Below the pieces are notes generated by a model. That model ran no database searches. It worked only from the letters and a program-made list of their open reading frames with translations, and had not been told where the DNA came from. The position numbers were made by a program, and so were the translations under genes. Shown in pieces: positions 1-64,000 of a stretch of DNA of 64,000 bases. The stretch's first letter is position 1, and the number at the start of each line of letters is the position of its first letter. This stretch comes from Dermabacteraceae bacterium TAE3-ERU27. Its GTDB lineage: Bacteria; Actinomycetota; Actinomycetes; Actinomycetales; Dermabacteraceae. The stretch covers positions 310,001 to 374,000 of the forward strand of contig JAHUUL010000001.1 in NCBI GenBank assembly GCA_019218415.1, given 5' to 3'.

Positions 1-80
1 CATTGGTTAGGTCACCGTTTTCCCCGCGCAGCGGTCGCGGCAAGCATCCCATCGCCGAAGGCGTGCCGGCCGGCCCCCTC

Positions 81-755
81 ATGGAATCCTCCCGGGGTGC
101 CTCCAAGGTGGAGTCCGTGGCCGTGCTCGGCCTGGGGCGCTTCGGCGTGGCGATGTCGCTGGAACTGATGAGCCTGGGCATCGAAGTTCTCGGGGTGGAT
201 ACCGACGAGGACGTGGTGCAGGAGATGGGGGAGTACCTGACCCACGCGGTGCAGGCCGACGTCTCCCGCGCCGAGGTGCTGGAACAGCTAGGCGTAACTG
301 ATTTCGACCGTGTGGTGGTGGCCATCGGCGCCGATCTCACGGCAAACATCCTCACCACCTCCCTGCTGCGTAAACTGGGCGTGCCGGAACTGTGGGCCAT
401 GGCCACGAGCGAGGCACACGCGGAGATCCTGCGCCAGCTGGGCGTGGAACACGTGGTTAGCCCCCAGCAAGACATGGGCCGACGCACGGCGCACATCGTG
501 GGCGGCCGACTCCAGGACTGGGTCGATTACGGCGGGGGATTCGGGATGGCGAAGATCGAGGCGCCCGAGTTCATGATTCACCACAACGTGGCGGAGGCCC
601 GGCTACCGGAACGCTTCGACGTCAAGGTGGTGGCGCGCCGCAGCCCCGGTCAGCCCTGGGTTTACATCACCCCGCAGACGGAGATCCAGCCGGGCGACGT
701 ACTGATCGTCGCGGGCGGCGTGGACCACCTGGCGGAGTTCGCGAAGAAATCCTAG
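81..755 (+). CDS. TrkA-family potassium uptake regulatory protein
   Basis: Cytosolic RCK (regulator of K+ conductance) protein that binds nucleotide and gates a TrkH/KtrB-type K+ channel. The Rossmann start GLGRFG lies about 16 residues in, followed by the acidic residues of 'GVDTDED' at the end of the second strand, which fits NAD(H)/ATP binding. A TrkA-C-like half (about residues 140-224) ends in 'GDVLIVAG'. The open frame runs upstream to the window edge, but KtrA-type proteins of about 220 residues normally begin 10-20 residues before the glycine motif, so ATG 81 (224 aa) is preferred; there is no strong ribosome site. The channel partner would be expected just upstream, outside the window. 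It ends 4 bases before the convergent ung stop. Confidence 0.85.
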   Translation: MESSRGASKVESVAVLGLGRFGVAMSLELMSLGIEVLGVDTDEDVVQEMGEYLTHAVQADVSRAEVLEQLGVTDFDRVVVAIGADLTANILTTSLLRKLGVPELWAMATSEAHAEILRQLGVEHVVSPQQDMGRRTAHIVGGRLQDWVDYGGGFGMAKIEAPEFMIHHNVAEARLPERFDVKVVARRSPGQPWVYITPQTEIQPGDVLIVAGGVDHLAEFAKKS

Positions 756-759
756 ACCG

Positions 760-1446
760 CTACGCGATACGCCAATCGATCGGCTCTGCCCCCTGCTGCT
801 GGAGCAGCTCATTCACCTTAGAGAAGGGGCGGGAGCCGAAGAATCCCCTGCGTGCGGAGAGCGGGCTGGGGTGCGGCGAGGCGACCGTCGGCACCCCTCC
901 CAGCAGGGGCCGCAGCGATTGCGCATCCCTGCCCCACAGGACGGCCACCAGCGGCCCGCCGCGTTCCGCGAGCGCACCGATCGCGCACCTGGTGACCTCT
1001 TCCCAGCCCAGCCCGCGGTGCGAACCTGGCTCCCCCAGACGGCAGGTGAGCACCGTGTTGAGCAGCATTACCCCCTGCCGCGACCAGGCGCTCAAATCCC
1101 CGTGCGGAGCGGGCGCGATCCCAAGATCGTCACGCAGCTCAAGATAGATATTTGCCAGCGAACGCGGCAGCGGACGCACGTCCCGGTGCGCGCTGAAGCT
1201 CAACCCCATCGCGTGCCCGGGTGTGGGGTACGGATCCTGCCCGACTATCAGCACCCGCACGTCCGCGAGGGGCTCCTGGAAAGCCCGAAAAACGTTCGCC
1301 GCGGGCGGGCCGAAAGGCCTACCCGCAGCCTGTTCCTGGCGCAGAAACTCGCCCATCTTGCGGATCGTCGGTTCCGCCGGGGCGAGGGCCTGCGCCCAGT
1401 CCGGAGCCATCAACGTGTTCAGCGGCGCGGGGGAAAACTCACTCAT
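760..1446 (-). CDS. ung: Uracil-DNA glycosylase (family 1)
   Basis: Excises uracil from DNA as the first step of base-excision repair. The 228-aa product has the water-activating motif GQDPYP (Asp71) and the C-terminal motif [14 protein letters not shown], containing the catalytic His and the DNA-intercalation loop, followed by 'RPFSKVN'. Length and motif order match family-1 UDG. The frame is open further upstream to 1614, but that part overlaps the divergent DUF3263 gene; ATG 1446 starts the recognisable protein ([10 protein letters not shown]). Family and function are secure. Confidence 0.97.
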
Positions 1447-1479
1447 GCACACCATTGTGACAGGGCTAAAGTTCTCTCT

Positions 1480-1707
1480 ATGGCAGCTAGCGAACTGGGC
1501 CCGACGGAAAAGGCGATCCTCGACTTCGAGGGAGAGCTGTACCGCCACCAGGGAGCCAAGCAAAGCCGGATCGGTCAGCGTTTCGGCATCTCCCTGACCG
1601 AGTACCTGCTGCAACTAAACCGGCTGCTAGATGACCCGCGCGCCCTAGCCTATGCACCCCAAACCGTGGCTCGGCTGCGGCGCGTACGGGAATCTCAGCG
1701 GCGGTAG
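1480..1707 (+). CDS. DUF3263 domain protein
   Basis: A 75-aa protein with the actinobacterial DUF3263 pattern: '[16 protein letters not shown]' then '[26 protein letters not shown]' broken across the middle, ending in an Arg-rich helix. The fold looks like a small helix-turn-helix unit; the biochemical role is not known. It is followed 51 bases downstream by a LytR_C protein, the same pair order seen in mycobacteria (Rv0430-Rv0431), which supports both calls. ATG 1480 was chosen because the domain begins within a few residues; the long upstream extension of the frame is antisense to ung. Confidence 0.85.
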
Positions 1708-1758
1708 TGTCGGCGCGGCAGTATCCGCGCGGTGCCGGAACGTTGTTTAATAGGGGGC

Positions 1759-2466
1759 GTGGCAGATAACGACTACCCCTACCCGCCGGACAGGTTCGAC
1801 GAAGAAGCGCAGCACTCCACCCATTTCGGAGCGCATCGCGAAGAAGAACCGTTCTGGCGCCGCAACCTGCTCGCGCTCATCATCGCGGCGGTCGCGTTTG
1901 TGATCATTGCTCTCCTGTTCGCCTACTCGCTGTCCCTGTGCGGCGGCGAGGGGAAAGCCGCTCCGAAGGAGAAGGCCGGGCAGTCGGCACCCGCCAAGGC
2001 CGGAGCCGACGCGAAGCAAGACGGCGCGAAGTCGAACGCTAACGCCGATGACGCCAAGAAGACCAAGGCGAGCAACTCCGACGAGGAGGAGGGCGACACC
2101 CCGGCTCCCAAGGGAAGCGAGCAGGAGAAGGAAGCCAAGGCCAAAGCCGAAGAAAAGGCTAAGCAGGACAGCAACCAGGCCGCCAACGGCGGGGTTGATA
2201 AGAACCTCAAGGTAGCCGTCCTGAACGCGACCACCGTGAACGGTCGCGCCGCCAAGTGGCGTGACAAGTTCTCCGGCGAGGGGTGGAAGAACGTCGAAGC
2301 CTCCAACGCGCAGGGCGCTAGCAAGGAGAACGTCGTCTTCTACCGCGACGAAAAGGATCGCGCCACCGCAGAAGCCCTCGCCAAGGCTGCGGGCCTGAGC
2401 GGCGCCACCCAGTCCAACAAGTACCCGGCCCCGATCACGCTCATTGTCGTCACCAGGGCCAACTAA
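1759..2466 (+). CDS. Membrane-anchored LytR C-terminal domain protein
   Basis: 235-aa protein with a cytoplasmic N-terminus rich in Asp/Glu/Tyr/Pro, one membrane helix at about residues 36-60 (LLALIIAAVAFVIIALL), a long Ala/Lys/Glu-rich low-complexity linker (about 65-150), and a terminal LytR_C domain that starts 'LKVAVLNATTVNG' and ends 'PITLIVV'. The topology puts the LytR_C domain outside, where it may act on the cell wall; no catalytic role is established. GTG 1759 follows AGGGGGC closely and is preferred over GTG 1732. It pairs with the DUF3263 gene and overlaps the next gene by 23 bases. Confidence 0.85.
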   Translation: MADNDYPYPPDRFDEEAQHSTHFGAHREEEPFWRRNLLALIIAAVAFVIIALLFAYSLSLCGGEGKAAPKEKAGQSAPAKAGADAKQDGAKSNANADDAKKTKASNSDEEEGDTPAPKGSEQEKEAKAKAEEKAKQDSNQAANGGVDKNLKVAVLNATTVNGRAAKWRDKFSGEGWKNVEASNAQGASKENVVFYRDEKDRATAEALAKAAGLSGATQSNKYPAPITLIVVTRAN

Positions 2467-3265
2467 CGACGCCGCGCACGCCGCCCCCTCCCGCCGCACC
2501 CTGCTGGCCGGAGCGGGCGGCGTCGCCGTAGGCGCACTCGGAGGAATCGGCGGATACGCCGCCTGGCGCGGTCATGCGCGTAACCTCCAAGACGCGCCCC
2601 CGCGCAGTGAAGACGACCCCCGCGCGCTCAGCGCGCAGGTGATCTTCCGCCGCGCGGGCGGGAAAAAACTAATCGCCCTCACCTTTGATGATGGGCCGGA
2701 CCCGCGCTGGACCCCCACCGTGCGAGACACCCTGAACCGGCACGGTGCCCGCGCCACGTTTTTCCAGATGGGTAACGCCCTGCAGACCCCCGAGGGGCTG
2801 GCGCTCGCGTCGGCCCTGGCGGGAGACGGGCACGAACTGGCGATCCACGCCGACACCCACGAAAACCTGGCCACGCTCAGCTACGCCGAGGTGACGCGGC
2901 AGGTGGAGGTGACCTCCAGAGCGAGCCAAGAGGCCAGCGGGAAGGAGCCCCGGCTGTGGCGGCCCCCCTATGGGGCGCTCAGCGCGACGGTGGTGAAAGT
3001 CGCCGCGGACCGTGGCCTGCAGCTAATTCTCTGGTCGCACCACATCACCGGTGCCGATCCGGAATGGATGCGCGAAAGGCTGCTTGCCAGCGCGAACGGG
3101 GGAGAGATCGTGCTGCTGCACGACGGGCGCGGCGACCCGAACCGGGAACTGATGGACAGCCTCGGCAGGCTCGTCGGCAAACTCCAGCGGGACGGCTGGG
3201 AAATGCTGACCGTAAGCGAACTGCTGGCGCGCACGCCCGCAGCGAACAAACTCGCAAACCGTTAG
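2444..3265 (+). CDS. Polysaccharide deacetylase (NodB domain), exported
   Basis: Probable peptidoglycan or exopolysaccharide N-deacetylase. An N-terminal Tat-like signal ([11 protein letters not shown], residues 16-26, then a hydrophobic run) precedes a NodB domain with all five family motifs: TFDDGPD (catalytic Asp and metal Asp), HADTH (metal-binding His pair), RPPYGA, 'LILWSHH' and 'IVLLHDG'. Length 273 aa. It starts at TTG 2444 inside the end of the LytR_C gene, suggesting translational coupling. Its stop codon lies inside the first CIRCE element of the following groEL gene. Wall modification fits the neighbouring LytR_C protein; the natural substrate is unknown. Confidence 0.9.
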
Positions 3266-3288
3266 CACTCGGAGGCCCAGAGTGCTTA
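3262..3288 (+). promoter_or_regulatory. CIRCE operator 1 (HrcA site) of groEL
   Basis: TTAGCACTC, 9-base spacer, GAGTGCTTA: 17 of 18 arm bases match the CIRCE consensus TTAGCACTC-N9-GAGTGCTAA. HrcA binding here should repress groEL until heat shock. The left arm overlaps the stop codon of the deacetylase gene. hrcA itself is not in the window. Confidence 0.92.
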
Positions 3289-3295
3289 TGATGAA

Positions 3296-3322
3296 TTAGC
3301 ACTCTCCGTGCACGGGTGATAA
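3296..3322 (+). promoter_or_regulatory. CIRCE operator 2 (degenerate right arm) of groEL
   Basis: TTAGCACTC, 9-base spacer, GGGTGATAA. The left arm is perfect and the right arm differs at two positions. It begins 34 bases after the start of operator 1, so the sites lie on about the same face three helical turns apart. Confidence 0.8.
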
Positions 3323-3399
3323 CCGGGCGCGGGTGCGGGTTGGCGGATACGTCAACCGCCAACCACCGGTAGCGGTGAGGGGTAGCTGGCAGGCCGTGA

Positions 3400-5112
<1,713 letters not shown>

Positions 5113-5131
5113 CACCCGCCTTAGCGCCGAT

Positions 5132-5172
5132 GAGGCCCCGCACGGATTTTCCGGGCGGGGCCTCTCGCTGTC
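5132..5172 (+). terminator. Terminator after groEL
   Basis: Perfect 10-bp stem GAGGCCCCGC / GCGGGGCCTC (5132-5141 with 5155-5164), a 13-base loop and a weak T-containing tail (TCGCTGTCTTGG). It sits 20 bases after the groEL stop. Confidence 0.85.
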
Positions 5173-5214
5173 TTGGTGTTGGCGTCCCGTCCCCCTAGCC
5201 GCTGAGCGGTTTTA

Positions 5215-5309
5215 GTTACGTTTGGGTGCACTTTCTGCTGCGCGTTACGTTCAGGTGCACTTTGGGTGGGTTAAGCCCCGTTTTCGCAGCGCTTAGTGCA
5301 CCTGAGTGT
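5215..5309 (+). repeat. Left repeat block bracketing the glycosyltransferase islet
   Basis: Three copies of a 16-20 base unit, consensus GTTACGTTYRGGTGCACTTT: two forward (5215-5234, 5244-5263) and one reverse (5295-5309). Between them lies a core running from TTAAGCCCCG to GCTTAG. Bases 5244-5302 match 6387-6445 at 52 of 59 positions in direct orientation, and the last 27 bases are identical. The stretch 5165-5507 otherwise holds no gene; a possible -10 TAGAAT lies at 5431-5436. Confidence 0.85.
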
Positions 5310-5507
5310 CGAGGAGAACGGCCCGGAACGGAAAATGGGAAGGGCTAAATGGTAGAGGAGGAGTCGCCGCTTCGCTAAAGGGACCTCTATTTCGTGTGCT
5401 CCGTCGAAGGTCAGGACGCCCCAGGACACCTAGAATTGCTACTACGGGTACACTCATAAGTGTGGCATAGCTTGATGTGCTCAGTTGGGACTCGTTTAGG
5501 AGAAAAT

Positions 5508-6350
5508 GTGGAAACCCCAGATGTGTGTGTAGTTACCGGTGGAGATGAAGTTCGTTACCGGTCATATATCAATCACAGTGTCTACGCACGTGAGCACGGG
5601 TTCTCTTACCACATTGGGATTGGGCTATTGCAGGAAGTGACGTCCCCTTACTGGTATAAATTTGGGGTTATTGAAGAAGTTCTAACCCGATATGACTGGA
5701 CTATGTGGGTCGATGATGACGTATATATAACCAAGTTAACTAAGCAAGATGGTTTGGATGTAGAGAACCTAATTCAAGAGGCTGAAGAAAAAGATGCCTT
5801 CATGGTTATTGCGAACAGTCCAGTTAATGACGTTGACCCTCTTTGGACCAACATTAATACGGGTGTGATTCTATTTAAGAATGACCCTAGGTCTGTCAGG
5901 GTTCTTCGTGAGGCGCGTGAAATTTCGCTTGACGTGGTAAAAGAGGGATGGACCTTTGAAAAGGATGGCCTCTTCACCAACGGCGACCAGGATACGGTCT
6001 GGCACGTCATCAAATCTGACGAGAAGTTGCTTGCGGGAGTGCACATAGTTGACTATGCTCGATTGAACTATCGTGATTACCTCTACAAAGATTCTCTACA
6101 CGACGGTTTTGCGGTGCATTTTTGCGGTCCTGGAGACAAGGTTCTCAGGACTGCAGTATTCGGTAAGCGCTTTGGCCTAGGGCAGGAATTGGTTCCCACT
6201 GAGCTACTTGATAAGTGGTCAGTGCGCAAGCGTCAGGTTATGTCTGATGCCGAAATTGCGAAACGTTCGGCAGTGGTGAAAGCGAATCTCCTTAAGAAGA
6301 AGGTTGTTCGCAAGATTGAATTTGTGAAAGAAAATAAGCGCTGGAAGTGA
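5508..6350 (+). CDS. GT-A fold glycosyltransferase, resembles GT34 (GMA12/MNN10)
   Basis: 280-aa soluble protein with no signal or membrane helix. 'YWYKFGVIEEVLTRYDWTMW' is followed by VDDDVYITK, the position and form of a DxD metal/nucleotide-sugar motif. 'NINTGVILFKN', 'NGDQDTVW' and 'HFCGPGDK' match the acceptor and late His motifs of galactosyl/mannosyl transferases of the GMA12/MNN10 type. The C-terminus is Lys/Arg-rich. GTG 5508 has an AGGAG five bases upstream; the frame is open back to 5460. The gene is clearly AT-richer, with codons unlike its neighbours, and sits between two matching repeat blocks, so recent acquisition is likely. Donor and acceptor sugars cannot be told from sequence. 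Confidence 0.75.
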   Translation: METPDVCVVTGGDEVRYRSYINHSVYAREHGFSYHIGIGLLQEVTSPYWYKFGVIEEVLTRYDWTMWVDDDVYITKLTKQDGLDVENLIQEAEEKDAFMVIANSPVNDVDPLWTNINTGVILFKNDPRSVRVLREAREISLDVVKEGWTFEKDGLFTNGDQDTVWHVIKSDEKLLAGVHIVDYARLNYRDYLYKDSLHDGFAVHFCGPGDKVLRTAVFGKRFGLGQELVPTELLDKWSVRKRQVMSDAEIAKRSAVVKANLLKKKVVRKIEFVKENKRWK

Positions 6351-6386
6351 GCATTTAAGCTTTCATAAATTCATCTGCTTGCGCCT

Positions 6387-6493
6387 GTAACATTCAGGTG
6401 TACTTTTGGCAGGTTAAACCCCGTTTTCGCAGCGCTTAGTGCACCCAAACGTTAGGCATGGGCTAAAACAGCCAAAAGTGCACCCAAACGTCA
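6387..6493 (+). repeat. Right repeat block bracketing the glycosyltransferase islet
   Basis: One forward unit (6387-6406, GTAACATTCAGGTGTACTTT) and two reverse units (6438-6455 and 6475-6492), with the same core as the left block between the first two. The unit order (+, -, -) is the mirror of the left block (+, +, -), while the shared 59-base core is a direct repeat. No gene lies in 6351-6519. Confidence 0.85.
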
Positions 6494-6519
6494 GGGGATA
6501 AGCGGTGGCGGCTCGATTT

Positions 6520-7698
6520 TCAGAGCCGGGGAAGCACCGTGAGGGCATCGTCCACGCTGCGCACGTGCAGGCGCGCCATCGCGGCGGCGTAGGCCTGTTC
6601 GATGATCTCGGTAGAGGCCGTCCAGGAACGTTTCAGCGCATCCTCCCGCGCCGCCTCGCCCATGCGTGCGCGGGCGTCCGGGTTCTGATAGACGCTACGC
6701 AGGCAGCGGGCGAAACCGTCGCGGTCTCCCGGCTGCACCAGGAAGCCGGTCTTGCCGTGGTGGATGGTGTCGGGGATACCGCCGGCGTTCGCGCCCACTA
6801 CCGGAACGCCGGATGCCAGCGATTCCAGGCTGACTAGACCCAGCGTGTCGGTAGTGGAGGGGAACGCGAAAACGTCTGAACTGGCGAAAGCCTGCGCCAG
6901 TTCCTCCCCGCGCATCACGCCGGGGAAGGTTGCGGGCAGGTGCGAAAACTTGCGTTTCAGCTCGTCCTCGAAGGGGCCGGTGCCGACGAAAGCGATGCGG
7001 GCCTCGGGCAGCCGCTCCATCACGGGGATCAGCTGATCTAGGCACTTTTCTTTCGATAGCCGCCCCACGGAAAGCACCAGGGGACGTTCCGGTTCTCCAC
7101 CGGAAAGCCGCTCGCGCATCTTCGCGCTTGCCTGGTCAGGCCGGAAAAGCTCGGTGTCCACCGCGCCCGGCCACAGGCGGACCCTGCGCATGCCGTCGCG
7201 GCGAGCGATATCCGTGAGTGGCACGGACGGGCATAGGTTTACGTCGGCCCGGTTATGGATCGTAAGCAGCCAATTACGGGCCACGTTGCGCAGCGCCCCC
7301 AGCCCCAGCGCCTCCGTGTACTGCGGAATATCGGTGTGATAGGAGGCGACGATGGGGAGGCGCTGCTGGTAGGCGTGCAAAATGCCCCATCCGCCCAGCA
7401 CCAGCGGGCTGACCGCATGCACCACGTCAGGCTGAAACTCGCGCAGCAGGTGGCCGATCTTAGGCATGGGCAGGCCCACGGAAATCTCCGGGTAATAGGG
7501 TTTGAACGGGAAAGACGCGATCCCCTCGACCCGTGCCCCCAGATACTCCTTTTGGGGGTTACCGGGGGCGATCACCAGGATCTCGTGCCCCTCGCGGCGC
7601 AGATATTCGATGGTCTTGATGACCGTGGTGACCACACCGTCGATTTTCGGCAGGAACACCTCGGTAAACATCGCGATGCGCAACGGCCTATCCACCAT
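6520..7698 (-). CDS. GT4 glycosyltransferase, MgtA/PimB-like mannosyltransferase family
   Basis: Cytoplasmic GT-B enzyme of 392 aa. The N-terminal domain begins 'RIAMFTEVFLPKIDGV' with the glycine loop; the C-terminal donor-binding domain has 'SVGRLSKEK' and the EX7E-type motif 'DTLGLVSLESLASGVPVV'. The overall pattern resembles GDP-mannose-dependent alpha-mannosyltransferases acting on glycolipids (MgtA/PimB) and SQD2-like enzymes. It is the last gene of a three-gene leftward unit, starting 8 bases after the preceding stop. A membrane glycolipid acceptor is likely given the VTT protein upstream; the exact sugar is inferred from family only. Confidence 0.87.
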   Translation of the reverse strand: MVDRPLRIAMFTEVFLPKIDGVVTTVIKTIEYLRREGHEILVIAPGNPQKEYLGARVEGIASFPFKPYYPEISVGLPMPKIGHLLREFQPDVVHAVSPLVLGGWGILHAYQQRLPIVASYHTDIPQYTEALGLGALRNVARNWLLTIHNRADVNLCPSVPLTDIARRDGMRRVRLWPGAVDTELFRPDQASAKMRERLSGGEPERPLVLSVGRLSKEKCLDQLIPVMERLPEARIAFVGTGPFEDELKRKFSHLPATFPGVMRGEELAQAFASSDVFAFPSTTDTLGLVSLESLASGVPVVGANAGGIPDTIHHGKTGFLVQPGDRDGFARCLRSVYQNPDARARMGEAAREDALKRSWTASTEIIEQAYAAAMARLHVRSVDDALTVLPRL

Positions 7699-7706
7699 GT
7701 CCCTAC

Positions 7707-8804
7707 CTACCCCTTAGTCGCCGGAAATGTTCCGGCCATTTTCCCACGGACGCCCTGGGAGTAGAGCACCTCTCCCAGCTTTTCGGTCACGGCGGGGATA
7801 CCCCGTGCGTTCGCTACAGCCATTCCTCCCGGCACGGTATCCGGGGCCGACCCCGCCAGTATCGCCGTTATCCGCTCCCTTGCGGCGGTCACCACGGCCT
7901 CGCTATCCGCTGGATCGGCCGCGAGCACGTGCGCGCTCTCCCCGTCCACCAGCCAGGGGTGAAACACGCCGATGTTGCGCACTATCGTGGGGACGCCGCA
8001 GGCCAGGGCCTCCAGCACCACGATTCCCTCGGTTTCCTCCCGGCTGAGGAAGCAGAAGACGTCCGCGCCGCAGTAGGCGTCCCGCACCTCGTCCGGGGGC
8101 ACGAAGCCCGCGAAGGTCAGGTTCTCGGGGGCCGATGCGATGGCGGCTTTCACCACCGGGGTTAGCACGCTTGCCGGGGTGTCGCCGAACCAAATGAAAC
8201 GAACTTCCGGCAGCGAATGCGCGAGGGCCACGAAATCGTCGATCCCCTTACGGGTGAACAGGTGGCCGACGCTCACCACGGCAGGCTGTTCGGGGGAGAG
8301 CCCGTAGCGATCACGGAAACGCCGCCCGGCCGCTGTATCGGGCCGGAATGTCTCGGTATCTATCCCGTTGCTGAGCGCGACGATAGGTCGCTTCACCCCG
8401 TAGGCGGTAACCAGGGAGCGTGAATAGTCGGTGGGGGTGATGATGACGTCCCCGAGGGAATAGAGCCAGGTTATCCAACGGCGAAATAGCGGCGCCAGGG
8501 TGTCGGCGCCCCGGAAGGAGGAGCGGAAGTCCTCCTCGGTGGAATGCGCGTGCATCACCACCGGTATGCGCAGGTACCGCGCCAGCAGCGCCACCACCGC
8601 GGTATCCGGGAACACCGAGTTCAGGTGGGCGACGTCGGCCCTGAAAACGCTGGACTCGCGCATTCCGAGCAGGCGATACATCTTCTTTTGGTGCTGCACG
8701 GCGACGCCCAGGCCGCTTTTCGCCACCAGGCGCAGCAGCCCCGTGTAGTGGCAGACTCGGGCACCCGAAAGTGCTGTGTGCGTGGGGGTGCCTTTGGGGT
8801 TCAC
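7707..8804 (-). CDS. GT4 family glycosyltransferase
   Basis: 365-aa GT-B protein. The N-terminal half has 'DVAHLNSVFPDTAVVALLARY' broken by short loops and 'IPVVMHAHSTEED'; the C-terminal half has 'VVSVGHLFTRKGIDDF' and the donor-site motif 'REETEGIVVLEALACGVPTI' (Glu pair seven residues apart). GTG 8804 shares four bases (GTGA) with the stop of the VTT-domain gene, the best evidence for this start and for co-transcription; the frame is open 28 codons further up but inside that gene. It likely works in series with the next glycosyltransferase on a lipid-linked acceptor. Substrates are not known. Confidence 0.85.
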   Translation of the reverse strand: MNPKGTPTHTALSGARVCHYTGLLRLVAKSGLGVAVQHQKKMYRLLGMRESSVFRADVAHLNSVFPDTAVVALLARYLRIPVVMHAHSTEEDFRSSFRGADTLAPLFRRWITWLYSLGDVIITPTDYSRSLVTAYGVKRPIVALSNGIDTETFRPDTAAGRRFRDRYGLSPEQPAVVSVGHLFTRKGIDDFVALAHSLPEVRFIWFGDTPASVLTPVVKAAIASAPENLTFAGFVPPDEVRDAYCGADVFCFLSREETEGIVVLEALACGVPTIVRNIGVFHPWLVDGESAHVLAADPADSEAVVTAARERITAILAGSAPDTVPGGMAVANARGIPAVTEKLGEVLYSQGVRGKMAGTFPATKG

Positions 8805-9469
8805 GACAGGTTCACTCCTGGGATCAGGTTGAGGATCCAGATTAGCCCGAACGTGTAAACAATCAGTGCCCAGGGCTTGAGTAGCCAAATTATCAGCCAG
8901 TATGTGCGGGCCTTCATCGAGGTGGTACCCGCGAGGTAGCAGAGGTAATCATCCGGGGCTACCGGCAGCAAAATCGCGATAGCGAACCAGAACGCGGCCT
9001 TTGGGTGGTTGGCCCATTTTTCGTAGCGAGCGAACATCTTTTCGGAAAACATTCGCTTTAGCAGCGGGGTGCCGTACATGCGGGCCAGGTGGAATACATA
9101 CACGGAACCGATGCAGATACCCAGGTAGTTGTAGAGAGTGCCCAGCACCGGCCCGAACAGGATCGGCCCCGCGACCAGGCCGATGCCGGCCGGAAGCACG
9201 GGGAATACCACCTGCACGGCCTGTAGCGCGATAAAGATGATGGGGCCGAAAACGCCGAACCCCTCGACCACCGTGCGCAGTTCCTCGACGGAACGGAACG
9301 CGCCGGAGTAGTAGCCGTAGCCGCACAGCAGCGCAGAGACGACGAGCAAGCAGATGGTACTCCAGCGCGCAAACTTCATCTTGCGGTCCATGTCGGGCAG
9401 CTCGTGCCCCTCCTGAGGCAGATCGCGTGCGTCCTGCGGCGCGACCTCGTTTGCAGGGGGAACGGGCAC
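8801..9469 (-). CDS. VTT-domain (TVP38/TMEM64, DedA-like) membrane protein
   Basis: 222-aa integral membrane protein: a polar N-terminus of about 30 residues, a first helix (about 35-55), re-entrant/membrane helices in the VTT (SNARE-associated) domain, including 'FPVLPAGIGLVAGPILFG' and 'LLPVAPDDYLCYLAG', and a last hydrophobic pair. Members of this superfamily move lipids or undecaprenyl carriers across membranes. GTG 9469 is preceded by GGAGG at eight bases, so this start is good. As first gene of a unit with two glycosyltransferases it may flip or recycle the lipid they glycosylate; that is inference. Confidence 0.85.
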   Translation of the reverse strand: MPVPPANEVAPQDARDLPQEGHELPDMDRKMKFARWSTICLLVVSALLCGYGYYSGAFRSVEELRTVVEGFGVFGPIIFIALQAVQVVFPVLPAGIGLVAGPILFGPVLGTLYNYLGICIGSVYVFHLARMYGTPLLKRMFSEKMFARYEKWANHPKAAFWFAIAILLPVAPDDYLCYLAGTTSMKARTYWLIIWLLKPWALIVYTFGLIWILNLIPGVNLS

Positions 9470-9491
9470 TTCTACGACCTCCGGGGCGTGA

Positions 9492-9526
9492 AAAACAAAA
9501 GGCTTTGCGTGCAGTCAGGCTGCACG
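9492..9526 (-). terminator. Possible terminator of the ECF transporter operon
   Basis: Inverted repeat CGTGCAG-TCAGG-CTGCACG (9508-9526). Read leftward it is followed by CAAAGCCTTTTGTTTTTC, a T-rich tail. It lies about 95 bases past the ECF T-component stop and just before the start of the VTT unit, so it could also act as a leader element there. Confidence 0.5.
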
Positions 9527-9618
9527 TTACCTATCTTGCGTTAAATCCGTTCCGTGCGCTAACAACCTTTAGTTTATTCCCGTACATACCTAGGGATGAT
9601 TTTTGAGGATGAGAACGA

Positions 9619-10452
9619 TTACAGAAACGGGTTGTAGAAGCGCGACCCGTTGACGTGCAGCAGCCAGAGGGCCAGCAGCACCATTCCCACGCCCGCGGCG
9701 ATCACCAGCCAGTCGGCCAGCCGCAGGGGGCGTACGGAATACCAGGTGCGGCGTTTGCCCCGCCCGAAGCCGCGCAGCTCCATGGCGGTAGACGCGACCT
9801 CTATTCGGTCGAAACTGCCTAGCAGGAGAGGGAACAGGATCCCGGCCCCGTTGCGCAGGCGCGCCCGCAAGGGTGCCTTACGGGAGATGTCTAGGCCGCG
9901 CGCCTGCTGGGCCTGGGAGATGGTGTGAAAATCGCGCTGCACGTCGGGGATATAGCGCAGGGTGAGCGCTACGGCGTAAGAGATGCGGTAGGGCAGGCCG
10001 AGGCGATTGAGGGAGGCCGCTAACTCGCTCGGCTGCGTGGTGGCAATGAACAGCACCACCGGGGGCATCACGGCGAAGTATTTGAGGGTCACGTTTAGTT
10101 GATAAAAGAGCTGCTCCGAAGTGATGTCCCAGCCTCCGGGGCCGGTCAGCAGCAGGTGCCGGGTACCGTACAGTTCGCTGCCGTAACCGGGGGCGAACAG
10201 GAATATCAGCAGGTTATTGAGCAGCATCAAGACGGCCAGCAGCCACAGAATCAGCGAAAAATCGCGTAGGCGCATCCCGCTAAAGAAGAACATCAGCAGG
10301 GATACGCAAAGCTCCAGCGCCAGGAAACGGGTATCGAAGCTAATGATCGACCCTGCCAGCAAGCAGATCGTTAGCAGGAGCTTAGAGGTTCCCGTCAGGG
10401 AATGCAGGAACGAGGACCGGGCGGCGTAGCCGAGCAAAGGAGCGTCACTCAT
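9619..10452 (-). CDS. ECF transporter transmembrane (T) component, CbiQ/EcfT family
   Basis: 277-aa scaffold membrane protein that couples the two ATPases to the substrate-binding S component. About five to six hydrophobic helices are visible. The paired coupling-helix motifs are present as 'QAQQARGLD' and 'AMELRGFG' (Ala-Arg-Gly type), placed after 'RYIPDVQRDF'. Its ATG overlaps the ATPase stop by four bases (10449-10452). It is the last gene of the four-gene operon. Confidence 0.93.
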   Translation of the reverse strand: MSDAPLLGYAARSSFLHSLTGTSKLLLTICLLAGSIISFDTRFLALELCVSLLMFFFSGMRLRDFSLILWLLAVLMLLNNLLIFLFAPGYGSELYGTRHLLLTGPGGWDITSEQLFYQLNVTLKYFAVMPPVVLFIATTQPSELAASLNRLGLPYRISYAVALTLRYIPDVQRDFHTISQAQQARGLDISRKAPLRARLRNGAGILFPLLLGSFDRIEVASTAMELRGFGRGKRRTWYSVRPLRLADWLVIAAGVGMVLLALWLLHVNGSRFYNPFL

Positions 10453-12209
10453 TGCTTCCCCCCTACGTTGGCCCTGCGTTCCGCACCGATGAAGGCCTCC
10501 GCAAAGCCCGCCTCGTCAGCGATGTCGGCCCGTCGCGCCAGCTCGTACAGACTGGTCGTGACCAGGGAGGCCCGCTGCGTCAGGGAAGGATCGCTAAGCA
10601 CCTGGGAACAGGGCGCATCGGCAAGTAGGCCGCCCTCGCTCAGCACGAGCACACGCGGCGTGTATTCGAGCGCCAGATGCATGTCGTGGGTTATCAGCAA
10701 GATGGTGTGCCCCTGTTCGTTGAGGCGGCGTAGGAACTCCATGATCTCGGTGTAGTGCGCCCAATCCTGCCCCGCCGTGGGTTCGTCCAGGATCAACAGG
10801 TCGGGGGAGGAAACCAGTATCGCCGCTACGGTAAGGCGTTTCTTCTGGCCGTAGCTAAGCGCGCCGATGGGCCAGTTGCGCATCGGCCACAGGCCGCATA
10901 CTTCTAGGGTTTCCCGCATCCGCGCGCGCTGTGCTTCGTTTAGTTCGCCGCCCTTGCCGCCGGTCAGGGAAAGCGCGACCTCCGCCGCGACGGTGGGCTG
11001 CGAGATCATATGGTTTGGGTTTTGCAGCACGAAGCCAACCCTGCGCCCGCGCTCCGCTATGGTCAGCGACGCGGCGTCCTCCCCGGCCAATTCGATGCTT
11101 CCCGCATAGGGAGCGAAACCGCAAATGGTGCGCGCGAGGGTGGATTTACCTGCCCCGTTGTTTCCTAGCAGCGCCAGCATCTCGCCGCGGCGCACGGTGA
11201 AAGATACGCCTTTCAACACCGGGGTGGTGCCCAGGGTGCAGCGCAGGTCGCTTACCCGCAGGGCGGGGACTTGGGCCGACGCTTCCTCCGGCGTAGCGGG
11301 GGAGGGAGCCTGCTGTGCATACCAGGCGCGCAGGGCAGGGGCGTCGAAACGCACGGTGGCTACGTGCTCCGGGCGGTCCGCGGCGGTAATTTGCTGCCCG
11401 GCCAGGCGTAAAGCGCTCAGGTACAGCGGCATGCGGATGCCGTGGCGCGGCAATAGGTCGCTCGCCAATATCTGTGCCGGGGGAGCGTCGGCGATGATCC
11501 GGCCCTCGGCCATCACCACGATCCTGTCCACGCCGTGATCCAGCACATCTTCCAGCCGGTGTTCGACGATGATTACCGTCTTACCTTCCGTCCGGTTTAG
11601 CTTGTCCAGCAGCGCAATCGTGGATTTACCGCTGGCCGGGTCCAGGCTCGCCAGCGGCTCGTCGCACAGCAGCACGTCCACGTCGTCCACCAGGACCCCG
11701 GCGATGGCGACCCGCTGCTTTTGGCCTCCGGAAAGGTTCTGTGGGGTGTGCTCCAGCCTGTCGGCTATCCCCACGGCTTGCGCGGCGCGAACCACGTATT
11801 CGCGCATCTGATTTACCGGCACCGCCTGATTTTCGAGCGAGAACGCGATGTCTTCCGCGACGCTCAACCCCACGAACTGGCCGTCGGAATCCTGCAGTAC
11901 GGTGCCCACCCGCGTGCCTAGCTCAGCCACGTGAACCTTGCGCGGGTCAAGCCCCAGGATGTCTATCTCTCCGCTCAGCTCTCCCCGGTAACGGTGGGGA
12001 ATCATGCCGTTAAGGATGTGTACCAGCGTTGATTTGCCACACCCGGACTGCCCTATAATGGCGATTTTCTCTCCGCGCCGCACCGTCAGGTTGATGTCGT
12101 GCAGGGTGGGTGAAGACTGCTCCCTGTACTGGAAAGAAACTCCGTGCAGGGAGATAACAGGCGCAGCCCCACCTGTTTGGTGGGGCTGCGGCGAGTGCTG
12201 TCTGGGCAC
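10449..12209 (-). CDS. ECF transporter fused double ATPase (A-A' component)
   Basis: 586-aa fusion of two ABC ATPase domains energising an ECF importer. Domain 1 (about 18-250) has GQSGCGKST, LSGGQ and DEPLASLD; domain 2 (about 318-560) has GNNGAGKST, a variant signature LSYGQ and DEPTAGQD. Many ECF systems have two separate genes (ecfA1/ecfA2). GTG 12209 has AAAGG six bases upstream. A perfect 12-bp hairpin covers codons 7-16 and may tune expression. It follows the S gene by 26 bases and overlaps the T gene. Confidence 0.95.
   Translation of the reverse strand: MPRQHSPQPHQTGGAAPVISLHGVSFQYREQSSPTLHDINLTVRRGEKIAIIGQSGCGKSTLVHILNGMIPHRYRGELSGEIDILGLDPRKVHVAELGTRVGTVLQDSDGQFVGLSVAEDIAFSLENQAVPVNQMREYVVRAAQAVGIADRLEHTPQNLSGGQKQRVAIAGVLVDDVDVLLCDEPLASLDPASGKSTIALLDKLNRTEGKTVIIVEHRLEDVLDHGVDRIVVMAEGRIIADAPPAQILASDLLPRHGIRMPLYLSALRLAGQQITAADRPEHVATVRFDAPALRAWYAQQAPSPATPEEASAQVPALRVSDLRCTLGTTPVLKGVSFTVRRGEMLALLGNNGAGKSTLARTICGFAPYAGSIELAGEDAASLTIAERGRRVGFVLQNPNHMISQPTVAAEVALSLTGGKGGELNEAQRARMRETLEVCGLWPMRNWPIGALSYGQKKRLTVAAILVSSPDLLILDEPTAGQDWAHYTEIMEFLRRLNEQGHTILLITHDMHLALEYTPRVLVLSEGGLLADAPCSQVLSDPSLTQRASLVTTSLYELARRADIADEAGFAEAFIGAERRANVGGKQ
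12162..12190 (-). promoter_or_regulatory. Hairpin in the first codons of the ECF ATPase
   Basis: Perfect 12-bp inverted repeat CGCAGCCCCACC / GGTGGGGCTGCG with a 5-base loop, at codons 7-16 of the ATPase gene and 26 bases after the ribosome site. No T tract follows. It could slow translation or protect an mRNA end between the S and A-A' genes. Confidence 0.55.
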
Positions 12210-12235
12210 GAAAAACCTTTGCGTTCGGGGAGGGG

Positions 12236-12799
12236 CTAGTCCTCGAGCTTGAGGCTGCCGGTGCGGGTCTGTGTCTTGACGTAAACCGCCGCGAGCAGGG
12301 TGCCGACTAGGCAGGTAACCACCGAGTTGGAAGCGAACGCGAAGATGCCCTGCGTGTAAACCTTGCCCGCGGGCTCGGCGTAGATCAGCACATCTAGGGT
12401 CGGCGCGATGAGCGGCCAGGCCACCGCGTTAGCGACGATGATTGCTCCGTTAAAGGCAAAAATGTCTTTGCTGCTGAAAACACCGTCGCGTACGTTTACG
12501 CGCAGCAGCAGGATGCCGACGATAAGGCCGAAAGCCAGGGTCGATATCTCCCACGAGATCCACAGGCCGTAGCCGGTGGTATCTATCAGCAGGTGGCCGA
12601 TGAATCCGGCGATTGCTGCGACGAGGGGGCCGTAGACGAGCGCGAGCAGCGCGAGCGCTGCGTACTGCAGGCTGATCGAGGTGTTGGGAATGGGCGAGGG
12701 GATGGCGACGAAACGGCCGAGCACGAAGAAAATCGCGGCACCGATACCGATCGCTACCACCTGGGTAGCGGGCGATGCGCCCTTGCTCCAGAAGGTCAT
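12236..12799 (-). CDS. ECF transporter substrate-binding (S) component, UPF0397 family
   Basis: 187-aa membrane protein with about five to six helices, which determines the substrate. UPF0397-type features include 'IPSPIPNTSISLQYAALALLA' broken by a turn, 'AGFIGHLLIDTTGYGLWISWE' in outline and 'AFNGAIIVANAVAWPLIAP'. ATG 12799 has AAAGGA seven bases upstream and overlaps the stop of the SAM hydrolase gene (ATGA), so both are translated together. Substrate is unknown; close ties to a SAM hydroxide adenosyltransferase point to an adenosine-, methionine- or SAM-related metabolite, as inference only. Confidence 0.88.
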   Translation of the reverse strand: MTFWSKGASPATQVVAIGIGAAIFFVLGRFVAIPSPIPNTSISLQYAALALLALVYGPLVAAIAGFIGHLLIDTTGYGLWISWEISTLAFGLIVGILLLRVNVRDGVFSSKDIFAFNGAIIVANAVAWPLIAPTLDVLIYAEPAGKVYTQGIFAFASNSVVTCLVGTLLAAVYVKTQTRTGSLKLED

Positions 12800-13662
12800 G
12801 ACGGGGTCCTTTCGGATAGTAGCGGGGTGAGGGTAATGCACCAGTCGGTGCCGGTGGAAATATTGAAAGCGCGGGCGTAACTGCCGCGGTTGATGGCAAG
12901 CGCCATCCTGTCCAGGCTGTTCACGTACAGCAGGGACTCGCCCACCTCTACGGCGGCGAAACTTGTGGCGTAGACGAGCTGGCTGACGTGCGTGATGCGG
13001 GACTGGTGTGTGATCGCCACCCGCACCCTGTCGCCATGCTTGCAGCCGAGCTGCAGGAACGTTTCGCGCGGGATAGAGGTCCAGAGGGAGCCGTAACGAA
13101 TGTCTAGCGCGTCCACGGTGCCGTGCACGGCGCCGTCAGCAATGTGCGGCTCCACCACGGGGAGCTGTTCCAGGGTTTCCAGCGGTAACAGGGGGCCGAC
13201 CTCGCAATAGTCGATTACCCCGGCTGCCAAGCGGGCCCCGGTGTAGGCGTAAATGTCGCGGCCGTGGAAGGTGTAGGACTCGCCGGAACCGGGAAGCCGG
13301 TTCACGCTTTCGTCGATCTCCCGCAGCTCCGCCACCCCGAACAGCCTGTGCAGGTGCGTCAGGGTGCCGTTGTTGGGAGTGACAACGTAATGGCCGCTGT
13401 TCGTGCGCGCGACCACGGAGAGGCGATCGGAACCGACGCCGGGATCGACCACGGAAACGAACACGCTTCCCTGCGGCCAGTAGTTGACGGTCTGTGCGAG
13501 GCGGTACGAGCCCTCCCAGATGTCGTACGGCGGGATATTGTGCGTGACGTCGTGGATGCGTAGTTCGTCGCTGACGCAGGCGGCCACGCCGTACATGGCG
13601 CTTACCGCGCCGTCGTCGTAGCCGAAGTCAGACTGCAGCACCAGGGGGCTTGTTTTACTCAC
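12796..13662 (-). CDS. SAM hydroxide adenosyltransferase (DUF62 family SAM hydrolase)
   Basis: 288-aa relative of fluorinase/chlorinase that, in characterised members, hydrolyses S-adenosylmethionine to adenosine and methionine. The catalytic triad of the hydrolase subgroup is present: Asp73 and Arg80 in VVDPGVGSDR and His133 in TFHGRD. The N-terminal SAM-binding part is 'LQSDFGYDDGAVSAM'; 'NNGTL' follows the triad. It is first in an operon with an ECF importer. GTG 13662 is the likely start, without an obvious ribosome site. The reaction is established for the family; why it is tied to an importer is open. Confidence 0.9.
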   Translation of the reverse strand: MSKTSPLVLQSDFGYDDGAVSAMYGVAACVSDELRIHDVTHNIPPYDIWEGSYRLAQTVNYWPQGSVFVSVVDPGVGSDRLSVVARTNSGHYVVTPNNGTLTHLHRLFGVAELREIDESVNRLPGSGESYTFHGRDIYAYTGARLAAGVIDYCEVGPLLPLETLEQLPVVEPHIADGAVHGTVDALDIRYGSLWTSIPRETFLQLGCKHGDRVRVAITHQSRITHVSQLVYATSFAAVEVGESLLYVNSLDRMALAINRGSYARAFNISTGTDWCITLTPLLSERTPS

Positions 13663-13753
13663 GTGCCAATCTTAGTGACCCGTCAGGGGAGGGGGTAGTG
13701 GTGTGAACATCTGTTTCATCTACCGTGACGACGCAGCCGCTATGGCCGGTGAG

Positions 13754-14569
13754 TCAGCGGGCCACCATCATCGGGGTGCCGGTGACGGGATCGGGCACCA
13801 CTAGGCAGGACATGCCGAACACGTCCTGCACCAGATCGGCGGTAAGCACCTCTGCGGGTGTGCCCTGGGAAACCACCCGGCCGTCCTTCATCGCAACCAG
13901 GCGATCCGCAAAGCGCGCCGCCTGGTTTAGATCGTGCAGCACCGTCACCACGGTCTTGCCATCGCGCTTGAAGCCCTGTAGCAGGCGAAGCACCTCGAAC
14001 TGATGGGACACATCAAGGTAGGTGGTCGGCTCGTCGAGCAGCATGTATTCGGTTTGCTGCGCCAGCAGCAGGGCGATCCAGACCCGCTGCCGCTGCCCAC
14101 CCGAAAGCTCGTCCACCCGCGCCTGAGCCAGTTCGGTAACCCCGGTGGCGCGCAGCGCCGCGCTCACGGCCGCTTCGTCATCGTTACTCCACTGGCGCAA
14201 AGGGCCGGTGTGCGGGCTGCGCCCGCGCGGAACCAGATCGGCCACCGTAATGCCATCGGGGGCGGTTGCGGTTTGGGGCAGCAGGCCAAGGCGCAGCGCG
14301 AGCTTGCGCGAGGGGAGACGGTGTATCTCGTCGCCGTCCAGCGTGATCATGCCTCCCGCGAGGGGGAGCACGCGCGCCATGCTGCGCAGCAGGGTGGATT
14401 TACCGCAGGCGTTCGGGCCGATGATGGCGGTAAAGGTGCCGGGCGTTATCCCCAGATCTACCTCGTGCAATACCTCGCGGCGGTCGTAGGAGACGCGCAC
14501 CTCGCGGGCGTGCAGCCCCGGCTCGTTTGCCGAAGCTGCACGCCCGTCGTGCTGTGGGCTGTTAGCCAC
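13754..14569 (-). CDS. Iron-siderophore ABC transporter ATP-binding protein
   Basis: 271-aa ATPase of the FecE/FepC group. Motifs: Walker A GPNACGKST, signature LSGGQRQRVWIA, Walker B 'YMLLDEPTTYLD', H-loop 'TVLHDLNQAARF'. 'DLVPRGRSPH' is typical of ferric-siderophore ATPases. GTG 14569 shares one base with the stop of the binding-protein gene, so both are one transcript. Permease partners are the divergent pair at 15567-17629. Confidence 0.94.
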   Translation of the reverse strand: MANSPQHDGRAASANEPGLHAREVRVSYDRREVLHEVDLGITPGTFTAIIGPNACGKSTLLRSMARVLPLAGGMITLDGDEIHRLPSRKLALRLGLLPQTATAPDGITVADLVPRGRSPHTGPLRQWSNDDEAAVSAALRATGVTELAQARVDELSGGQRQRVWIALLLAQQTEYMLLDEPTTYLDVSHQFEVLRLLQGFKRDGKTVVTVLHDLNQAARFADRLVAMKDGRVVSQGTPAEVLTADLVQDVFGMSCLVVPDPVTGTPMMVAR

Positions 14570-15528
14570 TACTTGTTGAACGCCTTTTCGATGTCATCCA
14601 GCACCGCGTTGGAGCCGATAACGCCGATGCCGGTCATCCAGGTGGACTCGTCTACCTGGTAGACGTGGCCCGCCTTAACCGCGGGAAGCTGGCCCCACAC
14701 CTTGGCGACCTCGCCTGCGGCATTCTCGTTTGCCTTGCCGCCGTGCGCGGTGAAGAAGATGTAATCGGCATTCATCTCCGCGTAGTTTTCAACGCTCAGC
14801 TTTTCGATCGAGTACTGGTTCCAGTCGCGCTTCGGGATGGTGAAACCGACCTTTTCGAGCAGGCTGCCAGAGAAGCTGTTGGGACCGTAGAGACGCAGGT
14901 GATCCTTGCGGAAGCGCACCATATTGACGGTCTTGCCCTTGGCCTGGATCTTCTCTCCCACCTGGACCGCACGCTCGTTGACCTGCTTGATCAGAGCGTC
15001 CATTTCGGCTTTCTTGCCGAGGGCCTGAGCGGTCAGGTTCGCCTGGTTTTCCCAGTCAGTGCCGGAGGTCTCGGTGAAAACGGTGGGTGCGATAGCGGCC
15101 AGCTCGTCGTAAATCTTCTCGTGGCGCAGCTTCGAGCCGATGATCAGGTCCGGGTTCAGCTTCGCGATGGCGTCCACGTCAGGCTCGGTAAGCAGGCCGA
15201 CGGGGGTGGTGTCCTTCAGCTTGTCGGCCAGGTAGGTGGGGAAACCGTTGCCCGCGGCCTTCGTGGTGGTAGCGCCTACGGGGATCACGCCCACCGCGAC
15301 GGCGGCGTCGAGCATCGGGGTGTCGAGCACGACCACGCGCTGGGGATTCTTCGGGATCTCCGAAGTGCCCATCGCATGCTCAATCTTGACGGCCTCGCCC
15401 TTGGGTTTTGCGGGCGGGCCGGCGGGCTTACCGCAAGAGGCCAGCAGCAGTGCCAGGCTGAGCAGCAGCGCCGCAAACGCGAACGCGCGTATACGAGTGT
15501 GTCGGGTTAGGGAAAGAGGAATAAACAT
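14569..15528 (-). CDS. Iron-siderophore ABC transporter binding lipoprotein
   Basis: 319-aa extracytoplasmic binding protein. A signal sequence ends in the lipobox LLASC (Cys32), so it is lipid-anchored. The periplasmic-binding fold (Fe-siderophore/B12 type) shows 'NPQRVVVLDTPMLDAAVAVG' in outline, 'LNPDLIIGS' and the C-terminal lobe from about residue 170. It is the first gene of the leftward arm; its start codon overlaps the left edge of a DtxR/IdeR-like box, which would give iron-dependent repression. The siderophore is not identifiable. Confidence 0.93.
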   Translation of the reverse strand: MFIPLSLTRHTRIRAFAFAALLLSLALLLASCGKPAGPPAKPKGEAVKIEHAMGTSEIPKNPQRVVVLDTPMLDAAVAVGVIPVGATTTKAAGNGFPTYLADKLKDTTPVGLLTEPDVDAIAKLNPDLIIGSKLRHEKIYDELAAIAPTVFTETSGTDWENQANLTAQALGKKAEMDALIKQVNERAVQVGEKIQAKGKTVNMVRFRKDHLRLYGPNSFSGSLLEKVGFTIPKRDWNQYSIEKLSVENYAEMNADYIFFTAHGGKANENAAGEVAKVWGQLPAVKAGHVYQVDESTWMTGIGVIGSNAVLDDIEKAFNK

Positions 15529-15546
15529 TAGGCCAGGCTAACAAGA
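15528..15546 (+). promoter_or_regulatory. DtxR/IdeR-like iron box between the divergent siderophore genes
   Basis: TTAGGCCAGGCTAACAAGA matches the IdeR/DtxR consensus TTAGGTTAGGCTAACCTAA at 14 of 19 positions, with the central AGGCTAAC intact. It lies in the 38-base gap between the binding-protein and permease starts and could control both. A further TTAGGG follows at 15552. Confidence 0.7.
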
Positions 15547-15566
15547 TTCAGTTAGGGTTGCAGCAA

Positions 15567-16595
15567 ATGGTTGCTACAGATGCCCGGCCCTTGCGCGCGG
15601 GGAAAAGGGCCCCGCTCAGCCTGCTGGCGGGGCTACTTCTGCTGTTCGCAGCCGTATGCGCCAGTTTTGCCCTGGGGGCCCGCGCGATTCCCCTGCCGGA
15701 GGTCTGGGCCGCCCTGCAAGGTGCGGGCTCGAACGACGTTGTGGTGACAGTCACTGATCTGCGCCTGGGAAGGACGCTGCTGGGGCTGCTCGCCGGGAGC
15801 GCACTGGGAGCAGCCGGAGTGCTCATGCAGTCCCTCACCCGTAACCCGATCGCGGACCCCGGCCTCCTCGGGGTAAACGCCGGAGCGGCCTTCGGCGTGG
15901 CCCTGGCGATTGCCGTCTTCGGCACGCTTTCCCAACCGGCCACCATCCTTGCCGCCTTCGTCGGCGCGGGCCTGGCCGCCGGTGTGGTTTTCGTGTTTGC
16001 CGGGGCGAGCAACACCGCAAACTCTCCCGTGCGTCTCACCCTGAGCGGGGTGGCGATAGCGGCGATTCTGGCGGGCTTTACCCACGCGCTCGTGGCCACC
16101 AACGAACGGGTGCTGGACGAGTTCCGTTTCTGGCGGGTGGGTTCCCTACTTGCGCACGGGCTGCGGGACATCGCCTGGTTCCTGCCCGCGATACTCGTCG
16201 GCCTGCTGCTCACCCTGTACCTATCCCGCACCCTGGACACGATCGCGCTCGGTGACGACAGCGCCCTCGCGCTCGGGGTGAACCCGGCGAGGACCAGACT
16301 GATCGGCCTCCTCGCCGTAACCATCCTGGCCGGCACCGCCACCGCCCTGGTCGGGCCGATCACCTTCGTGGGCTTGGCCGTCCCTCACCTGGTGCGTCGC
16401 GTAGTCGGTCCCCGCCACACCCTGGTGGTGCCGCTCTCGATTCTCATCGCGCCCGCCCTGCTACTGGCGGCCGACGTGGTCGGCAGGCTAATCGGTGGCT
16501 ACGGGGAAGTGCCCGTGGGAGTGGTTACCGCGCTGATCGGCGCCCCGCTGCTGGCACTAATGGTTATCTTCGGTGGGAAGGGGAAGCTCGGATGA
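15567..16595 (+). CDS. Iron-siderophore ABC permease (FecCD family), first subunit
   Basis: 342-aa permease with about nine to ten membrane helices. FecCD hallmarks are 'RLGRTLLGLLAGSALGAAGV', 'QSLTRNPIADPGLLGVNAGA' in outline, and the ATPase-contact region 'LVGPITFVGLAVPHLVR'. ATG 15567 lies nine bases after GTTAGGG and is preferred over TTG 15558. Its last four bases overlap the next permease gene. Works with the ATPase and binding protein on the other strand. Confidence 0.94.
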   Translation: MVATDARPLRAGKRAPLSLLAGLLLLFAAVCASFALGARAIPLPEVWAALQGAGSNDVVVTVTDLRLGRTLLGLLAGSALGAAGVLMQSLTRNPIADPGLLGVNAGAAFGVALAIAVFGTLSQPATILAAFVGAGLAAGVVFVFAGASNTANSPVRLTLSGVAIAAILAGFTHALVATNERVLDEFRFWRVGSLLAHGLRDIAWFLPAILVGLLLTLYLSRTLDTIALGDDSALALGVNPARTRLIGLLAVTILAGTATALVGPITFVGLAVPHLVRRVVGPRHTLVVPLSILIAPALLLAADVVGRLIGGYGEVPVGVVTALIGAPLLALMVIFGGKGKLG

Positions 16596-17629
16596 GCCTG
16601 TTACCCCAGTACCGCGTGTTTAGCCGTGCGGGCCTTTCCGTGCGGGTGCATCGACGTAGCGTTTTGGTTGCCTCGTTGATGGCGCTCAGCCTGTTTTGCG
16701 TAGTGGCGCTATCCCTGGTCAGCGGCGGTTACACGGTCAGCGCTGCGGACGCCTGGAACGTATTAAAGGGCGAGAGCGTCTCGCGGCTGACCGACTTCTT
16801 CGTGTTGCAGCGCAGGCTGCCGCGCGCGTTGCTCGCCGTCACCGTCGGTGCCTGCCTCGGCCTCTCGGGAAACCTATTCCAGGCGGTCACCCGTAACCCG
16901 CTGGCCAGTCCCGACGTAATCGGCGTGACCAACGGCGCCTCCGCAGGCGCGGCCATCGTGCTCCTGCTGCTCGGGGGTTCCTTCGCGCAGGCATCGTTGG
17001 GGGCGCTCGCCGGTGCAGCCACAACCGCCGTGCTGATGCTTTTGTTGGCGTCCCGCACGGGGCTTACCGGGTCGCGCTTCGTCATCTTCGGCATCGCCCT
17101 CGGCGCGCTTTCTTCGGCGGTCGTTTCCTACCTGATGACGCAGGTCTATATAGGTAACGCCTCCACCGCGCAGATGTGGTTGCTGGGCTCCCTGCAGGGG
17201 CGCGGCTGGCAGGAACTGCCCCTCGCGTTCTGGGGGCTTCTAGCATCGTTCCTGCTGGTCGGTTATTGCCGAAAGGACATGCTGCTGGGCGAACTGGGAG
17301 AAGAAAGTGCCGTCTCTCTGGGGGCCAACGTGCGCCTTAGCCGTGCGCTGTTGATCCTGGCGGGCATCCTCGCGGTGGCGGTCGCCATCGTCTCTGCCGG
17401 GGCGATTAGTTTTGTGGCGTTGGCGGCCCCGCACATCGCGCAGCGCCTCGCGGGGCGGGCCAGCCCGGTTGCGTCGGCGCTGTGCGGCGGGCTGCTGCTT
17501 GCCGTCTGCGATCTGGTCGCGCTGTACGCCTTCCCGGTCCCGATCCCCGTGGGGGCGGTAACCATCGCCGTTGGCGGTGCGTTCTTCCTCTACCTGCTGT
17601 GGCGCGAGGGAGGGGTCCGCTCCCGGTGA
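16592..17629 (+). CDS. Iron-siderophore ABC permease (FecCD family), second subunit
   Basis: 345-aa partner permease. 'RRLPRALLAVTVGACLGLSG' in outline, 'FQAVTRNPLASPDVIGVTNGA' broken by loops, and 'SFVALAAPHIAQRLAG' match the second FecCD subunit. ATG 16592 overlaps the previous stop (ATGA). About nine hydrophobic helices. No separate promoter is seen. Confidence 0.94.
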   Translation: MSLLPQYRVFSRAGLSVRVHRRSVLVASLMALSLFCVVALSLVSGGYTVSAADAWNVLKGESVSRLTDFFVLQRRLPRALLAVTVGACLGLSGNLFQAVTRNPLASPDVIGVTNGASAGAAIVLLLLGGSFAQASLGALAGAATTAVLMLLLASRTGLTGSRFVIFGIALGALSSAVVSYLMTQVYIGNASTAQMWLLGSLQGRGWQELPLAFWGLLASFLLVGYCRKDMLLGELGEESAVSLGANVRLSRALLILAGILAVAVAIVSAGAISFVALAAPHIAQRLAGRASPVASALCGGLLLAVCDLVALYAFPVPIPVGAVTIAVGGAFFLYLLWREGGVRSR

Positions 17630-17701
17630 TTATCGTCCCGGAAGCACCGTGTGCCCCGGAGCCTTTACTGGACTGACGCCACCCCCTAATACGATGGGGG
17701 C

Positions 17702-18574
17702 ATGACGATTATTGCGGCGGCTGACGGCTCATCCCTAGGCAACCCCGGCCCGGCTGGCTGGGCCTGGTTTATCGACGAACAGACCTGGGCTGCGGGAGGC
17801 TGGGAACGTGGCACCAACAACATGGGTGAGCTGGAAGCGGTGGCTAACCTGCTGGAGCAGACCTCGGCCACTACCGAGCCGCTGCTGATCCTCTGCGATA
17901 GCCAGTACGTCATCAACAGCGTCACCAAGTGGATGCCCGGCTGGAAACGTAACGGCTGGCGCAAAAAGGATAAAAAGCCCGTTCTCAACGTCGATATTTT
18001 GCAGCGCATAGACGCCCTGCTGGTGGGTCGACAGGTGCGCTTCGAATGGGTAAAGGGCCACGCTGGACACGATCTAAACGAGCGTGCGGATGATCTTGCG
18101 CGCGCAGCCGCCACCGCGTACCAGAGCGGTAGCGAGGTAAAGCGCGGCCCCGGCTACCCGGCGGGAGCCGCCCAGAAGGAGCAGGGCGGGGCTGCGCGGC
18201 AGAGCGTTCCCGGAGAGTGCGAGGATAAAGCTGCACCGGAGGCCTCCGCGCCGGCCTATGCCCAGGACGATCTCTTCGCTTTCAGCACGGTGGGCTGCGT
18301 GACGGGCATGCAGGTAACCCCTGAGCAGGAAGCGCTAGAGGAGACTAAAGAGCTGCTGCTAAACCCCGCCCGCTACGGCGAGATGATCTTCCCGGCCACC
18401 GGGGAGCACCCAGAAATCTCCGGATACGTCACCTGGCACGCTACCGAGCTAGCTCCCGGCATGGTGCTTGTGACGGCGGAAACCGAGGTCGCGGCTTTGA
18501 GCGCAACCTGGGTCAGGGAAAACAGCGAGGGCACGCCGCTGCGGTTGGCGCACCTGCACTGGAGCGCTCTCTAG
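17702..18574 (+). CDS. RNase HI fused to a C-terminal NTF2-like (DUF4440-type) domain
   Basis: 290-aa protein. Residues 1 to about 140 are RNase HI, which cuts RNA in RNA-DNA hybrids; all four catalytic acids are in place (Asp8 in ADGS, Glu43 in MGELEAV, Asp66 in CDSQYV, Asp130 in NERADDLA) with His120 in VKGHAGH. A disordered Gly/Ala/Glu linker (about 140-195) leads to a 90-residue domain beginning 'EALEETKELLLNPARYGE' and ending 'RLAHLHWSAL', which resembles DUF4440/NTF2-like proteins. The second-domain call is weak. It converges on the histidine kinase gene with a 4-base gap. Confidence 0.88.
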   Translation: MTIIAAADGSSLGNPGPAGWAWFIDEQTWAAGGWERGTNNMGELEAVANLLEQTSATTEPLLILCDSQYVINSVTKWMPGWKRNGWRKKDKKPVLNVDILQRIDALLVGRQVRFEWVKGHAGHDLNERADDLARAAATAYQSGSEVKRGPGYPAGAAQKEQGGAARQSVPGECEDKAAPEASAPAYAQDDLFAFSTVGCVTGMQVTPEQEALEETKELLLNPARYGEMIFPATGEHPEISGYVTWHATELAPGMVLVTAETEVAALSATWVRENSEGTPLRLAHLHWSAL

Positions 18575-18578
18575 CCAG

Positions 18579-20141
18579 CTAGTTTTTGACCGTGGTCCGC
18601 TTTGCCTCGTCACTGTTAGGGGCGGGGTGCAAAACCACTCGAAATATTGCTCCGCCACCGGCGGTTTCGTGCACGCTTATGCGGCCTCCGTGCTGCTCCA
18701 CAATCTTCGCTGCGATAGATAGGCCAAGGCCAGATCCGCCGCCCTGGCCAACGGGGCGTTGCCGCGAGGAGTCGGTGCGGTAGAAGCGTTCGAAAATGCG
18801 GGTGCGTTCTTCACGGGAAATGCCTGGGCCGTGGTCACGAACCTCTATCGCGACCATGCCATCGCGCTGTATGCCTACCGTCAGCTCTACCGGGGTGCCA
18901 CTTGGCGTGTGCCGGAAGGTGTTTCCCACCAAGTTTGAGAATACCTGGCGCAGAGAAGCCTCGTTTGCGAGCACTATCACCGGTTCGGCATCCCCCGATA
19001 CGGGCAGGCCGGACAGGTTGCATATCGTCACCTGCCTGCTGGGATCGAGCGCGCGCAGGTCTTGCGCGCTGTCCGTGACAGTCTTCATTACGTCCAGGGG
19101 TTTCAGTTCCAGGTGAGGATTATCCTCCAGGCGTGCCAAACGGAGAAGATCCTCCACCAGGCTCCCCATCCGCCTGGCCTCGTCCTCTATCCGTTTGATG
19201 GCCGACTCTACCTCGGTGTCCGTGTTTAGCGCGCCCATGCGGTAAAGCTCCCCGAAACCGCGAATCACGGCCAGGGGAGTGCGTAGCTCGTGGGAAGCGT
19301 CGGCCACGAACTGCCGCATTTTGGCCTCTGAACGGGTAGCCCGTGCCTCCGACTCGGCCTGCGAGGAAAAGGCCTTTTCGATCTGTACCAGCATCTCGTT
19401 GAGGGAGACTGACAGATGGTGCACCTCGTAGGAAGAGGTGGTTACGGGAACGCGCTTTCCTAGATCGCCGCGGGCGATGTGACCGGCTGCGATCTCCATG
19501 TCCTGCAGAGGAGAAAGCGAACGGTGCGTCACGAAACCGCCGATGCCCACGCCGACCAGTACCACCAGCGAACCGGTTACGAGCACCGCCATGCCCATGG
19601 TGCGCATGTTTGCATCCAGGCTTCTAAGCGGTATCGCCAGGTACACCGAGCTGGGGTGCGGCGCGTTAGGTAGTTCGGTAGCGATCACCCGCCAGCGCTG
19701 GTCATTCTTGTCAGAAACCGTGAAAGGGTGTTTTTCCAGCGCTTTTACTTCTTCTAGGGAGAGGTCTGGCAGCTCGATGGTGGGCGGGGGTGCCCCCGCC
19801 TCCTTGCGGTGAATGCGCTGTTCAAGATTCCCGTTTTCCCGGTGAAACTCGACTATGAAGTCGACCGGAGAATAGCTGGACTCGGTGGTGTATTTATTGA
19901 CGGCCACCATCGGTCGCTCGCTCTTATGCGCGATATCGACGATGACGTCTATCCCTCTGGCGAGATCGTTGTCTATCGTTCCCAGCAGGGTGCGTTGGAG
20001 CAGGAACAGTGAGGTGAGGCCCGTGATCAAGGTGCCCGCTACCAGCAGTAGCACTATCAGGCTGACTATCCGGGTCCAAAGGGATACCGGATGAGTGGAG
20101 TCTGTCAGGTTAGAGGCATATAGAGACGGGCGCAGCACCAT
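18579..20141 (-). CDS. Two-component sensor histidine kinase
   Basis: 520-aa membrane kinase. Helices at about residues 22-48 and 180-203 flank an extracellular domain of about 130 residues. HAMP (about 203-256) is followed by the dimerisation motif DASHELRTPLAVI with phospho-acceptor His284, then the ATPase domain with N-box-like 'LVGNTFRHTP', 'VRDHGPGIS' and 'GGGSGLGLSIA'. The layout resembles the TcrY/TrcS-MprB group of actinobacteria. Starts immediately after the response-regulator stop. The signal it senses is not apparent. Confidence 0.94.
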   Translation of the reverse strand: MVLRPSLYASNLTDSTHPVSLWTRIVSLIVLLLVAGTLITGLTSLFLLQRTLLGTIDNDLARGIDVIVDIAHKSERPMVAVNKYTTESSYSPVDFIVEFHRENGNLEQRIHRKEAGAPPPTIELPDLSLEEVKALEKHPFTVSDKNDQRWRVIATELPNAPHPSSVYLAIPLRSLDANMRTMGMAVLVTGSLVVLVGVGIGGFVTHRSLSPLQDMEIAAGHIARGDLGKRVPVTTSSYEVHHLSVSLNEMLVQIEKAFSSQAESEARATRSEAKMRQFVADASHELRTPLAVIRGFGELYRMGALNTDTEVESAIKRIEDEARRMGSLVEDLLRLARLEDNPHLELKPLDVMKTVTDSAQDLRALDPSRQVTICNLSGLPVSGDAEPVIVLANEASLRQVFSNLVGNTFRHTPSGTPVELTVGIQRDGMVAIEVRDHGPGISREERTRIFERFYRTDSSRQRPVGQGGGSGLGLSIAAKIVEQHGGRISVHETAGGGAIFRVVLHPAPNSDEAKRTTVKN

Positions 20142-20861
20142 TTATTGGGAATCTGGGTTTACCGGGCGCAGCACGTAGCCGACACCACGCTTGGTGTGGA
20201 TCATCGGCTCTCCAATCACATCGATCTTGCGGCGCAAATACGAAATGTAGGACTCCACAATACCGACTTCGCCCGACCAGTCGTAATCCCAGACATGGTC
20301 CAGAATCTGCGCCTTCGACACCACCCTGCCGGAGTTCAGCATCAGATAACGCAGGAGCTTGAACTCGGTCGGAGAAAGATCGATCGGGGTCCCGGCGCGG
20401 GTAACGTCGTGGCTGTCTTCGTCGAGGCGGAGGTCCCCGACGGTCAGGCCGCTACCCTCCGTGGTATCTAGCGGCGACGCCGTGCGGCGCAGGATGGCGC
20501 GAATCCGCGCCACCACCTCTTCGAGGCTGAATGGCTTGGTTACGTAGTCGTCCCCGCCGATCGTGAGCCCCGCTACCTTGTCCTTGGTTTCGTCGCGCGC
20601 CGTCAAAAAGAGCACGGGGTAGTGCTCGCCGCGTTCGCGCAGACGCCGAGTAATCGTGAAGCCGTCCATGTCGGGAAGCATGACGTCGAGCACGATGAGA
20701 TCCGGGCTTAGGTCCGCTGCCATGCGCAGGGCGTCGTTGCCGCCCCCGGCAGTGAAAACCTCGAACCCGGCAAAACGTAGCGAAGTTGCCAAAAGTTCGC
20801 GGATGTTGGGCTCGTCATCAACGACGAGGAGTCGTGCTTCGTGAGCTTGCTCGGTGGTCAT
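20142..20861 (-). CDS. OmpR/PhoB-family response regulator
   Basis: 239-aa DNA-binding regulator: receiver domain (about 11-125) with acidic pair Asp15/Asp16, phospho-acceptor Asp59 in LIVLDVMLPDMDG and Lys in 'DDYVTKPF'; winged-helix domain (about 140-232) with 'LSPTEFKLLRYLMLNSG' and 'YISYLRRKID'. Resembles TcrX/TrcR. It precedes its kinase with no gap. Promoter expected in the 60-base gap 20862-20921. Confidence 0.95.
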   Translation of the reverse strand: MTTEQAHEARLLVVDDEPNIRELLATSLRFAGFEVFTAGGGNDALRMAADLSPDLIVLDVMLPDMDGFTITRRLRERGEHYPVLFLTARDETKDKVAGLTIGGDDYVTKPFSLEEVVARIRAILRRTASPLDTTEGSGLTVGDLRLDEDSHDVTRAGTPIDLSPTEFKLLRYLMLNSGRVVSKAQILDHVWDYDWSGEVGIVESYISYLRRKIDVIGEPMIHTKRGVGYVLRPVNPDSQ

Positions 20862-20921
20862 CTCTACAGTTTCGTATCGGTAAATGAAATTAACCTGTGA
20901 GAAGACTGTATGAGTCGTGTA

Positions 20922-21338
20922 TCAATTCGCAGCTTTGAGCAATTTCTCTTGGTACTTGCGAATCTTGCGCAGCTGTCGGCGCATCTGGAACATGCGCACC
21001 GAGCCGACCAGCGCCATTACCAGCGCGCCCGCGATTGCTGCCAGCAGCATGGCTACGCCGAGGGGAAGCTCAAAGCCGTAGTTGAAATAGGTGAACGTGG
21101 CCGGGGTGTTGTTCTGCACGATGAAGATGAGCAGCAGAATCATCACAATTGCGCCGACGATCAGGGCTGCCCAGGTGGCCGCCGTACGGCCGCCCGAAGG
21201 GGCCGCGGGAAGCTCTAGTTCCGGCTTGTGCGCGGGCTTAGCTGCCTGCGATTCGGCCGCCGCCGGTGCTTTGGCGGCAGCGGGCGCGGTCTCGTGAGAG
21301 ACGGTGGGGGTTTCGTCGGGCAGCTGGGGGGAGGTCAT
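20922..21338 (-). CDS. LapA-domain (DUF1049) membrane protein
   Basis: 138-aa protein: an Ala/Pro/Lys-rich N-terminus of about 50 residues, two membrane helices (about 54-75 and 90-113) joined by the LapA pattern 'FIVQNNTPATFTYFNYGFELPLG' in outline, and a basic coiled C-terminal helix (QMRRQLRKIRKYQEKLLKA). LapA-like proteins help assemble envelope material in Gram-negatives; the role in actinobacteria is unknown. The gap 21339-21463 separates it from divergent gnd. Confidence 0.85.
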   Translation of the reverse strand: MTSPQLPDETPTVSHETAPAAAKAPAAAESQAAKPAHKPELELPAAPSGGRTAATWAALIVGAIVMILLLIFIVQNNTPATFTYFNYGFELPLGVAMLLAAIAGALVMALVGSVRMFQMRRQLRKIRKYQEKLLKAAN

Positions 21339-21463
21339 TTGGCGTCCTTGGGAAATGGGAAATAAGAAAACTGATTTGCCTCCACTTTAGCCGCCCCCTG
21401 TAGCGGCTGGGCAACGTGCGCCTAGAATAAATATGACCAATCGTCTTTCGTTTAGGAGCCAAC

Positions 21464-22921
21464 ATGGTTGAGTTCAGTCCTTCCCCCGCTAGCAGTGCAG
21501 ACATCGGCGTTACCGGCATGGCGGTGATGGGGTCCAACCTGGCCCGCAACCTGGCCCGCAACGGCTTCAAGGTGGCGATCCACAACCGCAGCACCGGAAA
21601 GACCAAGGCTGTCATGGACGCGCACGGGGATGAGGGCCAGTTCTTCCCGGCCGAAACCATGGACGACTTCGTTAATTCCCTGCAGAAGCCCCGCGTCGCC
21701 CTGATCATGGTGAAGGCCGGCCCCGCCACCGACGCCGTGATTGAGGAACTCGCCTCTCGGATGGAAGAGGGCGACATCATCGTGGACTGCGGTAACTCCC
21801 TCTTCAGCGACACCCGCCGCCGCGAGGCCGCCCTGCGCGAGCGCGGCCTGCACTTCGTCGGCGCCGGAGTTTCCGGCGGCGAGGAGGGCGCGCTTAACGG
21901 CCCCTCGATCATGCCCGGCGGCACCGTAGAGTCCTACGACCGCCTCGGCCCGATGTTCGAGAAGATTTCCGCGCAGGTAAACGGCGAACCCTGCTGCACC
22001 CACGTGGGTGCCGACGGTGCCGGACACTTCGTGAAGATGGTGCACAACGGCATCGAATACGCCGACATGCAGGTTATCTCCGAGGCTTACGACATCATGT
22101 CGCGCGCCCTCGGAATGAGCGCCGCCGAAATCGCCGAGGTGTTCGCCGCCTGGAACCAGGGACCGCTCGAGTCCTACCTGGTGGAGATCACCGCCGAGGT
22201 GCTCGCGCACGTAGACCCCAAGACGAAGCAGGCCTTCGTTGACATCGTGGCCGACCGTGCGGGACAGAAGGGGACCGGCGCCTGGACCGTGCAGACCGCC
22301 CTCGACCTCGGGGTTCCGGTCACCGGTATCGCCGAGGCAACCTTTGCCCGCGCGGTCTCCGGTTCCGTGCCGCAGCGCACCGCGGCCCTGTCGGCCCTGC
22401 CCGCGCTCGCCGAGGATGTTGCGATCGAGGACCGCGCCGCCTTCATCGAGGATCTGCGCAAGTCCCTCTACGCCTCCAAGCTGGTCGCCTACTCGCAGGG
22501 CTTCGACGAGATCAACGCTGCCGCCGAGGAATACGGCTGGGCTATCGACCGTGGCGCCATGGCGCGTATCTGGCGCGGTGGCTGCATCATCCGCGCCCGC
22601 TTCCTGGATCGCATTACGGAGGCCTACGAGCGTAACCCGCAGCTGCCCCTGCTGCTGGCCGACGAATACTTCACCAAGGAAATTTCCGATGTGGTTCCGG
22701 CCTGGCGTCGCGTGGTTTCCTTCGCTGCGCGCGCGGGCTTCCCGGTGCCGGTGTTCGCCTCCACCCTGTCCTACTACGACGCGATTCGCTCCGAGCGTCT
22801 CCCCGCAGCCCTGATCCAGGCGCAGCGCGACTTCTTCGGTGCGCACACCTACCAGCGCATCGACCGCGAGGGAACCTTCCACACCCTGTGGAGCGGCGAC
22901 CGCAGCGAGGTGCAGGAGTAA
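21464..22921 (+). CDS. gnd: 6-phosphogluconate dehydrogenase, decarboxylating
   Basis: Oxidative decarboxylation of 6-phosphogluconate to ribulose 5-phosphate with NADP+, in the pentose phosphate pathway. 485 aa, close to the usual 470-480. The N-terminal nucleotide fold has IGVTGMAVMGSNLARN; substrate residues lie in 'GAGVSGGEEGALNGPSIMPGG' in outline and 'GHFVKMVHNGIEY' (catalytic Lys); the all-helical C-terminal domain runs to 'YQRIDREGTFHTLW'. ATG 21464 has TAGGAG upstream. A long GC hairpin follows at 22942. Confidence 0.98.
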   Translation: MVEFSPSPASSADIGVTGMAVMGSNLARNLARNGFKVAIHNRSTGKTKAVMDAHGDEGQFFPAETMDDFVNSLQKPRVALIMVKAGPATDAVIEELASRMEEGDIIVDCGNSLFSDTRRREAALRERGLHFVGAGVSGGEEGALNGPSIMPGGTVESYDRLGPMFEKISAQVNGEPCCTHVGADGAGHFVKMVHNGIEYADMQVISEAYDIMSRALGMSAAEIAEVFAAWNQGPLESYLVEITAEVLAHVDPKTKQAFVDIVADRAGQKGTGAWTVQTALDLGVPVTGIAEATFARAVSGSVPQRTAALSALPALAEDVAIEDRAAFIEDLRKSLYASKLVAYSQGFDEINAAAEEYGWAIDRGAMARIWRGGCIIRARFLDRITEAYERNPQLPLLLADEYFTKEISDVVPAWRRVVSFAARAGFPVPVFASTLSYYDAIRSERLPAALIQAQRDFFGAHTYQRIDREGTFHTLWSGDRSEVQE

Positions 22922-22941
22922 CCCGCACCCCGCGCGCCAGC

Positions 22942-22987
22942 GCGAATCCGTGCGGCCGCCTATGAACGGTGGCCGCACGGGGTTCGC
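22942..22987 (+). terminator. GC-rich hairpin after gnd
   Basis: GCGAA-TCCGTGCGGCC pairs with GGCCGCACGGGGTTCGC across a 13-base loop, with one bulge. No T tract follows, so termination may be inefficient. Confidence 0.6.
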
Positions 22988-23048
22988 GCAGGCATTTCGG
23001 GGCGGTATAAAATCTAAAGCGCGGCGGTTGTTCAGCAACGCGGCGTTT

Positions 23049-23124
23049 GCCCCTCTAGCCCAACGGTAGAGGCAGAGGACTTAAAATCCTTGTGTTCCGG
23101 GTTCGAATCCCGGGAGGGGTACCA
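23049..23124 (+). tRNA. tRNA with UAA anticodon, short variable loop (nominally Leu)
   Basis: 76 bases including an encoded CCA. Acceptor stem GCCCCTC pairs with GAGGGGT (one G-U), D stem GCC/GGC with a 10-base loop containing GGTAGA, anticodon stem GAGGA/TCCTT with loop CTTAAAA (anticodon TAA), T arm CCGGG-TTCGAAT-CCCGG, discriminator A. The variable region is only five bases (GTGTT), whereas bacterial tRNA-Leu is normally class II with a long arm. The three-pair D stem and A73 are leucine-like. Identity is therefore uncertain. Confidence 0.88.
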
Positions 23125-23208
23125 TTTACCAGAGAAAACGCTGGTTATGCGGGGTTTTCTGCGGAGCGATGTGCTCCGTGAGCGCAGTGTCAGAACGCGA
23201 GGGATGGT

Positions 23209-23946
23209 GTGGCACAGGTGACCAACACGCCGGGAGCACAGTGCCTAACCGCTCGGATCGACGCCGTGCTGGCACGCATAGCTGGGGCAGCGCAAGATGC
23301 CGGGCGCGACCCGGGAACGGTGCGGCTGGTGCTCGCCAGCAAAACCCGCTCCCCGCAGGAAATACGGACGGCTCTCGAATACCTATCCGGGCTGGGAATA
23401 AGCCCCGTGACGGGAGAGAACCGGGTGCAGGAGCTCGCGAAGCACTCCGACCTCGCAGACATCCCCTACGAACTGCACATGATCGGGCATCTGCAGCGCA
23501 ATAAGCTCTCCCATGCCATGCGCAGTTGCAGCATGATCCACAGCCTGGACAGGGAAAGCCTGCTCACGGCGGTGCTCAGAAGGCACGGGGAAGAGCCCGC
23601 TGCCACCCCTAGCGTGCTGCTCCAAGTGAATACATCGGGTGAGGCCAGCAAAGGCGGCTTCGCGCCGGAGCATGAACTGCTGGCCGACGCAGCCGGGCGC
23701 CTGCTTGAGGCGGGCGTGCCGCTGCGCGGACTGATGACCATTGGCGCGCGTAGTGCCGACCTCGGCCGCGTGCGCGCCTCCCTGGCGCTGCTGCGGCAGC
23801 TGCGCGACGAGCTGGCGCTGCCCGAAGTGCGGGAGCTATCTATGGGGATGAGCGGCGACCTCGAACTAGCCATAGCGGAGGGGGCGAGTCTGGTGCGGGT
23901 CGGCTCTGCCGTGTTTGGCCCTCGCACGGCTCAGCCCGGGGCGTAA
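23209..23946 (+). CDS. YggS/PLPBP family pyridoxal-phosphate homeostasis protein
   Basis: 245-aa single-domain TIM-barrel PLP carrier that balances cellular pyridoxal phosphate; no enzyme activity is established. Lys45 in LVLASKT is the Schiff-base residue. Family motifs follow: 'GENRVQEL', 'ELHMIGHLQRNK', 'LLQVNTSGEASKGGF' and the phosphate loop 'LSMGMSGDLELAI'. GTG 23209 has GAGGGA just upstream. It lies about 85 bases after the tRNA. In many actinobacteria it neighbours cell-division genes, but not here. Confidence 0.94.
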   Translation: MAQVTNTPGAQCLTARIDAVLARIAGAAQDAGRDPGTVRLVLASKTRSPQEIRTALEYLSGLGISPVTGENRVQELAKHSDLADIPYELHMIGHLQRNKLSHAMRSCSMIHSLDRESLLTAVLRRHGEEPAATPSVLLQVNTSGEASKGGFAPEHELLADAAGRLLEAGVPLRGLMTIGARSADLGRVRASLALLRQLRDELALPEVRELSMGMSGDLELAIAEGASLVRVGSAVFGPRTAQPGA

Positions 23947-24037
23947 AACGTAGCTAACCGCCCTGTCAACGGGTAATATCGAACGTCAATGGCGTCGGCG
24001 TCTTAGGCGTCATTCCAACCACTTATATGGAGGCCCC

Positions 24038-24952
24038 GTGGCACGTCACAACACTGTCCTCGGCAACGACAAGCGATTCCAGCCGAACCCTTACGCAGAT
24101 TTTTCCGCGCAGCGGCGCGACGCGGCACCTCAGTACCAGTACCCGCAGCAGTCGGCCCCCCAGTACGGCCAGGCTGCCCCGCAGCAGCCTTCCGCAGAAG
24201 AGCTGAACATGATGTACGCCCGCCCGGCGGCAAACAGCTACGACACGGACAGGATGTCTTACGATGACGTCCTCTCTAAGTCGAGCATCGTCTTCGGCGT
24301 AATCACGCTGCTCGCCCTCGCCACCGCTTCGCTGCCTTTCATCACCGGCATCCTGGGGATGGGGCAGCAAGTAGGGTACGGGCTTGCTTCTATTGCCACC
24401 TTCGTGGGCATGATCGGTGCCCTCGTAATTGGTCTGATCGCCGCCTTCAAGCGCGTGAGCGGCCCAGGGCTGGTGCTCACCTACTCGGTGTTCGAGGGCA
24501 TGTTCCTCGGCGGTATCAGCATGTTCTTTGAGGCCAGCTACCCCGGTATCGTGCTGCAGGCGGTCATCGCCACCCTGGCGACCTCCGGCGCCGTGCTGCT
24601 GCTGTTCCGTTCCGGCAAGGTGCGTACCAGCCCCCTCATGAACAAGATCTTCTTCGTGGCGATGCTCGGCTACCTGCTGTTTAGCCTGGTAAACCTGGTA
24701 CTCATGCTGACCGGTGTGGTGGGCGGAGAATTCGGCCTGCGCTCCGGCGTGTTCGGTCTGGTTATCGGCGCGATCGCGGTACTGATGGCCTCCTACTCGC
24801 TCGTGATGGACTTCGAGGACATCAAGAACGGCGTAAACAACGGCGTTCCCCGCAACACCGCCTGGCTGTGCGCATTCAGCCTCGCCGTCACCATCGTCTG
24901 GATGTACGTCGAGTTCCTGCGCCTCTTCGCTATCTTGCGTAGCAACGACTAA
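24038..24952 (+). CDS. Bax inhibitor-1/YccA family membrane protein
   Basis: 304-aa protein: a polar Gln/Pro/Ala/Tyr-rich N-terminus of about 85 residues, then seven hydrophobic helices. 'FKRVSGPGLVLTYSVFEGMFLGGIS' in outline and the closing 'SLVMDFEDIKNGVNNG' match the actinobacterial Bax1-I group, whose conserved Asp pair near the last helices is involved in pH-linked ion leak in characterised homologs. Followed by a strong hairpin at 24987. Physiological role unknown. Confidence 0.9.
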   Translation: MARHNTVLGNDKRFQPNPYADFSAQRRDAAPQYQYPQQSAPQYGQAAPQQPSAEELNMMYARPAANSYDTDRMSYDDVLSKSSIVFGVITLLALATASLPFITGILGMGQQVGYGLASIATFVGMIGALVIGLIAAFKRVSGPGLVLTYSVFEGMFLGGISMFFEASYPGIVLQAVIATLATSGAVLLLFRSGKVRTSPLMNKIFFVAMLGYLLFSLVNLVLMLTGVVGGEFGLRSGVFGLVIGAIAVLMASYSLVMDFEDIKNGVNNGVPRNTAWLCAFSLAVTIVWMYVEFLRLFAILRSND

Positions 24953-24985
24953 CGCACGGGGTAACTCCCGGTAAAACGAAACGAT

Positions 24986-25027
24986 TAGTGCGGCGTTCCC
25001 GTTAGGGGGACGCCGCACTACTCTTAT
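24986..25027 (+). terminator. Rho-independent terminator after the Bax1-I gene
   Basis: TAGTGCGGCGT (24986-24996) pairs perfectly with ACGCCGCACTA (25010-25020), with further TCCC/GGGG pairing inside, followed by CTCTTATT. Confidence 0.9.
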
Positions 25028-25059
25028 TGCTAGCAAACTAAGTAATAGGAGATAGCGCC

Positions 25060-26559
25060 TTGCTGGTCTGGATAGAGTTCTTTTTCGCCTGGATGATGGA
25101 ACACACCGGAGTGATCTTCACGGGCTTCCTTTTCGCGCTCGACATTTCTTTGCGCATAGCCGCCCTGATAGTGGTGCCCCGCAACCGGCGGCCCGGCTCT
25201 GCGATGGCCTGGCTGTTCGCTATCTTTCTGCTGCCGTTCGTGGGGTTCCCCCTCTACCTGCTGCTCGGGCGTACCGAATTACCCAAGAAACGGCGGGTCA
25301 AACAGCAGGCGGTAAACCAGCTCATGCGGGAGCGTTCGCAAAACATTAAAGACGCCGAGCTGGATACGGATTCCCCCTCCTGGCTCCAGTCGGCTGTGCA
25401 GTTGAACCGTTCCCTCGGGGCGTTCAGCCTCACGGGGAACAATTCCGCCGACCTTTTTACCGACTACAACGACACCATCCAGCGCATGGCTAACGACGTG
25501 CGCACGGCCCAGCGCTTCGTGCACGTGGAGTTCTACACCGCCTGCTACGACGAGGTGACGGAAGATTTCTTCCGCGCGCTCGCCGAGGTACGCGAGAGGG
25601 GCGTCGCGGTGCGCTTCCTCTACGACCACCTCGGATCGTTCACGCACTGGCAGGGCTACCGCAAAATGCTGCGCTTCCTGGACGAGATCGGTGCGGAACA
25701 TTATCCGATGATGCCCCTTAAGCCTTTCAGCGACGGCGCATTCCAGCGGCCTGACCTGCGCAATCATCGCAAGATCTTTGTGGTTGACGGTGAGATCGGA
25801 TGGATGGGCAGCCAAAACCTGATCTCGCGCGATTACAACAGCCGGAAAAACATACGCCGCGGACTGAAATGGCAGGAAACCATGGGTCGTTTCCGGGGCC
25901 CGGTGGTAGAGGAAATGAACCTGCTGTTCGCCACCGACTGGTTCTATGAATCGGGCGAGATCCTGCCGGGGGACATCCTGCTTCCCGGTACGGGTGATTC
26001 CTCAGGCAGCTACGAGGCCCAACTAGTGCCGTCGGGCCCCGGCTTCGTGCAAGAAAATAACCTGGCGCTGTTTAACCAGCTGATCTACGGGGCGCAGAAA
26101 AAGATCTGTGCCGTCAGCCCCTACTTCGTTCCCGACGAGTCGATGCTGGCCGCCCTCGTGACGGCGGCCCGGCGCGGGGTGGAGGTGGAGTTGATCGTGT
26201 CCGAGATCGGCGATCAGTTCCTGGTATTCCACGCCCAGCGCTCCTACTACGAGACTCTGCTGAACGCCGGCGTGAAAATCCTGATGTACAAGGCGCCCTA
26301 CATCCTGCACGCAAAGCACCTGAGCGTGGACGAATCGGTGGCCGTGATCGGCAGTTCCAACATGGACATGCGTTCGTTCCTGCTGGATATGGAATCCTCC
26401 CTGATGGTGGGTGGGCGCGACTTCCTGCAAAAGCTGCACGAGGTGGAGGACCGCTACCGTACGGCGAGCCGCGAACTCACCCGGGAGGAGTGGGAAGCGC
26501 GGCCCGCGCTCTCTCGCTACCTAGATAACCTTTGCAGGCTCGCCTCCGCGATCGTCTAA
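25060..26559 (+). CDS. Cardiolipin synthase (phospholipase D superfamily)
   Basis: Joins two phosphatidylglycerol molecules to cardiolipin. 499 aa. Two N-terminal helices (about 13-35 and 45-67) anchor it; two PLD catalytic HxK-type motifs follow, 'NHRKIFVVDGEIGWMGSQN' (about 234-252) and 'HAKHLSVDESVAVIGSSNMD' (about 421-440). TTG 25060 has AGGAG eight bases upstream, and the hydrophobic start agrees. Converges with and overlaps by four bases the next gene. Confidence 0.95.
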   Translation: MLVWIEFFFAWMMEHTGVIFTGFLFALDISLRIAALIVVPRNRRPGSAMAWLFAIFLLPFVGFPLYLLLGRTELPKKRRVKQQAVNQLMRERSQNIKDAELDTDSPSWLQSAVQLNRSLGAFSLTGNNSADLFTDYNDTIQRMANDVRTAQRFVHVEFYTACYDEVTEDFFRALAEVRERGVAVRFLYDHLGSFTHWQGYRKMLRFLDEIGAEHYPMMPLKPFSDGAFQRPDLRNHRKIFVVDGEIGWMGSQNLISRDYNSRKNIRRGLKWQETMGRFRGPVVEEMNLLFATDWFYESGEILPGDILLPGTGDSSGSYEAQLVPSGPGFVQENNLALFNQLIYGAQKKICAVSPYFVPDESMLAALVTAARRGVEVELIVSEIGDQFLVFHAQRSYYETLLNAGVKILMYKAPYILHAKHLSVDESVAVIGSSNMDMRSFLLDMESSLMVGGRDFLQKLHEVEDRYRTASRELTREEWEARPALSRYLDNLCRLASAIV

Positions 26560-27425
26560 ACCACCTTTAGTCTGGCTATTACCTCGTTGAGCGCTTCGCG
26601 GTGCCCCGGCACGTCAGCGGCGACGTCGGAGGCAAGGGCGGCGTGCTGCCCGTCTCCGGTGTCTATCACTATTGCCGTCACGACCGAGCTGGAGGTCGTT
26701 GTGAGGCGTGCAGAATTAAAGTTGTAGACCGCCTGCACCTGCCAAGCCGGGTGGCCATCCACCGTTATCGCTTTTGAAGAATAGTCGGTTACCAGAGAAT
26801 CATCGCCGAACTCTTCGTACACCCCGGCCGATGTGGCATAGCACTGGAAGATTGCCTCGGCCGCGGCCTTATCGCCGGGGAACTGTTCCCCCGGTTCCCA
26901 GGCCACGGTGCCTACGGTGACCGCGCTGTACCAGTTCCCTTCGATCAGCGCGGCGCTGCTAAACGATCTCTGCATGTAGCCGACGCTCTGGCTCCACCCG
27001 GTATCGAAGAAACGCGGGAACGTGGCCCGCAGCCTTCCCACCTGTACGGTGCCTTCGCGTGCCCCGAGGGATTCCTGGTCATCGGGGATATAGCAGGGCT
27101 TCGTGGGGGCGGTGGTGAAAATGGGCGGCGGGGGAGTTTCGTCAGGGTTATCCGGGGGAGGGGTATATTCCTGCCCGCTGTGCACGGGTTCGGTGTTGAG
27201 GGGCTGCCCGCGCAGCGCGGAAACGTCGGTGTCCTGCCCCCGGAAGAAGGTGAGCCACAGAATCAGCAGCAGAGCCAAAACCAACACGGAGCCGCCGACG
27301 AGAATGGCGAGCACGGTGCGGTGAGTGCCATCGTGCCGCTGGGGAGCGGGGGTGACGGCGGCATTTGCCGCGTTATGGTCCGGTAGCGATATTTGCTGAC
27401 CGGGGTTTTCCTGCGGTGGCTGCAC
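26556..27425 (-). CDS. Membrane-anchored protein of unknown function
   Basis: 289-aa protein I do not recognise. A polar N-terminus (about 1-35) precedes one helix (about 38-61, VLAILVGGSVLVLALLLILWL), a Pro/Thr-rich stalk (about 75-105) and an extracellular domain of about 180 residues with two Cys (near 110 and 195) that could form a disulphide. GTG 27425 has AGGGGA seven bases upstream. Divergent from thiD with a 113-base gap. The ordered domain is rich in beta-prone residues. Confidence 0.75.
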   Translation of the reverse strand: MQPPQENPGQQISLPDHNAANAAVTPAPQRHDGTHRTVLAILVGGSVLVLALLLILWLTFFRGQDTDVSALRGQPLNTEPVHSGQEYTPPPDNPDETPPPPIFTTAPTKPCYIPDDQESLGAREGTVQVGRLRATFPRFFDTGWSQSVGYMQRSFSSAALIEGNWYSAVTVGTVAWEPGEQFPGDKAAAEAIFQCYATSAGVYEEFGDDSLVTDYSSKAITVDGHPAWQVQAVYNFNSARLTTTSSSVVTAIVIDTGDGQHAALASDVAADVPGHREALNEVIARLKVV

Positions 27426-27461
27426 GCGCTTTTCCCCTCTCTGCTTCTGCCGTAATTTTTA

Positions 27462-27492
27462 CACATCAACCTGGGCGATGCGCCCTGATGTG
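27462..27492 (+). promoter_or_regulatory. Hairpin in the gap before thiD
   Basis: CACATCA ... GGGCG-atg-CGCCC-TGATGTG, a two-part stem with a 4-base bulge on the 5' side, about 45 bases before thiD. It lacks the conserved cores of the TPP riboswitch. Could be a leader structure or part of the divergent promoter. Confidence 0.4.
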
Positions 27493-27538
27493 GGGTAGCG
27501 TCAATGCTGACACAGGCTCATAGTTTAGGAGTGTTGCG

Positions 27539-28399
27539 ATGCGCCCGCCCATAGCCCTCAGTGTTGCCGGTTCCGATCCCAGCGGTGGTGCGGGGATCCA
27601 GGCGGATCTAAAGACATTTACCGCGCTCGGAGTCTACGGTTGCGCGGTTATCACTTCCCTCACGGCGCAGAACACGCAAGGTGTGCAGGGCGTGCAGAGC
27701 GTTTCCGGAGACTTCGTGGCCGCGCAGCTTACCTCCGTGCTTGATGATCTGCCGGTGCAGGCAACCAAGGTGGGAATGCTCGCCAACGCGGAGATCGCGA
27801 GCGTGGTGGCGGATGTGTTTACGCAGCGGCGCACCGACCTGGGCAGGCTCGTGCTGGATCCGGTAATGATCGCCACCAGCGGGGATCGGCTGTTGGATGA
27901 GGCCGCTATCAGCGTGCTTACCCAGCGCATCATTCCGCTGGCCGACGTAATCACGCCCAACCTGCACGAGGCGGCCTACCTTTTGGGGGCTAACCTAGCG
28001 ACCGACGTAGACGAGATGCGGGAACAGGCCGACGAACTGCTGGCGCTGGGGGCGCGGGGGGTGGTGCTGAAAGGCGGTCACCTACGGGGGAAGGAGGTCG
28101 TGGATGTCTACCGTGATGCCGAACGCACGGAGCTGCTGCGTGGCACCATGTTCACCACGCAGAACACGCACGGCACCGGCTGCACCCTGTCCTCCGCCAT
28201 CGCCGCGCAGTTCGCGCGGTTGGAGCAAATCAACCGTGAAAAGGGCGAAACGACGCCTGTGGCGGATGACGTGGCGGCCATTTGCGAAGCACGGGAATAC
28301 CTGGCTAGCGCTATCGAGAACGCTATTGACTGGCGGCTCTCCAAGCACCCGGAGAGCGGCCACGGCCCGGTAAATCACCTGGTCACGATAGGAGCGTGA
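27539..28399 (+). CDS. thiD: Hydroxymethylpyrimidine/phosphomethylpyrimidine kinase
   Basis: Two successive phosphorylations of HMP to HMP-PP for thiamine synthesis or salvage. 286-aa ribokinase-fold protein with '[20 protein letters not shown]', the anion hole/catalytic '[17 protein letters not shown]' and 'LKGGHLRG'. Slightly longer than typical (about 265), with extra residues near 235-255. ATG 27539 has TAGGAG at eight bases. Seven bases separate it from tenA; no de novo thiamine genes (thiC, thiE, thiG) are in the window, so salvage is the simplest reading. Confidence 0.96.
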
Positions 28400-28406
28400 G
28401 GGAAAG

Positions 28407-29093
28407 ATGCGTGAACTGACTCCCGCCGGGCCGGTCACCGCAGAACTGTGGCAGGAGGCCGCTCAGATTCGTTCCCGTATCGCCGATTTACCGTTCCTGA
28501 AGCAGCTTGCCGACGGTACCCTTTCTCCGCGCGTATTCGTGAATTACCTGCAGCAGGACGAGTTTTATCTGGCGTCCTACGCACGTGCGTTGGCGATGTT
28601 GGCGACGCGTTCCTACGGCTCGGAATCGGCAGAATTTTGGGCGCGCAGCGCCAGTGAGGCGGTAACTGCCGAACGGGTCTTACATGATGATCTCTTTAAC
28701 GATCCGCACCTGAGCGGACTTACCCGCCCAGACGTAGCCTCCCCGACAACCCGCGCCTACGCGAACTTCCTGCTCGCCGCCTGTGCCTTCGAGCCTTACC
28801 CGGTGGCTGCGGCCGCGGTTTTGCCCTGCTACTGGGTGTATGCGGAAGTGGGGGCGGCCCTAGCGGAACGAGCCAAGACAGCCACCGACCACCCCTATGC
28901 CGCCTGGGTAAGCGCATACGACGATCCGGAGTTTCGTGAGATCGCCCAGCGCGCGATAAACGAGGTAGAAGCTGCCTGCGCGGGCCTCAGCGAAACGCTA
29001 CGTGGCAAGATTAAGACTGTTTTTCTGGACGCTACCCGCTACGAAGAGCTGTTTTGGCTTTCGGCGATGGACTGCGAACAGTGGCAGCTATAG
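28407..29093 (+). CDS. tenA: TenA-family thiaminase II (aminopyrimidine aminohydrolase)
   Basis: Salvages degraded thiamine by hydrolysing aminomethylpyrimidines to HMP, which ThiD then phosphorylates. 228 aa, the usual length. Catalytic Cys141 is in LPCYWVYAEVG, Asp51 in QQDEFYL, and the late acid is in 'RYEELFW'. Starts 7 bases after thiD with GAGGGAAAG as ribosome site. The pair forms a compact salvage unit. Confidence 0.94.
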   Translation: MRELTPAGPVTAELWQEAAQIRSRIADLPFLKQLADGTLSPRVFVNYLQQDEFYLASYARALAMLATRSYGSESAEFWARSASEAVTAERVLHDDLFNDPHLSGLTRPDVASPTTRAYANFLLAACAFEPYPVAAAAVLPCYWVYAEVGAALAERAKTATDHPYAAWVSAYDDPEFREIAQRAINEVEAACAGLSETLRGKIKTVFLDATRYEELFWLSAMDCEQWQL

Positions 29094-29108
29094 GAGGAAA
29101 CTGACGAT

Positions 29109-31214
29109 ATGCGCGAGAACCTGCGGCCCGCCCTACCCGCCAGCGACGGAAGCAGCGACCCCTGGCTATGGCTGGAGGAGATCGAATCGCCGCGGGCGCT
29201 GGACTGGGTGCGCGAACACAACCACGGTTCCGAACAGGAAATAGACACCGATGGCCTGAGCGCTGTCTTTGCCGCGCAGGTGAAAGAGATCCTGGATTCC
29301 AGCGAACGCATCGCGCACGTCGTGAAGCGCGGAGAGTACGCCTACAACTTCTGGCAGGACGATACCCACCCCAAGGGTGTTTGGCGGCGCACCCCGTTCA
29401 GTGAATACGCCGCGGGAAACCCGACCTGGGACGTGCTGCTTGATGTCGATGCCCTGAACCGCGAGGAGGGAGAGGACTGGGTTTGGCACGGAGCCTCGCT
29501 GCTGCGCGAAGACGGTACCTACCCGCGCGCTCTCATCTCCCTGTCCCACGGCGGTAGCGACGCCGACGTGACGCGGGAGTTCGACCTCGCGACGCGCCGC
29601 TTTATTCCCGAAAGCGAGGGCGGCTTCTTCCGGCCCGCCGCGAAGGGCGAGCTTTCCTGGATAGACCGCGACAGCGTCACCGTCTACACCGATTTTGGGC
29701 CCGATTCGCTAACGCTTTCGGGATACGCGCGCCAGGGGAGGATCTGGCGGCGCGGCCAGGCGCTAGCGGAAGCGGAAATGGTGGCGCAGGCCGGAGAGGA
29801 CGACAACGCGCTCGCTATCTGGCACGAACAAACCCCCGGTTACGAACGCACCTGGGTAAATATCAGCCACACCTTCTACACCTCCACCACGTACCTGTTG
29901 CGAGATGGCGTGCCGCAGCGCATAGATGTGCCCGACCACGCGCAGGTGTCCGCTTTCCGCGACACCCTGCTGATCCTGCCGCGTAAGGACTGGGAACTGA
30001 ACGGCACCACCTATCTGGCGGGCAGCCTGCTCGCCACCTCTCTCCCCGCCTATCTGGCAGGGGAGCGCGATGTGCAGCCCCTCTTTACCCCCGATGACGC
30101 CCGCGTGCTGCAGGACCTGTGCGTAACCGCAAATTACCTGCTGCTCACCCTTTCCGAGCATGTAAACACCCGCCTCCACGCCCTCTGGCGCGATGGCGAA
30201 AAATGGGCGGAAAGCCCCGTGTTCACCGAATTGACGGGAACCGTGAGTGCCCGCGCCGTGGATCGAGAGGTAAGCGACGAGGTCTGGCTGACCGCCGCCG
30301 GATTCCTTTCCCCTGCCTCCCTCTACCTGGGAGACCTGAGTAGCGTCTCTTCCGGCGAAGGCAGCAGCCAGCGGCTTTTGCGGAGCGAGCCGAGCCACTT
30401 TTCGGCAGACGGTTTACAGGTTGAGCAGCACTTCGCGCTTAGCGATGACGGCACCCGGATTCCCTACTACCAGGTTGGTCCGAAAGACCCGCACCCTGAG
30501 GCGCCGACCCTGCTCTACGGTTACGGCGGTTTTGAGGTTTCGCTCCAGCCCGCCTACTACGCCAGCATCGGAAAAACCTGGTGCGAACGCGGTGGCACCT
30601 TTGTGCTCGCCAATATTCGCGGCGGCGGCGAATACGGGCCGCGCTGGCATCAGGCCGCCCTGCGGGAAAAACGCCCCCGCGCCTACGAAGATTTTGCGGC
30701 TGTCGCCAAGGACCTCATCGCACGCGGCGTAACGCAGCCCTCGCGTTTGGCCTGTCAGGGCGGTAGCAACGGGGGATTGCTCACCGGCAACATGCTGGCC
30801 AGCTACCCGGAACTGTTCGGTGCCATCGTGATCCAAGTACCGCTTATCGACATGAAGCGTTACACGAAACTGCTCGCAGGCTACTCCTGGATGGCGGAAT
30901 ACGGCGACCCGGAGGGAGAGGACTGGGGCTACCTGCGCGGTTACAGCCCCTATCATCTGCTCGATGCGGCTACCGACTACCCGCCTACCCTGGTAACCAC
31001 CTCCACGCGAGACGACCGGGTACATCCCGGCCACGCTCGCAAACTGGTGGCGGCCTTGGAAAGCATCGGCAAGAACGTGCGCCTCTGGGAGAACGTTGAG
31101 GGTGGGCACGGCGGAGCTGCCGATAACGCGCAGCGCGCCCGCATGACCGCCCTGATGATGGCGTTCCTGTGGCAGCAAGTGGGTGCCGGTGCGCCCGGAA
31201 GTGCGCCAGAGTGA
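29109..31214 (+). CDS. Prolyl oligopeptidase family serine peptidase (S9A)
   Basis: 701-aa cytoplasmic peptidase (no signal): an N-terminal seven-bladed propeller that limits substrates to short peptides, and a C-terminal alpha/beta-hydrolase domain from about 450. The nucleophile is in CQGGSNGGLLTGNML, the Asp in 'STRDDRVHPGHARKL' and the His in 'EGGHGG'. ATG 29109 has AGGAGG upstream, 15 bases after tenA. Oligopeptide import from the opp-type locus at 42.7 kb could supply substrates; the link is inference. Confidence 0.94.
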   Translation: MRENLRPALPASDGSSDPWLWLEEIESPRALDWVREHNHGSEQEIDTDGLSAVFAAQVKEILDSSERIAHVVKRGEYAYNFWQDDTHPKGVWRRTPFSEYAAGNPTWDVLLDVDALNREEGEDWVWHGASLLREDGTYPRALISLSHGGSDADVTREFDLATRRFIPESEGGFFRPAAKGELSWIDRDSVTVYTDFGPDSLTLSGYARQGRIWRRGQALAEAEMVAQAGEDDNALAIWHEQTPGYERTWVNISHTFYTSTTYLLRDGVPQRIDVPDHAQVSAFRDTLLILPRKDWELNGTTYLAGSLLATSLPAYLAGERDVQPLFTPDDARVLQDLCVTANYLLLTLSEHVNTRLHALWRDGEKWAESPVFTELTGTVSARAVDREVSDEVWLTAAGFLSPASLYLGDLSSVSSGEGSSQRLLRSEPSHFSADGLQVEQHFALSDDGTRIPYYQVGPKDPHPEAPTLLYGYGGFEVSLQPAYYASIGKTWCERGGTFVLANIRGGGEYGPRWHQAALREKRPRAYEDFAAVAKDLIARGVTQPSRLACQGGSNGGLLTGNMLASYPELFGAIVIQVPLIDMKRYTKLLAGYSWMAEYGDPEGEDWGYLRGYSPYHLLDAATDYPPTLVTTSTRDDRVHPGHARKLVAALESIGKNVRLWENVEGGHGGAADNAQRARMTALMMAFLWQQVGAGAPGSAPE

Positions 31215-32527
31215 GGCAGATCAGAAACGACCGGCTTCGCCAGGACGAACTGCTGCTGATCCGTAACGATATCTTCACGGTCTATCGGCCGGTTACCGAG
31301 GGAGCCAGCCCGCTGTTCCCCCTGCGCTATGCGCGTACCCGGCCGGGAAGCGAACGAGTCCCCACCCTGGTGGTCCCCGGCGGTCCCGGTACCGCCTCCG
31401 TGCTGCCCTTTGACCAGGCCAGGAAACTCTTCGCGGGGCGCGGCATAGACACCGTGATGATGGAACATCGCGGGGTCGGCCTTTCCCGCCTAGACGCGCG
31501 CGGCAGGCAGATTCCCCCCTCCGCTATCACCACCGACGCGGTGGTGGCAGACATGCGGGCGGTTCTCGATCACGCACGTATCCCGCGCGCCTGCCTCTAC
31601 GGCACCGGATACGGCGCCTACCTCTGCCTGGCGTTTGCGTTGCGTTACCCGGAACGCACCGACTCCCTCGTGCTTGATTCGCCGCTGGTAGCGGCCAGCG
31701 ACCAAATCTGGGCGCGCCGGGTACTGCGCGAAAAGCTCTGGTCACGCCCCGGCGAAAACCAGCTCGCGGCGCGGGTACGGGACCTGATCGCCGATGGCAC
31801 GCTAGACCCGCTGGAGGCGGGTCACGGCCTACGGGCTGTGCACGAGATCGGTGGCCCGGCGGCACTGGAGAAACTAATTACCCTGTTGGGGGAGGCGGGC
31901 TCCGGCCTCACCTGGACACTGATCGTGGCGGCCATGAAGCAACACTTCTTTAGCCACGCCCCCTACGTGCAGGAAAACGATCTCCTGCACGAACTAGCGG
32001 TCAACGAGTTTGGGCGAGGCAGCTATGCCGATGGGCTGCCGCTGGACACCGCCAGCCCGCTCATGCCTGTTCCCGCATCCGCGGCTAAACCACCCGTTTC
32101 CCCGAACGGACACTGGGAAAAACTCTCGCAAATCAGCGTCCCGACAACCGTGCTGTCGGGAGCCTGGGACATCACCTGCCCTCCCGAGCTGGCCGCGGAA
32201 GTTTCCCGCAGAATCCCGCACGCACAGCTAATCCGCGTACCCGAAACCGGGTTCAGCATCTTGGACTCCCGCGCCGGGGCAGCAGCGATAGCAACCCAGT
32301 GGACGATACGCGGAGCCGCCGCGGAACTAACGGTAAGAGAAAACGAATTGCTGGCCCTGCCGCGCACCGCCAGCGGGCAGGTACTAAACGGTTCGGTGCA
32401 GCTTGGGCTTGCGGCCGAGAGCCTTAGCCCCCTGCGCTGGCGCATACAGCGAGCCAAGGTACGGCGCGCGCAAGACCCGGGGGCGCGCCGCCGCAACCGC
32501 CGCGCGCATGCCCAGGGGAGAAGATGA
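31211..32527 (+). CDS. Alpha/beta-hydrolase (S33 prolyl aminopeptidase-like) lacking catalytic Ser and His
   Basis: 438 aa. 'VVPGGPGTAS' (oxyanion region) and 'VMMEHRGVGLSR' place it with proline iminopeptidase-like S33 hydrolases. At the nucleophile elbow, where relatives have GxSYGG, it has GTGYGA (Gly133 for Ser). Asp320 is kept in LSGAWD, but the final His of the GHS context is Phe348 (TGFS). It is therefore predicted inactive as a peptidase. GTG 31211 overlaps the previous stop (GTGA); its own stop overlaps the MFS gene, so it is translated between a peptidase and an exporter. The C-terminus is Arg-rich. Confidence 0.82.
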   Translation: MRQIRNDRLRQDELLLIRNDIFTVYRPVTEGASPLFPLRYARTRPGSERVPTLVVPGGPGTASVLPFDQARKLFAGRGIDTVMMEHRGVGLSRLDARGRQIPPSAITTDAVVADMRAVLDHARIPRACLYGTGYGAYLCLAFALRYPERTDSLVLDSPLVAASDQIWARRVLREKLWSRPGENQLAARVRDLIADGTLDPLEAGHGLRAVHEIGGPAALEKLITLLGEAGSGLTWTLIVAAMKQHFFSHAPYVQENDLLHELAVNEFGRGSYADGLPLDTASPLMPVPASAAKPPVSPNGHWEKLSQISVPTTVLSGAWDITCPPELAAEVSRRIPHAQLIRVPETGFSILDSRAGAAAIATQWTIRGAAAELTVRENELLALPRTASGQVLNGSVQLGLAAESLSPLRWRIQRAKVRRAQDPGARRRNRRAHAQGRR

Positions 32528-34002
32528 TGCCATCACCAACCCGGCGTCCCTGGCTCGCGCTCGCCGTGCTGGTGATACCGGTCCTGCTCATCAGCATTGA
32601 TATGTCGGTGCTTAGCATCGCCATCCCGGCCATCAGCGAGGATCTGCAGCCCTCCACCACCCAGTTGCTTTGGATAGTGGACATTTATTCGCTACTCCTT
32701 GCCGGGCTGCTCGTCCCGATGGGGTATTTGGGGGACACCATCGGCAGACGCCGACTGTTGCTCTTGGGGGCCTCCGTATTTGGCCTGGCTTCTTTAGGTG
32801 CGGCTTTCGCTGCCAGCCCGGCAATGCTGATAGCAGCGCGGCTCGTGCTCGGTGTTGGTGGCGCTACCCTGATGCCTGCCACGCTGGCCTTGATACGGAC
32901 AATCTTTCCCGACCCCGATAAGCGCAGGGTGGCGATCGCGGTTTGGGCAGCTGCTTTTTCCGTGGGGGCGGCGGCAGGACCGCTCCTGGGCGGGCTGCTG
33001 CTCGGCAGCTTTCACTGGGGCGCGGTTTTCTTAATCAACGTGCCGGTCATGCTGGTGTTGCTGCCGTCGGCCCTGCTACTGGTACCCGAATCGCGGCCGG
33101 GGGCGGGGGCGAAGATAGACCTGACCTCAGTTTTCCTGGTGCTGACTGGGATGTTGGGAGCTGTCTGGAGCATCAAAGAGGCCGTGCACCAGCCGCGCCT
33201 CGTTATAGCGCCCGTTGCTCTGATCGCGGTGGCGTTATTAATCGCTTTTGTTCGCCGTCAGCGCGGCCTCGCGCATCCGATGCTAGAGCTATCCCTGTTT
33301 ATGCTGCCGCGCTTTCGCGGCGCCCTGGCGACAAACACGGTGATGATTTTTAGCGTGGTGGGCGTGATGTTCTTCCTGCCCCAGTATTTCCTTTTGGTAT
33401 GGGAAATGAGTCCCTTCGAGGTCGGCTTGTACCTCTTACCGCTCGCTATTTCCACAGTGGTCGGAGCGGTGCTTTCTCCTTTTCTGCTGAGATTCTTCGC
33501 CACGCGCACGATTATTAGCGGCGGGCTTCTTCTCGCTTCTGCCGGGTTAACGCTGTGCGCTGCATTAATACTCTCTGAAGGCACGCTTATTGCGGTTTGT
33601 GCGGGAACCGTTTTGTTAGGCCTGGGATCGGGGTTTGCGGAAACCTTAACCAACGACGTGATTCTGGAGGCTGCCCCGGAGGACAGGGCGGGGGCCGCAT
33701 CGGCCATTTCCGAGACCGGATACGAACTGGGGGGAGCATTGGGGACGGCCCTGCTTGGCAGCCTTGGCATGGGAGTTTATGCGGCAAAGCTCGCTGCGGC
33801 GCTTCCGGAACTGCCTGCTTCGGCCCTGCAAACGCTGGGCGGGGCGCACCGCGTGGCCGAGGCCGGGGAACCCGCTTACCAGCTGGTAACCGAGGCGAAT
33901 TACGCTTTCGCGGCGGGCAGCGCTACCGCCTGTCTGGCGGCCGGCATATTATGCGCCGCAATAGCGCTTTACGCTGCTTATGCCCTTCGTGTACGCGCGT
34001 GA
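32524..34002 (+). CDS. MFS exporter, DHA2 (14-helix) drug-resistance type
   Basis: 492-aa proton-driven exporter with 14 predicted helices. Motif D-like 'DMSVLSIAIPAISEDL', motif A 'GYLGDTIGRRRLLLLG' and motif C-like 'AAGPLLGGLLLG' are of the SmvA/QacA/Stp kind. ATG 32524 overlaps the hydrolase stop by four bases (ATGATG context). The substrate is not predictable. Last gene of the run beginning at thiD or at the S9 peptidase. Confidence 0.9.
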   Translation: MMPSPTRRPWLALAVLVIPVLLISIDMSVLSIAIPAISEDLQPSTTQLLWIVDIYSLLLAGLLVPMGYLGDTIGRRRLLLLGASVFGLASLGAAFAASPAMLIAARLVLGVGGATLMPATLALIRTIFPDPDKRRVAIAVWAAAFSVGAAAGPLLGGLLLGSFHWGAVFLINVPVMLVLLPSALLLVPESRPGAGAKIDLTSVFLVLTGMLGAVWSIKEAVHQPRLVIAPVALIAVALLIAFVRRQRGLAHPMLELSLFMLPRFRGALATNTVMIFSVVGVMFFLPQYFLLVWEMSPFEVGLYLLPLAISTVVGAVLSPFLLRFFATRTIISGGLLLASAGLTLCAALILSEGTLIAVCAGTVLLGLGSGFAETLTNDVILEAAPEDRAGAASAISETGYELGGALGTALLGSLGMGVYAAKLAAALPELPASALQTLGGAHRVAEAGEPAYQLVTEANYAFAAGSATACLAAGILCAAIALYAAYALRVRA

Positions 34003-34136
34003 GTTATATTTCATCACCGCGCAAATCTGGTGCTAATCCGGTTTGTCAGGCATGCTTTAAGGAGAGGGTTTTCGTCTCGTGTATCACGCGGTGACGCAAC
34101 ATTCTCGTTTCCCAACCCCGACTGAGAGAGCTAACA

Positions 34137-35294
34137 ATGAATGATTTTCTCGCCGGTCTCCAGCTGCCTGAGGTAGCTAAGACCGCCATCTTCGCAGTGC
34201 TTATTCTGCTGGTGACCTGGATTATTGCCACCGTGCTGAAGAGCGCAATCGTGAAGCTGTCGGAGCGTGTCGCGTTCCTGAACCGCACTGATGGCAACGG
34301 ACAGGCCCTCGGTACCACTCTTGGCACCATTGCTTCGCTGGTGGTCTGGCTGTTCGGCCTGATGGCCCTTATGGATCTGTTCGGTCAGCACAACGCGCTG
34401 GCTCCGATCCGCGCCATGCTCGAGAGCTTCCTCGGCTACCTGCCCCGCCTCATCGGCGCTGGCATCATCCTGTTCGTGGGTGTCATGGTCGCCAAGATCG
34501 TGCGTACCCTCATCGAAACCGCTATGGGTGCAGCTAGCGTAGACCAGCGTCTCGCTACCGTCATGTCGGGCAAGAAGGGCACTGACGCCAAGCCGTTCCC
34601 GCTGACCAACCTGGTTGCTTCCTTCGTCTTCGTGATGATCGTTCTGGTTGTCGCTATCGCAGCTGTTGAGACCCTCGAGATCGAAGCGATCTCCGTCCCG
34701 CTGACCGCGATGCTGACCACCGTCTTTGACATGATCCCCGCGATCGTTACCGCTGCCGTTCTGTTCACCGCTGGCGCGCTGCTCGGTGGCTTCCTCGGCA
34801 ACTTCGCTGAGAGCGCTATCGCCGCCACCGGCGTTGACGGCAAGGTAAACAGCCTCGGCCTGCTCCCGCAGGGCACCAACCTGTCCAAGCTCGTTGCAAT
34901 CGTTATCCACGCTGTGCTGGTCGTGCTGTTCGCGATCATGGCGTTCGACGTTCTCAACCTGCCGCAGGTTAGCGCAATCCTGAACGACGTTCTGAGCCTC
35001 ACCGGCCAGGTCCTCTTCGGTGCCGTTATCATCGCCCTCGGCGTTGTGGTTGCCAAGTTCCTGACCACCCTTGTTTCCGGCCCGGTTAAGCCGGTCCTGT
35101 ACTGGGGCGTCATCGTTCTGTTCTCCGCCATGGGCCTTAAGTTCATGGGCATCGCGGACTCCATCGTTAACCTGGCCTTCGGTGCCGCAGTGATCGGTGT
35201 TGCCGCCGCTGCAGCCCTGGCCTACGGCCTCGGTGGCCGCGAAGCCGCTGCCCGTTCCCTCGAGAACGTTGGCAAGTGCAACAAGGAGATCTGA
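34137..35294 (+). CDS. Mechanosensitive-channel-like membrane protein with MscS TM-helix repeats
   Basis: 385 aa with about nine to ten helices and repeated Gly/Ala-rich 'GAGIILFVGVMVAKIVRTL', 'ALGVVVAKFLTTLV' segments that match the conserved TM helix (PF05552 type) of MscS relatives. There is no recognisable cytoplasmic MscS beta domain. Codon use is strongly biased and a very strong terminator follows, both suggesting high expression. The 134-base leader has complementary ends (TCACCGCG at 34014, CGCGGTGA at 34087). Confidence 0.8.
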   Translation: MNDFLAGLQLPEVAKTAIFAVLILLVTWIIATVLKSAIVKLSERVAFLNRTDGNGQALGTTLGTIASLVVWLFGLMALMDLFGQHNALAPIRAMLESFLGYLPRLIGAGIILFVGVMVAKIVRTLIETAMGAASVDQRLATVMSGKKGTDAKPFPLTNLVASFVFVMIVLVVAIAAVETLEIEAISVPLTAMLTTVFDMIPAIVTAAVLFTAGALLGGFLGNFAESAIAATGVDGKVNSLGLLPQGTNLSKLVAIVIHAVLVVLFAIMAFDVLNLPQVSAILNDVLSLTGQVLFGAVIIALGVVVAKFLTTLVSGPVKPVLYWGVIVLFSAMGLKFMGIADSIVNLAFGAAVIGVAAAAALAYGLGGREAAARSLENVGKCNKEI

Positions 35295-35325
35295 GCCTAA
35301 GGCTTAGCTAACTTTCTTAAAGAGC

Positions 35326-35357
35326 GAGGGCCCCGCCGCACGGCGGGGCCCTCCTTT
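35326..35357 (+). terminator. Rho-independent terminator
   Basis: Stem GAGGGCCCCGCC / GGCGGGGCCCTC with a 4-base loop, followed by CTTTTG, 30 bases after the MscS-like gene. Also usable for the convergent operon ending at 35396. Confidence 0.92.
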
Positions 35358-35395
35358 TGTGCCCGGGCGCTCACCCCGCCCGACAGCTGTTTCCT

Positions 35396-35941
35396 TTACC
35401 GCTTACTGGCCAGCCAGACGGTGTAAAGCGCGAGGCTGGCCACCGTAGCGGCGATAAATGTCCCCCCGGTTGCGGGGGAAACAAACCCCGGCAGAAACAT
35501 CAGCAGGGCGGCGCATGCGGTGCCAAGCGTGCAGCACAGCAGCAGCGCACGAAGGAAACCGGCCCAGAGAGTAACCGCGAACCTGGCGTGCGCCGGGGCG
35601 GCAGCGGCAAGCGCCCAAGCCTGGTGGGAGACGCATAGCAAAAGGCCGACCAAGAAAGCGATTTCCCAACCGAGCGCCGGGTTGGCGGCGTACATGAGTA
35701 CGGCACCCACCGTGCAGGCCAGGCCCGCATACGAATCCGGACGCAGCGACGCCCAAAAAGCCCCCGTGAGCAAGGCCAGACAACCTCCCCAGGCCCAGAC
35801 GTTATGGGCGGGGTAGCCCAGCCAGAATAGGGCCAGCAGTGTGCAGAGCAGGGCCAGCGTGCGCACTGCGTATTGCTCCGGGCTGGTCAGGGAAAGCGCG
35901 TCGCGCCATTCCAATATGCGTTCGATTAGCCGGTTAGTCAT
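35396..35941 (-). CDS. Integral membrane protein of unknown function (end of MoxR operon)
   Basis: 181 aa, about five hydrophobic helices, N-terminus 'MTNRLIERILEWRDAL' cytoplasmic. Not recognised. ATG 35941 overlaps the stop of the DUF58 gene (ATGA), giving the start; upstream frame is antisense or within DUF58. Its place at the end of a MoxR/DUF58/DUF4129 operon suggests a role in the same envelope complex. Confidence 0.75.
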   Translation of the reverse strand: MTNRLIERILEWRDALSLTSPEQYAVRTLALLCTLLALFWLGYPAHNVWAWGGCLALLTGAFWASLRPDSYAGLACTVGAVLMYAANPALGWEIAFLVGLLLCVSHQAWALAAAAPAHARFAVTLWAGFLRALLLCCTLGTACAALLMFLPGFVSPATGGTFIAATVASLALYTVWLASKR

Positions 35942-37164
35942 CTGCGTCTCCGTGCTCCCTGCCGCGATAGTGATGCCAGCACGGGAGAAAGCGATTCGCG
36001 ACCCTGCCAGGGGATTACCGGGGTGCCGCATTCCTCTATTCGCGCCACGGTTTCCGCGCGCTCCAAGAGTCGCAGCCGCCAGGCCAGCCTGCGTGTTTCG
36101 TCCGCTTCGTCCGCCAGGTTGCCGGGCAGGGTATCGACCAAGACCACCTGCGCGCCGCGGGCAATCAAAGAAAGCACCTCTTCGGTGACGTCGGCCCGCA
36201 GCAGCGGGGAACAGACGAAGACCAGGCTGCCGCCGCGTAGCCGATGGAGGGGGCGGGGGCGATTGTTGCGCGCCGTGCCGCGTTCCGCACCCGCCACCAG
36301 GTCCGTGAGGAGCCGGTACTGGCCGCGCCCGGAACGCGGGCGCAGCGAACCGAGCACGGTACCGAAATCGTGCAGGCCGACCCGGTCCCCGGTGTCTAGG
36401 TAGTAGCGGGCGAGGACGTTCAGGGCAGAAACGCTGGCGTCCAGGCTAGAAGCGCCATTGCCGCGGACTTCCGTCAGGGTATCGACGGCGATGATGACGT
36501 CGGTATCGCGATCGGTAAGCGTGGCATTCGTGTGCAGTTCGCCGACGCGGGAAGTGACGCGCCAGTTGATGCGCCGCAGCTTATCCCCCGGTAGGAAGGG
36601 GCGGACGTCCGCAAGGGCCGAGCCGTCCCCGCGCCGGGGAGAGGTGTGGGCGCCGGTGACGCCAATCGGGTGGGCAAGGGAGGAACGCGCGCTGCTCGTG
36701 TCGGCCCGTGGGGTGACCCTGACGGGCGATAGCTCGCAGGGGGAGAGGCAGCGTCGGCTGAACAGCGGGTCGTGCGCTACGAGCGTTACAGGCCCGACCT
36801 CGTACATTCCCCAGCGCGAAAACGAGAGTGAGATTTTGGCTCCGGCAGCCTCACTGCCCATCACCGCTCCCCAAGCGGGTGTGTAGCGCGTGTGTTCGCG
36901 TAGCGGAACGGCGAGCGTTACCGGACCGGCCGCCTCGGCTATCAGCTCACATGCCTCGCCCTCGCGCGTGCGGGAAGCGGAAAGGCGGGCGGTTGCGGGC
37001 TGCGGTCTAGGAGAAGCTCCTGCGAGCGCCAACCAGACAGCGAGAGGGGAAACCAGCAGCAAAACCTCCGCCCTGCCGGTCAAGATAGCCAGCAGGGCCG
37101 CGAGCGTGCAGGTGAGTAGCGCCCGGACGTACGCTGCGGTACGACCGCTAGCGGCGGCTGGCAT
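35938..37164 (-). CDS. DUF58 domain protein (MoxR partner)
   Basis: 408 aa: two N-terminal membrane helices (about 10-50), a beta-rich region, and the DUF58 signature 'DVRPFLPGDKLRRINWRVTSR' (about 215-235) followed by a von Willebrand A-like fold starting 'DVIIAVDTL'. DUF58/vWA proteins are substrates or adaptors of MoxR chaperone ATPases. ATG 37164 overlaps the moxR stop by one base (TAATG). Part of a six-gene overlapped operon. Confidence 0.9.
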   Translation of the reverse strand: MPAAASGRTAAYVRALLTCTLAALLAILTGRAEVLLLVSPLAVWLALAGASPRPQPATARLSASRTREGEACELIAEAAGPVTLAVPLREHTRYTPAWGAVMGSEAAGAKISLSFSRWGMYEVGPVTLVAHDPLFSRRCLSPCELSPVRVTPRADTSSARSSLAHPIGVTGAHTSPRRGDGSALADVRPFLPGDKLRRINWRVTSRVGELHTNATLTDRDTDVIIAVDTLTEVRGNGASSLDASVSALNVLARYYLDTGDRVGLHDFGTVLGSLRPRSGRGQYRLLTDLVAGAERGTARNNRPRPLHRLRGGSLVFVCSPLLRADVTEEVLSLIARGAQVVLVDTLPGNLADEADETRRLAWRLRLLERAETVARIEECGTPVIPWQGRESLSPVLASLSRQGARRRR

Positions 37165-38141
37165 TAACGCGCCGCCGGATCGATGTCGGGCACGGGCACG
37201 CTGCGCAGCAGATCCGACACGACGTCGCCGGGCTGCACCTCCTGCAGCCACAGCTCCGGCTTGATCGCGATACGGTGCGCGAGTGCCGCCGGGGCTAGCT
37301 CCTGCACATCGCTTGGCAGCACAAAGTCACGGCCCTGCATGAGCGCCCAGGCACGCGCCGTGGTCAGCAGGGCCAGGGACCCGCGCGGCGATGCGCCGAG
37401 AAGCACCTGGCGGTGTTCCCGGCTGGCTGCGCAAAGCTGCACCAGGTAACGCACGATATCCGGGTGGACATAGACGCTCTCGGCACATTCCTGCAGGGCC
37501 AGCAGCGTTTCGGGGCTGGCCACGGTGCGCAGCGCAGTTTCTTCGCCGCCGCGCGTCATGCGGGAGGTAAGCACCCGACATTCGTCGTCCAGGCTGGGGT
37601 AGCCGAAGCTGAGGCGGAGCAGGAATCGGTCCAGCTGCGCCTCCGGCAGGGGATAGGTGCCCTCGTGCTCGACCGGGTTGGCGGTGGCGATGACGTGGAA
37701 CGGGCGCGGCAAGGGGTGGGTGGTGCCCTCCACCGTCGCCTGTCCCTCCTGCATGGCTTCGAGCAGCGCGGCCTGGGTCTTAGGGGGAGTGCGGTTGATT
37801 TCGTCGGCCAGCAGCAGCCCAGTGAAAACCGGGCCGGGGCGGAAGTTGAAACGGCCCTCGGCGGGATCGTAAACGTAGCTGCCGGTGAGATCGGAGGGGA
37901 GCAGATCGGGGGTGAACTGGGCGCGGGTGAAGGGCAGGCCCAACACCTGCGCGAAAGCGCGGGCCGTGACCGTCTTGCCCAGCCCCGGATAGTCCTCTAT
38001 GAGCACGTGACCGCGCGCGATGAGGGAGGCGAGCAGCATCCGCAGCGGTTTCTCGGCACCTACCACGGCGTGTGCCACCTCCGTCAGGATCTCCTGGCTG
38101 AGCCGGTGGGCTTCTGCATGGCTGAGGCTTTGCGTGTTCAC
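37164..38141 (-). CDS. MoxR-family AAA+ ATPase
   Basis: 325-aa chaperone-type ATPase that remodels partner proteins. Walker A is EDYPGLGKT, Walker B 'LLADEINRTPP', sensor 1 'ATANPVEHEGTYPLPEAQLDRF' in outline, with a helical lid after about residue 210. GTG 38141 overlaps the preceding stop by four bases. Together with DUF58, DUF4129 and two small membrane proteins it makes the usual actinobacterial MoxR cluster, though the transglutaminase often found there is absent. Confidence 0.95.
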   Translation of the reverse strand: MNTQSLSHAEAHRLSQEILTEVAHAVVGAEKPLRMLLASLIARGHVLIEDYPGLGKTVTARAFAQVLGLPFTRAQFTPDLLPSDLTGSYVYDPAEGRFNFRPGPVFTGLLLADEINRTPPKTQAALLEAMQEGQATVEGTTHPLPRPFHVIATANPVEHEGTYPLPEAQLDRFLLRLSFGYPSLDDECRVLTSRMTRGGEETALRTVASPETLLALQECAESVYVHPDIVRYLVQLCAASREHRQVLLGASPRGSLALLTTARAWALMQGRDFVLPSDVQELAPAALAHRIAIKPELWLQEVQPGDVVSDLLRSVPVPDIDPAAR

Positions 38142-38602
38142 AGTGACTCGATTTCTCCTAGGTAGGCGGAAAGCATACGGCCGTCCATTTGCTGCTCTGT
38201 ATCGCGCAGCAGCAGGGTGAGTTCCGGGGTGAGTACGCCGTCGGTGAGCAGCGGGTCTTTCCCGTGCAGGCGCTGGCCGCGCGCGCTGGCGCAGGCTGCG
38301 AGCCGACGCTGCAGGGTGCGGGAGTCATGCCCGGTAAGGACGGCGCGCACGGCGTCCTCGGTTTGCGTGATCTGGCTGGTGTCGGTACCGAAATCCCTCG
38401 TTTCGGCGGCGGTGGGCGCGGGCCAGGGCACGCTGCCCGCGGCAAGCGGCCCGGTTTTTAGCAGCAGGTATCCGCCCGCGCCGAGGAAGGCGGCGCAAAC
38501 CAACAGGTAGGGGGAGAGCGCCACTCCCATGAAGAAAAGCGCGGCAGCGGCGAGCACGGTCACCGCTGCGCCGCCAAGCAGAGCGAGCGAAAAGCGCTTC
38601 AT
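38138..38602 (-). CDS. Small membrane protein of unknown function (MoxR operon)
   Basis: 154 aa, two N-terminal helices (about 5-27 and 31-50), then a soluble helical tail rich in Arg/Leu with 'RTLQRRLAACASARGQRL'. Not recognised. ATG 38602 overlaps the DUF4129 stop, and its stop overlaps moxR. Confidence 0.75.
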   Translation of the reverse strand: MKRFSLALLGGAAVTVLAAAALFFMGVALSPYLLVCAAFLGAGGYLLLKTGPLAAGSVPWPAPTAAETRDFGTDTSQITQTEDAVRAVLTGHDSRTLQRRLAACASARGQRLHGKDPLLTDGVLTPELTLLLRDTEQQMDGRMLSAYLGEIESL

Positions 38603-39321
38603 GCTCCCTCACCCCCGGCCTGTGCTGCCCCTTCGCGCAGGCTTTCTTGGAGGTGGTGCAAAGCCTTCTCGGCATCCGCCACCAGCGCCGGGCTGAGCGC
38701 CCTGCCGGAATAACGTTCCTGCTGGTAAAGGGACTCTAGGCGCCGTAGCGCGGCGGCGTCCAGGGGAAGCGCCGCCAGCGCCCGGCTGGTGAACTGATCG
38801 GCGGTTTCGTGGGAGCGCCTGGGAACGCCACCCGTTGCGGCTACGGCCTCCAACTTTCTCCAGGCGCGGCAAACTGCGCCCTCGGGCGGCCCGGTATCCA
38901 GTTCCTCGCGCGCCGCGGCAAACGCGTCGGCCACCGCCCCCAGCTCCCGGGGCGCAGAAACGGAAGGTGCCTCAGCGCCGACCGGCTCCCGCAGCGGGGC
39001 GCGGTGCGTGCGCAAAGCTTGAACGATACGCAGGACAAGCCAGGCGGCGCAGATGACCGCCGCCACCACCGCGAGCGTAATAACTATCCCCAGCCATGCC
39101 TGAGTTTCGTAAGCGCGGGCTGGATCAACCACCGGCTGCTGCGGTGGGGGCGGTGGTGCCTCGGGAGAAACGGTGCGGGGCGGGGGAGGGGAAAGGCGCA
39201 GTTCCCTGCCGGGAATCGTGTGGCTCGGTGCGGGGCGCGCAGAACGGGCCGATACCACTGCGGCGGCCCCCAGCAAGAAAACCCCCAGCGGCATCAGCAG
39301 GCTGCCGCGCCCGGTCTTCAC
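38599..39321 (-). CDS. DUF4129 domain protein
   Basis: 240 aa. An N-terminal signal/anchor helix (about 8-28), a Pro-rich stalk (PPPPRTVSPEAPPPPPQQP, about 45-65), a second helix (about 75-100) and a C-terminal DUF4129 domain with 'CRAWRKLEAVAA', 'ETADQFTSRAL' and 'ALRRLESLYQQERYSG'. Such domains occur next to transglutaminases and MoxR. GTG 39321 overlaps the methyltransferase stop (GTGA), with GGAG six bases upstream. Confidence 0.85.
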   Translation of the reverse strand: MKTGRGSLLMPLGVFLLGAAAVVSARSARPAPSHTIPGRELRLSPPPPRTVSPEAPPPPPQQPVVDPARAYETQAWLGIVITLAVVAAVICAAWLVLRIVQALRTHRAPLREPVGAEAPSVSAPRELGAVADAFAAAREELDTGPPEGAVCRAWRKLEAVAATGGVPRRSHETADQFTSRALAALPLDAAALRRLESLYQQERYSGRALSPALVADAEKALHHLQESLREGAAQAGGEGA

Positions 39322-40583
39322 AGCGGCTCCGCCATGGGTGTTTTTTTAAGTGGCTCCGCCGCAGGCATTTTTTCAAGCGGCTCCGCCACTATCACGCTAT
39401 GTTTCCCGGCCACCCTGGTGAGGAAGATGGTGGCCTGGCCGTCGCCGTTCTGGGTGGGGCGCAGCATGCGCCGCAGCTGCTCTGGCTCCAGCGCCGCCCC
39501 GCGCTTCTTAATGACGAGGTTCCCGATACCTTCCTTACGCAGATATGCCTTCAGCGCCTTCACCCCGAACGGCAGCACGTCCCGCACGCGGTAACCGGTC
39601 AGGAACGGGCTTTCCTGCGCGTCAGCGCCGCTCAGGTAGGCGATGCTCTGATCAATCACGTGCAGATCGAGCGCAGCGGCCAGGGTGCCGAGCAAGCCGG
39701 AGCGAATCACCGCGCCGTCCGGTTCGTACAGGTAAGGGCCGACCTCGCCGACCGGCACTTCGCTGTCCTCTCCAGTTCCGTCCAGCCTGTGCGTCCCGCC
39801 GGGGCCGAGCAGGAGCGCGCTGCGGCGCACCCCCGGCCGCGCCAGGGGGCCGCACCAGAGGGCCGCCTCTACCACGCTGCCGCGCACGCTCACCCACTGG
39901 GTTTCGCAATTATCCGGCAGCGCCGCGTGGTCGATACCGGGGCCGAGCTTCACCCCGACGGGGCCGTATGCGCCGTCGCTGCCTAGCTCGCGGGCCAGTT
40001 CCAACACCTGGCTGAGCGGCGGGGAACACTCCTCCGGGTCGTAGAGCCGCCGGCCGTTTTCGCGCCGGGCCGGATCCAGCCAGAGGGCATCCCCGGCTGT
40101 CGGCACATACGCGTGAAAATCTCCCGCCTCCGCGCGGGCGGAGGGGAAGGGCATGAGGTTAATGCTGGCCAGGGACGCGGTGACCGGATCGCGGTCAATC
40201 GCGAGCACGTTTAGCCCCATCCCCGCGAAAGCCAGGGAATCCCCGCCCAGGCCGCAACCCAGATCCACCACACGCTGCGGGGAAAGCGCGGCGTAACGCT
40301 GCGCGTGATGCGCCGCCACGCTGAGCCGCGTGGCCTGCTCTAGGCCGTCCGGGGTGAAGAGCATTCGCTGCGCGAACTCCCCGAACTTATCGGCGGCGCG
40401 GGCGCGTAGGCGCGACTGCGTGAGCAGCGCGGCCACCGCCCCCGCCGGGTGCCCCTCGCGACGCAGCTTTTCGTTCAGCGCCAGCGCCCCGTCCTCGCTA
40501 TAGGGCGGCAGGGAGTTGAGCAGCCGCCAGCCCTCCGGCTGGAGAACGTATTGCAGGTTTTCGAGAAAGGCGTCCTGGGTCAC
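39318..40583 (-). CDS. Class I SAM-dependent methyltransferase with THUMP-like domain
   Basis: About 421 aa. The SAM-binding fold begins VVDLGCGLGGDS with the acidic 'AIDRDPV' and 'LWLDPARR' (catalytic-loop position). The C-terminal part (about 330-400) is THUMP-like: 'YRVRDVLPFGVKALKAYLRKEGIGNL' in outline and 'KKRGAALEPEQLRR', common in actinobacterial RNA methyltransferase relatives. An acidic/basic repeat tail (AEPLEKMP, AEPLKKTP, AEPL) closes the protein. GTG 40583 is chosen to clear the divergent MoeA-like gene; ATG 40622 would overlap it by six bases. RNA target unknown. Confidence 0.8.
   Translation of the reverse strand: MTQDAFLENLQYVLQPEGWRLLNSLPPYSEDGALALNEKLRREGHPAGAVAALLTQSRLRARAADKFGEFAQRMLFTPDGLEQATRLSVAAHHAQRYAALSPQRVVDLGCGLGGDSLAFAGMGLNVLAIDRDPVTASLASINLMPFPSARAEAGDFHAYVPTAGDALWLDPARRENGRRLYDPEECSPPLSQVLELARELGSDGAYGPVGVKLGPGIDHAALPDNCETQWVSVRGSVVEAALWCGPLARPGVRRSALLLGPGGTHRLDGTGEDSEVPVGEVGPYLYEPDGAVIRSGLLGTLAAALDLHVIDQSIAYLSGADAQESPFLTGYRVRDVLPFGVKALKAYLRKEGIGNLVIKKRGAALEPEQLRRMLRPTQNGDGQATIFLTRVAGKHSVIVAEPLEKMPAAEPLKKTPMAEPL
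39323..39388 (+). repeat. 27-base tandem repeat (2.4 copies) at the methyltransferase 3' end
   Basis: GCGGCTCCGCCA plus a T-rich half: copies at 39323-39349, 39350-39376 and a partial copy 39377-39388. It encodes the AEPL(K/E)K tail. The units contain homopolymers of seven (39341-39347) and six (39368-39373) T, that is A on the coding strand. Confidence 0.85.
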
Positions 40584-40616
40584 TCGGCCATCGTAGTGCC
40601 TGGCACAATAGAGGTC

Positions 40617-41813
40617 ATGCATGATGAGCCGTCGTTGGAAGTGTGGCGCAGCGCCGCAGCCGCCCTGAACGTTCCCGCGCAGATCGCGAAGCTGCCCCTG
40701 GAAGCCGCGCTCGGAATGCCGCTAACCAAGCCGGTCACCGCGCCGCATCCGCTGCCGCACGTGCCCTGCTCCGCGATGGACGGCTACGCGGTGGCTGCGG
40801 GAACGGACCCCGCCGCCACGCTGCCGGTGGTGGCCGACATCCCCGCGGGAGTCGGCCTGCCCGCGCCCCTCCCCGAAGGAGCGGCGGCCCGCATCATGAC
40901 GGGCGCGCCCCTGCCCGCCGGGGCCGGGATCGTGGTCCCCGTCGAGCTCACGGACGCTGACCCGTTCGGCCCCCTGCCGCAAACGGTGACCCTTGCCGCG
41001 CAGCCCGCAGATATGCGCGACGGCAGGCACATCCGCGCTGTGGGCGAAGAACTCGCGCAGGGCGCGGTGATAGCCGCCGCCGGAGAACGGGTCGGCCCCG
41101 GACTGGTCGGGCTAGCCCGCGCCGCCGGCATAGACACCTGCACGGTGCGTAAACCCGTGCGAGTCGGCATCATCGCTACCGGGGACGAACTGGTAGACGA
41201 ATCTTGCGCCGACGGTTCCGTGCGCGAATCCAACACGGGCATGCTGGCCGCCGCCGTCACCGCCCTCGGCCACAGCGCCGAAACGGTGCGCAGTGGGGAC
41301 GACCCCGACGACTTTTTCGCCTGCCTGAGCGCGCTCGCCGCCCGTAGCGACCTGGTGCTTACCACCGGCGGCGTGGGGGTCGGCGCGTTCGACGTGGTGA
41401 AGCTGGCGCTCACCGAACAGGGGTGCTCGCGCTTCGCTCACCTCGCGCTGCGCCCCGGCGGGCCGCAGGGAATGGGGGAGCTGCTCGGGGCCGACGGCCG
41501 CCGGGTGCCGCTGTTGCATTTCCCCGGCACCCCCGTGGGGGCGCTGCTGGCGTTCCATCTGTTCGCGCGCGAGGCGCTGGGGCAGCCCGCGCTGCGCTGC
41601 GTGATGCCGCTGGCTTCGGGCGAGGAACTCCTGCGCAAGCCGGGAGTGTTCGCGCGCCCGGTGCGGGTCGGGGCCGACGGCGCGCACGTGATGACCGGCA
41701 AACGGCTTTCCCCGTTCGCTACCGCTCACGGCGTGGCGCTGCTCGGCTACGGGCAGAGCGCCGGGATGAAACAGGTACCGGCCGGTCACATGGTCGATAT
41801 CTTGCTGTTTTAG
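40617..41813 (+). CDS. MoeA-family molybdopterin molybdotransferase (first copy)
   Basis: 398 aa. MoeA inserts molybdate into adenylated molybdopterin. Motifs: 'HVPCSAMDGYAV', 'RIMTGAPLPAG', 'GIIATGDELV', 'LVLTTGGVGVGAFDVVK', 'PGGPQGMGELLG' and 'HFPGTPVGALLAF'. ATG 40617 has AGAGG upstream. It is separate from the main cofactor cluster at 52.5-58 kb, which has its own moeA; the two differ widely and may serve different enzymes. Followed by a DUF6457 gene. Confidence 0.9.
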   Translation: MHDEPSLEVWRSAAAALNVPAQIAKLPLEAALGMPLTKPVTAPHPLPHVPCSAMDGYAVAAGTDPAATLPVVADIPAGVGLPAPLPEGAAARIMTGAPLPAGAGIVVPVELTDADPFGPLPQTVTLAAQPADMRDGRHIRAVGEELAQGAVIAAAGERVGPGLVGLARAAGIDTCTVRKPVRVGIIATGDELVDESCADGSVRESNTGMLAAAVTALGHSAETVRSGDDPDDFFACLSALAARSDLVLTTGGVGVGAFDVVKLALTEQGCSRFAHLALRPGGPQGMGELLGADGRRVPLLHFPGTPVGALLAFHLFAREALGQPALRCVMPLASGEELLRKPGVFARPVRVGADGAHVMTGKRLSPFATAHGVALLGYGQSAGMKQVPAGHMVDILLF

Positions 41814-41839
41814 CGGCCGCCCGGTTCTATGCTGGGGGT

Positions 41840-42127
41840 ATGGCACGTAAAGATGATCCCCGCGTAATCGCTACCCTCAACGAATGGGCTACCGCCGTCT
41901 CTCAGGATCTGGAGATGGAGCAGGTCTTTCACGAGGACTCGGTAGACATGTACCTGGCCCTGACCGGCGCTGCCGCCGTAGAGGTGGTTCGCCCCGCAGC
42001 CCCGTTCGTCGCCCTTTTCGCCGGTTACCTGTACGGGACGGGCCGCGCAGATTCCTTGGAGGAAGCCGCGGACCTCGCAGCGCAGGCTATGCGTCGCCAT
42101 CTACCGGCAAAGGAAGAAGAGAAATAG
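41840..42127 (+). CDS. DUF6457 family small protein
   Basis: 95 aa, mostly helical, with 'LNEWATAVSQDL' and 'VVRPAAPFVALFAGYLYGTG' in outline. Proteins of this family sit beside molybdenum-cofactor genes or are fused to MobA-like proteins, which fits the MoeA-like gene 26 bases upstream. GGGGG at 41834 serves ATG 41840. Function unknown. Confidence 0.8.
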   Translation: MARKDDPRVIATLNEWATAVSQDLEMEQVFHEDSVDMYLALTGAAAVEVVRPAAPFVALFAGYLYGTGRADSLEEAADLAAQAMRRHLPAKEEEK

Positions 42128-42137
42128 GCCTTAAAGG

Positions 42138-42446
42138 CTAAAGAGAATCAATATCTAGTTGCTTGCGGCGTCTTTCGTCCTGCTGTTTCTTGATTTTCTC
42201 TAGGCGCCGACGATTTCGGGCGAAGTCCCGCCCCCAGAGCGTCAGTGTGACGCTGCAGGTGCCGATCGACGCGCCGAGTGTAAATGAAAGCAGATTCGCA
42301 CTGTAAAGGTAGCCGGAGAGCGGAATAAGCAGCAGGACTACGGTTGGTAGCGGCCATTGTGGCAGGTCACGGTGCCTTAGTAGGTCGTGGCCGGCTATTG
42401 CCGCCACGATGCCGGACGCGAGTAGAAGTGCTTGCCACAGGCTCAT
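42138..42446 (-). CDS. Small membrane protein of unknown function
   Basis: 102 aa, three hydrophobic segments (about 4-18, 32-50, 52-70) and a highly basic C-terminal helix (RNRRRLEKIKKQQDERRRKQ). Not recognised. It converges on the DUF6457 gene. Confidence 0.65.
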   Translation of the reverse strand: MSLWQALLLASGIVAAIAGHDLLRHRDLPQWPLPTVVLLLIPLSGYLYSANLLSFTLGASIGTCSVTLTLWGRDFARNRRRLEKIKKQQDERRRKQLDIDSL

Positions 42447-42546
42447 TTCGCTATCGTACTGTGACGTCTTGATTGTGAACTACTTGCCCTAAAGGGGTAA
42501 TCTGTGTGGGACTTCCGTGCGGTAACCCACCGCGTAAATAAGACAG

Positions 42547-42709
42547 TAAGTAAGGAAGGCTGCCTCGGTTTGCGGCGAACGTTTTTTGGAAAACGGCCAT
42601 CGCCGCCGCTCAACTCCGCGTAGGCTCGCAGTATTGCGCTCCTACAAGGGGGAGCGCTGGACGTAGCTAACCCGAGGATAAGGAGTGTGCATGATGGGCC
42701 GGAGGTACC
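42547..42709 (+). promoter_or_regulatory. Leader region of the peptide transporter operon
   Basis: The 263-base gap 42447-42709 holds no long gene. It carries an inverted repeat CGTTTT-TTGG-AAAACG (42580-42595), which may be an operator, and a short upstream ORF described separately. No clear -35/-10 pair stands out. Confidence 0.4.
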
Positions 42710-42717
42710 GTGGCTAG
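42691..42717 (+). CDS. Short upstream ORF (MMGRRYRG) overlapping the oppB-type start
   Basis: ATG 42691 has AAGGAG five bases upstream; the nine-codon frame (MMGRRYRG, stop TAG) ends seven bases inside the permease gene that starts at GTG 42710. Two adjacent Arg codons include AGG/CGG. It could be a regulatory leader peptide or a coupling device. It may also be chance. Confidence 0.4.
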   Translation: MMGRRYRG

Positions 42718-43702
42718 ATTCATTGCAACCCGATTCGTGACCTACGTCATTCTCGCGTTCGTCGCAACCAGCATCGCCTATGTTCTCGCGGCGACATTCC
42801 TGCACCCCGAAGAGGTGCTTTACCCGCCGGCCGCCACCAAGCCGGTTCCTGCCGCGACCGCACAGGCATACCTAAACGTGCGTAACGTCAACCCCGATAC
42901 GCCCGTTATGGAGCGCTACGCCACCTGGGTGGGTGGCCTCGTGCGCGGCGACCTCGGTATGACAACCGGTACTAACAAGGAACTGCGCCCCGTCCTGGAC
43001 GTGATGGCTGAGCGCATTCCGATTTCGCTGCGCCTGGTGATAATCGGCACCACAATCGGCGTTATCCTCGGCGTTACCGTGGGTGCGGTCACCGCCGTAA
43101 AACGCAACGGTGTGGGGGACCGCGTGGCCACGCTCTTCTCTTTCATCGTGCTGTCTCTGCCCACCGTTGTGGTGATCCTTATCGTGCAGCAGATAAACCA
43201 GTTCATCATGGACTACACCGGTTACGGCCTGCCCGCCATCAACCCGGTGAACCCGCTGCTCGAAAACCAGCCTTGGGAATACTTCATTTACCAGGTGCAG
43301 GCGCTGGTCATGCCGACCATCGTGCTGGCCATCTTCGGCCTGGCCTCCTACTCGCGTTACATGAAGGTGACGACCCTGGACGTGCTGGGCTCGGACTACC
43401 TGCGTACCGCTCGCGCCAAGGGGCTTACGCGCTCCCAGGCCATGCGCAAGCACGGCCTGCGCATGGCGCTGATCCCGATGGGACAGTACTTTGCCTTCGC
43501 GGTGGGCGCTGCATTCAGCGGCTCGCTGTTCGTTGAGCGCATGTTCAACTGGCAGGGTATCGGTGCCTACGCGGTGCAGTCGATCTCGATCGCCGACGTT
43601 AACGGCACCGCCGCGATCGTGCTCTATTCCGCGGTCCTGACCCTGCTTTCCGCGACGTTCGCAGACTTCCTGCAAGGCCTGCTCGACCCGAGGATCCGGT
43701 AA
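42710..43702 (+). CDS. Oligopeptide ABC transporter permease (OppB/DppB type)
   Basis: 330 aa, six membrane helices. N-terminal 'FIATRFVTYVILAFVATS' in outline, long first extracellular loop and 'YLRTARAKGLTRSQAMRKHGLR' (EAA-type coupling motif, with 'FAVGAAFSGSLFVERMFNWQGIG' after it). GTG 42710 has GGAGG at 42701. First full gene of the transporter operon. Confidence 0.94.
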   Translation: MARFIATRFVTYVILAFVATSIAYVLAATFLHPEEVLYPPAATKPVPAATAQAYLNVRNVNPDTPVMERYATWVGGLVRGDLGMTTGTNKELRPVLDVMAERIPISLRLVIIGTTIGVILGVTVGAVTAVKRNGVGDRVATLFSFIVLSLPTVVVILIVQQINQFIMDYTGYGLPAINPVNPLLENQPWEYFIYQVQALVMPTIVLAIFGLASYSRYMKVTTLDVLGSDYLRTARAKGLTRSQAMRKHGLRMALIPMGQYFAFAVGAAFSGSLFVERMFNWQGIGAYAVQSISIADVNGTAAIVLYSAVLTLLSATFADFLQGLLDPRIR

Positions 43703-43704
43703 AA

Positions 43705-44667
43705 ATGACGAACCCGACTACCCCCACCGTGGCAGAGGTGGAGGAGCTGGATCAGCTTGCCCCGGACGCACCGGAGGCGGCTCCCGTAGCTCCCAACTCC
43801 AAGCCCATGACGCGCGGCCAGCTGCTGCGCCGCCGCTTCCTGCGCAACCCCAGCGCCTGGATCGGCATGAGCGTGCTCGGCGTGCTGATTGCCGCCGCCA
43901 TTTTTGGCCCCATGTTCTACCCCTGGAAGCCGTTCGAGCGCGACCTCGCGAACTCGTTCACCCCGCCGAGCGCGGAGCACTGGTTCGGGGTCAACTCCAA
44001 CGGTCTGGACATCTTCTCGCGCACCGTTGCCGGTCTGCGCGTTTCGCTCATCATCGGTGCGGGCACCGCGCTGCTGACCTCGTTCATCGCGGTTCTCGTC
44101 GGCACCATCGCCGGCTTCGTGAGCCACCGCGGCAAGGTTGGCGCGATGGTCGATACCTTCATCGTTAACCTGATCAACCTGTTCCTGGTTGTGCCGGGCC
44201 TGCTGCTGCTGATGCTGTTCAGCCCTGCGCTGCAGAGCGCCAGCTGGCTGTGGCTGATTCCGCTGCTCGCCATGTTCGGCTGGATGTTGACCGCCCGTGT
44301 GCTGCGCTCCCTGACCCAGCAGCTCGTGCGTACCGACTATGTGGAAGCGGCCAAGTTCATGGGCGTGAACCCGGTGGTAAACGTGCTTCGCCACATCATT
44401 CCTAACGTGGCCAGCTGGATCATTATCGATACCACGCTGGGCGTGGGCGGCGCGATCCTCGGCGAAACCGGCCTTTCCTTCATCGGCTTCGGTATTCAGT
44501 ACCCGATGGTGTCCCTCGGCACCGTGCTGCAGGACTACAACATGGCTGCCCCCTACACCTGGGTACCTGCCGCGGCGGTACTGGCTGCCCTGGTTATTTC
44601 GATCAACCTGATGGGCGAGGCTCTGCGTGACGCGCTCGATCCCACCAGCGGCTCATCCCGGATCTGA
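43705..44667 (+). CDS. Oligopeptide ABC transporter permease (OppC/DppC type)
   Basis: 320 aa with an acidic/Pro N-terminal extension of about 35 residues, OppC_N signature 'RRRFLRNPSAWIGMSVLG', 'WFGVNSNGLDIFSRTVAGLR' in outline and the coupling motif 'YVEAAKFMGVNPVVNVLRHIIPN' broken by a turn. Starts two bases after the previous stop with GAGGAT upstream. Confidence 0.95.
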   Translation: MTNPTTPTVAEVEELDQLAPDAPEAAPVAPNSKPMTRGQLLRRRFLRNPSAWIGMSVLGVLIAAAIFGPMFYPWKPFERDLANSFTPPSAEHWFGVNSNGLDIFSRTVAGLRVSLIIGAGTALLTSFIAVLVGTIAGFVSHRGKVGAMVDTFIVNLINLFLVVPGLLLLMLFSPALQSASWLWLIPLLAMFGWMLTARVLRSLTQQLVRTDYVEAAKFMGVNPVVNVLRHIIPNVASWIIIDTTLGVGGAILGETGLSFIGFGIQYPMVSLGTVLQDYNMAAPYTWVPAAAVLAALVISINLMGEALRDALDPTSGSSRI

Positions 44668-44678
44668 GGTATTTGAGC

Positions 44679-46760
44679 ATGAATAACGAACCCATACTGT
44701 CCGTAGAGAACCTGACGGTCGACTTCTTCTCCGAAGCCGGCACGGTTCACGCGGTACGCGGTCTTTCCTACGATGTGAAGCCGGGCGAAGCCCTGGCCAT
44801 CGTGGGCGAATCCGGATCCGGTAAGTCGGTTAGCTCCCTCGCGATTATGGGCCTGCTGCCCGGAAGCGCCAAGGTAAACGGCTCCATCACCTTCGATGGC
44901 CAGGACATGCTGAGCATGAACGACCAGCAGCTTTCCAAGCTGCGCGGCTCGGCCTTCTCGATGGTGTTCCAGGACCCGCTGTCGGCGCTGACCCCCGTCT
45001 ATACGGTGGGCGATCAGATCGCGGAAGTCATCATGATTCACCGCAAGGTGAGCAAGTCCGAGGCGCGTAAGCGCGCCGTCGAGATGCTCGACGCGGTGGG
45101 CATCCCGAACCCGTCGCGCCGCGCCAACGCCTACCCGCACGAATACTCGGGCGGTATGCGCCAGCGCGCCATGATTGCAATGGCGATCGCCAACGAGCCG
45201 CGCCTGATCATCGCCGACGAACCCACCACCGCGCTGGACGTAACCATCCAGGCGCAGGTGATGGAGCTGATGAAGACCGCGCAGGAAATGACCGGCGCGG
45301 CAACCATCCTGATCACCCACGACCTCGGCGTCGTGGCGGGCTTCGCCGATCGCGTGCTGGTTATGTACGCGGGCAAGGCGGTCGAGTACGGCCCCATCAA
45401 GGAGGTCTTCGACAGCCCCCGTATGCCCTACACCGTAGGTCTGATGGCGTCGGTGCCCCGCGTGGATGCGAACTCCTCCAAGGAGCCGCTGATCCCGATT
45501 AAGGGCAACCCGCCCTCGCTGGTAAACGTCCCCGCGGGCTGCCCGTTCGCTGCGCGCTGCCCGATTGCGGAAGACAAGTGCGGCGGTGACGAACCGCAGC
45601 TGATCCCCGTCACGATGGGTGATCGCCTGGACGAAAGCCACCTGGCGGCCTGCCACCGCAGCAGCTACCTGGCGGAGAACCGGGACATCTTCCCGCGCCC
45701 GAAGATCGCGGAGCCCTCCATCCGTACCCCGCGCGAAGAGCGCGAGCCGGTGCTGGAGATCTCCGGCCTGCAGCGCGTCTTCCCCGTCACCAAGGGCGCG
45801 CTGGTCAAGCGCCGTCTGGGCGAAGTCAAGGCGGTAGACGAGATCGACCTCGACATCCGCGAGGGTGAAGCCCTGGCGCTGGTGGGCGAATCCGGCTGTG
45901 GTAAGTCCACCACGCTGATGGAGATCATGCAGCTGCGTTCGCCGCAGAAGGGCACCATTCGCATCACGGGTAAGGACACCTCCACCCTCACGCGCAAGGA
46001 AAAGTCGCGCATGCGCGCCGACGTTTCCATCGTGTTCCAGGACCCGATGTCATCGCTCGACCCGCGTATTCCGATCGGCGATATTCTGCGTGAGCCGATT
46101 AAGGTGCAGGGCTACAGCGAGGAAAAGATGCGCGAGCGCGTCGCCTGGCTGATGGAGACGGTTGGCCTGATCCCGGAACAGGCTTCGCGTTACCCGACCG
46201 AGTTCTCGGGCGGCCAGCGCCAGCGCGTGGGTATTGCGCGCGCCCTGGCCTGCGATCCGAAACTAATCGTGTTGGACGAGCCGGTTTCTGCGCTGGATGT
46301 GTCAATTCAGGCGGGCGTTATAAATCTGTTAGATGATTTGAAGAATCGCCTGGGAATTAGTTATCTATTTGTGTCCCACGATCTCTCGGTTGTCAGTCAT
46401 ATTTCCGATCGCATTGCGGTAATGTACCTAGGAAAGATCGTGGAAATCGGGGATACAAACTCCGTATTCAACGATCCGCAGCACCCTTACACCAAGGCTC
46501 TGCTCTCCGCAGTTCCGGTGCCAGATCCGGCACGGGAACGCACGCGTAAGCGGCTTGTTCTGACGGGCGATCTGCCCTCTCCGGACAAGATCCCCACGGG
46601 ATGCCGTTTTGCGGGCCGTTGCCCCGTTTATCGGGACATTCTTGGCCCGACGGAACAGCGCCGTTGCTCGGGAGAGCTGCCGGCTTTGGCGGGTATGGGT
46701 GCAGACCACGCGGCAGCGTGCCACTTTGTGGATCGCGCCGCGAGTCTTGAAGTGTCGTGA
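44679..46760 (+). CDS. Oligopeptide ABC transporter fused double ATPase (DppD-DppF type)
   Basis: 693 aa, two complete nucleotide-binding domains. First: GESGSGKSV, YSGGMRQRAMIAMA, IIADEPTTALD; second (about 355-620): GESGCGKST, FSGGQRQRVGIARA, IVLDEPVSALD. Each is followed by a Cys-containing oligopeptide/dipeptide C-terminal region ('CPFAARCPIAEDKC', 'CRFAGRCPVYRD'). ATG 44679 has GAGG nine bases upstream; TTG 44673 is too close to it. Codons between about 46280 and 46470 are clearly AT-richer than the rest, a mosaic segment. Confidence 0.95.
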   Translation: MNNEPILSVENLTVDFFSEAGTVHAVRGLSYDVKPGEALAIVGESGSGKSVSSLAIMGLLPGSAKVNGSITFDGQDMLSMNDQQLSKLRGSAFSMVFQDPLSALTPVYTVGDQIAEVIMIHRKVSKSEARKRAVEMLDAVGIPNPSRRANAYPHEYSGGMRQRAMIAMAIANEPRLIIADEPTTALDVTIQAQVMELMKTAQEMTGAATILITHDLGVVAGFADRVLVMYAGKAVEYGPIKEVFDSPRMPYTVGLMASVPRVDANSSKEPLIPIKGNPPSLVNVPAGCPFAARCPIAEDKCGGDEPQLIPVTMGDRLDESHLAACHRSSYLAENRDIFPRPKIAEPSIRTPREEREPVLEISGLQRVFPVTKGALVKRRLGEVKAVDEIDLDIREGEALALVGESGCGKSTTLMEIMQLRSPQKGTIRITGKDTSTLTRKEKSRMRADVSIVFQDPMSSLDPRIPIGDILREPIKVQGYSEEKMRERVAWLMETVGLIPEQASRYPTEFSGGQRQRVGIARALACDPKLIVLDEPVSALDVSIQAGVINLLDDLKNRLGISYLFVSHDLSVVSHISDRIAVMYLGKIVEIGDTNSVFNDPQHPYTKALLSAVPVPDPARERTRKRLVLTGDLPSPDKIPTGCRFAGRCPVYRDILGPTEQRRCSGELPALAGMGADHAAACHFVDRAASLEVS

Positions 46761-46805
46761 ACTTAAAAGAAGCGCGGCAGTAAATCGGATTCTTAGGAGC
46801 AATAA

Positions 46806-48524
46806 ATGCAGCTCACTCGACGCACCGTTATCGGTGCTACCGCCGCCTCCGTGGTTGGCCTGGCAGCCGCTGGCTGCAGCAAGAAGGGCGGCTCCGCCAA
46901 CGGCGCCGACTCCGGCACCAAGGCCGAGGCTATTAAGGCCGATTCGAACGACATCAACCCGCTTAAGCGCGATGAGCTTGGCGACGGCGGCACCATCCGC
47001 CTCACCATGAACTCGTTCGTCTCGAACTGGAACACCTTCCACACCGACGGCAACACCCGTAACACGACCGACGTTATGAACGCCGTTTACCCGTCGCTGG
47101 TGCAGAGCAACGCGAAGGGCGAGCTCAGCCCGAACCCGAGCTACCTCAAGCGCATGGAGGTTGTCTCCAAGGAGCCGTTCACGGTCGAGGTCGAGCTGAA
47201 CGAGGGCATGAAGTGGTCCGACGGCACCCCGATCGACTACAAGTCGATTGAGAACGTCATCCGCGTTATGTCCGGTAAGGACGACAAGTACCAGGTAGTT
47301 TTTACCGAGGGCTACGACAAGGTCACCAAGATCGAGCAGGGCGCGAACGATCGCACCGCGCGCATGACCTTCGCCTCGGTCTACCCCGACTGGCCGGGCA
47401 TCCTCGGCGTAATGCCCGATTCGCTCGCGGCAACCCCCGAAGCCTTCAACACTGGCTGGGTCGATGGCCCGAAGGTGACCGCTGGTCCGTTCAAGATCAA
47501 CGCTATCGACACCGCGAACAAGACCGTCACCCTCGAGCGTGACGAGAACTGGTTTGGCGAGAAGCCGGCTCTGAAGCAGATCCTCTGGACCACCATTGAG
47601 GATCCGTCGGCAGCCGTTACCTCCTTCAAGAACGGGCAGCTCGACTCCATCGAGACCACCGTTCCGGCCATGTACACCGTGGTCAAGGACATGATCGGCC
47701 ACGGCGCCGTGCTGCGTAAGGCTGCCGGCCCGAACTGGACCCACCTCACCCTTAACGGTGCCGAGGGTCGTCCGCTTGCGGACCAGGCCGTGCGTCAGGC
47801 GTTCTTCCGCGCCGTTGACCGCAAGGAAGTATTCCTCTCGGTTAACGCCGTCATGCCCTACCCGAAGGACATGGTGCAGCTCAACAACCGTCTGCTCATG
47901 ACCAACCAGGAAGGCTACGAGGACACCTCGAAGGGCCGTGGCGACTACGACATCGAGGCCGCCAAGAAGATCCTGACCGACGCTGGCTACACCTTCGATG
48001 GCCAGGGCCGCGCGGTCAAGGACGGCAAGCCGGTCGAGATCACCTACGTCTACAACGATGGTTCCAAGACCAACGAAGCCGTGGTTCCGGTTGTGCAGGA
48101 GTCGCTGAAGAAGGCCGGCATCACCATGAAGGTGCAGAAGGTTCCGCCGACAGACCTCTTCTCCAAGTACGTCATCCCCGGCAACTACGACGTGACCCTG
48201 TTCGGCTGGGTGGGCACCCCCTACCTGTCCTCGGGCGACGCGATCTGGAAGACCAAGGGTGGCCAGAACTTCAGCCACGTTGGCTCCCCGGAGGCGGACA
48301 AGCTCATCAACGAGGCTGCGAGCGAGGTCGACATGGCCAAGCGTCTCAAGCTGATGAACGAGACCGACTCGATCCTGTGGGACGTCGCGGGTACCCTGCC
48401 GCTGTGGCAGTCCTACACCTTCCAGGTGCAGGACCCCGACCTCGCCAACTACGGTGCTTTCGGCTTCGAGAGCATCGACTGGACCAAGGTCGGTTACAAG
48501 AAGGGCTCGCCGAAGGCCAAGTGA
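46806..48524 (+). CDS. Peptide ABC transporter binding lipoprotein 1 (SBP family 5)
   Basis: 572 aa, Tat-type lipoprotein: 'TRRTVIGATAAS' then lipobox AAAGC (about Cys23). The family-5 fold shows 'EVELNEGMKWSDGTPIDYKS' in outline, 'GPFKINAIDTANKTVTLERDENW' in pieces and 'IPGNYDVTLFGWVGTPYLS'. Captures oligopeptides for the preceding permeases and ATPase. AGGAG at 46796 precedes ATG 46806. Strongly biased codons; own terminator at 48547. First of three paralogs. Confidence 0.95.
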   Translation: MQLTRRTVIGATAASVVGLAAAGCSKKGGSANGADSGTKAEAIKADSNDINPLKRDELGDGGTIRLTMNSFVSNWNTFHTDGNTRNTTDVMNAVYPSLVQSNAKGELSPNPSYLKRMEVVSKEPFTVEVELNEGMKWSDGTPIDYKSIENVIRVMSGKDDKYQVVFTEGYDKVTKIEQGANDRTARMTFASVYPDWPGILGVMPDSLAATPEAFNTGWVDGPKVTAGPFKINAIDTANKTVTLERDENWFGEKPALKQILWTTIEDPSAAVTSFKNGQLDSIETTVPAMYTVVKDMIGHGAVLRKAAGPNWTHLTLNGAEGRPLADQAVRQAFFRAVDRKEVFLSVNAVMPYPKDMVQLNNRLLMTNQEGYEDTSKGRGDYDIEAAKKILTDAGYTFDGQGRAVKDGKPVEITYVYNDGSKTNEAVVPVVQESLKKAGITMKVQKVPPTDLFSKYVIPGNYDVTLFGWVGTPYLSSGDAIWKTKGGQNFSHVGSPEADKLINEAASEVDMAKRLKLMNETDSILWDVAGTLPLWQSYTFQVQDPDLANYGAFGFESIDWTKVGYKKGSPKAK

Positions 48525-48546
48525 CCTGCTCTTTTGTGAGCTAAGC

Positions 48547-48589
48547 AACTGCGCCCCAGATGATTTGTTCATCTGGGGCGCAGTTTTGT
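48547..48589 (+). terminator. Rho-independent terminator after binding protein 1
   Basis: 17-bp perfect stem AACTGCGCCCCAGATGA / TCATCTGGGGCGCAGTT (48547-48563 with 48569-48585), loop TTTGT, tail TTGTT. Confidence 0.95.
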
Positions 48590-48705
48590 TCATATAACTT
48601 CTAAATGTCTACATGGCTCTCACGTGCAGGTTTAGGCTCATGCGTGGGTTGCGCTAAGCAACTCAGGATCGGCAAACGCCGACACGCAGACTCACAGGAG
48701 ATAAC

Positions 48706-50427
48706 ATGCAGCTCACACGACGCACCCTGATCGGGGCTACCGCCGCAACGGCGGTCGGCCTGGCAGTGGCTGGTTGCACCAAGGTCGGTTCCGGCGGTGC
48801 TAATGCAGGTGCGGCCGGAGAAGGTAAGGCCATCGCCGCCAACGTGAACGACATCAACCCGCTGCCCCGCGAGGAGCTCGCGGACGGCGGCACTCTGCGC
48901 CTGGTGGTGAACTCGTTCGTCCCCAACTGGAACGTCTTCCACCAGGATGGCAACGAGACCAACACGAACAGCATCGTCGCCGCGCTCTATCCCTCGCTGG
49001 TACAGAGCAACGCGAAGGGCGAGCTCAGCCCGAACCCGAGCTACCTCAAGCGCATGGAGATGGTTTCCGAAAACCCGTTCACGGTTGAGGCGGAGCTGAA
49101 CGAGGGCATGAAGTGGTCCGACGGCACCCCGATCGACTACAAGTCGATCGAGAACGTATTCCGGATCTCCTCGGGCAAACAGGAGGGGTACCAGATCCTC
49201 ACCTCCGAGGGCTACGACAAGGTCACCAAGATCGAGCAGGGCGCGAACGATCGCACCGCTCGCATCACCTTTGCCGAGGTCTACCCCGATTGGACGGGCC
49301 TGCTCGGTGTTATGCCCGACGCACTCGCGGCCAGCCCCGAGGAGTTCAACAGTGGTTGGCTCGACGGGCCTAAGGTTACCGCCGGTCCGTTCAAGATCGG
49401 TTCGATCGATAAGGCCAACAAGACCGTCACCCTGGAGCGCGACGAGAACTGGTTCGGCGAAAAGCCCGCCCTGCAGCGGGTGCTCTGGACCTCGATCGAG
49501 GATTCCTCCGCAGCCGTCACCGCTTTCAAGGCCGGGCAGCTCGATTCGCTCGAGGCCAGCGTGCCCGCCCAGTACACCGTGCTGAAGGGCGACATCGGCA
49601 ACACCGCGGTGCTGCGCAAGGCGGCAGGCCCGAACTGGAGCCACCTCACCTTGAACGGCGAGAAGGAACGCCCCTTCGGCGACAAGGTGCTGCGCCAGGC
49701 GTTCTTCCGGGCCGTGCCGCGCGAAGAGGTGTTCCTGACCGTGAACGCCGTCATGCCCTACCCGAAGGACATCGAGCAGCTCAATAACCACCTGCTCATG
49801 ACCAACCAGGAGGGGTACAAGGACAACTCCGCGGGTCGCGGCGAATACGACGTCGAGGCCGCGAAGAAGATCCTGGCCGACGGTGGCTACACCTTCGATG
49901 GTCAGGGACGTGCGCTCAAGGACGGCAAGCCGGTAGAGGTTACCTACGTCTACAACGACGGCTCGAAGGCCAACGAGGCGGTTCTGCCGGTCATTCAGGA
50001 CTCCCTGAAGAAGGCGGGAATCACGCTCAAGGTGCAGAAGGTGCCGCCGAGCGACCTGTTCTCGAAGTACATCATCCCCGGCAACTACGACGTATCGATG
50101 TTCCGTTGGACCGGTACCCCGTACCTGTCCTCGGGCAACGCGATCTGGCGCTCTAACGGCGGGCTCAACCTGAGCCGCACGGGTGCTCCCGAGATTGACA
50201 AGCTGATCGATCAGTCGTCGGTGGAGACGGATCGCCAGAAGCGCTTGGAGCTGCTGAACCAGACCGACGCGCAGCTGTGGGATCTGGCCACCGTGCTGCC
50301 GCTGTGGCAGACCTACACCTTCCAGGTGCAGCACCCAGACCTCGCGAACTATGGCGCGTTCGGTTTCGAGAGCGTGGACTGGACGAAGGTTGGTTACAAG
50401 AAGGGCTCGCCGAAGGCGGCCGCCTGA
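48706..50427 (+). CDS. Peptide ABC transporter binding lipoprotein 2 (SBP family 5)
   Basis: 573-aa paralog of the previous gene, sharing long identical stretches in the N-terminal half ('SLVQSNAKGELSPNPSYLKR') and a Tat lipoprotein signal (TRRTLIGATAAT, lipobox VAGC). Differences gather in ligand-facing regions, for example 'YNDGSKANEAVLP' and 'RWTGTPYLSSGNAIW'. AGGAG at 48696. Separated from copy 1 by a terminator, so it probably has its own promoter in 48590-48705. Own terminator at 50439. Confidence 0.95.
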   Translation: MQLTRRTLIGATAATAVGLAVAGCTKVGSGGANAGAAGEGKAIAANVNDINPLPREELADGGTLRLVVNSFVPNWNVFHQDGNETNTNSIVAALYPSLVQSNAKGELSPNPSYLKRMEMVSENPFTVEAELNEGMKWSDGTPIDYKSIENVFRISSGKQEGYQILTSEGYDKVTKIEQGANDRTARITFAEVYPDWTGLLGVMPDALAASPEEFNSGWLDGPKVTAGPFKIGSIDKANKTVTLERDENWFGEKPALQRVLWTSIEDSSAAVTAFKAGQLDSLEASVPAQYTVLKGDIGNTAVLRKAAGPNWSHLTLNGEKERPFGDKVLRQAFFRAVPREEVFLTVNAVMPYPKDIEQLNNHLLMTNQEGYKDNSAGRGEYDVEAAKKILADGGYTFDGQGRALKDGKPVEVTYVYNDGSKANEAVLPVIQDSLKKAGITLKVQKVPPSDLFSKYIIPGNYDVSMFRWTGTPYLSSGNAIWRSNGGLNLSRTGAPEIDKLIDQSSVETDRQKRLELLNQTDAQLWDLATVLPLWQTYTFQVQHPDLANYGAFGFESVDWTKVGYKKGSPKAAA

Positions 50428-50438
50428 GAATAGCCTAG

Positions 50439-50477
50439 AAAGGCCCCGTACCGGGAGCGGTACGGGGCCTTTTCTTA
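50439..50477 (+). terminator. Rho-independent terminator after binding protein 2
   Basis: 15-bp perfect stem AAAGGCCCCGTACCG / CGGTACGGGGCCTTT with loop GGAG, followed by TCTTA. Confidence 0.95.
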
Positions 50478-50514
50478 CCTAAATATATGAAAAAGAGATA
50501 ATTTCGTAATCGGC

Positions 50515-50542
50515 CTGTTATAGGTTTCCAAATCGTTATAAT
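50515..50542 (+). promoter_or_regulatory. Candidate promoter of binding protein 3
   Basis: Consensus -10 TATAAT at 50537-50542 inside a strikingly AT-rich 170-base gap (50478-50647); a weak -35 (CTGTTA, 50515-50520) lies 16 bases upstream. The transcript would have a leader of about 95 bases. Confidence 0.55.
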
Positions 50543-50647
50543 TTTTATTCGTTAATTTTCCGAAAAAGCGCGTTTTCTTCGTTTCTGGGCGGTTAGTGTT
50601 TCTGCAAGCCATTTCGGCTTGCGAAAAGAAACTACTTGGGAGGAAGC

Positions 50648-52366
50648 ATGCGGTTCACGCGACGCACACTGATCGGTGCCACCGCGGCGTCGGTCATCGG
50701 GCTGGCAGCCGCAGGGTGCACGAAGAACGGCGGCAAGGCCGGTGGCCAGAACGCCGACGAAAAGAAGGAGCTGGTTAACGGCAACTCGGACATCAACCCG
50801 CAGGAGCGAGACGCGCTTGCGGACGGTGGCACGGTGCGCCTCACCATTAACTCCTTCATTCCCCAGTGGAACCTTTACCACCAGAACGGCAACCTGAAGA
50901 ACACAGAGGACGTAATGCGTCCCATCTTCCCGTTCCTGGTAAACATCGACGCGGAGGGCAATAAGTCTCCCAACCCGCACTACCTCAAGCGGATGGAACA
51001 GGTATCCGAAAACCCGTTCGTCATCGAAGTGGAACTGAACGAGGGCATGAAGTGGTCCGACGGTACCCCGCTCGATTACAAGTCTTTGGAAAACACCTTC
51101 CGGGTGCTTTCGGGGAAGAGCAAGGAATACCAGATCGGTTCTTCCGACGGCTATGACAAGGTGAGCAAAGTCGAGCAGGGCGGCAACGACCGTACCGCGC
51201 GGGTCACGTTCTCCCAGCCTTACGCCGACTGGCAGCAGCTGCTCGTGGCCATGCCCGATTCGATGGCGGCAACCCCCGCGGCGTTCAACGACGACTGGGT
51301 GGAGCAGCCCAAGGCCACCTGCGGTCCGTTCAAGATCGGCTCGATCGATAGGGCCAACCAGAGCGTGACGCTGGTGCCGGACGAAAACTGGCACGGCCCC
51401 AAGCCGAAACTGCAGCGCTTGCTGTGGACGGTAATCACCGACGAGGCGGCCACGGTACCGGCGTTCAAGGCGGGCCAGCTGGACAGCCTTGAGGTTTCCC
51501 GCCCGGTCGCCTACACCACGGTGAAGGATACCGTCGGTAAAACCTCGGTGATGCGGCGCGCCTCCGGTTCGTCCTGGACCCACTTCACGCTGAACGCGGA
51601 AGAGGGCAGGCCGCTGGCGGATAAGGCGCTGCGGCAGGCGTTCTTCCGGGCGGTTCCCCGCGAGGAAGTGTTCGCCACCGCGAACGCCGTCATGCCCTAC
51701 CCGGAGGGACACAAGCCGCTCGGCAACCACATCATCATGCCGGGACAGACGGGCTATCAGGACAACTCGGGAGACTGGGCCAAGTACGACGTCGAGGCCG
51801 CGAAGAAGATCCTGACCGACGGTGGCTACACCTTCGACGGTGAGGGGCGCGCGGTCAAGGGCGGCAAGCCGGTCGAGATCACCTACGTCTACAACGAGGG
51901 CGACTCGGAGGACGAATCGCTGCTGCCGATCATCCAGGAATCCCTGGCCAAGGCCGGCATCACGCTGAAGATCCAGAAGGTTCCCTCGAACGATCTGTTC
52001 TCCAAGTACGTTATCCCCGGCCGTTACGACGTCACCATGTTCACCTGGGTGGGTGCCCCCTACCTGTCGAGCAGCGACGCGGTCTGGCGCAGCGACGGCG
52101 GCTACAACATCTCGCGTGCGGGTACGCCGGAGGTGGACAAGCTGATCGACGCGTCCTCGCAGGAGGCCGACCAAACGAAACGGCTGGAGCTGGCCAACCA
52201 GATCGATAAGCACCTGTGGGAATACGCCAGCGTGCTGCCGCTGTGGCAGCGCTACACCTTCCAGGTGCAGCACCCCGATCTGGCTAACTACGGCGCGTTC
52301 GGCTTCCAGACGCCAGACTGGACTAACGTCGGCTACGTGAAGGGGTCGGAGAAGGCTAAGTCCTAA
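50648..52366 (+). CDS. Peptide ABC transporter binding lipoprotein 3 (SBP family 5)
   Basis: 572-aa, most divergent of the three paralogs. Tat lipoprotein signal (FTRRTLIGATAAS, lipobox AAAGC). Same family landmarks ('LNEGMKWSDGTPLDYKSLEN', 'IPGRYDVTMFTWVGAPYLS') with many changes in between, suggesting a different peptide range. GGAGG at 50640 points to ATG 50648; the frame extends upstream to TTG 50636 only through the ribosome site. Ends before a large hairpin at 52389. Confidence 0.94.
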   Translation: MRFTRRTLIGATAASVIGLAAAGCTKNGGKAGGQNADEKKELVNGNSDINPQERDALADGGTVRLTINSFIPQWNLYHQNGNLKNTEDVMRPIFPFLVNIDAEGNKSPNPHYLKRMEQVSENPFVIEVELNEGMKWSDGTPLDYKSLENTFRVLSGKSKEYQIGSSDGYDKVSKVEQGGNDRTARVTFSQPYADWQQLLVAMPDSMAATPAAFNDDWVEQPKATCGPFKIGSIDRANQSVTLVPDENWHGPKPKLQRLLWTVITDEAATVPAFKAGQLDSLEVSRPVAYTTVKDTVGKTSVMRRASGSSWTHFTLNAEEGRPLADKALRQAFFRAVPREEVFATANAVMPYPEGHKPLGNHIIMPGQTGYQDNSGDWAKYDVEAAKKILTDGGYTFDGEGRAVKGGKPVEITYVYNEGDSEDESLLPIIQESLAKAGITLKIQKVPSNDLFSKYVIPGRYDVTMFTWVGAPYLSSSDAVWRSDGGYNISRAGTPEVDKLIDASSQEADQTKRLELANQIDKHLWEYASVLPLWQRYTFQVQHPDLANYGAFGFQTPDWTNVGYVKGSEKAKS

Positions 52367-52388
52367 CCGATCAGCCACCCGTAACGGA

Positions 52389-52430
52389 TAGCGGCGGGGG
52401 AGGCCCACACCGGGGCCGCCCCCGCCGCTA
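52389..52430 (+). terminator. GC-rich hairpin after binding protein 3
   Basis: 12-bp perfect stem TAGCGGCGGGGG / CCCCCGCCGCTA with an inner GGCC/GGCC helix. No T tract; ends about 40 bases before moeZ. Confidence 0.75.
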
Positions 52431-52469
52431 CCATGTATAGGTCACGTAAACGGGGAGGTCTAAAACGGT

Positions 52470-53600
52470 ATGACGCGCGAAACGGCGAAGGAACTGTCCG
52501 GCCCGGAGAAGGCACGCTATGCCCGCCACCTGACCCTGCCCGGATTCGGGGAGGACACCCAGCTGCGGCTAAAGAACGCGCGGGTCGCCGTGGTCGGTGC
52601 GGGAGGGCTCGGCTCTCCCGTTCTCATGTACCTGGCGGCGGCAGGCGTCGGCCACCTCACGGTGATAGACCCGGACAGGGTGGACGAGAGCAACCTGCAA
52701 CGCCAGGTGATCCACGGCCAGTCGCGCCGGGGGGAACCGAAGGCGGAATCGGCCCGGCTCAGCATCGCGGAAATAAACCCGCACGTACGGGTGACATGCG
52801 TAACCGAGGCGCTGGAGGCGGCGAACGCGCTGGAGATCTTGGCCGGTCACGACGTGGTGTTGGACGGCACGGATAATTTCCCCACCCGCTACCTGGTGTC
52901 CGACGCCTGCGAAATCCTTAACCTGCCGCTGGTGTGGGGATCGATCCTGGCCTTTAACGGCCAGCTCAGCGTGTTTTGGGCCGACGCGGGGCGGGGCGTC
53001 ACCTACCGTGACATCCACCCGAATCCGCCCGCTCCCGGAAGCGTGCAAAACTGCGCGGAAGCGGGTGTGCTCGGCATGCTGTGCGGCCAGATCGGCACTG
53101 CGATGGCCAACGAAGCGGTGAAGCTGATTACCGGCATCGGGCGACCCCTGCTGGGCCGGATCGCGCTTTACGACGCGCTGGAAGCGCGCTGGCAGGAAGT
53201 GCCGGTGCGCCGCAACCCGGAGCGTGCGCCGGTGCGGGAACTGGTGGACTATCAGGACCTGTGCGGGGTGCCGCGCCGGGCCGGGGGAGTGGCCGTGGCC
53301 GACCTTCCCGAACTGCTAGCCGCGGGACGCGCCCTGGTGGATATCCGCGAAGACGCCGAGGTTGCGGGGGGCATGCTGGCGGGTGCGCATCACATCCGTA
53401 TGGGGGAGCTGCTGGCAGACCCGCGGGCGGCGGATAACGCCCTGCGCGCAGCGGGAGCGCCGGGTCTGGCCGACGCGGTGCTGTACTGCCAGGGTGGGAT
53501 TCGCAGCGCCAAGGCGCAGGCGGCGCTGGCGGAGGCGGGCTGGCGGGTCGGCAGCCTGAACGGCGGCTACGCGCACGCCGCGCGCAGCGTGGGGCGATAA
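52470..53600 (+). CDS. moeZ: MoeZ/MoeB-type adenylyltransferase with rhodanese domain
   Basis: 376 aa. The N-terminal ThiF/MoeB fold (about 1-245) has AVVGAGGLGSPV, the catalytic 'SNLQRQVIH' and 'LDGTDNFPTRYLVSDAC'. The conserved Cys is in 'NCAEAGVLG', and the Zn CxxC pairs of E. coli MoeB are not seen. The C-terminal rhodanese (about 270-370) has the persulphide Cys in LYCQGGIRSA. Together they adenylate and sulphur-load the MoaD C-terminus. GGGGAGG precedes ATG 52470. Converges on moaD. Confidence 0.92.
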   Translation: MTRETAKELSGPEKARYARHLTLPGFGEDTQLRLKNARVAVVGAGGLGSPVLMYLAAAGVGHLTVIDPDRVDESNLQRQVIHGQSRRGEPKAESARLSIAEINPHVRVTCVTEALEAANALEILAGHDVVLDGTDNFPTRYLVSDACEILNLPLVWGSILAFNGQLSVFWADAGRGVTYRDIHPNPPAPGSVQNCAEAGVLGMLCGQIGTAMANEAVKLITGIGRPLLGRIALYDALEARWQEVPVRRNPERAPVRELVDYQDLCGVPRRAGGVAVADLPELLAAGRALVDIREDAEVAGGMLAGAHHIRMGELLADPRAADNALRAAGAPGLADAVLYCQGGIRSAKAQAALAEAGWRVGSLNGGYAHAARSVGR

Positions 53601-53626
53601 TCTGTGTAAATGCCCTTCGCGCCGGC

Positions 53627-53911
53627 TCAGCCGCCGGCGAACGGGGGCAGCAGATCCAGGCGGTCCCCGGTGGTCAGGGTGTGCTGCAGGTCCTCGCAGC
53701 TCACCTCGTTGAGCAGCACGGAGCAGTTCGCGAGCACGCGGGCCGCGTCGGGGCCCTGCGCCTGGGCGGTGGCCGCCTCCAGCGCTGCGGCCACGGTGCC
53801 GGCTGAAACATCCAGTTCGTTGCGGCCGACCGCCGCCGCTGCGGCGGCAAAGAAACGCAGGTGGACGCGGGGAGCCTGTGCGCCGACGGGGGCGGCGTTG
53901 TTTTCGCTCAT
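53627..53911 (-). CDS. moaD: MoaD/ThiS-type molybdopterin synthase small subunit
   Basis: 94-aa ubiquitin-fold sulphur carrier ending in the required Gly-Gly (LLPPFAGG). 'VHLRFFAAAAAAVGRNEL' is the first strand and helix; 'VLLNEVSC' follows. ATG 53911 has GGAG upstream in ATAGGAGTTATTTCC. 29 bases after moaA on the same strand. Partner MoaE is at 57484. Confidence 0.92.
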   Translation of the reverse strand: MSENNAAPVGAQAPRVHLRFFAAAAAAVGRNELDVSAGTVAAALEAATAQAQGPDAARVLANCSVLLNEVSCEDLQHTLTTGDRLDLLPPFAGG

Positions 53912-53940
53912 GGAAATAACTCCTATTCGCCTAGGTTTTG

Positions 53941-55041
53941 TCAGCCGCCGATAGCGCTCATGGGGCGGTCGGGCTGCACGAAATCGGGACGATCCATGCC
54001 GTGCCCGGCCTGCTTGCCCCACTGGGCGGCGCGCCAAATGTCGGCCACCTCCGCGTCGCTCGCCCCGCTGCGCATGGGGGTGAGCAGATCGGTTTCGTCG
54101 CGCGAGAACAGGCAGGTGCGCACGCGCCCCTCGGCGGTCAGCCGGGTGCGGGTGCAGTCGGCGCAGAACGGCCTGGTCACGGAGGCGATGATGCCCACCT
54201 TGCCCAGACATTCGGCGCTGCCGCGCGGATACACCCTAAACAGTTCCGCCGGTGCGCCGTTGCGCGGCTGTTCGTCGGGGCGCAGCGTGTAGCGTTCGCT
54301 GAGCAGCCCCATGATGTCGGCCGCGGTCAGCATGCTGGAACGGTTCCACGAATGGCCCGCGTCCAGCGGCATCTGCTCGATGAAACGCAGCTGGTAGCCG
54401 CGATCCAGGCACCAGGTCAAAAGATCGGCGGCCTCGTGGTCATTCACGCCCGGCATCAGCACGGCGTTGATCTTCACCGGGTTCAGCCCGGCGGCGGCAG
54501 CGCCGTCCACGCCCTCGATCACGCGGTGCAGCAGGGGGCGGCGGGTGATCGTCTCGAACGTTTCCGAAACCACCGAATCTAGCGAGACGTTGATGCGGTC
54601 CAGCCCGGCCTCTTTCAGCTCGGCGGCCCGCACCTCCAGCCCGATCGCGTTCGTGGTCACGGAGATGTCCGGCTTGGGGGAAATCTGCGAAACGCTGCGC
54701 AGGATTTCCGGCAGGTCCTTGCGGGTCAGCGGCTCGCCGCCCGTGAAACGCACCTGTTCCACCCCGAAATCGTGCACGGCGATGCGTACCAGCCGGGTGA
54801 TTTCCTCGACGCTCATCAACTTATCGCCGCGCAGGAAGTCCAACCCCTCGGCGGGCATGCAGTAGGTGCAGCGCAGGTTGCAGAAGTCGGTCAGGGAAAT
54901 GCGCAGGTCTATCGCGTGGCGGCCAAACCGATCCACCAGCCCCGGATCGTCGGGCCTGCCGGTGGTGTCGGGGAGCCCAGTTTCGGGGTCAACCGACCGG
55001 GGGATGCGCGGCATCCCGAGGACAGTGCGACCGGACGACAT
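53941..55041 (-). CDS. moaA: GTP 3',8-cyclase MoaA (radical SAM)
   Basis: 366 aa. Converts GTP to 3',8-cyclo-GTP, the first step to molybdopterin, together with MoaC. The radical-SAM cluster is Cys54, Cys58, Cys61 (CNLRCTYC); 'RFTGGEPLTRKD' binds SAM. A second cluster motif lies near the C-terminus ('CADCTRTRL' and a later Cys in 'VRTCLF'), and the chain ends in Gly-Gly. ATG 55041 has AAAGGAG close upstream; the frame extends 12 codons further. Confidence 0.96.
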   Translation of the reverse strand: MSSGRTVLGMPRIPRSVDPETGLPDTTGRPDDPGLVDRFGRHAIDLRISLTDFCNLRCTYCMPAEGLDFLRGDKLMSVEEITRLVRIAVHDFGVEQVRFTGGEPLTRKDLPEILRSVSQISPKPDISVTTNAIGLEVRAAELKEAGLDRINVSLDSVVSETFETITRRPLLHRVIEGVDGAAAAGLNPVKINAVLMPGVNDHEAADLLTWCLDRGYQLRFIEQMPLDAGHSWNRSSMLTAADIMGLLSERYTLRPDEQPRNGAPAELFRVYPRGSAECLGKVGIIASVTRPFCADCTRTRLTAEGRVRTCLFSRDETDLLTPMRSGASDAEVADIWRAAQWGKQAGHGMDRPDFVQPDRPMSAIGG

Positions 55042-55172
55042 GGCACTCCTTTGCGCGCTCAGAGAGGCTGTAGACAATTCCTGCTAGGACTATCAAGTGT
55101 AACGAGAAGAGAACTTTTTTCTGGCCGTTTACGAGATACTGAGAAAAAGCCGGGCGGCAATTAGGGGAGGGC

Positions 55173-56486
55173 ATGCAGATGAGCGAACAGGAAAAAGACC
55201 GGCTGGCCAGCGTGCAGCAATACCGGGAAACGGTTGCGCAGCTATTACGCGCAGAACGAAAAGTAACGCGTTTGCCGCTTTCCCTCGCCGCCGGAGCCAC
55301 ACTTGCGGAAACCGTGACCAGTTCGGTGGACGTGCCGGGGGCCGATAATTCCGCGATGGACGGGTACGTGCTTTGCGCCGCGGACGTCGCCAGCGCGCTG
55401 CGGGGAGAAGCCGCCGCCCCCTTCTGCGTGGTGCCCAACACGGCGGAAACCGCGCTGCGGGTGCAGGCGCCGCTGTCGGCCACCATCGCGGCGGGCGATG
55501 CCCCCGGCACGCTGCCCCCTTACAGCGCCGCCGCGATCATGACCGGAGCGCCCGTGCCGGAGGGGGCCGACATCGTGGTGCCCGTGGAGGATTCCCTGCA
55601 CGGAGCCTTCCAGCCGGGCGCGGAAACCGTGGAGCTGACGCTTCCCGCCGACGTGCTCGGCGCGCGTGGCCGCTTCATTCGCGAACGCGGCTCCGACGTG
55701 GCCAGCGGCACGGTTATAGGCGAGGCGGGGGATCTGCTCACCCCGGCCCGGATAGCGCACCTGGCCTCCTGCGGCGTGCGCGAGGTAGCCGTGGCCGAGC
55801 GGCTGCGCGTGCTGGTCGTCTCCACCGGCAGCGAGGTGGTTTCCCCCGGCGCGCAGCGCGGTGCGGGTATGGCGTTTGATGCGAATTCGGCGGGCCTGGC
55901 CGCCGCGCTCAGCCTGGCAGGTGCCGACGTGGTGGCCTGCGAACGGGTGCCAGACAGCGCGGACTCCCTGCTCGCGCTGCTGGAGACCTACACCGGCATG
56001 ATCGATCTTGTGGTGACCACCGGCGGAGTCAGCCGGGGGGCGTTCGAGGTGGTGCGCCACGCCGCCACCCGCCCCGGCGTAAACCTGCAGATGACGCGGG
56101 TGGCCATGCAGCCGGGCGGGCCGCAGGGCTGCGGCACGCTCACCCTGGGCGGCAGCCGTGTGCCCTGGGTGGCGTTCCCCGGTAACCCGGTATCCGCGCT
56201 GATCAGCATGGAAGTTTTCCTGCGCCCGGCGCTGCTGGGGGCGGCTGACGGGCAGCGTTTGCACGTCACGGTCCGGCTCAGCCTGGAGGGGGAGGAAGCT
56301 TCCCCGGAGGGAAAGCTGCAGTGGCGGCGCGGCATACTGGCCGACGACGGCACGGTGACGCTGGAGGGCGGTCCCTCCTCGCACCTGCTCGCCGCCATGG
56401 CCCGCGCTAACTGTCTGGTGGAGATACCGGCGGAAACCACGCGGCTGCGCGACGGCGACGCGGTGCGTGTCAGGATAGTGCGGTGA
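55173..56486 (+). CDS. moeA: MoeA molybdopterin molybdotransferase (cluster copy)
   Basis: 437 aa. 'DNSAMDGYVL', 'AAIMTGAPVPEGADIVVPVE' in outline, 'RVLVVSTGSEVV', 'LVVTTGGVSRGAFEVV', 'PGGPQGCGTL' and 'AFPGNPVSALISMEVF' follow the MoeA order, with a normal C-terminal domain IV. ATG 55173 has GGGAGGG. Divergent from moaA (131-base gap) and overlapping the fusion gene by four bases. A second, distant MoeA-like gene is at 40617. Confidence 0.94.
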   Translation: MQMSEQEKDRLASVQQYRETVAQLLRAERKVTRLPLSLAAGATLAETVTSSVDVPGADNSAMDGYVLCAADVASALRGEAAAPFCVVPNTAETALRVQAPLSATIAAGDAPGTLPPYSAAAIMTGAPVPEGADIVVPVEDSLHGAFQPGAETVELTLPADVLGARGRFIRERGSDVASGTVIGEAGDLLTPARIAHLASCGVREVAVAERLRVLVVSTGSEVVSPGAQRGAGMAFDANSAGLAAALSLAGADVVACERVPDSADSLLALLETYTGMIDLVVTTGGVSRGAFEVVRHAATRPGVNLQMTRVAMQPGGPQGCGTLTLGGSRVPWVAFPGNPVSALISMEVFLRPALLGAADGQRLHVTVRLSLEGEEASPEGKLQWRRGILADDGTVTLEGGPSSHLLAAMARANCLVEIPAETTRLRDGDAVRVRIVR

Positions 56487-57487
56487 ATCAAAACGAACTC
56501 TCCCACGTGCGCGGCGACGGCTCCTCCCACATGGTCGACGTCAGCGACAAGAACGTAACCAAGCGCGAGGCCACCGCCCGCGCCGTGCTGCACACCCGCC
56601 CCGATGTGATCGCAAAAATCGCGGACGGCTCCCTACCCAAGGGGGAGGCCCTGCCCGTCGCGCGGGTCGCCGCGATCATGGCCGCGAAACGCACCCACGA
56701 TCTGATCCCGCTCTGCCACCCGCTGCCGATCTCCGCCGTCACCGTGGACTTCGTAAGCGGAGACAGCAGCGTGACCGTTACCGCCACCGTGCGCACCACC
56801 TCCCGCACCGGCGTGGAGATGGAAGCCCTCACCGCCGCCAGCGTCGGCGCGCTCACCGTCTACGACATGATTAAAGCGGTGGATAAGCACGCCCGCATCG
56901 ACGGCATCCAGGTGCTCGCGAAATCCGGCGGTAAAAGCGGCGACTGGCAGGTTACGCCCGATGTCGAACCGGCCCGGCCCGCGCTAGAAAGCGCCGCCAC
57001 GGAAAGGCACGGCGAAAAGTGCGCGGCCGTGTTGATCGCATCCACCAGGGCCGCGCGCGGCGAATACGCGGACCTCACCGGCCCCGAGCTAGTGGCCTGG
57101 CTGCGTCAGCAGGGATACGAAACCCCGGAACCGACCGTGGTGGCCGACGGCCCCGAGGTGGGCAAGGCCGCCCGCGAACTGCTGGCCACCGGCATCGACG
57201 TGTTGATCAGCTCCGGCGGGACCGGCATCTCCCCGAGCGACGCGACCCCGCAACAGCTTGCCCCCCTCATCGAAACGCCCCTGCCGGGGATCGCGGAAAA
57301 AATCCGTGCCGTCGGCCAGGGAAAGACCCCGTATTCGCTTTTGACCAGGGCGGTTGCCGGGCTGAACGGTGACACCCTGCTGGTGGCTCTACCCGGCTCT
57401 CCCGGCGGTGTGCGCGACGGCATCGCCGTGCTCACGCCTATTCTGGAGCACGTACATCACCAGCTACGCGGAAGGAACCACGAGTGA
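56483..57487 (+). CDS. Bifunctional MoaC-MoaB/MogA fusion
   Basis: 334 aa. Residues 1 to about 160 are MoaC (cyclic pyranopterin monophosphate synthase) with 'MVDVSDKNVTKREATA', 'LIPLCHPLPIS' and 'GVEMEALTAASVGALTVYDM'. From about 172 it is MoaB/MogA, the molybdopterin adenylyltransferase, with 'VLISSGGTGISPSDAT' and 'LVALPGSPGGVRDG'. The fusion joins early and late steps of cofactor synthesis. GTG 56483 overlaps the moeA stop (GTGA). Confidence 0.95.
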   Translation: MNQNELSHVRGDGSSHMVDVSDKNVTKREATARAVLHTRPDVIAKIADGSLPKGEALPVARVAAIMAAKRTHDLIPLCHPLPISAVTVDFVSGDSSVTVTATVRTTSRTGVEMEALTAASVGALTVYDMIKAVDKHARIDGIQVLAKSGGKSGDWQVTPDVEPARPALESAATERHGEKCAAVLIASTRAARGEYADLTGPELVAWLRQQGYETPEPTVVADGPEVGKAARELLATGIDVLISSGGTGISPSDATPQQLAPLIETPLPGIAEKIRAVGQGKTPYSLLTRAVAGLNGDTLLVALPGSPGGVRDGIAVLTPILEHVHHQLRGRNHE

Positions 57488-57954
57488 GCCAGCTACGCGA
57501 AAGCGGCGATCCGCAGATGGGGCAGGTGGCCGAGCGCTGCCGCTACGCCGACGTCACGGAAAACGAAATCTCCACCACCCGCATGGCCAGCCTGGTTGCG
57601 GATCCCCGCTGCGGCGCGCTCGTCACCTTTGACGGCGTGGTGCGCGATCACGATGGCGGTAAGGGAGTGCTGCGGCTCGTCTATTCGATGCACCCGAGCG
57701 CGCCGTCGGTCATGGCCGACGTAGTTGCCGAGGTGGCTAAGCGTCACCCCGACGTCATCATCGCCGCCGTGCATCGCGTCGGCCCCCTCACCATCGGGAA
57801 AACCGCGCTCGCTGCCGCCGTTTCGGCACCGCACCGCAAGGCCGCGTTCGTGGCCTGCGATGACCTGGTGGACACCGTGAAGAAACGCCTGCCCATCTGG
57901 AAAGAACAGGGATTCACCGACGGTTCGAGCGAATGGGTTAACGCACTCGACTAG
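57484..57954 (+). CDS. moaE: Molybdopterin synthase catalytic subunit MoaE
   Basis: 156 aa. MoaE takes sulphur from MoaD thiocarboxylate and forms the dithiolene. 'GALVTFDGVVRDHDGGKGV', 'HRVGPLTIGKTALAAAV' and the catalytic-Lys motif 'RLPIWKEQ' are present. GTG 57484 overlaps the previous stop (GTGA). Last gene of the operon; a GC hairpin follows at 58021. Confidence 0.95.
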   Translation: MSQLRESGDPQMGQVAERCRYADVTENEISTTRMASLVADPRCGALVTFDGVVRDHDGGKGVLRLVYSMHPSAPSVMADVVAEVAKRHPDVIIAAVHRVGPLTIGKTALAAAVSAPHRKAAFVACDDLVDTVKKRLPIWKEQGFTDGSSEWVNALD

Positions 57955-58020
57955 CGCACATGTCGTGCCGCGAGGAGTAGGGTACGAAAGCGTGGGGCTT
58001 TAAGCCCGCCAGAGGCAAAC

Positions 58021-58044
58021 GGGCCGCGCCGCGCGCGGCCCTTC
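58021..58044 (+). terminator. GC hairpin between moaE and the nitroreductase gene
   Basis: Stem GGGCCGCGC / GCGCGGCCC with a 3-base loop, followed by TTCC. It lies 18 bases before ATG 58059 and so could end the cofactor operon or reduce entry into the next gene. Confidence 0.6.
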
Positions 58045-58058
58045 CAGAAAGGTGTTTC

Positions 58059-58652
58059 ATGCCCGATAATCTCCCGCTCAGCGTCGCAGAAGCCATCGCG
58101 GCCCGCCGCGCGGTACGCGCCTTCCAAAACCGGGAGATCCCCGGCGAGATCCTGGAACGCGTGATCGCCCAGGCTCTAGAAGCCCCCAGCGCGTTCAACG
58201 CGCAGGCGCGCGATCTGGTTGTGGTGCGGGACGAGAACGTGAAGCAGGCGCTGTACGCGGCCTCCGGGCAAAAACAGTTCCTGGACGCCCCCGCGCTCCT
58301 GATCGCCGTGGGGCGCGCCGAGGTGCTGCCGGAGGACGCACACGAGATCCTGCCCCCGGAACGCATCGCCATCGTGGAGGCCTTTAATTCCGCGAAGAAC
58401 CCCGCGCAGCTGCGCGAGGCAGCGCTGCGCGACGCCATGCTGCTGGCGGGCTTTGCCATGCTGGCGGCGGCGGGGGAGGGGCTGGCCACCAGCCCCACCA
58501 GCGGCTGGGACGAGGAAGCGGTGAAACGGGCCATTGGCTTGGGAGGCCGCACGGATCGCCTGATCGCGCTGGTGCTGGCGGTCGGTTACGCGGACGAAAA
58601 GCCGCGCCACCCCGGTCGCCTGGCCTCGCGCAGGATCAACGACAGCTACTAA
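58059..58652 (+). CDS. Nitroreductase family FMN protein
   Basis: 197 aa. 'AIAARRAVRAFQNREIP' is the FMN-binding N-terminus, 'EAPSAFNAQ' the second FMN segment, and a C-terminal 'RLIALVLAVGYADE' follows. Likely a homodimer using NAD(P)H; substrates in the family range from quinones to nitro compounds. AAAGG upstream. No tie to the cofactor genes beyond position. Confidence 0.9.
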   Translation: MPDNLPLSVAEAIAARRAVRAFQNREIPGEILERVIAQALEAPSAFNAQARDLVVVRDENVKQALYAASGQKQFLDAPALLIAVGRAEVLPEDAHEILPPERIAIVEAFNSAKNPAQLREAALRDAMLLAGFAMLAAAGEGLATSPTSGWDEEAVKRAIGLGGRTDRLIALVLAVGYADEKPRHPGRLASRRINDSY

Positions 58653-58689
58653 AAACAACGGCTACTAAATTAAGGTCGGCGCTTACCAC

Positions 58690-59574
58690 GTGAACCTGTT
58701 GCTAACGGCCCTCACACCGATCATTTGGGGCACGAGCTATCTAATCGTTACCGACGTTCTCCCGCCCGACCGCCCCATCCTCGCGGGCGTCATGCGCGCG
58801 CTACCCGCCGGGCTGCTGCTACTGCTCTGGTATCGCAAGCTGCCCAGGGGAAGCTGGTGGCTGAAAGCGATAGTGCTGGGCATAGTGAACATCGGGGCGT
58901 TCTTCGCTTTCCTGTTCCTTACCGCCTACCTGCTTCCCGGCGGCATCGCCTCGGTGCTAACCAACTCGGTGCCACTCGTGGTGATGGTGCTCAGCCGCCC
59001 CCTGCTGGGTGTGCGCGTCTACCCGATGCAGGTATTTACCGGGCTGCTCGCGCTCGCCGGGGTGGCGGCGCTGGTGCTTTCTCCCGGCGTGAGCCTGAAC
59101 CCGACGGGAGTGGTGTCGGGCCTGATCGCCACCCTGCTGGCCGGGACCGGCATGGTGCTCGCGAAACGCTGGGGAACCCCGGAGGGGGTGCCGCAACTCG
59201 CGGTCACCGGCTGGCAGCTACTGTTCGGCGGGCTTTTCCTGTCCCCGCTGCTGCTGTGGGAGGGGCTGCCCTCCCACCTTACGCTGCTTAACCTGGCCGG
59301 GTACGGCTACCTCACGGTGATGGGAGCGCTCGTGGCCTATGGGCTTTGGTTCAGGGGGATCGCGCTGTTGGATGCCGTGAGTGTCTCCCTGCTGAGTGTG
59401 CTTAACCCGCTCACCGCCTCCCTGCTCGGGCTGCTGGTGAAGGGCGAACAGTTCACGGCCCTGCAGGCCGTGGGGGCGGTGGTCATTGTCTTCGCGGGGG
59501 TGGCCGCACAGATCGTGGGGATCCGCTACCGGGCGCGGGAAGAGAAAGCGAAACAGACGCGCGCCGTGGCTTAG
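58690..59574 (+). CDS. EamA (DMT superfamily) transporter
   Basis: 294 aa with ten predicted helices in two five-helix halves, 'LTALTPIIWGTSYLIVTDVLP' at the start and 'SLLSVLNPLTASLLGLLVKGEQFT' in the second half, both EamA-typical. Probably exports a metabolite or amino acid. GTG 58690, AAGG upstream. The following 650-base gap to groES is described separately. Confidence 0.9.
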   Translation: MNLLLTALTPIIWGTSYLIVTDVLPPDRPILAGVMRALPAGLLLLLWYRKLPRGSWWLKAIVLGIVNIGAFFAFLFLTAYLLPGGIASVLTNSVPLVVMVLSRPLLGVRVYPMQVFTGLLALAGVAALVLSPGVSLNPTGVVSGLIATLLAGTGMVLAKRWGTPEGVPQLAVTGWQLLFGGLFLSPLLLWEGLPSHLTLLNLAGYGYLTVMGALVAYGLWFRGIALLDAVSVSLLSVLNPLTASLLGLLVKGEQFTALQAVGAVVIVFAGVAAQIVGIRYRAREEKAKQTRAVA

Positions 59575-59608
59575 GGCCGACGGCGCGCGGGGTTATCTGA
59601 AAGTCGGA

Positions 59609-59785
59609 TTACCGGGGCAATCCGGAGGTTCCCATGCCCGTTTGGGTGCGGGCATTGAGGAACCGGGCGTAGGTTTCTCCCTCACGCTTTTTGCCGCGTG
59701 ATTCGCTGCGGTCGTCATTGTCCGCGCGACGGAAGAGATCCAGTAGTCGGTTAGTTTTTGGGCTGTCCGACTGGCGGCGCATCAT
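59609..59785 (-). CDS. Possible small basic protein
   Basis: 58-aa frame starting MMRRQSDSPK, rich in Arg/Lys/Asp/Ser, with AAGGAAG about ten bases upstream of ATG 59785. No family recognised. Offered because it is the only plausible gene in 59575-60224, but it may not be real; the rest of that stretch is the groES control region. Confidence 0.35.
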   Translation of the reverse strand: MMRRQSDSPKTNRLLDLFRRADNDDRSESRGKKREGETYARFLNARTQTGMGTSGLPR

Positions 59786-60042
59786 CTTTCGCTCACTTCC
59801 TTGTGGACTCGGATTGGGTGCCATTTGGGAGGGGGAGTCCCGACCTCTCACCGTCCACACTAACCACCTTTTTGTACCCCGCGCAGGGGTTTGCGAAAGC
59901 CTGGGCAGAGCCTGGGCAAAATCTTTTTTCGCGCCCCCGTTTTTAGGACAAACGTCCTGGTCAGAAAAGGTTTGAGGGCAAAGTATTTCTTTGCTGCGCC
60001 CGGCTTCGGTGAGCGCTCTCCGCTTAGCCGACGGCGAAACGT

Positions 60043-60069
60043 TTGGCACTCGTGTTGCAAGAGTGCCAA
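60043..60069 (+). promoter_or_regulatory. CIRCE operator 1 of groES-groEL
   Basis: TTGGCACTC, 9 bases, GAGTGCCAA. Perfect inverted repeat; each arm has the same single change (A to G / T to C) from the standard CIRCE arm, so symmetry is kept. Confidence 0.9.
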
Positions 60070-60091
60070 AGGGGGCCTAGATTAATGAGCG

Positions 60092-60118
60092 TTGGCAGTC
60101 TCTTAGGCAGAGTGCTAA
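60092..60118 (+). promoter_or_regulatory. CIRCE operator 2 of groES-groEL
   Basis: TTGGCAGTC, 9 bases, GAGTGCTAA. The right arm is a perfect CIRCE arm; the left has two changes. It begins 49 bases after the start of operator 1. Confidence 0.82.
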
Positions 60119-60224
60119 CCGCAGGTTTGACCGGTCGGCACCGCGACGGCGATCGGAAGGGCCATCCTGGTGGCAGCAGCCGCCAGCCACGAATTTTTCT
60201 ATGCTGAGACGAAGGAGAGGTCGT

Positions 60225-62119
<1,895 letters not shown>

Positions 62120-62166
62120 CCGGCCGGGTCGCTAAGCGGCCGGGCGGTAACTTCACCGTCTCGTAA

Positions 62167-62212
62167 GGGCGGGCGGGCACTCCGTGTGAGTGTCCGCCCG
62201 CCCTTCCTTTTT
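62167..62212 (+). terminator. Rho-independent terminator after groES-groEL
   Basis: 16-bp stem GGGCGGGCGGGCACTC / GAGTGTCCGCCCGCCC (one G-U), loop CGTGT, tail TTCCTTTTT. Confidence 0.95.
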
Positions 62213-62226
62213 GCGCGCCGCCTCCT

Positions 62227-63021
62227 TTAGCGCGCCGGAGGCAGCAGAGCGAATGCTCGCCGTACCTCCGCCACGGGCAACTGACCGGGGGCCGACGCGG
62301 CGCTGGCCACCGCGAAGCTCGCGCAGGAACCGAAGAGGTGCCCGCCGAGGCGAGTTAGTGCTCCCGCCTGCCCCATGCCTACCGTCACCACGGGAACCGG
62401 GCAGGCCCCCTGGCTGGCGCGCAAGGTGGCCGCGCAGAGGGCCAGCAAATCGTGCGGCCCCTGCGGGGTGAGTGCCAGCTTGGCCGCGTCGGCACCGCTC
62501 GCCGCTAGCGCGCACAGCAGGGATACGATTTCTTCTTCGCCCGGCGTGCGCACGAAATCGTGGTGGGAGGCAAGCACCGTGTGGCCTGCCGAACGCAGCG
62601 TCTCGACCAGTGCGGGGGCGGCATGGCAGCGCAGCGCCTCCACGTCGAACCCGGCGCAGGCAACCTGCCCCGCGAGCGCCGAAAGCAGCCGGGAATAGGC
62701 GACGGGGGAGATCTCTAACGCCCCGCCCTCGGCCGCGCTGCGCAGGGTGAGCAGCACGGGCAGATCGACCTCGGCCAGCTCGGCGCAGACCCGCGCTATC
62801 TCCCGCACCGCGCCTTGCAGCGCAGCGGGGGAGAGGTCGGACTCGCCGAGGCGAGACAGGGCCTTACGCAGCGGCAGATAATGATCGAGCCGCCATTCGA
62901 TAACCTCGCCGCCGACGTCAGAAACCCGTTCCGCCTGCGCAAATACCTCGTCTGCGGTGCCCCCGGTGACGGGGCAGATGATTAACGGATGCCGTGGCGA
63001 GAAAACCAGTTGGGGTTTCAT
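62227..63021 (-). CDS. aroD: Type I 3-dehydroquinate dehydratase
   Basis: 264-aa class I dehydroquinase of the shikimate pathway, forming a Schiff base with substrate. Lys181 (AAKLAL) is the Schiff-base residue and His154 (SHHDF) its partner; 'VIEWRLDHY' and 'MGQAGALTRLGGHLFGS' bind substrate. Many actinobacteria use the unrelated type II enzyme. Single gene with its start at ATG 63021; converges on the groEL terminator. Confidence 0.93.
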   Translation of the reverse strand: MKPQLVFSPRHPLIICPVTGGTADEVFAQAERVSDVGGEVIEWRLDHYLPLRKALSRLGESDLSPAALQGAVREIARVCAELAEVDLPVLLTLRSAAEGGALEISPVAYSRLLSALAGQVACAGFDVEALRCHAAPALVETLRSAGHTVLASHHDFVRTPGEEEIVSLLCALAASGADAAKLALTPQGPHDLLALCAATLRASQGACPVPVVTVGMGQAGALTRLGGHLFGSCASFAVASAASAPGQLPVAEVRRAFALLPPAR

Positions 63022-63080
63022 AAAACTAAAAGTAGTCCACGCGGTTAGTTGTCACGCATCCGAGACGTAGTATTGGATCC

Positions 63081-63773
63081 GTGATGGATATTCCCAGCGA
63101 TCAGATGGCAGGACGGGCGGAGACCCGTTTTCGTGCCTCACGAGGCGCCCGCATGGTCGCGGTCGCCGGGCTGGTTGTGTTCTCTGTGATGCTTGAGTTC
63201 CTGGTCATCGTCTCTTTCCTGGGAAGGCGCATCTGGCATAACCCGCTGCTTTTCCATGACTGGTGGTTCACCCTGCCGTTCACCCTCTGGTTGCTGATAG
63301 TGCTGCTGGGGGTGCTCGTGATTGTGCGCACCACGCTTGGCAGCCTCGTGATGAACTCCGCCGGGGTGCGCGCGCGCACCCTGCTATCGTCCTTTTCTGC
63401 CGACTGGGGAGAGATTGCCAGCATCTATTTCATCCGCGACATTCGCCGTAACGCGGCGAGCGGGGACTTCCTGGACCCCAACGGCAAGGGCGCTGCGTTC
63501 GACGACGTCATCTTTATGTCGCTCAGTGGCCGACGCATAGGCTCCCTCAGCGGTCGCTTCTTTAGCGGCAAGGCCCAGCGCGCCCTCCTGGAAGAAGCCA
63601 AGCGCCAGGGCGTCCGGGTACGTTTTATAGACGAGATCACTCCCGCCGAACTGGCCAGCCGTATCCCCGGTTCGCTGCGCCTGTGCGATAGGCACCCCGG
63701 CCTGATGGTGCTGCTCATGTTCGTCATATTGCTGGCCCATCACGCGATCACTTTCAAAATCTGGGGGATCTAG
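63081..63773 (+). CDS. Membrane protein with PH-like soluble domain, function unknown
   Basis: 230 aa. Two helices near the N-terminus (about 27-47 and 62-86), a soluble beta-rich domain of about 100 residues ('SLVMNSAGVRARTLLSSFSADWGEI' reminiscent of bacterial PH domains) and one C-terminal helix (about 206-225). GTG 63081 or ATG 63084 are both possible. Not assigned to a named family. Confidence 0.7.
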   Translation: MMDIPSDQMAGRAETRFRASRGARMVAVAGLVVFSVMLEFLVIVSFLGRRIWHNPLLFHDWWFTLPFTLWLLIVLLGVLVIVRTTLGSLVMNSAGVRARTLLSSFSADWGEIASIYFIRDIRRNAASGDFLDPNGKGAAFDDVIFMSLSGRRIGSLSGRFFSGKAQRALLEEAKRQGVRVRFIDEITPAELASRIPGSLRLCDRHPGLMVLLMFVILLAHHAITFKIWGI

Positions 63774-63829
63774 CCCCCCTCCCCGTCGGGCCACAGCGCC
63801 CGCGCAACGCAGCCACCTGGAGGAACGGT

Positions 63830-64000
63830 ATGAGCGCCGACGGATCACCCGTCGATGACTATCCGGAAAGCGAAGACGACTACGTAGGAACGCACACCTC
63901 CCCAATGGGGCTGGTGGATTCCCTGACCGTCAGATCGGAAGCCGCAGCCGCCGTCGGCAGCCTGCTGCTCGCGAGCGGGATGGCCTCCTATCGGGTCAAG
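63830..64000 (+). CDS. Threonine/serine exporter (ThrE/DUF1212) N-terminus, cut by window end
   Basis: The first 57 codons: an acidic N-terminus (MSADGSPVDDYPESEDD) then 'AAAAVGSLLLASGMASYRVK', which fits the start of ThrE-like proteins, where a cytoplasmic 'G.LLLASG..TYRVE' segment precedes the membrane domain. GGAGG at 63819 serves ATG 63830. The gene runs past the window. Confidence 0.6.
   Translation, partial: MSADGSPVDDYPESEDDYVGTHTSPMGLVDSLTVRSEAAAAVGSLLLASGMASYRVK

Follow-up and report, generated by a model that had tools for sequence, protein, structure and literature searches.

A class I tRNA-Leu(UAA) with a short variable loop in a Dermabacteraceae genome, and its occurrence in other bacteria and phages

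The tRNA gene, its fold and its neighbours

The window, namely the whole stretch of 64,000 nucleotides analysed from Dermabacteraceae bacterium TAE3-ERU27, contains one tRNA only according to ARAGORN, which calls tRNA-Leu(taa) exactly at 23049-23124 of the forward strand (76 nt including an encoded CCA end at 23122-23124). The Rfam covariance model RF00005 matches 23049-23121 with 59.5 bits and an E-value of 2.7e-11 and pairs every arm, and the two programs together bear out the initial annotation of a complete tRNA with encoded CCA and anticodon TAA. Specifically, with the position numbering assigned by hand from the sequence and all parts on the forward strand, the 5' strand of the acceptor stem (GCCCCTC, 23049-23055) pairs with GAGGGGT at 23114-23120 in seven pairs that include G1.U72, the D arm (23058-23073) has a three-pair stem GCC/GGC followed through its loop by A14 A15, G18 G19, U20, A20a, G and A, and the anticodon TAA (UAA, 23082-23084), which reads UUA, lies in the loop CTTAAAA and is followed by A37 A38. 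The T stem has five pairs (sequence and RF00005), the variable loop is GTGTT (23092-23096), its last base, U48, standing opposite A15, and the discriminator is A73 (23121).

The tRNA therefore departs from class II tRNA-Leu in the absence of the long variable arm, which is replaced by five bases, and retains the other marks of the isotype: a leucine anticodon, A73, A15-U48, G18 G19, A20a and the three-pair D stem. The short loop is placed with high posterior probability by the covariance model and is given by ARAGORN as well, so that a misread long arm is rejected and the class I assignment stands. The D-arm layout matches that of the class II tRNA-Leu of the genomes compared, and the three-pair D stem and A73, which had been called leucine-like from the sequence, are indeed common to both. 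A combined pattern of D arm, anticodon loop and T arm has one match in the window and none in dinucleotide shuffles (0/100), which rejects a chance resemblance to a tRNA. Thermodynamic folding is weak evidence (z -1.64, with a minimum free energy structure in which the D and anticodon arms are partly wrong), and an argument for the cloverleaf from energy alone is set aside.

The gene stands alone, with the 6-phosphogluconate dehydrogenase gene (21464-22921, PF00393) on one side and, on the other, a yggS-like gene (23209-23946, forward strand, PF01168) that is not functionally part of the tRNA and is its neighbour in relatives. Of 168 loci, 14 have the yggS-like gene beside the tRNA, and 13 of these come from other genomes, so that among relatives the tRNA looks like a settled chromosomal gene rather than a recent arrival. 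An inverted repeat at 22927-23003, 3' of the 6-phosphogluconate dehydrogenase gene, is perhaps the terminator of that gene; its match to mir-2241 falls far below the family cut-off and is presumably due to chance.

The host genome is a draft of 1,998,373 bases in 37 contigs, rated 98.05% complete. A search with RF00005 gives 48 matches, at which ARAGORN finds 46 distinct entries; four of these, with the leucine anticodons CAA, CAG, GAG and UAG, are class II tRNA-Leu, and the class I gene at 23049-23124 is the sole UAA tRNA. The listing of host tRNAs proposed in the initial annotation thus returns no normal class II tRNA-Leu(UAA) among the 46 entries, and its absence is likely, although the assembly is 98.05% complete and a gap between contigs could hide one. 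The sister species carries an identical short tRNA-Leu(UAA) gene, and many relatives have a gene of this type too.

Leucine identity features and the D-arm motif

In the excerpted text of a tRNA identity review (PMC9976931), the long variable arm is treated as common to cytosolic tRNA-Leu, while the leucine identity of E. coli is ascribed to A73, A15-U48, G18 G19 and A20a, the long arm not being crucial, and human mitochondrial tRNA-Leu(UUR) is described as functioning without a long arm, with A73 and A14 as main determinants. As far as that text describes it, the mitochondrial tRNA is organellar and has its own LeuRS, whereas the host gene lies on a bacterial chromosome with a single LeuRS that also serves class II tRNA-Leu.

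The E. coli identity features A15-U48 and A73 are conserved in the class I UAA family. A census of 161 unique class I UAA sequences, from which loci of at least 15 kb and tRNAs whose T loop could not be recognised were excluded, has U48 in 161/161, A15-U48 in 159/161 and A73 in 158/161, and A14, A15, A20a, U48 and A73 occur all together in 147/161. Among 37 unique class II tRNA-Leu sequences, A15-U48 and A73 are present in 37/37, while the other class I tRNAs of the host genome have A15-U48 in 7 cases out of 35 and AGA after position 20 in none (0/35). Since the D-arm motif partly defined the search and the patterns partly fix A14 A15, the conservation of these two bases does not count as independent evidence, unlike that of U48 and A73 and the anticodon census. 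Within the D stem, pairs vary with pairing kept (10-25 as G-C, T-A or A-T; 11-24 as C-G, T-A or G-C), and a few members break pair 10-25 or 11-24. Compared with class II tRNA-Leu (L096-L115 for UAA; the host CAA, CAG, GAG and UAG genes), the class I form has in common A14 A15, A15-U48, the three-pair D stem, A20a, A73 and a leucine anticodon; it differs in having no long arm, in a variable loop of five bases that often reads NCAGU, and in C12-G23 and C13 where class II has G12-C23 and G13.

One genus departs from the discriminator rule. Specifically, the class I tRNA-Leu(UAA) of four genomes of genus g6 (L035, L036, L037, L045) has G73 together with G1.U72, and the class II leucine tRNAs read from genomes of this genus have A73. 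In the tRNA-Ser of E. coli, G73 acts as an antideterminant against LeuRS. Between two g6 genomes, UUA nevertheless faces leucine at 48 of 51 sites (18/21 without TTA itself) and, in reverse, at 43 of 49 (12/18); the few cross-genus TTA sites against the host (G000) face leucine in 3/9 (from G010) and 4/12 (from G012), numbers too small to be decisive. Some open reading frames in these codon samples look like antisense or spurious frames.

The D arm was also searched without anticodon constraint, in viral contigs and in 148 actinomycete genomes. At least 120 viral stretches carry the motif, and the phage motif tRNAs called among the matches listed are all leucine (127/127) and all short, with six anticodons (UAA 54, UAG 36, CAA 24, AAG 6, GAG 5, CAG 2). 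The motif occurs in 115 of the 148 actinomycete genomes, where the motif tRNAs among the matches listed are again leucine without exception (150/150; CAA 67, UAA 65, UAG 17, CAG 1). Over all collected loci, 284/284 unique tRNAs with the strict motif have a leucine anticodon and 0/1,106 unique non-leucine tRNAs have the motif, while a relaxed motif also admits four phage tRNA-Phe in a shifted register. The D-arm motif is a putative mark of leucine identity irrespective of the anticodon. The CAA and UAA anticodons in the census indicate that many actinomycetes have class I leucine tRNAs for UUG in addition to UUA. For UUA, and often for UUG, many actinobacteria, including Mycobacterium and Corynebacterium species with the UAA form, seem to depend on a leucine tRNA that lacks the long arm. 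An excerpt of a paper on M. tuberculosis mentions a long variable loop 'especially' in tRNA-Leu-2, 3 and 5 (PMC11541572), a wording that fits two short M. tuberculosis tRNA-Leu without saying so.

Individual phage genes illustrate the form: the UAA tRNAs of Serratia phage Kamaji and Mycobacterium phage Kykar and the UAG and CAA tRNAs of Escherichia phage wV8 are class I tRNA-Leu with a short loop and a closely similar D arm. The D arm has the TAGCCCAA start in the Kamaji, Kykar and wV8 UAG genes, whereas in the CAA gene of wV8 pair 10-25 is different. These tRNAs differ from the host gene in being phage-borne and in bearing several leucine anticodons, and they are annotated merely as tRNA-Leu. 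The presence of both a UAG and a CAA gene of class I in an E. coli phage, wV8 (L347), hints that such tRNAs may be substrates of E. coli LeuRS as well.

Distribution among bacteria and phages

The tRNA was matched by BLAST in 37 of 58 genomes of relatives, and 30 of the loci were read, 27 being tRNA-Leu(UAA) of 74-77 nt and three tRNA-Lys. Of the 296 genomes of the class, 117 match a strict class I UAA pattern with the same D arm and 44 match a class II UAA pattern; with the patterns used, no genome appears in both lists, and a script comparison of the class II genomes with the rows listed from the D-arm search likewise gives no overlap. The remaining 135 genomes match neither pattern. A looser anticodon/T-loop pattern, run in 58 of them, matched 44, a number in which short forms, long forms and chance matches are mixed; 20 short-spaced matches picked by hand from it are all tRNA-Leu(UAA) (20/20, 74-79 nt). 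In families f35 and f36 (e.g. G223, G282, G291, G153), the patterns used find no UAA tRNA of either class; a further search there returned mostly tRNA-Lys-like matches, so that a UUA reader is missing from the results for several of these genomes. A class I tRNA-Leu(CAA) is present in several genomes of f36.

A scan of GTDB genomes for the class I UAA pattern gives at least 119 stretches, and 79 of the 80 among the matches listed are called tRNA-Leu(taa), the remaining one (L195) being interrupted by the end of its stretch. The actinobacterial genera among the matches listed are Mycobacterium, Nocardia, Corynebacterium, Gordonia, Rothia, Arthrobacter, Microbacterium and Pseudonocardia; outside the class, the same matches include Acidimicrobiia, Rokubacteria, Planctomycetota, a deltaproteobacterium, a Chloroflexaceae MAG and the cyanobacteria Cylindrospermum and Moorena, the taxonomy of MAG matches being as assigned in the source records. 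A search of plasmids returned nine records. In the Rokubacteria locus, the class I tRNA-Leu(UAA) stands in the order Gly-Cys-Leu, as in E. coli glyW-cysT-leuZ. The short form thus extends across actinobacteria, relatives and phages, and the class I tRNA-Leu(UAA) is a widespread, little-noticed variant rather than the oddity of a single genome.

Other arrangements were seen beside these. All five leucine tRNAs of a tRNA array in Cylindrospermum sp. NIES-4074 (L160) are short, its UAA and CAA genes having the TAGCCCAA start of this D arm, and a large tRNA cluster of the Chloroflexaceae MAG (L147) combines class I tRNA-Leu (CAA, UAA) with class II tRNA-Leu (GAG, CAG). The UAA tRNAs of two further loci (L342 and L343, from G230 and G100) have nine bases in the variable region, GTCGAACGT, and their D arm does not resemble that of the family; they are perhaps an intermediate or a separate type.

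Within the open-licence PubMed Central literature, no explicit description of a class I tRNA-Leu(UAA) in bacteria was found; annotation pipelines already label the class I form tRNA-Leu, and the wider pattern was not found described in that literature. The initial annotation had allowed that the short tRNA might prove universal and known as a normal leucine tRNA in the family: the comparison across actinobacteria supports its presence in much of the class (117/296 genomes, with the identical gene in the sister species), while no explicit statement of its normality was found. A similar case is the tRNA-Leu(TAG) with a short variable loop that the excerpted text of PMC6582537 places in a tRNA cluster of Mycobacterium mucogenicum, likewise a short-loop actinobacterial leucine tRNA and already published; as described there, it is an extra clustered copy beside a normal isoacceptor, whereas the host tRNA is a lone gene and the sole UAA tRNA found. 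Allo-tRNAs have an 8/4 or 9/3 acceptor branch in the available part of PMC7609411, from which the host tRNA differs by its seven-pair acceptor stem, five-pair T stem, short loop and A73.

These comparisons make it moderately probable that class I leucine tRNAs form a distinct lineage, widespread in bacteria and phages, with the D arm CCAA..GGNAGAG and the variable loop NCAGU, replacing class II isoacceptors anticodon by anticodon (UAA here; CAA and UAG elsewhere).

Meaning of the UUA codon and probable charging with leucine

In a codon alignment of 274 kb of the host genome with the sister species, with TTA masked, TTA sites face leucine in 98 of 105 cases; 49 of these are TTA again, and other leucine codons stand at 49 of the remaining 56. 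In the reverse direction, TTA faces leucine at 110 of 118 sites. Against another genus, leucine is found at 14/32 TTA, 76/148 TTG and 76/164 CTA sites, so that TTA is similar to the other two. TTA is the rarest leucine codon of the host genome (1.52 per 1000 codons) and is present in 70 of 201 sampled host genes; its counts by fifths of the gene are 32, 18, 20, 25 and 22, with a mild 5' excess only (32/117). The count of TTA codons by gene that the initial annotation had called for is thereby supplied.

Among 22 hand-chosen genomes of both kinds, each has one LeuRS above the cut-off (22/22), whose single frame is split into two matching stretches, and no second LeuRS was seen. Very probably, judging from the sequence comparisons, the class I tRNA-Leu(UAA) is a normal leucine tRNA of unusual build that decodes UUA and is charged by the single LeuRS, for which the long arm would be dispensable. 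LeuRS would read A73 and the geometry of the D loop and core (U8-A14, A15-U48, G18 G19, A20a and the three-pair D stem), features that the class I tRNA(UAA) and class II tRNA-Leu have in common, and would not require the long variable arm; charged with leucine, the tRNA would then act as a plain decoder of UUA. The proposal builds on direct observations (the structure, the sole UAA tRNA in the draft, the conservation, the leucine-only anticodons, the UUA-leucine alignment and the one LeuRS gene) and extends them, as we infer, to expression, leucylation and ribosomal use.

Three readings had been left side by side from the sequence, a charged tRNA that decodes the rare codon UUA, a regulatory tRNA and a tRNA charged with another amino acid, and the codon alignment, identity features and anticodon census favour the decoder, with leucine as the probable amino acid. 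A regulatory role like that of Streptomyces bldA would mean that UUA is excluded from growth genes and that the amount of the tRNA turns translation of genes with UUA on or off. The host tRNA resembles bldA tRNA-Leu(UAA) in being the sole UUA decoder found, and the rarity of TTA and its mild excess in the first fifth of genes agree with such a role. However, most Streptomyces genes are kept free of UUA according to the excerpted text of PMC4255298, whereas here TTA occurs in a third of the sampled genes, far from near absence in growth genes, and is spread along them; moreover, the UAA tRNA of Streptomyces-like genomes (L108-L115) is class II, unlike the host form. On the spread of TTA, bldA-like regulation is rejected and retains a very small probability.

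Charging with a non-leucine amino acid, by which UUA would be recoded or ambiguous, seems slighter still: it could appeal to the missing long arm, said to typify tRNA-Leu, and to G73 in genus g6, but the codons that face UUA in relatives are leucine codons, on which recoding is rejected, and the tRNAs with the D-arm motif bear leucine anticodons only. An equally faint chance attaches to a pseudogene or a tRNA working outside translation, with a class II tRNA-Leu(UAA) hidden in an assembly gap; the 37 contigs of the draft leave room for it, whereas the intact pairing and encoded CCA, the identical gene in the sister species and the lack, with the patterns used, of any genome with both forms speak against it.

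As normal leucine tRNAs of unusual build, class I tRNA-Leu would be naturally occurring substrates with which to test what LeuRS reads, and their G73 members would offer a direct test of how absolute the A73 requirement is. They are relevant to annotation by isotype models and to enzymes that sort tRNAs by the variable arm. If the distinct lineage is real, it would be a natural demonstration that bacterial leucine identity needs no long arm and that one genus has dispensed even with A73.
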